Assembly (NCBI GenBank): GCA_017520105.1
Contig: JAFWRL010000086.1
Span: forward strand, 1-17,583
From: Fibrobacter sp.
GTDB lineage: Bacteria; Fibrobacterota; Fibrobacteria; Fibrobacterales; Fibrobacteraceae
Length of the DNA: 17,583 nucleotides
Reading direction: 5' to 3'
Made by a program: the position numbers and the translations under genes. A model generated the notes under the pieces. That model saw nothing but the letters and a program-made list of their open reading frames with translations, had not been told where the DNA came from and ran no database searches. The stretch's first letter is position 1. Each line of letters starts with the position of its first letter. Shown in pieces: positions 1 to 17,583 of this stretch.

Positions 1-1
1 T

Positions 2-2341
2 AATAAAGTTTTCGCCCGTCTGGGGCGTTTTCAAATTAAATTCCGTTGGCTGATTTTACTTGCAACAATTCTTGTGACTCTCGCCGCATGCCTTGGGCTT
101 CCGCAATTGCAAATGACCAGCAGCGAAGAAGAATGGTTTGACGACTGGGATAAAGTCAAAATTGACCAAGCACATTTCAATGATGTTTTCGGCAGCGAAG
201 ATTCATACATGGTTCTCGTCCGTGCTAACGATGTTTTCGCCCCTGAAGTTTTAAGCGCCATTGACCGACTTTCCAAGCGCCTCGAAAACGAAGTCCCTTA
301 CGCCGACCGCGTTGTTTCACTCACACACAACTTATCCATCCCTATAGCAAACAACGAAGGCTTTGAAGTCATAGACCCGTTCGAAGAAGGCATCACGACA
401 GATTCAGCACAGCTCGCCGCCAAGAAATCGCTTATCATGAGCCGTGAATCGCTGGTAAACAACATCGTTTCTGACGACGCAAAAGAAACATGGGTTATTC
501 TCTCGTTGAAATCATACGAAGGCGGCATCGATTTCGGAAAAGACAGTATTGCGCCTTTCGCTCGCAACGTCATTCTCTCCGATGAATTCAAAAGCGACAA
601 GTTCGAGATGCTCCCAACCGGCATGAGCTACACCGAAATGGAAGAAAACGAAGTCATCTCGCGTGAATGCGCCATGCGCATTATCATCGGTTTTGCCGTT
701 ATGCTCGCATGCCTTATTTTATTCGTACGCTCTTTGCGAGGAGTCATCGTCCCCGCCATCGCCACCGTCGGAGGAATCGCATCTGTTCTCGGCGTAAACG
801 CTTGGCTCGGCATCATTGGCGACGAAAGCATGGTCGCGCTCCCCGTACTTTTGGGCATGGCACTTTCGGTGGGCTACTCTATCCATTACATCAATTCATT
901 CCGCATGCACTTTAGGCGCACGGGCAACCGCCGAGAATCCGTGATAAACGCTGTCGAAGAAACCGGCTGGCCTATTCTCTTCACCGTCATCACTACCGTG
1001 GCCTCGCTGATTTCGTTCCTGTTCGCAGGCATCCGCCCGATCCGCTGGATTGGCGGCATTTCGGCAGGCATCGTCTTCATGGTTTATTTGTATGTCATCA
1101 TCTTGATTCCGATTCTCATGAGTTTCGGTAAGAACGCAAAGCCCGACCCAACACAAGTGAAAGCCGCTGGCGCAACCAAGGCAGACATACTCTTTGAATT
1201 CTTCGGACGAAAAGTTTGCAGGCACAGCGGCATCATCGCCGCAATTTCCGCCGCCATAATGTTGTCGCAAATTCCAGGCGTGATGAACATTGATGTAAAC
1301 ATGGACTACACAAAAACGATGGGCGAAAAAATTCCATTCGTCACAAGGCTCATGGACATGCTCAGCGGCAAACTCGGAAGTCTCTACGATTTCAATGTGA
1401 TGGTCGAATTCAACGAAAGTGATGCACTGAAAAATCCCGCCAACATGAAACGCATCGAAGCCCTCGAACAAAAACTCGGCACTCTCCAGCTCACAAAAAT
1501 TTCAGGCGACAAGCCCCGTGTGCAATCCGTTACGAGGCTCGTAAAAGAAATGAACCGCACGCTAAACGCCGACAGCACGGAATACTACAAAATTCCCGAC
1601 GCACAAGACATGCTCACGCAACTGCTGTTCCTCTACGAAATTTCAGATGCCGACGCGCTCTTTGAACGCATGGACGAAGATTACAAAACGACATTTATCC
1701 ACATAGAACTTTCCGGATACGACGCCAAGAAAATCGTCGAAGACCTCGATTCCGCAAAATCGTATGCCGCGCAAATTTTCCCGGACGCCAAAACTTCAAT
1801 CGTCGGTGAAGTCGTAAACTACGCCGAAATGAACGGCAAGCTCGTAAATGGACTGTTGCGTTCGTTCGGAGGTTCATTTGTCATCATCGCCATCATGATG
1901 ATTCTCGCATTCGGGAGCATCAAGGCGGGCCTCATCGGCATGATTCCAAACGTGGCCCCCGTGCTTTTAATCGGTGGCGTCATGGGCTATTCGGGAATGC
2001 CTCTTGACATGATAACGATGATCGTAATGCCGATGATTTTGGGCATCGCCGTTGACGACACTATCCACATGAATAACCACATCAAATACGGTTACGAGCG
2101 CACGGGCAGCTACAAAAAAGCGCTGCTGCTTTCTTACCGCGAAATCGGAAAAACGATGGGCATGACGACATTCATTCTCTGCGCGATGTTCTTCGTGTTC
2201 ATCTTCAGCCCCATGGGTGCATTGTACAACGTCGGATTACTTTCCATCATTGGCCTTGCAGCCGCCCTCGTTGCCGACTACACGCTCACCACAGCCCTTG
2301 TATATGTCACCAAGCCGTATGGGAGAGAGAAACATTCGTAA
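2..2341 (+). CDS. RND superfamily (MMPL/COG1033-type) exporter, 5' partial
   Basis: The reading frame is open to the left edge, so the true start lies outside; an in-frame GTG at 74 falls inside the first membrane helix and is not credible as the start. About 779 residues are visible. Layout is the classic RND duplication: one N-terminal helix (about residues 16-34), a soluble extracytoplasmic domain (about 35-220), a cluster of helices (about 225-376), a second soluble domain (about 420-640) and a final helix cluster to the end. The second cluster carries GIAVDDTIHMNNH, the acidic pair in a helix expected for proton relay in RND transporters; the equivalent place in the first half reads SVGYSIHY and lacks the acid. 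The family exports lipids, hopanoids or drugs using the proton gradient; the substrate here cannot be read. Ends TAA only 10 bp from the convergent jetD stop. Confidence 0.88.
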   Translation, partial: NKVFARLGRFQIKFRWLILLATILVTLAACLGLPQLQMTSSEEEWFDDWDKVKIDQAHFNDVFGSEDSYMVLVRANDVFAPEVLSAIDRLSKRLENEVPYADRVVSLTHNLSIPIANNEGFEVIDPFEEGITTDSAQLAAKKSLIMSRESLVNNIVSDDAKETWVILSLKSYEGGIDFGKDSIAPFARNVILSDEFKSDKFEMLPTGMSYTEMEENEVISRECAMRIIIGFAVMLACLILFVRSLRGVIVPAIATVGGIASVLGVNAWLGIIGDESMVALPVLLGMALSVGYSIHYINSFRMHFRRTGNRRESVINAVEETGWPILFTVITTVASLISFLFAGIRPIRWIGGISAGIVFMVYLYVIILIPILMSFGKNAKPDPTQVKAAGATKADILFEFFGRKVCRHSGIIAAISAAIMLSQIPGVMNIDVNMDYTKTMGEKIPFVTRLMDMLSGKLGSLYDFNVMVEFNESDALKNPANMKRIEALEQKLGTLQLTKISGDKPRVQSVTRLVKEMNRTLNADSTEYYKIPDAQDMLTQLLFLYEISDADALFERMDEDYKTTFIHIELSGYDAKKIVEDLDSAKSYAAQIFPDAKTSIVGEVVNYAEMNGKLVNGLLRSFGGSFVIIAIMMILAFGSIKAGLIGMIPNVAPVLLIGGVMGYSGMPLDMITMIVMPMILGIAVDDTIHMNNHIKYGYERTGSYKKALLLSYREIGKTMGMTTFILCAMFFVFIFSPMGALYNVGLLSIIGLAAALVADYTLTTALVYVTKPYGREKHS

Positions 2342-2351
2342 AAGATTTCAA

Positions 2352-3251
2352 CTACTCGATATAGCCTTCTTGGTCATAACACTTGTGATGTTTCTTGATT
2401 AGGCTCACAAGCGGTTGTACCCTTGGGTCGGTCACCTTCATATTCTCGAATTTCAGAATCTGATTATCGTAACGTTCGCGGCTACCGTTTTCAATGCGTT
2501 TTTCAGCATCGTTCGGAACAAAGAAAGCGGAGCGCTCCTCAAGTTTGGCATAAAACTCGGTAAGATAGATATTGATGCCAGCAAGATCAAAGTCACCGAA
2601 ATGCACATAATAATTGCCGTTTCCACAGAGCCAGCGAATCAAATCACCAGACTGCGGGTAACGTGCTACAAAAAGCAACGGCTGAGGCTTTGTAAAAGGA
2701 ACAATTTGTTTGAAAAGTATTTTTTGCCGTCCGATGTAGCGGAAATTTTCCATATTTTCAATTCCCACAACAGTCACATTTTCAGGGATAAAGAAATTTT
2801 CATAGTCCGCAATGAAAACGTATGAACCATCAGGCGGATTCAAATCAAAATGTTTCCCGTTGAGACTCACTGGAATCGGTTCATAGCAGTTTACCAAGAA
2901 CCCCTTGCAACTACGGGAAGTTCGAATTTTTGAGTTGCCCGTTGATGCAGCCTGTTCTTTCCGCATGGCGAACGGCCTAATGCCGCTTTCCGCCCCCAAT
3001 AGCCTACGATACATCTCTTCGCTTTTTTCTAAATCTTTGAATGCATCATCACGCATGGCTAGATAAGCTCGTAAAGCATTTCCATTTGGTGCTTTGCAAA
3101 AAGAACCTCTTCCTTTTGGGAAAGAAATCAGCAAGCCTTCCTTCAGCAATTCGGCAAAAACAGCACCTTTACAGTCGCTCGCAGGGAGTTCACCTCCGTT
3201 GACAAGAACAATCAGTTTATTTAATAACACTGTTGTAATATTATACGCCAT
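2352..3251 (-). CDS. jetD: Wadjet JetD, DUF2220/Toprim nuclease subunit
   Basis: 299 residues. In Wadjet (known from the family) JetD is a topoisomerase VI/Spo11-like protein that cuts circular plasmid DNA after the SMC complex has extruded it. Seen here: an N-terminal winged-helix-like region (about 1-85), then a C-terminal Toprim domain with the glutamate motif GIENMENF (163-170, E165) and the metal-binding HFGDFDLAG (217-225, D220 and D222), and a C-terminal DQE close to the end, as is usual in this family. All expected catalytic acids are present. The ATG lies one base after the jetC stop (TAA-T-ATG), with AAGGA about 8 bases upstream inside jetC, so translation is probably coupled. It is short compared with roughly 380 residues for type I JetD, suggesting another Wadjet subtype; the subtype cannot be fixed by eye. 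Confidence 0.88.
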   Translation of the reverse strand: MAYNITTVLLNKLIVLVNGGELPASDCKGAVFAELLKEGLLISFPKGRGSFCKAPNGNALRAYLAMRDDAFKDLEKSEEMYRRLLGAESGIRPFAMRKEQAASTGNSKIRTSRSCKGFLVNCYEPIPVSLNGKHFDLNPPDGSYVFIADYENFFIPENVTVVGIENMENFRYIGRQKILFKQIVPFTKPQPLLFVARYPQSGDLIRWLCGNGNYYVHFGDFDLAGINIYLTEFYAKLEERSAFFVPNDAEKRIENGSRERYDNQILKFENMKVTDPRVQPLVSLIKKHHKCYDQEGYIE

Positions 3252-3252
3252 A

Positions 3253-6200
3253 TTACATTCCTTGAGTTCTTGTCATCAGCAGTCTTACCACGGTTTGTGA
3301 TTTTGCATTCTTTTCGAGCAAATACGTGTAGCGGTATTCCGATACGCTCTGCGTTGTAGGTGAACCATTCACCAAATAGATGTTTCTGCTATTCGCAAAT
3401 TTCAAAATGCCATTTGCATTTTTCGGGTGGAGTTTTCCGATTTCATCCATCATGCAGTGGAGCTTAAATTCGCCGAACTTGCGAGAAGCCTGCGTCTTGA
3501 AAACATTGATGAGCATGATGTTCACCATTGCTTTCACGAGTACATCTGTACCTTCGGAACCCACATTAGAAATTTTGTCAATCCATCCAGTATCGTTATC
3601 GTTTTCTTGTACGCGGAACTGCAAGCGGAATGCATCCGAAAGTTTTAACGTATTACGCGTCGGTTCGTCATTCAGTGACTTCACAAATTGCAAAAGCAAA
3701 TCAACCGCTCCGCGATTCGCACTTTCCGTATCGCCCATTGAGAACAAGTTTAATTCACCCAATGCATACTGATTTTCTGCATAGAATCTCTGCATCGCAA
3801 GCATCAAACGCATCAGCTTGTCATTCGATTCTTCGGTACGCAAAGCGATACTCTTGATTACGCCTGCAAAATTCTTTTCGACAAAATCGCGATTAATATT
3901 CAAAACAATTTTCTCGATTTCAGATTTTTGACGCGTAACATCGCCAACTTCTTTTGCAACGCGAGCTAAAATGTCGGAATAGCGACCGCTTGTACGCTTG
4001 CGATATTCCTCAATCTTTTCATTCAACATAAAGTCGCTCAAGTTGTCCGCAAAATCCATGAAATCGCTTTCGCTATTCAATTCCATCTTGAACTTGAACG
4101 TATTGCGTCTGGAAAAACGTCCCTTAAACTTGTTGATAGACATCTCAAGTTCCTTGCTACGCTTTTGAGCGTTCATCAGCGATTCCTTGAGTTCAGTCAA
4201 AATTTCAGTGCAAAGGAGTGCATTCGGTGTTTCGCCAACGCTCTTTACATTTTCGGGGCAGAAACTTGAAACGAAGAATTTATCCGTTTCTTCAACGGAC
4301 TCCTTCAACTTGCGTTCCGTTTCGCGGTTCTGCTGCAAAATTTTATTTTGTTCCGCTCGCTTCGCTTCAAGGCGTTCCTTGCGGGCATTAAACCTCTGTT
4401 GTAAATCGCTCAATCGGCTTTCTATATCACGTTTTTTATTTTTGAATTCGTCTTCATGGTCGAAGAATTCCTGCTTGTCGTATCGATAACGAGCGACCAA
4501 ATCGCGATTCTGTTCTATTTCGTTTAGCTGTTGCTGTACATTATCAATTTCCGCTTCGCATTCCTTCAAAACGCTGACATCGACATTCTTGTTTTTCAGT
4601 TCTTCGTCACGCTGTTGCAACAACAATTTACGCTCGTTTTCCGCTTCGTTCTTGCGTGTTTCAATTTCTGCATGAATCTGCACGCGGAAATCATTAAACG
4701 CATTTTGAAGCGATTCATTTTCTTGCTGTTTCGCTTTTTCGTTCGCTTTCAGTTCTCGATTTTTATCTGCGACAATTTTATTCTGCTGTTCCTCGGCATT
4801 CAACAGCTTTTCAGAGATTACACTCTGTTGCGACTGAATTTCATTCTTACGTTTTTCAATTTCCGCAGCATCATCGCGAATCCATTTTTCGCGTTCATTT
4901 TCCAAACGTTTACGCTTTATCGGAATCTGCACGAGTTCATTTTCGGCGTTCCTGATATTTTCCAAAAGCGGCTTAATCTTAGGGGCATACGAGCGTTCTA
5001 CCACCGAATTTTTCTTTTCAAGGGCATCCGACAATTCCGTCTGTTTTGACTTGTTGTCTTCAACGGACTTCAAAATTGCTTTTTTCTCGACCGCAATTTC
5101 TTCGGGCGTTCGCACACGAATCGGCAAATCTTCGAGATTGATTATCACGCCGAAAAGAGCGTCACCTTCTACAAGTTCCGGCGAAAGTTCCGTATTGTAC
5201 AGAACCGATTCCTCATCGACTACCTTGCCAATAGAATTTTCCCAACCCGGTTTATTCTGGCTAAGCCATTCATAAAGCGAACCCTTTTGCCGTTCCAGCA
5301 AATCGTCAAGGCTTTTGAGCTGAGCGACAAAGCCTCGATTTTCCGCAACCAAGGCATCATTCTCTTTTTCGTATTCAACGCGATTGCGTTCCAGCTCGGC
5401 ATCTCGTTGAGCAGAAAGTTTGTTCAACTCCGCTTGGCATACAGACTTCTGCACCTTCGTTTCACTTTCGTGAATATTCAATGATTTTAGTTGTTCATCG
5501 CATTCATTAATTTTATCTTTAAACGGATGTTCATACTGAAGCCTTAGCAGCTCCTTTTCGCAAGCGACACGATCTGCATTCAAGGCATTAATTGTATTTT
5601 TTACGCTTACCAGTTTTTCATCACACCGAGCAACAATCGCTTCTCGCATTTGTTCGTATTTTGCGAGCACCCGCTGCCGCTGTTCCAATAACTCCGCATT
5701 TTTATCGTTCAGGCGAATGTTCTGATTTTGCTTAAATTCTTCCAAAGCCCGCGAAACTTGTTTCAGCAAATTCTCAAACTTTTCGGCGACATCTTCATAT
5801 TCACGAGTCAGGAGGCGGCGACGTTCTTCCAATCGTTCTTTCTCGATTTTCAAGGAGCCTTCGCGTTCCTGTTTTTTCAGAATCTCATCAATATTCTTTG
5901 CTTGGTATTCCTGGAATTTATCGCGACACTTTTTCAAATTATCCCTAACAAGCGTCAAGTCCGCATTTAACCCATCGCGTTCCTTGTTAAACTTTTCACT
6001 TTCTTCACTAATCAGGCGAATCGTATCGTTCAAGGCTTCATTCGATTTTTCAATTTCAATCACAATCGACGGGAGTTGCTCTTTAGCCACGCGATAAGAA
6101 TAATTCAGTTGCTTGCCACAATCCTCGATATTCTTCTTGAGTCCCAAAAGCGAATGATAAATTTTAACAACGCGGTCGGCATCAAGCCGCGTCTCGCATT

Positions 6201-6909
6201 CGCCTCGCTTGTTCGTCGTGAACCAAAGCCCGATATCGTTATATTCCTGCTCGAACTCCGAAACTTGATGCCTGAAATATCCCAAGTCGATAAACGAACT
6301 TTCGCTATCCATCGACTGGATTATCGTTTCCTTGATAAAATCCGCATCGAGTTTAGAGTTGAGGAAAACATTCTGAATGCTTCGCGGAATGTTCTGGTAG
6401 CGGCTACTTTCCGCAATCGAAAACTTGAAAAATTCCTTCCGCATCACCGCCTGATGGTTGCCGTAAATAATGTCGCGGAACATTTCGTAGCGATCGACAA
6501 TCGGGCTCATATAGCAACCGTTCAACCGAGTGCGAACAGTCGCCATTTCAGCAGTCACTTCGCCATTATCGTCAATCAGCCATTCCTTTTTGTACGGCGA
6601 ATCGATAAAACGGAATACCGCACGACCATTCGATTTGCTTACCAACACGCAGAATGCCGACTCATCGCGTTCCACTTCATAGACAACATAAGAATTTGAC
6701 TGTTCAAAATAAAAATCGTCAAAAGACTTTTTCTCTTTTGGGATTCCAAGCTTTTGCTTGTCCGCATTGTAGAAAAAGAGAATTGCACGCAAAAGTGTAC
6801 TCTTGCCCACGCCCTGCGTACCAATCAAATGAACATTACCGTTCAGGCCAATTTCCGCATAACGCACATGAGCACTGTTGATAAAGACAATCTTGTTAAG
6901 GGATCTCAT
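3253..6909 (-). CDS. jetC: Wadjet JetC, SMC/MukB-like ATPase
   Basis: 1218 residues from the chosen ATG at 6909, which has a strong GGAGG upstream; an in-frame TTG 18 bases earlier would put that ribosome site inside the coding region. Walker A GTQGVGKST (30-38) sits near the N-terminus. Long charged coiled coils (about 275-540 and 605-880) flank a non-coil hinge-like stretch (about 545-600, with SLYEWLSQNKPGW). The C-terminal head has a signature-like NVGSEGTD (about 1115) and Walker B CMMDE (D1155, E1156). This is the head-coil-hinge-coil-head plan of SMC proteins. In Wadjet the JetABC complex extrudes loops of small circular DNA and hands them to JetD. The gene overlaps jetB by 14 bases and is followed at once by jetD, so one operon is very likely. 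It has no sign of frameshift or lost ATPase motif. Confidence 0.92.
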   Translation of the reverse strand: MRSLNKIVFINSAHVRYAEIGLNGNVHLIGTQGVGKSTLLRAILFFYNADKQKLGIPKEKKSFDDFYFEQSNSYVVYEVERDESAFCVLVSKSNGRAVFRFIDSPYKKEWLIDDNGEVTAEMATVRTRLNGCYMSPIVDRYEMFRDIIYGNHQAVMRKEFFKFSIAESSRYQNIPRSIQNVFLNSKLDADFIKETIIQSMDSESSFIDLGYFRHQVSEFEQEYNDIGLWFTTNKRGECETRLDADRVVKIYHSLLGLKKNIEDCGKQLNYSYRVAKEQLPSIVIEIEKSNEALNDTIRLISEESEKFNKERDGLNADLTLVRDNLKKCRDKFQEYQAKNIDEILKKQEREGSLKIEKERLEERRRLLTREYEDVAEKFENLLKQVSRALEEFKQNQNIRLNDKNAELLEQRQRVLAKYEQMREAIVARCDEKLVSVKNTINALNADRVACEKELLRLQYEHPFKDKINECDEQLKSLNIHESETKVQKSVCQAELNKLSAQRDAELERNRVEYEKENDALVAENRGFVAQLKSLDDLLERQKGSLYEWLSQNKPGWENSIGKVVDEESVLYNTELSPELVEGDALFGVIINLEDLPIRVRTPEEIAVEKKAILKSVEDNKSKQTELSDALEKKNSVVERSYAPKIKPLLENIRNAENELVQIPIKRKRLENEREKWIRDDAAEIEKRKNEIQSQQSVISEKLLNAEEQQNKIVADKNRELKANEKAKQQENESLQNAFNDFRVQIHAEIETRKNEAENERKLLLQQRDEELKNKNVDVSVLKECEAEIDNVQQQLNEIEQNRDLVARYRYDKQEFFDHEDEFKNKKRDIESRLSDLQQRFNARKERLEAKRAEQNKILQQNRETERKLKESVEETDKFFVSSFCPENVKSVGETPNALLCTEILTELKESLMNAQKRSKELEMSINKFKGRFSRRNTFKFKMELNSESDFMDFADNLSDFMLNEKIEEYRKRTSGRYSDILARVAKEVGDVTRQKSEIEKIVLNINRDFVEKNFAGVIKSIALRTEESNDKLMRLMLAMQRFYAENQYALGELNLFSMGDTESANRGAVDLLLQFVKSLNDEPTRNTLKLSDAFRLQFRVQENDNDTGWIDKISNVGSEGTDVLVKAMVNIMLINVFKTQASRKFGEFKLHCMMDEIGKLHPKNANGILKFANSRNIYLVNGSPTTQSVSEYRYTYLLEKNAKSQTVVRLLMTRTQGM

Positions 6910-7447
6910 TTTCCGCCCCCTCCACAATATTCAAACAATTCACCAATTCTTCGAGATAATGGAATGCAGATGTCACTTTGTACAATCCTTCCAAGTCGTT
7001 TTCCAGTTCCACAAAGCCCGCTTTCATCAAATCATCGGTCAACCTGTCGATTACATCTGCAAAAACTTTCTTGTCGGCATAAAGCTTGACCGCTTTATCC
7101 TTCAGTTCCATGTCGCATGAAATCCGTTCCAGAATTTTCGCTTTGGTAAAAACGAATCCTGAGCCGAACGCAGAATTGAAAGTTTTCAAAAAATCCAGAC
7201 GGTCAATCCAGTCACAAAAACGCAAGAGCTTGTCAACCGCATTCACCCTCTGCTCATGCCGCGAAAAGTAAAAATACCCGTTACCACTCTCCAGCACAAA
7301 GCCGATACCTTCGTAATATTCGCGGTAGCTTTCAAAATCATCTTCAATCTGGTCGAAATATGCACGGTTCGCCTGCGAAACGCTGTTCATCGAAATGAAC
7401 GAGCCCTTGCTCAAAATGTCAAAAATTTCCTTGGAGTATTTCAGCAT
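6896..7447 (-). CDS. jetB: Wadjet JetB, MukE/DUF4194-like kleisin partner
   Basis: 183 residues from ATG 7447, chosen because GGGAGG lies four bases upstream. An alternative in-frame ATG at 7459 overlaps the stop of the preceding ATPase gene as TAATG but has only a weak ribosome site. The product is a small soluble, helix-rich acidic protein with alternating hydrophobic and charged residues, fitting tandem winged-helix domains. No catalytic motif is seen. The assignment rests mainly on size and position directly before the SMC gene, as for mukE/mksE/jetB, plus the overall look of the sequence. In the complex it would bind the kleisin JetA and the DNA. It overlaps jetC by 14 bases (ATGAGATCCCTTAA), indicating coupled translation and matched stoichiometry. 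Confidence 0.78.
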   Translation of the reverse strand: MLKYSKEIFDILSKGSFISMNSVSQANRAYFDQIEDDFESYREYYEGIGFVLESGNGYFYFSRHEQRVNAVDKLLRFCDWIDRLDFLKTFNSAFGSGFVFTKAKILERISCDMELKDKAVKLYADKKVFADVIDRLTDDLMKAGFVELENDLEGLYKVTSAFHYLEELVNCLNIVEGAENEIP

Positions 7448-7458
7448 AAAACCTCCCA

Positions 7459-8823
7459 TTAAAGACACCAAGTCATATAAGGCGGAATTTTCAAAACATC
7501 GCCATCGACTTGCAATGATTTTGGATGTATTATGATACTCCTGCCAACTCGCTTTTTAAATTTGTCCTTAAATTTGCCGAGTGAATTTGTGGTATAATTC
7601 TTTGAAGATTTAACTTCTACAGGAAAGACCTTGAAATTCGTCTTGCTTTCATTGGATAGCAAAAAATCAATTTCTATGGAATTGCGGTGTGCCGAAGCAT
7701 CGTATTCCGTATAAAAAAACAATTGCCGCCCCTTAGCACGAATCATCTGCGCAATAACATTTTCATAAAGCATTCCCTCATTCAGCGAAAGTTTGCCGTT
7801 CATAATAGCTTTGTAAAGTTGATTCGAAGCAATTTCATTTTCGCTAAAAGCAAGGCTCACCAATAGCCCCGTATCGCCCATGTAACATTTGACTGAAGAT
7901 TCATTTTTGTTGAGAGCAAAACCAACATTCGGGTCATTACATTTATAACACAAATTACAAATCATGGAGTCGTCAAGCCAAAAGAACGGTTCGTCGTACT
8001 TGGAGAATGTTGCTGCACCTGAATCATCAATTTCAGAAAGCACAATTTTTTTTTCATGCGAAGAAAGACTGCCGGGGATGTTTTCAAATACTGCAGAAAC
8101 TTTTGAACTATACCGTTTAGCCGCTTTTTTAATATCGTCACGATAAAGGTCCAAAATTTTTCTTTTTTCCTTGTCGCTCTTAGAAAAATCACGATCGTTT
8201 TCCATATAAGAAACAATGCTCTTAGGCATACCGCCCACCAAGATGTATTCTCTAAAAAGATGCATCGCACGCTTGTGGAAATGATCTTCCAACGGAACTT
8301 TATCCGTAAAACATTTTGCAATATACTCAAGGAGGATATTTTCACCCAAGGCCGCAGCAAATTCTTCAAAATCGCAAGGATGCATTTTCAGCTTTTCCTC
8401 TTCCGAGGGAAGAGTTATACTTTGCACATTTTCCTTGATAGAAATCAGCGACCCCGTTTCGAGGAAATCGTACCGACCATCTGCAACGAGATATTTTATC
8501 GCCTCGCGAGCCTTCGGAAATTTTTGGATTTCATCAAAAATGATTAGCGACTCGCGCCTATGCAGAGGGGTATTGTATTCCAAAGAAAGAGTTTGGAAAA
8601 AAACATCCAGATTGTTCAGATTCGTATCGAAGTTTTCGAGAATCTTGCGTGAAACCTTGTTGAAATCGACTAGAATATACGTTTTATATTCGCGTTCTCC
8701 AAAACGCTTCGCTATCGTGGATTTGCCAATCCGTCTGGCACCTTCGATAAGCAAGGCACTTTTCCCTTGGGACTCATTTTTCCAAGCCCTTAGACGATCA
8801 TACGCTTTTCTTTGGATTTCCAT
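7459..8823 (-). CDS. AAA+ ATPase with C-terminal DUF4143 (PD-(D/E)XK-like) domain, inside the Wadjet operon
   Basis: 454 residues from ATG 8823 (GAGG seven bases upstream; a TTG one codon earlier is less likely). The N-terminal AAA_14 module has Walker A GARRIGKST (28-36) and Walker B SLIIFDEIQ (D97, E98). The C-terminal DUF4143 region has GMLYEN (E354 or nearby), EIDFLL (D386) and PVEVKSS (E403, K405), the E...D...ExK spacing of a PD-(D/E)XK nuclease fold, so the nuclease-like site looks complete. The function of this large family is poorly known; its members are multicopy in many anaerobes and often lie near defence or toxin loci. It sits between jetA and jetB, in the same direction; its TAA shares a base with a possible jetB ATG. 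A private promoter region with three repeats lies upstream. Either a functional accessory of this Wadjet or an inserted selfish or regulatory gene; cannot be decided from sequence. Confidence 0.85.
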   Translation of the reverse strand: MEIQRKAYDRLRAWKNESQGKSALLIEGARRIGKSTIAKRFGEREYKTYILVDFNKVSRKILENFDTNLNNLDVFFQTLSLEYNTPLHRRESLIIFDEIQKFPKAREAIKYLVADGRYDFLETGSLISIKENVQSITLPSEEEKLKMHPCDFEEFAAALGENILLEYIAKCFTDKVPLEDHFHKRAMHLFREYILVGGMPKSIVSYMENDRDFSKSDKEKRKILDLYRDDIKKAAKRYSSKVSAVFENIPGSLSSHEKKIVLSEIDDSGAATFSKYDEPFFWLDDSMICNLCYKCNDPNVGFALNKNESSVKCYMGDTGLLVSLAFSENEIASNQLYKAIMNGKLSLNEGMLYENVIAQMIRAKGRQLFFYTEYDASAHRNSIEIDFLLSNESKTNFKVFPVEVKSSKNYTTNSLGKFKDKFKKRVGRSIIIHPKSLQVDGDVLKIPPYMTWCL

Positions 8824-8925
8824 CAATCGGCCTCATATTAACAGTGCGCAGAGTAAAATATACATAATTATTTAATAATACGCAAAGTATTTTTATAAAA
8901 AAAACTCGATAATACGCAGAGTAAA
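8824..8925 (-). promoter_or_regulatory. Promoter region with three 34-bp-spaced operator-like repeats
   Basis: The AT-rich gap between jetA and the ATPase gene. On the minus strand a 13-mer recurs three times: TTTACTCTGCGTA (8925-8913, starting right after the jetA stop), AATACTTTGCGTA (8891-8879) and TTTACTCTGCGCA (8857-8845), with starts exactly 34 bp apart. The core TACTCTGCGTA is a partial dyad (TAC-C-G-GTA outer bases symmetric). A candidate promoter TTGCGT-17 bp-TATATT (about 8885-8858) has its -35 inside the middle repeat and the last repeat just after the -10, so a bound protein would block transcription. Autoregulation by the ATPase or a linked regulator is inference. Confidence 0.55.
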
Positions 8926-10119
8926 CTATTTCGCATATATCAGCGGATATTCGTACCCATACGCTTCTTCGTACTTGTCCGTAATTTCAAATTCGTCCGA
9001 GAACTGCGATGCAAGCTGGCAAAAGAGCACCAGTTTTCCTTCCAAATCAATTTCGTAGGGATAACTGTAATTCATGACATAGTAAAACAAATCCGTACTC
9101 GTCGCCATGAATCCGTTTTTCATCTCGGTCTGATCGACCATCGGGATGACGATATTCTGTGCGGCAATTTCACTTTCGTCAAGCGGGTCTGCCAATTTTT
9201 TTCGAAGGTTGTTGCAGTTCTGCTTTCGGCCACGCACTTCACGCAATACAGAGAGTCCGTCGTCGCTTCCTCTCAGCCAATCGAGCGATACCTTGATTCT
9301 GTAGCCCACATTCGGTTCCATCCAAACAGGGTTTCGACTCGCAAGAACGTTCGTAACATCAGTATTCGTTTCGAGCACTTGCTGGTCGCGGAAATATTTC
9401 ACCAAGCGAATCTTTTTCAATAGTTCGCTTTGGTAATCAATCAAGTTCAGATATTCGATAATCTGCTTTTCGATTTCTATTAAGTTGTGCGAAGACTCGT
9501 TCAAGTCATACCGCAAATCATCAACCACAATTCGCAGATCCGCATCCATCGCAATTTTAAAAAATGCAGCCTGATTGTCTATCACTTTTTCCGCTTCAAT
9601 TATCTGCAACTTGATACCGTCGCGCTTTTCATCGAGATGCTTGAGTTTCGCCTTTTTGATTTTGTAATTTGGTTCGTTCTTGTAAGTGTTATCGACATTA
9701 CGCTTCAAGTCAATGACGTTACGCTTTGTATTGAGTGCAATGTTTTTCAAGCTTCGACGCACTTCGCGCAAGTAATTGTACTTTTGCGATTCATTCGTTT
9801 CTTGCAAGTAATATTCGATAGTTTCGTTCAGATGGTCAATATTCGCCTTGACGCTTTCGACATTGATTTCTTCGTTGACTTCAAGAACCTCTTCGAAGAA
9901 CTTGAGATAAACATCTTCAAGTTCCAAAAAATTTCCGTTGTCACGAATGATGCCATAATCCACCAAATACTGAATACGCGACATTTTGTAATCGACAAGT
10001 GGCTCCGCCAGATCCATGCGAAACGAGAGCGTTTTTCGCTTCGCAAACATTTCTTTTAGCAAAGCCTTCTCGCGAGAAAGAGCCTGAATGAGTTCATCGA
10101 TGGAGCGAAAATTATTCAT
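8926..10119 (-). CDS. jetA: Wadjet JetA, MukF/kleisin-like subunit
   Basis: 397 residues from ATG 10119 (MNNFRSIDEL). The open frame extends 46 codons further upstream, but that stretch crosses a strong terminator and is rich in Cys, Phe and Arg, unlike the rest, so it is non-coding. An N-terminal winged-helix-like region (about 1-80, ending GIIRDNGNFLELED) is followed by a long helical bundle and coiled coil (about 90-260) and a C-terminal globular part, the MukF/JetA plan. The kleisin closes the SMC ring and contacts JetB. No clear Shine-Dalgarno is seen; a TATAAT lies 10 bases before the ATG, so the mRNA may be nearly leaderless. Assignment is supported by context (jetB, jetC and jetD follow) more than by any signature motif. 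It is separated from jetB by the ATPase gene. Confidence 0.77.
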   Translation of the reverse strand: MNNFRSIDELIQALSREKALLKEMFAKRKTLSFRMDLAEPLVDYKMSRIQYLVDYGIIRDNGNFLELEDVYLKFFEEVLEVNEEINVESVKANIDHLNETIEYYLQETNESQKYNYLREVRRSLKNIALNTKRNVIDLKRNVDNTYKNEPNYKIKKAKLKHLDEKRDGIKLQIIEAEKVIDNQAAFFKIAMDADLRIVVDDLRYDLNESSHNLIEIEKQIIEYLNLIDYQSELLKKIRLVKYFRDQQVLETNTDVTNVLASRNPVWMEPNVGYRIKVSLDWLRGSDDGLSVLREVRGRKQNCNNLRKKLADPLDESEIAAQNIVIPMVDQTEMKNGFMATSTDLFYYVMNYSYPYEIDLEGKLVLFCQLASQFSDEFEITDKYEEAYGYEYPLIYAK

Positions 10120-10128
10120 AGTCAGAAA

Positions 10129-10134
10129 ATTATA
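10129..10134 (-). promoter_or_regulatory. Possible -10 element for the jet operon
   Basis: A perfect TATAAT lies on the minus strand 10 bases before the jetA ATG and immediately after the terminator of the upstream metal ATPase. No good -35 is seen at 17 bp (that position is inside the terminator stem). If used, transcription would begin almost at the start codon, giving a leaderless or near-leaderless message. Confidence 0.3.
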
Positions 10135-10164
10135 AAAAAATCGCCCCAGCAAAAAGCTAGAGCG
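10133..10164 (-). terminator. Rho-independent terminator after the P-type ATPase
   Basis: Minus strand: a 9-bp stem (CGCTCTAGC / GCTGGGGCG, with two G-T pairs), a TTTTT loop, then ATTTTTTT. It lies about 57 bases after the ATPase stop codon and just before jetA, separating the metal operon from the Wadjet operon. Confidence 0.75.
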
Positions 10165-10220
10165 AAACTTAGCGTTATCATTCCCGCGACCTGCGAAGCA
10201 GACGTAATGCAAAAATTTTC

Positions 10221-11285
10221 TTACTCCACTTTCAGCTTGGACATGCTTTTTGCACATATCCCCATCGTTGAAACATTATGCAAGAAGGCTGACGTTGTTG
10301 GCGAGAGGATTCCGAGAAAACCGCCTACAAGCAAGCTCGTATTGAAAACAACTATAAAGCGGTAATTTTCAGAGATGCGCTTCATCAGCTTCTGACTCAA
10401 AAGACGCAATTCCACGAGGTCTTCGAGATTTTCGCGACGGAGCGTCACATCGGCAGTTTCGCGGGCAATATCACTGGCATCGCTCATAGCGACAGAAACG
10501 TTTGCCGTAGCCAAAGCAGGCGCATCATTGATGCCGTCTCCCACCATTATCACGCGCTTGCCTTCGGACTTCATTTGTTCCACATAACGATGTTTGTCTT
10601 CGGGCAGGACTTGGGCAAAGAACGTATCAATCCCTAAACGTTCCGCCACGCGTTCTGCCGCATTTTTGCTATCGCCCGTAATCATCACCACATTCTTGAT
10701 GCCACTTTCACGCAACCTGCGTATGGCAACAGCCGCTTCTTCGCGAGGCGGGTCGCTAATGCACAAGGCGCCGGCAAGTTCACCACCGATGCCAAGGTAA
10801 ATCACAGACGCAGCCCCCGCTTCTTTATCGATGATGCGCTGGTCCTCTTCGGACGCAATCACCTTTTCGTCTTCGATGACAAAATGCTTGCTGCCGATGA
10901 CTGCTCGTTTCTCGTCAAGCGCCGTTGCAATGCCATGCGCCACAATGTACTTGACATCGGCATGTTCTTCTTCGTGAGCAATTCCGCGTTCAAGCGCCGC
11001 TTTCACAATCGCACGTGCCATGCTATGCGGGAAATGTTCCTCGATGCATGCCGCAATTTTCAAGATTTCGTCTTCGTTGCGACCGCCGAACGGAATAATC
11101 TTTTCAAGTCGCGGCTCCGCCTTCGTGAGCGTTCCTGTCTTGTCAAATACAATCGTATCAGCAAGCGCAAGTTCTTCCAAGTACTTGCCACCTTTCACCG
11201 TCATGTCCATATCCGCGGCTTCACGCAATGCAGAAATCACGGAAATCGGAGTCGAGAGTTTTATCGCACAAGAGTAATCCACCAT
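10221..11285 (-). CDS. Metal-translocating P1B-type ATPase, C-terminal part (frameshifted)
   Basis: 354 residues, starting at the ATG that overlaps the stop of the N-terminal half (TGATG); no ribosome site is evident. It begins inside a membrane helix with MVDYSCAIKLSTP, the place where P1B pumps usually carry CPC or a similar metal-site motif; here it is SCA. Phosphorylation motif DKTGTLT (48-54), P1B HP-like EEHFPHSMA (about 83-91), TGDS (about 203) and hinge GDGINDAP (249-256) are all intact, followed by the last two helices. Together with the 11285-12319 frame this makes one normal-length pump that would move a transition metal out of the cytoplasm. Since no active pump can work without both halves, it is either a frameshift (true or a sequence error) or a two-polypeptide pump. 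Confidence 0.85.
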   Translation of the reverse strand: MVDYSCAIKLSTPISVISALREAADMDMTVKGGKYLEELALADTIVFDKTGTLTKAEPRLEKIIPFGGRNEDEILKIAACIEEHFPHSMARAIVKAALERGIAHEEEHADVKYIVAHGIATALDEKRAVIGSKHFVIEDEKVIASEEDQRIIDKEAGAASVIYLGIGGELAGALCISDPPREEAAVAIRRLRESGIKNVVMITGDSKNAAERVAERLGIDTFFAQVLPEDKHRYVEQMKSEGKRVIMVGDGINDAPALATANVSVAMSDASDIARETADVTLRRENLEDLVELRLLSQKLMKRISENYRFIVVFNTSLLVGGFLGILSPTTSAFLHNVSTMGICAKSMSKLKVE

Positions 11286-12319
11286 CAAGATGGAACCGCA
11301 CGTGAGATGTTCTGCGTAAACAAAAGCGTAAGCCCAAAGCCGAGGAAACTGAACGGCACGATGCTATCGGCCAAATGTTCCGCACGGCTCTGCACGCTCG
11401 CCTTCAAGTCTTCGCTACGGTCAATCAGTTCCACAATCTTCTGGATTTTCGTATTGCTGTTCACCGCCTGAACCTCAACAACAATTGAGCCTTCTTCAAG
11501 AACGGTCCCCGCAAAAACGATTCGACCAGCAGTCTTCATCACCGCCTTGGATTCGCCCGTCATCGTCGATTCGTTTACGAACGCTTCTCCTTCAACAACG
11601 CGGCCATCCACAGGAATCATGCTACCAGAGCGCACACGCACCAAATCACCTACCTGGACGCTCTTAAGTTCGACCAAAGTATCTACGCCATCTTTCACGA
11701 CCCAAACTTTATCGACTTTTACGGCGAGGCTCCCTGTAAGCGCCGTACGCGTACGCGCCTTGGTATAATCTTCCAGCAAGCCAGAGACACCCAAAAGGAA
11801 CATGACCGTCCCGGCAGATTCGTAATTGCGGCGCAACAGCGAAGTTCCAATTGCAGCACCGTCGAGTACATCGACCGTGAGATTTCCACTCGCAAGCGTC
11901 GAAACGCCACGCGCCACATAACGCAACCCGCGAACCACCGTAATCGCCGTACGAATCGGGAGCGGAACAAACCAGCGCAGCAAATAGCGCCTAGCAATCA
12001 TCATCGCAAGGTTGTTTTTAAACTCGTCGTCCAAAGCTTGCAACTGGTATTCCGTTTCGCCATCACATTCCGGCAGCGATTTGGGATTCAGCGATTTTGC
12101 AAATTCAAGAATCTGGCTACGACTTGCACCGTAATCGCCGTTCAGCGGCTCATATTCAAGCAATAGCCCGCCATTCTCGCTGTGCACTACAACACTTTTT
12201 ACGCAAGGCACGCCAACACAAGCCTTGTGAACACGCGCTTCATACTCTCGATCAAAAGCATACGCTCCGGCACGCAAACGAAGGCGACCAGGTCTATCAT
12301 AGACAATTCGATATTGCAT
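11285..12319 (-). CDS. Metal-translocating P1B-type ATPase, N-terminal part (frameshifted)
   Basis: 344 residues. Residues 1-75 form an HMA-like domain with DRPGRLRLR but no CxxC metal motif, typical of the HMA_2-type subgroup. Membrane helices follow (about 113-185), then the actuator domain with VPDG-like IPVDGR and the dephosphorylation loop TGES (254-257), then a helix pair ending LFTQNISRAVPS-stop. Homologous pumps would continue from ...SRA straight into SILMVDYSCAIK, which is present in the frame one base away. Adding one T in the GGTTCC run at about 11292-11297 would restore R-A-V-S-I-L-M-V-D-Y. Start ATG 12319 has no strong ribosome site. The small DUF6110 gene upstream is its usual partner. 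Confidence 0.85.
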   Translation of the reverse strand: MQYRIVYDRPGRLRLRAGAYAFDREYEARVHKACVGVPCVKSVVVHSENGGLLLEYEPLNGDYGASRSQILEFAKSLNPKSLPECDGETEYQLQALDDEFKNNLAMMIARRYLLRWFVPLPIRTAITVVRGLRYVARGVSTLASGNLTVDVLDGAAIGTSLLRRNYESAGTVMFLLGVSGLLEDYTKARTRTALTGSLAVKVDKVWVVKDGVDTLVELKSVQVGDLVRVRSGSMIPVDGRVVEGEAFVNESTMTGESKAVMKTAGRIVFAGTVLEEGSIVVEVQAVNSNTKIQKIVELIDRSEDLKASVQSRAEHLADSIVPFSFLGFGLTLLFTQNISRAVPS

Positions 12320-12329
12320 AGTTAACAGA

Positions 12330-12357
12330 AGACAGTAGGAAGTAGGCAGTTAGAAGT
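12330..12357. repeat. Tandem heptamer repeat (four units)
   Basis: Plus strand: AGACAGT, AGGAAGT, AGGCAGT, TAGAAGT in tandem, consensus AGgnAGT with period 7. It lies just upstream of the P-type ATPase start. It resembles short tandemly repeated heptamers known in other bacteria. Confidence 0.6.
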
Positions 12358-12362
12358 GGATT

Positions 12363-12448
12363 TCGTCATTCTGAAGGAGCTCTGCGACTGAAGAATCCAA
12401 GACTGTAAAATCACTGGATACATTCGCACTTCGTGCTCAGTATGACGA
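12363..12448. repeat. Interspersed palindromic repeat element (REP/MITE-like)
   Basis: About 86 bp with inverted ends TCGTCATTCTGA and TCAGTATGACGA (11 of 12 match when inverted), and arms that stay imperfectly complementary inward to GAATCCA / TGGATAC. The right half (TGGATA..TTCG..GCTCAG.ATGACGA) is the same family as two copies inside the feoB coding region (16648-16677 and 16773-16803). It lies between the DUF6110 gene and the P-type ATPase. Confidence 0.7.
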
Positions 12449-12483
12449 TTCTAACGAGATTATATGATCTCTCGTCTTTAGTC

Positions 12484-12503
12484 TGTAGGACCGCAGGTCC
12501 GTT
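12484..12503. repeat. Small GC-rich hairpin after the DUF6110 gene
   Basis: GGACC-GCA-GGTCC palindrome seven or more bases beyond the DUF6110 stop, with no T-tract, so it is not a standard terminator. With the neighbouring AT-rich CGAGAT..ATCTCTCG partial palindrome (about 12455-12474) it looks like another interspersed repeat unit. Confidence 0.4.
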
Positions 12504-12510
12504 CTTTCGT

Positions 12511-12735
12511 CTAATTCAGCCCCGCTTCGGCCTTGGCGTCGTTGCAGATGTCGCTAGCTTCGTCCTTCATATCCTGGAAAGCGGCCTTGGCATCAGCAGT
12601 AAACTTCATACCATGAGCAAGTCCCTGAACAGCGAGTTCGCGGGTTTTCTTGGCCTTGAGCACTTTCTTTGCGACTGCGGAACCCACCGCACCGGCAACA
12701 ACGAGCCAGAATTTTTCGTTTTTGAACATAGACAT
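12511..12735 (-). CDS. DUF6110-type small membrane-anchored protein, partner of the metal ATPase
   Basis: 74 residues, ATG 12735 with AAGGAG well placed seven bases upstream. One N-terminal hydrophobic segment (about 9-25, FWLVVAGAVGSAVAKKVL) is followed by a basic stretch (KAKKTRELA) and an amphipathic acidic tail with EASDICNDAK near the end. Small proteins of this shape are typically found next to P1B-type ATPases of this subgroup; the mycobacterial DUF1490/PacL partners of Ctp pumps are an analogous case and act as metal-handling scaffolds. The single Cys in the acidic tail could be a metal ligand (inference). It precedes the pump gene in the same direction, with a 191-bp gap filled by repeat elements. 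The recognition is by memory of sequence and context. Confidence 0.75.
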   Translation of the reverse strand: MSMFKNEKFWLVVAGAVGSAVAKKVLKAKKTRELAVQGLAHGMKFTADAKAAFQDMKDEASDICNDAKAEAGLN

Positions 12736-12751
12736 ATCATTCTCCTTATTA

Positions 12752-12780
12752 AAGAAAAATCAGCGGAGCACTTGCCCGCT
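12752..12780 (-). terminator. Terminator-like hairpin in front of the DUF6110 gene
   Basis: Minus strand: stem AGCGG(GC) / (GC)T-CCGCT, loop AAGT, one bulged T, then GATTTTTCTTT. It ends a few bases before the DUF6110 ribosome site. It could terminate flavodoxin transcripts from upstream or act as an attenuator for the metal-pump genes. Confidence 0.5.
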
Positions 12781-12881
12781 TTTAAAAATTAGATACTCTT
12801 CCCTCCGATTGCAAGTTTCAAACAAACTAAACATACAACTTGCGCAACCCCGCATCGCAGTTGAGTTTCACGCGACTAACG

Positions 12882-12950
12882 CTAACATTGTTAGTGAATT
12901 TCTAACATTGTTAGACTCTCTAATTTTGTTAGACTCACTAACATTTTTAG
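12882..12950. repeat. Array of four palindromic 13-mers (CTAACATTGTTAG family)
   Basis: CTAACATTGTTAG at 12882 and 12902, CTAATTTTGTTAG at 12920 and CTAACATTTTTAG at 12938: spacings 20, 18, 18. Each is a CTAAC..GTTAG dyad. Spacers (AGACTCT, AGACTCA) are also related and end in an inverted AGAGAGTCT. It lies about 150-215 bp upstream of the DUF6110/metal ATPase genes and downstream of flavodoxin. Operator array or decayed repeat element; not decidable by eye. Confidence 0.65.
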
Positions 12951-12967
12951 AGAGTCTAAGTTTGCGC

Positions 12968-12998
12968 AAGGAGATTCCCGCTTTCGCGGGAATGACAA
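12968..12998. repeat. Interspersed palindrome (GAGATTCCCGC..GCGGGAATGACA type)
   Basis: Perfect 8-bp inverted repeat ATTCCCGC-TTTC-GCGGGAAT with the flanks GGAGA and GACA, the widespread intergenic repeat type that reads VIPAKAGIS when translated. A partial second copy (CACGGGAATGACA) follows at about 13003-13015. It sits just after the flavodoxin stop and has no T-tract. Confidence 0.65.
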
Positions 12999-13027
12999 AG
13001 GTCACGGGAATGACAACATCGCAATTT

Positions 13028-13456
13028 TTACGAAAGTGCAAGAACCCTGCCGAGTTCACGGCACTTTGCCTTGCCAGCGTCATCCGGAGCACCTTCAATA
13101 GCGAGCGGATCATCAGCAAGAACGAGGCCCGCATTAACAGCATCTTCTTTCCATACATTCATCCATTCGCCACCGCCCCAACCGTATGAACCGAAAAGCA
13201 CGACCTTTTTGCCTGAAATTTGCGTTTTCAACTGGTCATAAAGCGGCTGAAATTCGCTATCTTCAAGCTCTTCGGCACCCATTGCCGGGCAACCCAAAGC
13301 AAACTTGTCAAATTCCTGAGCTTTATCAGCAGAAAAAGCAGACGTATTGAAAAGCGTCACTTCGGCACCCGCTTCTTTAGCGCCTGCGACAACTTCATTC
13401 GCCATAATTTCGGTATTACCAGTACCTGTCCAGAAAATAACAGCAATTTTATTCAT
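13028..13456 (-). CDS. Short-chain flavodoxin
   Basis: 142 residues from ATG 13456, which has AAGGA upstream; the frame runs 22 codons further back into a repeat element and that part is not coding. The start MNKIAVIFWTGTGNTE is a flavodoxin first strand plus FMN phosphate loop (TGTGNTE, 10-16). Further FMN-site regions are GCPAMGAEELED (about 56-67) and SYGWGGGEWM (about 89-98), with the Trp/Gly-rich loop typical of Clostridium-type short flavodoxins. It carries electrons at low potential, often replacing ferredoxin when iron is scarce. It follows DUF3793 in the same direction, a pairing common in anaerobes, with a 199-bp gap holding a MITE-like element. The feoB gene further upstream fits an iron-related role. 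Confidence 0.92.
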   Translation of the reverse strand: MNKIAVIFWTGTGNTEIMANEVVAGAKEAGAEVTLFNTSAFSADKAQEFDKFALGCPAMGAEELEDSEFQPLYDQLKTQISGKKVVLFGSYGWGGGEWMNVWKEDAVNAGLVLADDPLAIEGAPDDAGKAKCRELGRVLALS

Positions 13457-13481
13457 TTTTGTTCCTTTTTGTTTTTCGGTC

Positions 13482-13633
13482 GCCTCTAAAAACTCATTTT
13501 CAAAAATTTGGCTGCGACACATCGTGCAGTTTCGTCACTCAAAGTGGTAAAGACCTCCAGTATTCACCACTTTTCGTTCCTGCCTGCACTCGGTCTCGCT
13601 CAAATTTTATTAACCAAAGCATTTTTTAGAGGC
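13482..13633. mobile_element. MITE-like palindromic element between DUF3793 and flavodoxin
   Basis: Perfect 11-bp inverted ends GCCTCTAAAAA (13482-13492) and TTTTTAGAGGC (13623-13633) bound a 152-bp stretch. Inside, further complementary blocks follow in order: AAAATTTG..TGCAG against CTGCA..CAAATTTT, and AAAGTGGT (13541-13548) against ACCACTTT (13566-13573). The whole is therefore one long imperfect palindrome with no coding capacity. No clear target duplication was seen. Its left end lies 26 bases before the flavodoxin ATG. Confidence 0.55.
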
Positions 13634-13655
13634 TCCCTTTAGATTTTTAACTAAA

Positions 13656-14216
13656 TTAACATGCCACGATTAAATTCGTTAAAGAATCCCCCTGTTCAAA
13701 CCGTTCATTGAATATTTTGCGGCACTTTTTATAAACTTCAAAAATATGCATGCAGTTCGGCACATCGTTATAAACTTTCCAACATCCGATCAACTTGTAA
13801 TTTTTTCCACCATACGCAATAAAATCTTTCACATCTTGTAACGGATAACCTAAAAATACGCCTACTTCATGAGGGAAGCAAACGGAATGCGTCATACGTT
13901 TTTGGAAAAAATTCAACAAGGAATCTACATCGAAACCCATGTAACCAAAGCCCTTCAAAAAATCTCTGACTTCGCAACAATTCCCCAAATTTTGTAAAGC
14001 GTTATTACGATAGACGTAAATAAAATAACGTCCATGACGTTCCGCAATAACACGCGCTAAAACCCCCTTCGGGTTCAGAACCTGATTCCAGTGTGCTAGA
14101 ATATCGCAAAGCACAACGCCCTCGCACAAATCAAGACAAAATAAGTTTCCCGCTTTTAGTCCAGCCAGCGTTGGAGCGCAATGCCGCACCAAGCACATAT
14201 CAAGTTTCCGAGTCAT
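13656..14216 (-). CDS. DUF3793 family protein
   Basis: 186 residues from ATG 14216 (AAGGA five bases upstream; a TTG one codon earlier is rejected). Conserved family blocks are visible: LVRHCAPTLAGLKAGNLF (9-26), FPHEVGVFLGYPLQDVKDFI in the second half and a GCWKVYND block after it. The function is unknown. No signal peptide or membrane helix is seen, so it is probably cytoplasmic; several Cys residues (including HCAP and NCC) might bind a metal or cofactor (inference). Genes of this family are often found beside flavodoxin genes in anaerobes, as here, and near Feo iron-transport genes. A strong terminator lies only about 30 bases upstream of the start, suggesting control by attenuation or a discrete short RNA ahead of it. 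Confidence 0.85.
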   Translation of the reverse strand: MTRKLDMCLVRHCAPTLAGLKAGNLFCLDLCEGVVLCDILAHWNQVLNPKGVLARVIAERHGRYFIYVYRNNALQNLGNCCEVRDFLKGFGYMGFDVDSLLNFFQKRMTHSVCFPHEVGVFLGYPLQDVKDFIAYGGKNYKLIGCWKVYNDVPNCMHIFEVYKKCRKIFNERFEQGDSLTNLIVAC

Positions 14217-14246
14217 CAAAATCCTTTTGCAGATTTACAATTAAAA

Positions 14247-14283
14247 ACAAAAAATCCCGCCTACGATTTCTGCCGTAGGCGGG
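14247..14283 (-). terminator. Strong rho-independent terminator directly upstream of the DUF3793 gene
   Basis: Minus strand: perfect 10-bp stem CCCGCCTACG / CGTAGGCGGG, loop GCAGAAAT, followed by ATTTTTTGTTTTTAAT. It is only about 30 bases before the DUF3793 ATG and about 150 bases after the barrel gene's own terminator, so it ends a separate short transcript or a leader. Confidence 0.85.
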
Positions 14284-14400
14284 ACCAACCTATCTAGCAT
14301 ATACGAAGTAACGATTCCTATACGCCAGTGGAGGTTCTATGGCAAATTCTCTAATAACACTTTAGAAAAAAAATATAAGCCCATCCACTCCAAATAGACT
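14284..14400 (-). promoter_or_regulatory. Structured leader or small RNA candidate ahead of the DUF3793 gene
   Basis: Between two terminators. On the minus strand a TATATT (about 14375) could start an RNA of about 120 bases ending at the terminator 14247-14283. It can form an outer stem AACCU / AGGUU (14332-14336 with 14287-14291) enclosing a 7-bp stem GCGUAUA / UAUAUGC (14319-14325 with 14297-14303) capped by GAA..UUC. No known riboswitch consensus was recognised. Confidence 0.35.
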
Positions 14401-14431
14401 TAAACCAATCCAAAAGTTAGACAAATCTAAT

Positions 14432-14471
14432 TATTTAAAATCCCGCATACAACATAAGTCGTAGCGGGATT
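14432..14471 (-). terminator. Terminator after the outer-membrane barrel gene
   Basis: Minus strand: stem AATCCCGC / GCGGGATT extended by TACGAC / GTTGTA (one G-T pair, one bulged T), loop TTAT, then TTAAATAATT. It starts about 18 bases after the barrel stop codon. Confidence 0.75.
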
Positions 14472-14488
14472 GTCTCTATGGGTAATTT

Positions 14489-15613
14489 CTAGAATGCGAA
14501 CACAGTCTCAAGACCGAATCTGAGGCCCGTATCGTCGCCAGCGTCGTCACCGACAGGAATGTCGAACATCGCGAAGCCAGTGATTTCAAGGCCATCCACC
14601 GGAGTAGCATAAGCACGGAGGCCTACGTCGAACGTAGAGACGTCATCGTCCTTCTGCAATGTCCTGGTGTGGTATTCCAGCGGAAGCCCCATGGCAAACG
14701 CATCAGAGAAGCGCACGCTCGGTTCGCCATACACAAAGAAGTATTCCGGAATCTCTTCGCCGTGAACTGTCGGGTCCTTCTTGTCAAATGCGGCGTAGAA
14801 CACGGAAGCCTTGACATTAAACGTACCCAAATCCAAGGACGGTTCGGCAAGAATCGCGTGTGTCGCCTTCGGGGAATCTTCGCTGAGATTGTCCGCATGC
14901 AAACCATAGACAAAGTGGAATGCGAAAGCGTCGAACTTCAAATTTGCATCGAGTCCCACGTGCATTTCATTATGCTTCGGTTCCTGATAAGACTTGTAAT
15001 CAAAGAACGGGCGCAAGGTGCTTTCGCCAAAGCCAAACTCGTAAGCGAGATGGAGGTCATAGGCAACGCCTACACACGTTTCTTCACCATCCTCTTCAAC
15101 GCACACCTGATTGTCGTTGTCACCGCGACCAAAGCCGATCCCAAAAACAAGCCCACTATAGTCAAGTTCAACCCCTCGGATATCGTGTTCTGCCATACCG
15201 GCGGCGTTATCTGCCGGATCATCGTAGTCGTAATAGTTGAGGAACGCGCCTTCCGAGAAGGTCAAATCACCGAACTTTACAACAAACTTATCACTATGGG
15301 TGTACTGCACGAAGGCGCCATTGTAAATCGCAGTCGGATCCGTCGTTTCGCCATCGGCTTCAAGCTGCACGGACGCAGACCACTTTTCATTAAATTTCAC
15401 ATCTACATTCAAGTCAAATGTCGATGCGTATTCATGGCTCTTGATGTCTTCATTGATGACATCGCCCGTGTAGGCGTCAAATTCCACTTCACCGGAGAAC
15501 TTGACTTCCGGTCCTTTAGATGCGGCTTCAGCTTCCTGAGCGAGTGCCGGAGCAGCGAGGAAAGCAGCGGCAGCAATGCCAAACAAAAGATTAGAGGTAA
15601 AACGAGTCTTCAT
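14489..15613 (-). CDS. Outer-membrane beta-barrel (porin-like) protein
   Basis: 374 residues, ATG 15613 with GGGAG six bases upstream. A signal peptide (about 1-25, LLFGIAAAAFLAAPALAQ with an ALA-Q cleavage site) is followed by alternating hydrophobic and polar stretches of strand length with many aromatic residues, acidic loops, and a C-terminal ...FGLETVFAF ending in Phe, the signal for barrel assembly. Two Cys (VCVEEDGEETCV) in one loop could form a disulfide. This fits an outer-membrane porin or DUF-type barrel of roughly 16 strands; the substrate is unknown. It has its own terminator and a sigma-54-type promoter, so it is a single-gene unit under nitrogen, stress or other enhancer-driven control (inference). 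No specific porin family was recognised. Confidence 0.85.
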   Translation of the reverse strand: MKTRFTSNLLFGIAAAAFLAAPALAQEAEAASKGPEVKFSGEVEFDAYTGDVINEDIKSHEYASTFDLNVDVKFNEKWSASVQLEADGETTDPTAIYNGAFVQYTHSDKFVVKFGDLTFSEGAFLNYYDYDDPADNAAGMAEHDIRGVELDYSGLVFGIGFGRGDNDNQVCVEEDGEETCVGVAYDLHLAYEFGFGESTLRPFFDYKSYQEPKHNEMHVGLDANLKFDAFAFHFVYGLHADNLSEDSPKATHAILAEPSLDLGTFNVKASVFYAAFDKKDPTVHGEEIPEYFFVYGEPSVRFSDAFAMGLPLEYHTRTLQKDDDVSTFDVGLRAYATPVDGLEITGFAMFDIPVGDDAGDDTGLRFGLETVFAF

Positions 15614-15643
15614 AATTCACTCCCATGACGAGTTTTTATTCGC

Positions 15644-15687
15644 TTTTGTAACACATCGTCATGACTTTTACAGTTTGTGTTACAAAA
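15644..15687. repeat. 12-bp inverted repeat in the barrel gene leader
   Basis: TTTTGTAACACA (15644-15655) and TGTGTTACAAAA (15676-15687) are perfectly complementary, 20 bases apart, between the sigma-54 promoter and the start codon. It could be an mRNA hairpin or a protein-binding dyad. Confidence 0.7.
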
Positions 15688-15717
15688 TCTTAGGCATTAG
15701 CCTCTTTATTCCTCTTA

Positions 15718-15735
15718 GAGCAAAGAGCGTGCCAA
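15718..15735 (-). promoter_or_regulatory. Sigma-54 promoter of the outer-membrane barrel gene
   Basis: Minus strand TTGGCACGCTCTTTGCTC: matches the -24/-12 consensus TGGCAC-N5-TTGC(A/T), with GG and GC exactly 10 bases apart. Expected transcription start about 15708, leaving a leader of about 95 bases that holds the 12-bp inverted repeat. Sigma-54 promoters require an enhancer-binding protein. Confidence 0.75.
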
Positions 15736-15831
15736 TTATTTTTTAGTTCAATCCATTCAGAATCATTTTCTTCCACGCGCATATATTAGCTTCTTCTATC
15801 TTTGTTAGTTTAGTCTAATTTAAGGCGTTTA

Positions 15832-15870
15832 ATTAAGGGCTGACGGCTTTCGGGGCCACCAGCCCTTAAT
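15832..15870 (-). terminator. Hairpin terminator after feoB
   Basis: 11-bp perfect arms ATTAAGGGCTG / CAGCCCTTAAT around a 17-base loop with an inner GGC/GCC pairing, starting 24 bases after the feoB stop. The minus-strand run after the stem is TTAAA rather than a full T-tract, so termination strength is uncertain. Confidence 0.55.
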
Positions 15871-15893
15871 AATGATTCTTGACTCAAATAAGG

Positions 15894-17583
15894 TTAGTCT
15901 TCAAAACGCCTTTTCTTGTTTGCGTCCATACCAAAGAGTTTGAGGAACACGAATGTCGCCACAAGCACAATGATTGAACATACAATCCAGAACACATTTC
16001 CGCCGACCGGAATCTGGTAGAGGAGTACTGCGACAGCCCAAGCGAGGATTGTCTGCACCACAGCCATCAGCACACCCAGCCCGAGCCCGATTTCGCGGAC
16101 CACGACACCCATCGCCGCAAGGCACGGCACATAGAGCAAGATGAAGATGAGGAACGCAAACACCTGCCAGTTAAATCCATCGACCGGATTTCCGTTCTTG
16201 TCCGGATTGTGGAAGTAAGAGCGGAGGTTCGCATAGATATCCGCCGTTTCGCTCAAGTCGCCTTCTTCGAGAGCGCCGATTTCGTCTTCGCTCAGCGTAA
16301 GGCCAGCAGCGGCAAGCTTTGCAAAGACTTCTTCGCGAGCCTTGTCGGCACCTTCATCTTCGCTGAAGGTTTCGATGGAAGCGTATTCTTCGCAAGTAAT
16401 CGCCTTTGCTTCAAGAATCTTGTCCAGCGTGACCTTCTTGAGTTCCGCGGCATTCTGCGCTTCGAGTTCGCCAGAAGTTCCGAGAATGTCCGTGAGGGAG
16501 CCAAAGACTTCGCTCAAGTTTTCAGGAATCGTGCCGAGGGCTTCCTTGAACGCACCGAGAATATCCGGAGCACCACCTTCTTCCTCTTCTTCGGCAGGGC
16601 ATTCGTCGCGGCCTGCGATAAGGGGCTTTTCTTCAGTCGAGACTTCATTGGATCCTTCGCTTTGCTCAGGATGACGAGATGTGTCAGCGACAACGGCGCT
16701 ATCGGTGGCTGCTTCGGCTACTTCTGCAGAATCCGCGACAGCAGCCTTGGAGGAGTCAGCGGCCACAATGTCACTGGATCCTTCGCTCTGCTCAGGATGA
16801 CGATTTTCCGCAACAACTTCACTTCTCTCGTCTGCAGCAGCATCGCCCGGACCCGCCATGGAGTACAAGGAGTTCATCGTACCAATCACAGCTTCCTTGG
16901 CGAGGAGGCCCGTGAACAGCGACACAGAAGCAGGCCAGTTGTTGGATTCGACACCGAACGGTTCGAAAATCGGAGTAATCGCCTTGCCAATTGCAGAAAG
17001 CAAGCTGTTTTCGGAATCACTGTTACCCGCAGTGAATTCGCTTTCCGTCTGGACCTTTGATTCGTCAATCACGACACCTTCAGGCAGCGGCACTTCCTTT
17101 TCGTCCTGAACCATCGCGTAGCCCTCTTCGGACTTTACGATTTCAGTCTTTTCGCCATTGATTTCCGTATAAAGTTTTTCAACAAAACCAAAGCTATTGA
17201 GGAACCCGAGGATGGCAACGGCAATCGTAATCACCTTACCGGCACGGATAACGTAATCACGCAAACGGAGCCAGGAGTGGATCATGAGCGACTTGAATTT
17301 CGGCAGGTGGTATGGCGGCAACTCCATTACAAAGTTGCTCGCCTCGCCAACAAACAAGGAGCGACGAAGAACCAATCCATACACAATCGCAAAAAGAACA
17401 CCCGCAAGGTAGAGCGCAAACACCACCGTCCCTGCCTGCGTTCCGAAGAACGCCGCCGCAAACAGCGCATACACCGGGAGGCGAGCGCCACAGCTCATGA
17501 ACGGCACAAGGAAAATCGTGAGGAAACGTTCACGCTTGGATTCGAGCACGCGGGAGCCCATAATGCCCGGCACGCCGCAACCA
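15894..17583 (-). CDS. feoB: Ferrous iron transport protein B (FeoB), C-terminal part, with enlarged repeat-bearing loop
   Basis: The frame is open through the right edge (codons before 17573 read GCGV, matching FeoB G-C-x-VPGIM), so about 563 C-terminal residues are visible; the GTPase domain lies outside. Seen: VPGIMGSRVLESKRERF, first gate motif SCGARLPVY (Cys 28), transmembrane helices (about 35-70, 110-128), AKEAVIGTMNSLY (225-237), second gate VPCLAAMG (483-489) and three more helices. FeoB imports Fe2+ across the inner membrane. The stretch between AKEAVIGTMNSLY and the VPC helix is about 230 residues, far longer than the roughly 80 in E. coli FeoB; it is acidic and Ala-rich and holds RHPEQSEGS twice (about 258 and 300), encoded by a genomic repeat. 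Another acidic loop lies at about 132-190. Confidence 0.93.
   Translation of the reverse strand, partial: GCGVPGIMGSRVLESKRERFLTIFLVPFMSCGARLPVYALFAAAFFGTQAGTVVFALYLAGVLFAIVYGLVLRRSLFVGEASNFVMELPPYHLPKFKSLMIHSWLRLRDYVIRAGKVITIAVAILGFLNSFGFVEKLYTEINGEKTEIVKSEEGYAMVQDEKEVPLPEGVVIDESKVQTESEFTAGNSDSENSLLSAIGKAITPIFEPFGVESNNWPASVSLFTGLLAKEAVIGTMNSLYSMAGPGDAAADERSEVVAENRHPEQSEGSSDIVAADSSKAAVADSAEVAEAATDSAVVADTSRHPEQSEGSNEVSTEEKPLIAGRDECPAEEEEEGGAPDILGAFKEALGTIPENLSEVFGSLTDILGTSGELEAQNAAELKKVTLDKILEAKAITCEEYASIETFSEDEGADKAREEVFAKLAAAGLTLSEDEIGALEEGDLSETADIYANLRSYFHNPDKNGNPVDGFNWQVFAFLIFILLYVPCLAAMGVVVREIGLGLGVLMAVVQTILAWAVAVLLYQIPVGGNVFWIVCSIIVLVATFVFLKLFGMDANKKRRFED
16648..16677 (-). repeat. Interspersed repeat half-unit inside feoB, copy 1
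   Basis: Minus strand TCGTCATCCTGAGCAAAGCG followed by AAGGATCCAA; translated in frame as RHPEQSEGSN. Same family as the right half of the intergenic element at 12363-12448 and as copy 2. Confidence 0.8.
16773..16803 (-). repeat. Interspersed repeat half-unit inside feoB, copy 2
   Basis: Minus strand TCGTCATCCTGAGCAGAGCG followed by AAGGATCCAGT; differs from copy 1 at a silent position and keeps the same frame and orientation, giving RHPEQSEGSS. Confidence 0.8.

What the first reader, a model, noticed from the sequence alone, without database searches (positions are those of the whole stretch)
2352..10119. Wadjet operon with an extra AAA+/DUF4143 ATPase between jetA and jetB
Order is jetA - ATPase - jetB - jetC - jetD; known Wadjet operons (established knowledge) have the four jet genes contiguous. 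The ATPase keeps Walker A, Walker B and the E...D...ExK of a PD-(D/E)XK fold, is in the same direction, and its stop overlaps a possible jetB ATG (TAATG), so jetB-C-D translation may depend on it. It could be a fifth, accessory or regulatory component (for example a second nuclease or a safety switch), or a selfish gene that has landed in the operon. JetC ATPase motifs and JetD Toprim acids are intact, so the core system looks live.
Basis: partly seen in the sequence, partly recalled or inferred. Interest (0 to 1): 0.75.

Follow-up and report, generated by a model that had tools for sequence, protein, structure and literature searches.

The report
Embedded defence ATPase with private repeats
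A stand-alone ATPase-nuclease gene, already listed as a candidate phage-defence gene, sits inside a plasmid-defence operon as an exchangeable passenger, and genes of its family mostly carry an evenly spaced set of DNA repeats at their start that appears to match their own protein.

Summary
The order jetA-ATPase-jetB-jetC-jetD is real, and the four jet genes look intact. The ATPase is not a conserved fifth Wadjet part. Of eight Fibrobacterota genomes with a full-length JetC, none has it between jetA and jetB: four have the genes contiguous and four hold other genes there (PADLOC PDC-S02 or PDC-S05). The window's ATPase is itself PDC-S01, one of the 'embedded' single-gene defence candidates, so the embedding is a new case of a known kind.

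What I did not find described is an array in front of the ATPase: three direct repeats exactly 34 bp apart. Of 130 upstream regions in the family (window included), 122 have their best self-match at 32-35 bp (controls 118 of 827). Seven plasmid-borne relatives from several phyla show 32-33 bp. Repeat sequences differ between paralogues and follow the protein, not the host. The four sisters without the ATPase keep a two-copy array of the same motif before jetB, most simply a footprint of a lost ATPase.

Best reading: PDC-S01 is a self-contained passenger that probably controls its own promoter through a private repeat operator; it has been lost or replaced at this junction and may have put jetBCD under that promoter. 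Binding, repression and defence are untested.

The parts
8926..10119 (-). jetA: probable MukF-type kleisin
   Evidence: No Pfam or PADLOC family; AF2 model pLDDT 78, pTM 0.43; the five best Foldseek hits are MukBEF/JetABCD/MukF chains, best 9gm7_C E 1.5e-3, none below 1e-3; homologue found in 83 of 89 jet loci
8842..8924 (-). Array of three direct repeats (ATACTYTGCGYAYTR-like) at 8842-8856, 8876-8890 and 8910-8924, period exactly 34 bp
   Evidence: (best self-lag 34, 0 of 60 shuffles); same arrangement before homologous ATPases
8857..8885 (-). Possible core promoter inside the array: TTGCGT-17 bp-TATATT
   Evidence: Read directly; NOT flagged by the sigma-70 scan; TATATT lies in the last 80 bp before 44 of 52 Fibrobacter ATPase genes with arrays against 12 of 60 control ORFs
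7459..8823 (-). Embedded ATPase-nuclease gene: AAA_14 + DUF4143 (PADLOC PDC-S01), 454 aa
6896..7447 (-). jetB: MksE family
   Evidence: PF21980 1e-37; homologue in 89 of 89 loci; ATG at 7447
3253..6909 (-). jetC: SMC-like ATPase, DUF3584
   Evidence: PF12128 2e-64; P-loop and D1155-E1156 invariant in 13 sequences
2352..3251 (-). jetD: DUF7281, Toprim-like residues E165...D220xD222
   Evidence: PF23947 2e-6; residues invariant in 26 sequences; the Toprim reading rests on recall plus the MksG E236/D279 passages of PMC10123090

Best explanation
The extra gene is a PDC-S01-type single-gene defence candidate embedded in a divergent Wadjet operon as a self-contained, exchangeable passenger. Shown: it occupies a junction that has no gene in most operons examined and is filled with unrelated genes in sister genomes; it comes with a three-copy, 34-bp-period repeat array; relatives in several bacterial phyla have arrays of nearly the same period, and the repeat sequence tracks the protein. 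Inferred: the ATPase, or a complex containing it, binds its own repeats and represses or times its own transcription. The C-terminal PD-(D/E)XK part would act on some nucleic acid during infection. Because the array sits upstream of jetB-C-D, the insertion probably gave these genes an extra promoter, a stretch of which persists before jetB in four sister genomes after the ATPase was lost.
For: Passenger: 0 of 8 Fibrobacterota operons have it there; 4 contiguous, 4 with other genes; 70 of 71 non-Fibrobacter operons without a gene there; genes at the junction elsewhere are PDC-S02 1e-132, PDC-S05 2e-101 and PDC-S22 5e-116; family matched in 67 of 80 genomes of the genus; proteins 71-73% identical bear the names Treponema, Lachnospiraceae, Clostridia and Tyzzerella. 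Footprint: (array of the same motif before jetB in four sister genomes, 78-79% identity over 55-64 nt; all 7 exact motif hits in 80 genomes lie at these junctions, at one intact ATPase or at two decayed ATPase genes). Array general. Array cognate: best-motif partner is one of the five nearest proteins in 52 of 89, 300 permutations: mean 5.0, maximum 14; across host groups 46 of 89, mean 11.5, maximum 24; Mantel 0.185, 0 of 999; 4 of 5 hits in a 3.5-Mb genome are the gene's own array. Selection on the family: dN/dS 0.027-0.043 in six unsaturated homologue pairs (the window's own five pairs were saturated).
Against: No binding, repression or defence experiment exists here. The sigma-70 scan does not flag the promoter inside the array. 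The part that would read DNA is not settled: in the 45-member clade the partial correlation is best for the PD-(D/E)XK part (0.235, 0 of 499), next for the AAA+ part (0.145, 3 of 499), and weak for the winged-helix-like part (0.085, 29 of 499). Mantel correlations are modest, motif similarity does not rise evenly with protein identity (mean 0.37 at 35-40% but 0.30 at 40-50%), and shared ancestry of gene and promoter explains part of the signal. 8 of 130 upstream regions do not have the period as best lag, and 118 of 827 control regions do by chance, though only 7 of them strongly. One further strain may carry this ATPase with a Wadjet JetC: P0125 and P0008 both report a longest contig of 6068 bases, so the pairing may not be unique to one strain.
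Confidence: 0.72

Rival explanations
1. The ATPase is an accessory or regulatory fifth component of this Wadjet lineage, needed for or modulating JetABCD.
For: Same direction, tight spacing to jetB, intact motifs; possible second strain with ATPase and JetC (equal contig lengths only).
Against: Absent from the junction in all 8 Fibrobacterota operons with full-length JetC and in 71 others. The junction accepts unrelated genes. In the genus, matches to the family are far more widespread than full-length JetC.
Confidence: 0.08
2. A guard: the ATPase is held inactive while Wadjet works and is released when a phage or plasmid inhibits it, as recalled for PrrC inside a type I restriction operon.
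For: Nested position; fold near CED-4 and NLR-type switches.
Against: No Wadjet-specific partner is evident; relatives have their own arrays and mostly occur in genomes without a full-length JetC of this type.
Confidence: 0.1
3. A selfish homing-type gene: the PD-(D/E)XK part cuts alleles without it, the repeat array is its recognition site, and arrays without the ATPase are empty sites.
For: Patchy distribution, cross-phylum relatives at 70% or more identity by source names; turnover at one junction; motif tracks the PD-(D/E)XK part best.
Against: All 7 exact motif hits in 80 genomes lie at ATPases, ATPase remnants or this junction. Arrays sit just before the gene in nearly all relatives examined.
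Confidence: 0.12
4. The repeats are operators of an unrelated host regulator, and the ATPase merely sits downstream.
For: The position would suit any repressor; RptR binds three direct repeats in a restriction-island promoter (PMC12255303, abstract and passages).
Against: Repeats differ between paralogues in one genome (G196: 18 arrays, mean motif similarity 0.36) and follow the protein across host groups, which a shared host regulator would not produce.
Confidence: 0.1

Closest known systems
PDC-S01 (PADLOC phage defence candidate; AAA_14 + DUF4143)
   Same: Same family by profile; embedded inside another defence operon, as PDCs were found ('guilt-by-embedding', passages of PMC12988326)
   Different: Host operon here is a divergent Wadjet. 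The paper searches made (one search was too loose to count) listed no paper that, by its listing, concerns a cognate 32-35-bp repeat array; the defining preprint was not held
Wadjet / MksBEFG / JetABCD
   Same: jetA-B-C-D order, MksE-family JetB, SMC-like JetC, Toprim-like JetD, probable MukF-like JetA
   Different: So diverged that PADLOC gives only weak JetC1 (1.7e-6) and JetD1 (0.058) hits; a gene is embedded between jetA and jetB
RptR-controlled restriction/DarTG2 island in E. coli (PMC12255303)
   Same: Defence genes embedded in another defence operon; three direct repeats overlapping the promoter; repression shown there
   Different: There a separate 9-kDa repressor and 9-bp repeats; here no separate regulator gene in the ~100-bp gap, 32-35-bp period, repeats differ between paralogues
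PABY2304 and SSO1545, archaeal AAA+ ATPases
   Different: About 15% identity; their function is not established here

Membership tests
Wadjet (JetABCD / MksBEFG) | Four-gene order kleisin, KITE, SMC ATPase, Toprim nuclease | tested here: met
   Order A-B-C-D in the window and in relatives, with the JetA identity below as the weak point
Wadjet (JetABCD / MksBEFG) | JetA is a MukF-type kleisin | tested here: inconclusive
Wadjet (JetABCD / MksBEFG) | JetB of the MksE/KITE family | tested here: met
   PF21980 MksE 1e-37; NCBIfam MksE below cut-off
Wadjet (JetABCD / MksBEFG) | JetC has intact ABC-type ATPase motifs | tested here: met
   Invariant P-loop and D1155-E1156 in 13 sequences
Wadjet (JetABCD / MksBEFG) | JetD Toprim acidic residues | tested here: met
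   E165, D220, D222 invariant in 26 sequences; assigned by motif from recall, no Toprim profile hit
Wadjet (JetABCD / MksBEFG) | Clears plasmids | not testable with these tools
   Needs an experiment
PDC-S01 | Matches the PADLOC PDC-S01 profiles over its length | tested here: met
   PDLC04792 8.8e-98, residues 4-455
PDC-S01 | Gene embedded inside a known defence operon | tested here: met
   Between jetA and jetB
PDC-S01 | Antiviral activity | not testable with these tools
Direct-repeat autoregulated defence promoter (RptR-like logic) | Direct repeats overlapping the gene's own promoter | tested here: inconclusive
   Repeats clear; TATATT between repeats, but promoter not flagged by the scan
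Direct-repeat autoregulated defence promoter (RptR-like logic) | The gene product binds the repeats | not testable with these tools
   Only indirect: motif tracks protein
RptR regulator family | Separate small regulator gene and TAGCTA sites | tested here: not met
   Only about 100 bp between jetA and the ATPase; the repeat sequence is different

The most novel reading that the evidence does not exclude
PDC-S01 proteins, reported as the fourth most common defence (candidate) across prokaryotes, may be self-addressed ATPase-nucleases. Each gene would carry a private direct-repeat operator with about three helical turns per repeat, co-evolving with its own protein. This forms an open-ended set of insulated, non-cross-reacting switches that lets many paralogues coexist in one genome. 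Embedding one in Wadjet would rewire jetBCD onto such a switch.
Probability: 0.45. Interest if true: 0.8.

Novelty: new variant of a known kind. Interest (0 to 1): 0.62.

Why it matters
PDC-S01 is very abundant (fourth most common defence across all prokaryotes in PMC12988326; the most frequent individual locus in rumen genomes in PMC13356809; passages), and the passages I saw give it a domain make-up but no mechanism. A cognate repeat array would make a binding partner and a regulatory test immediately available: each gene names its own DNA target. The Wadjet case shows embedded genes coming and going at one operon junction and leaving a piece of promoter region behind.

Tried and rejected
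Fifth Wadjet component: rejected on distribution. Translation coupling through TAATG as the main point: not required, since the start that relatives share is 12 nt further on with its own ribosome-site-like sequence. Homing site: no free-standing arrays in 80 genomes at exact match; a looser scan was not run. The winged-helix part as the repeat reader: an early sliding-window result pointed there and to 361-445, but the clade-restricted partial test favoured the PD-(D/E)XK part, so it stays open. Solved-structure sequence searches gave nothing usable for the ATPase, JetA, JetD or JetC. NCBIfam gave no hit over its cut-off for the nine proteins scanned. A viral-contig scan with the single ATPase sequence, which reaches close relatives only, confirmed none. 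MukF chains were not above unrelated helical chains.

Dropped rows; 21 of 167 genomes matched; the 13 without a full-length JetC (short or partial hits, one at a contig edge in G124) were not followed. L050 (N-terminus missing) was left out of L032-L061; 29 loci and the window remain; 142 sequences went in, the window among them; 12 were dropped (5 without the N-terminus matched, 7 without a tblastn hit); L069-L072 had been left out beforehand because one search found no hit in them, and the pattern-hit loci L062-L068 were not used. The 130 kept contain a few genes twice; the non-redundant figures are, where two upstreams with N letters were left out; 117 of 130 had a usable array (score at least 13, two or more copies), 91 of them non-redundant; one search dropped two with N letters, leaving 89. 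These 89 were chosen for having an array, so they say nothing on frequency. Host groups are by source: Fibrobacter-genus genomes against genomes behind the JetC loci, one of which is titled Lentisphaeria (L178) and not all of whose titles name a phylum. One search kept the best 80 of 451 confirmed loci; 3 of the 80 repeat loci already held. One search used 7 of the 60 plasmid records found (40 listed), picked for taxonomic spread; for Collinsella the match start, not the annotated start, was used.
Full report
OBSERVATION. The window carries, on the minus strand, jetA (10119-8926), an ATPase gene (8823-7459), jetB (7447-6896), jetC (6909-3253) and jetD (3251-2352). Profiles: ATPase = AAA_14 + DUF4143; JetB = MksE; JetC = DUF3584; JetD = DUF7281; JetA none. 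PADLOC assigns the ATPase to PDC-S01 (9e-98) and gives only weak JetC1 and JetD1 hits, so this is a divergent Wadjet-type operon. JetA's model is of low confidence (pTM 0.43); its five best Foldseek hits are MukBEF, JetABCD and MukF chains, though none below E 1e-3, and in the second aligner unrelated helical proteins score as high. The operon has lower GC (about 0.39-0.44) than the stretches next to it (about 0.49-0.52). Motif residues are invariant in the alignments of the ATPase, JetC and JetD.

THE JUNCTION IN RELATIVES. The window's own assembly is not held. Of 167 genomes of the phylum searched with JetC, 21 matched and 8 have a full-length JetC; I fetched those eight. In four (G140, G145, G141, G147) jetA and jetB are adjacent; in four of the nearest genus (G001, G135, G127, G105) 1.67-1.83 kb lies between them. 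None has the ATPase there. G001, G135 and G127 carry a YhcG/DUF1016 gene (the G001 copy scanned: PDC-S02, 1e-132) beside an ORF6N remnant; G105 carries an intact ORF6N gene (PDC-S05, 2e-101). The neighbouring chromosomal genes are the same in these four and the window. Window and G001/G135/G127 match at 98.6% over 71 nt at the jetA end and 100% over 38-64 nt at the jetB end (G105: 87% and 94%), while the insert differs.

OUTSIDE FIBROBACTER. A scan of the GTDB species collection kept 80 of 451 confirmed JetC loci; three repeat loci already held. Of the other 77, 71 have both jetA and jetB. A gap above 150 bp occurs in two: L166 holds a KilA-N gene (PDC-S22, 5e-116), and L154 is a jetA split in two ORFs. 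The jetB-jetC junction is open in 2 of 77 (L132 and L133, near-identical SLFN_AlbA_2/HATPase genes); the jetC-jetD junction in 1 of 76 (L169, split jetD). DUF4143 relatives lie in the flanks, not embedded, at L109, L158, L172 and L029. Embedding in this operon type is therefore occasional and uses different single genes.

THE REPEAT ARRAY. Between jetA and the ATPase are three copies of an ATACTYTGCGYAYTR-like unit at 8842, 8876 and 8910, exactly 34 bp apart. A search of 80 genomes of the genus found ATPase relatives in 67. In the first 30 upstream regions (29 loci and the window) the 33-35-bp self-match is reached by 0-2 of 60 shuffles, and 33-35 is the best lag, ties included, in 29; L059 prefers 29. 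The enlarged set of 130 (window included) has its best lag at 32-35 in 122, 103 of them with at least 14 of 16 letters equal; 3 have as strong a match at another lag. Of 827 control ORFs 118 have their best lag there, 7 strongly, and 33 are strong at another lag. After removing redundancy the figures are 92 of 100 (<85% identity), 46 of 50 (<60%) and 10 of 12 (<40%). Seven plasmid copies from Segatella, Fusobacterium, Collinsella, Ruminococcus, Acinetobacter, Vibrio and Criblamydia have best lags of 32-33 (Fusobacterium tied with 20); shuffles reach the score in 0 of 200 for five, 3 of 200 for Criblamydia and 4 of 200 for Ruminococcus. Arrays usually have three copies (76 of 117), spaced mostly 33, 34 or 32 bp.

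REPEATS FOLLOW THE PROTEIN. Repeat sequences differ between paralogues, also within one genome. In 89 non-redundant arrays the most similar array belongs to one of the five nearest proteins in 52 cases (300 permutations: mean 5.0, maximum 14). Restricted to the other host group it is 46 of 89 (mean 11.5, maximum 24). At equal protein identity, pairs across host groups are about as similar in motif as pairs within a group. The overall Mantel correlation is modest (0.185, 0 of 999), and the rise with identity is uneven. Which domain reads the repeat is open: sliding windows suggested residues about 226-325 and 361-445; in the 45-member clade the partial correlation is 0.235 for 361-453, 0.145 for 1-150, 0.121 for 316-360 and 0.085 for 236-316. 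One motif searched in its own 3.5-Mb genome with up to 3 mismatches hit its own array 4 times and one other place once.

FOOTPRINT. The window's motif, searched exactly in 80 genomes, hits seven places: the four sister Wadjet junctions just before jetB, one intact ATPase, and two decayed ATPase genes (a P-loop stretch fused to the last 52-53 codons) that keep their array. The sister arrays match the window's array at 78-79% over 55-64 nt and, by eye, also have two copies about 34 bp apart. The simplest history is that the common ancestor had the ATPase with its array, and that the ATPase was lost beside newer insertions in the sisters. I did not test this formally.

MECHANISM. The ATPase model (pLDDT 87) is closest to PABY2304, CED-4 and SSO1545, followed by NLRs and ORC/Cdc6 proteins. 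TATATT lies within 80 bp of the start in 44 of 52 Fibrobacter copies with arrays against 12 of 60 control ORFs; in the window TTGCGT-17-TATATT runs from copy 2 to the edge of the last copy before the gene, but the sigma-70 scan does not flag it. Together with motif-protein tracking this suggests autoregulation through a private operator; that is inference. Homologue pairs show dN/dS of 0.027-0.043 in six unsaturated comparisons, none of which includes the window gene, whose five comparisons were saturated (dN 0.106-0.266); the family is under strong purifying selection. The nucleic-acid target and antiviral role are unknown.

LITERATURE. PDCs come from 'guilt-by-embedding' (Payne et al. preprint, known to me only as cited in PMC12988326 and PMC12255303). 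PDC-S01 is called the fourth most common defence across all prokaryotes (passage, PMC12988326) and the most frequent individual locus in rumen genomes (passage, PMC13356809). Searches for Wadjet with DUF4143, DUF4143, AAA_14 with direct repeats, and PDC-S01 with repeat listed 0, 1, 1 and 2 papers; judged by listing, and for the last two by passages on other terms, none concerns such arrays, and the preprint itself was not available. RptR (PMC12255303, abstract and passages) is the nearest published analogue I saw of repeat-based control of an embedded defence island.

Noticed in passing
L024 about 6070-6173; L027 just upstream of 10475: The DUF1016 and ORF6N inserts both have a TGTCATAATATGACA-like palindrome upstream and a GC-rich inverted repeat just before the start codon, a different operator style from the ATPase arrays.
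   Followed up: no
L024-L026, jetA-jetB gap: The DUF1016 gene is preceded by an ORF6N remnant and followed by a weak second ORF6N tail match (tblastn E 0.05, blastn E 0.003), suggesting nested insertion of one candidate gene into another.
   Followed up: partly
L132 and L133, 8439-9983: A SLFN_AlbA_2/HATPase gene sits between jetB and jetC in two Bacteroidota genomes.
   Followed up: partly
G196 (genome of L144): 28 matches to the DUF4143 ATPase in one 3-Mb Bacteroidales genome, some of them fragments.
   Followed up: partly
L029:13255-14634: A 30% identical DUF4143 ATPase lies 0.8 kb beyond jetD, with repeat-like units (GTGCGGAAAAATGTA) around its start.
   Followed up: no
window 10221-12319: A P-type ATPase is encoded by two ORFs overlapping by 4 bases (11285-12319 and 10221-11288); the four sister genomes also show it as two adjacent stretches.
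   Followed up: no
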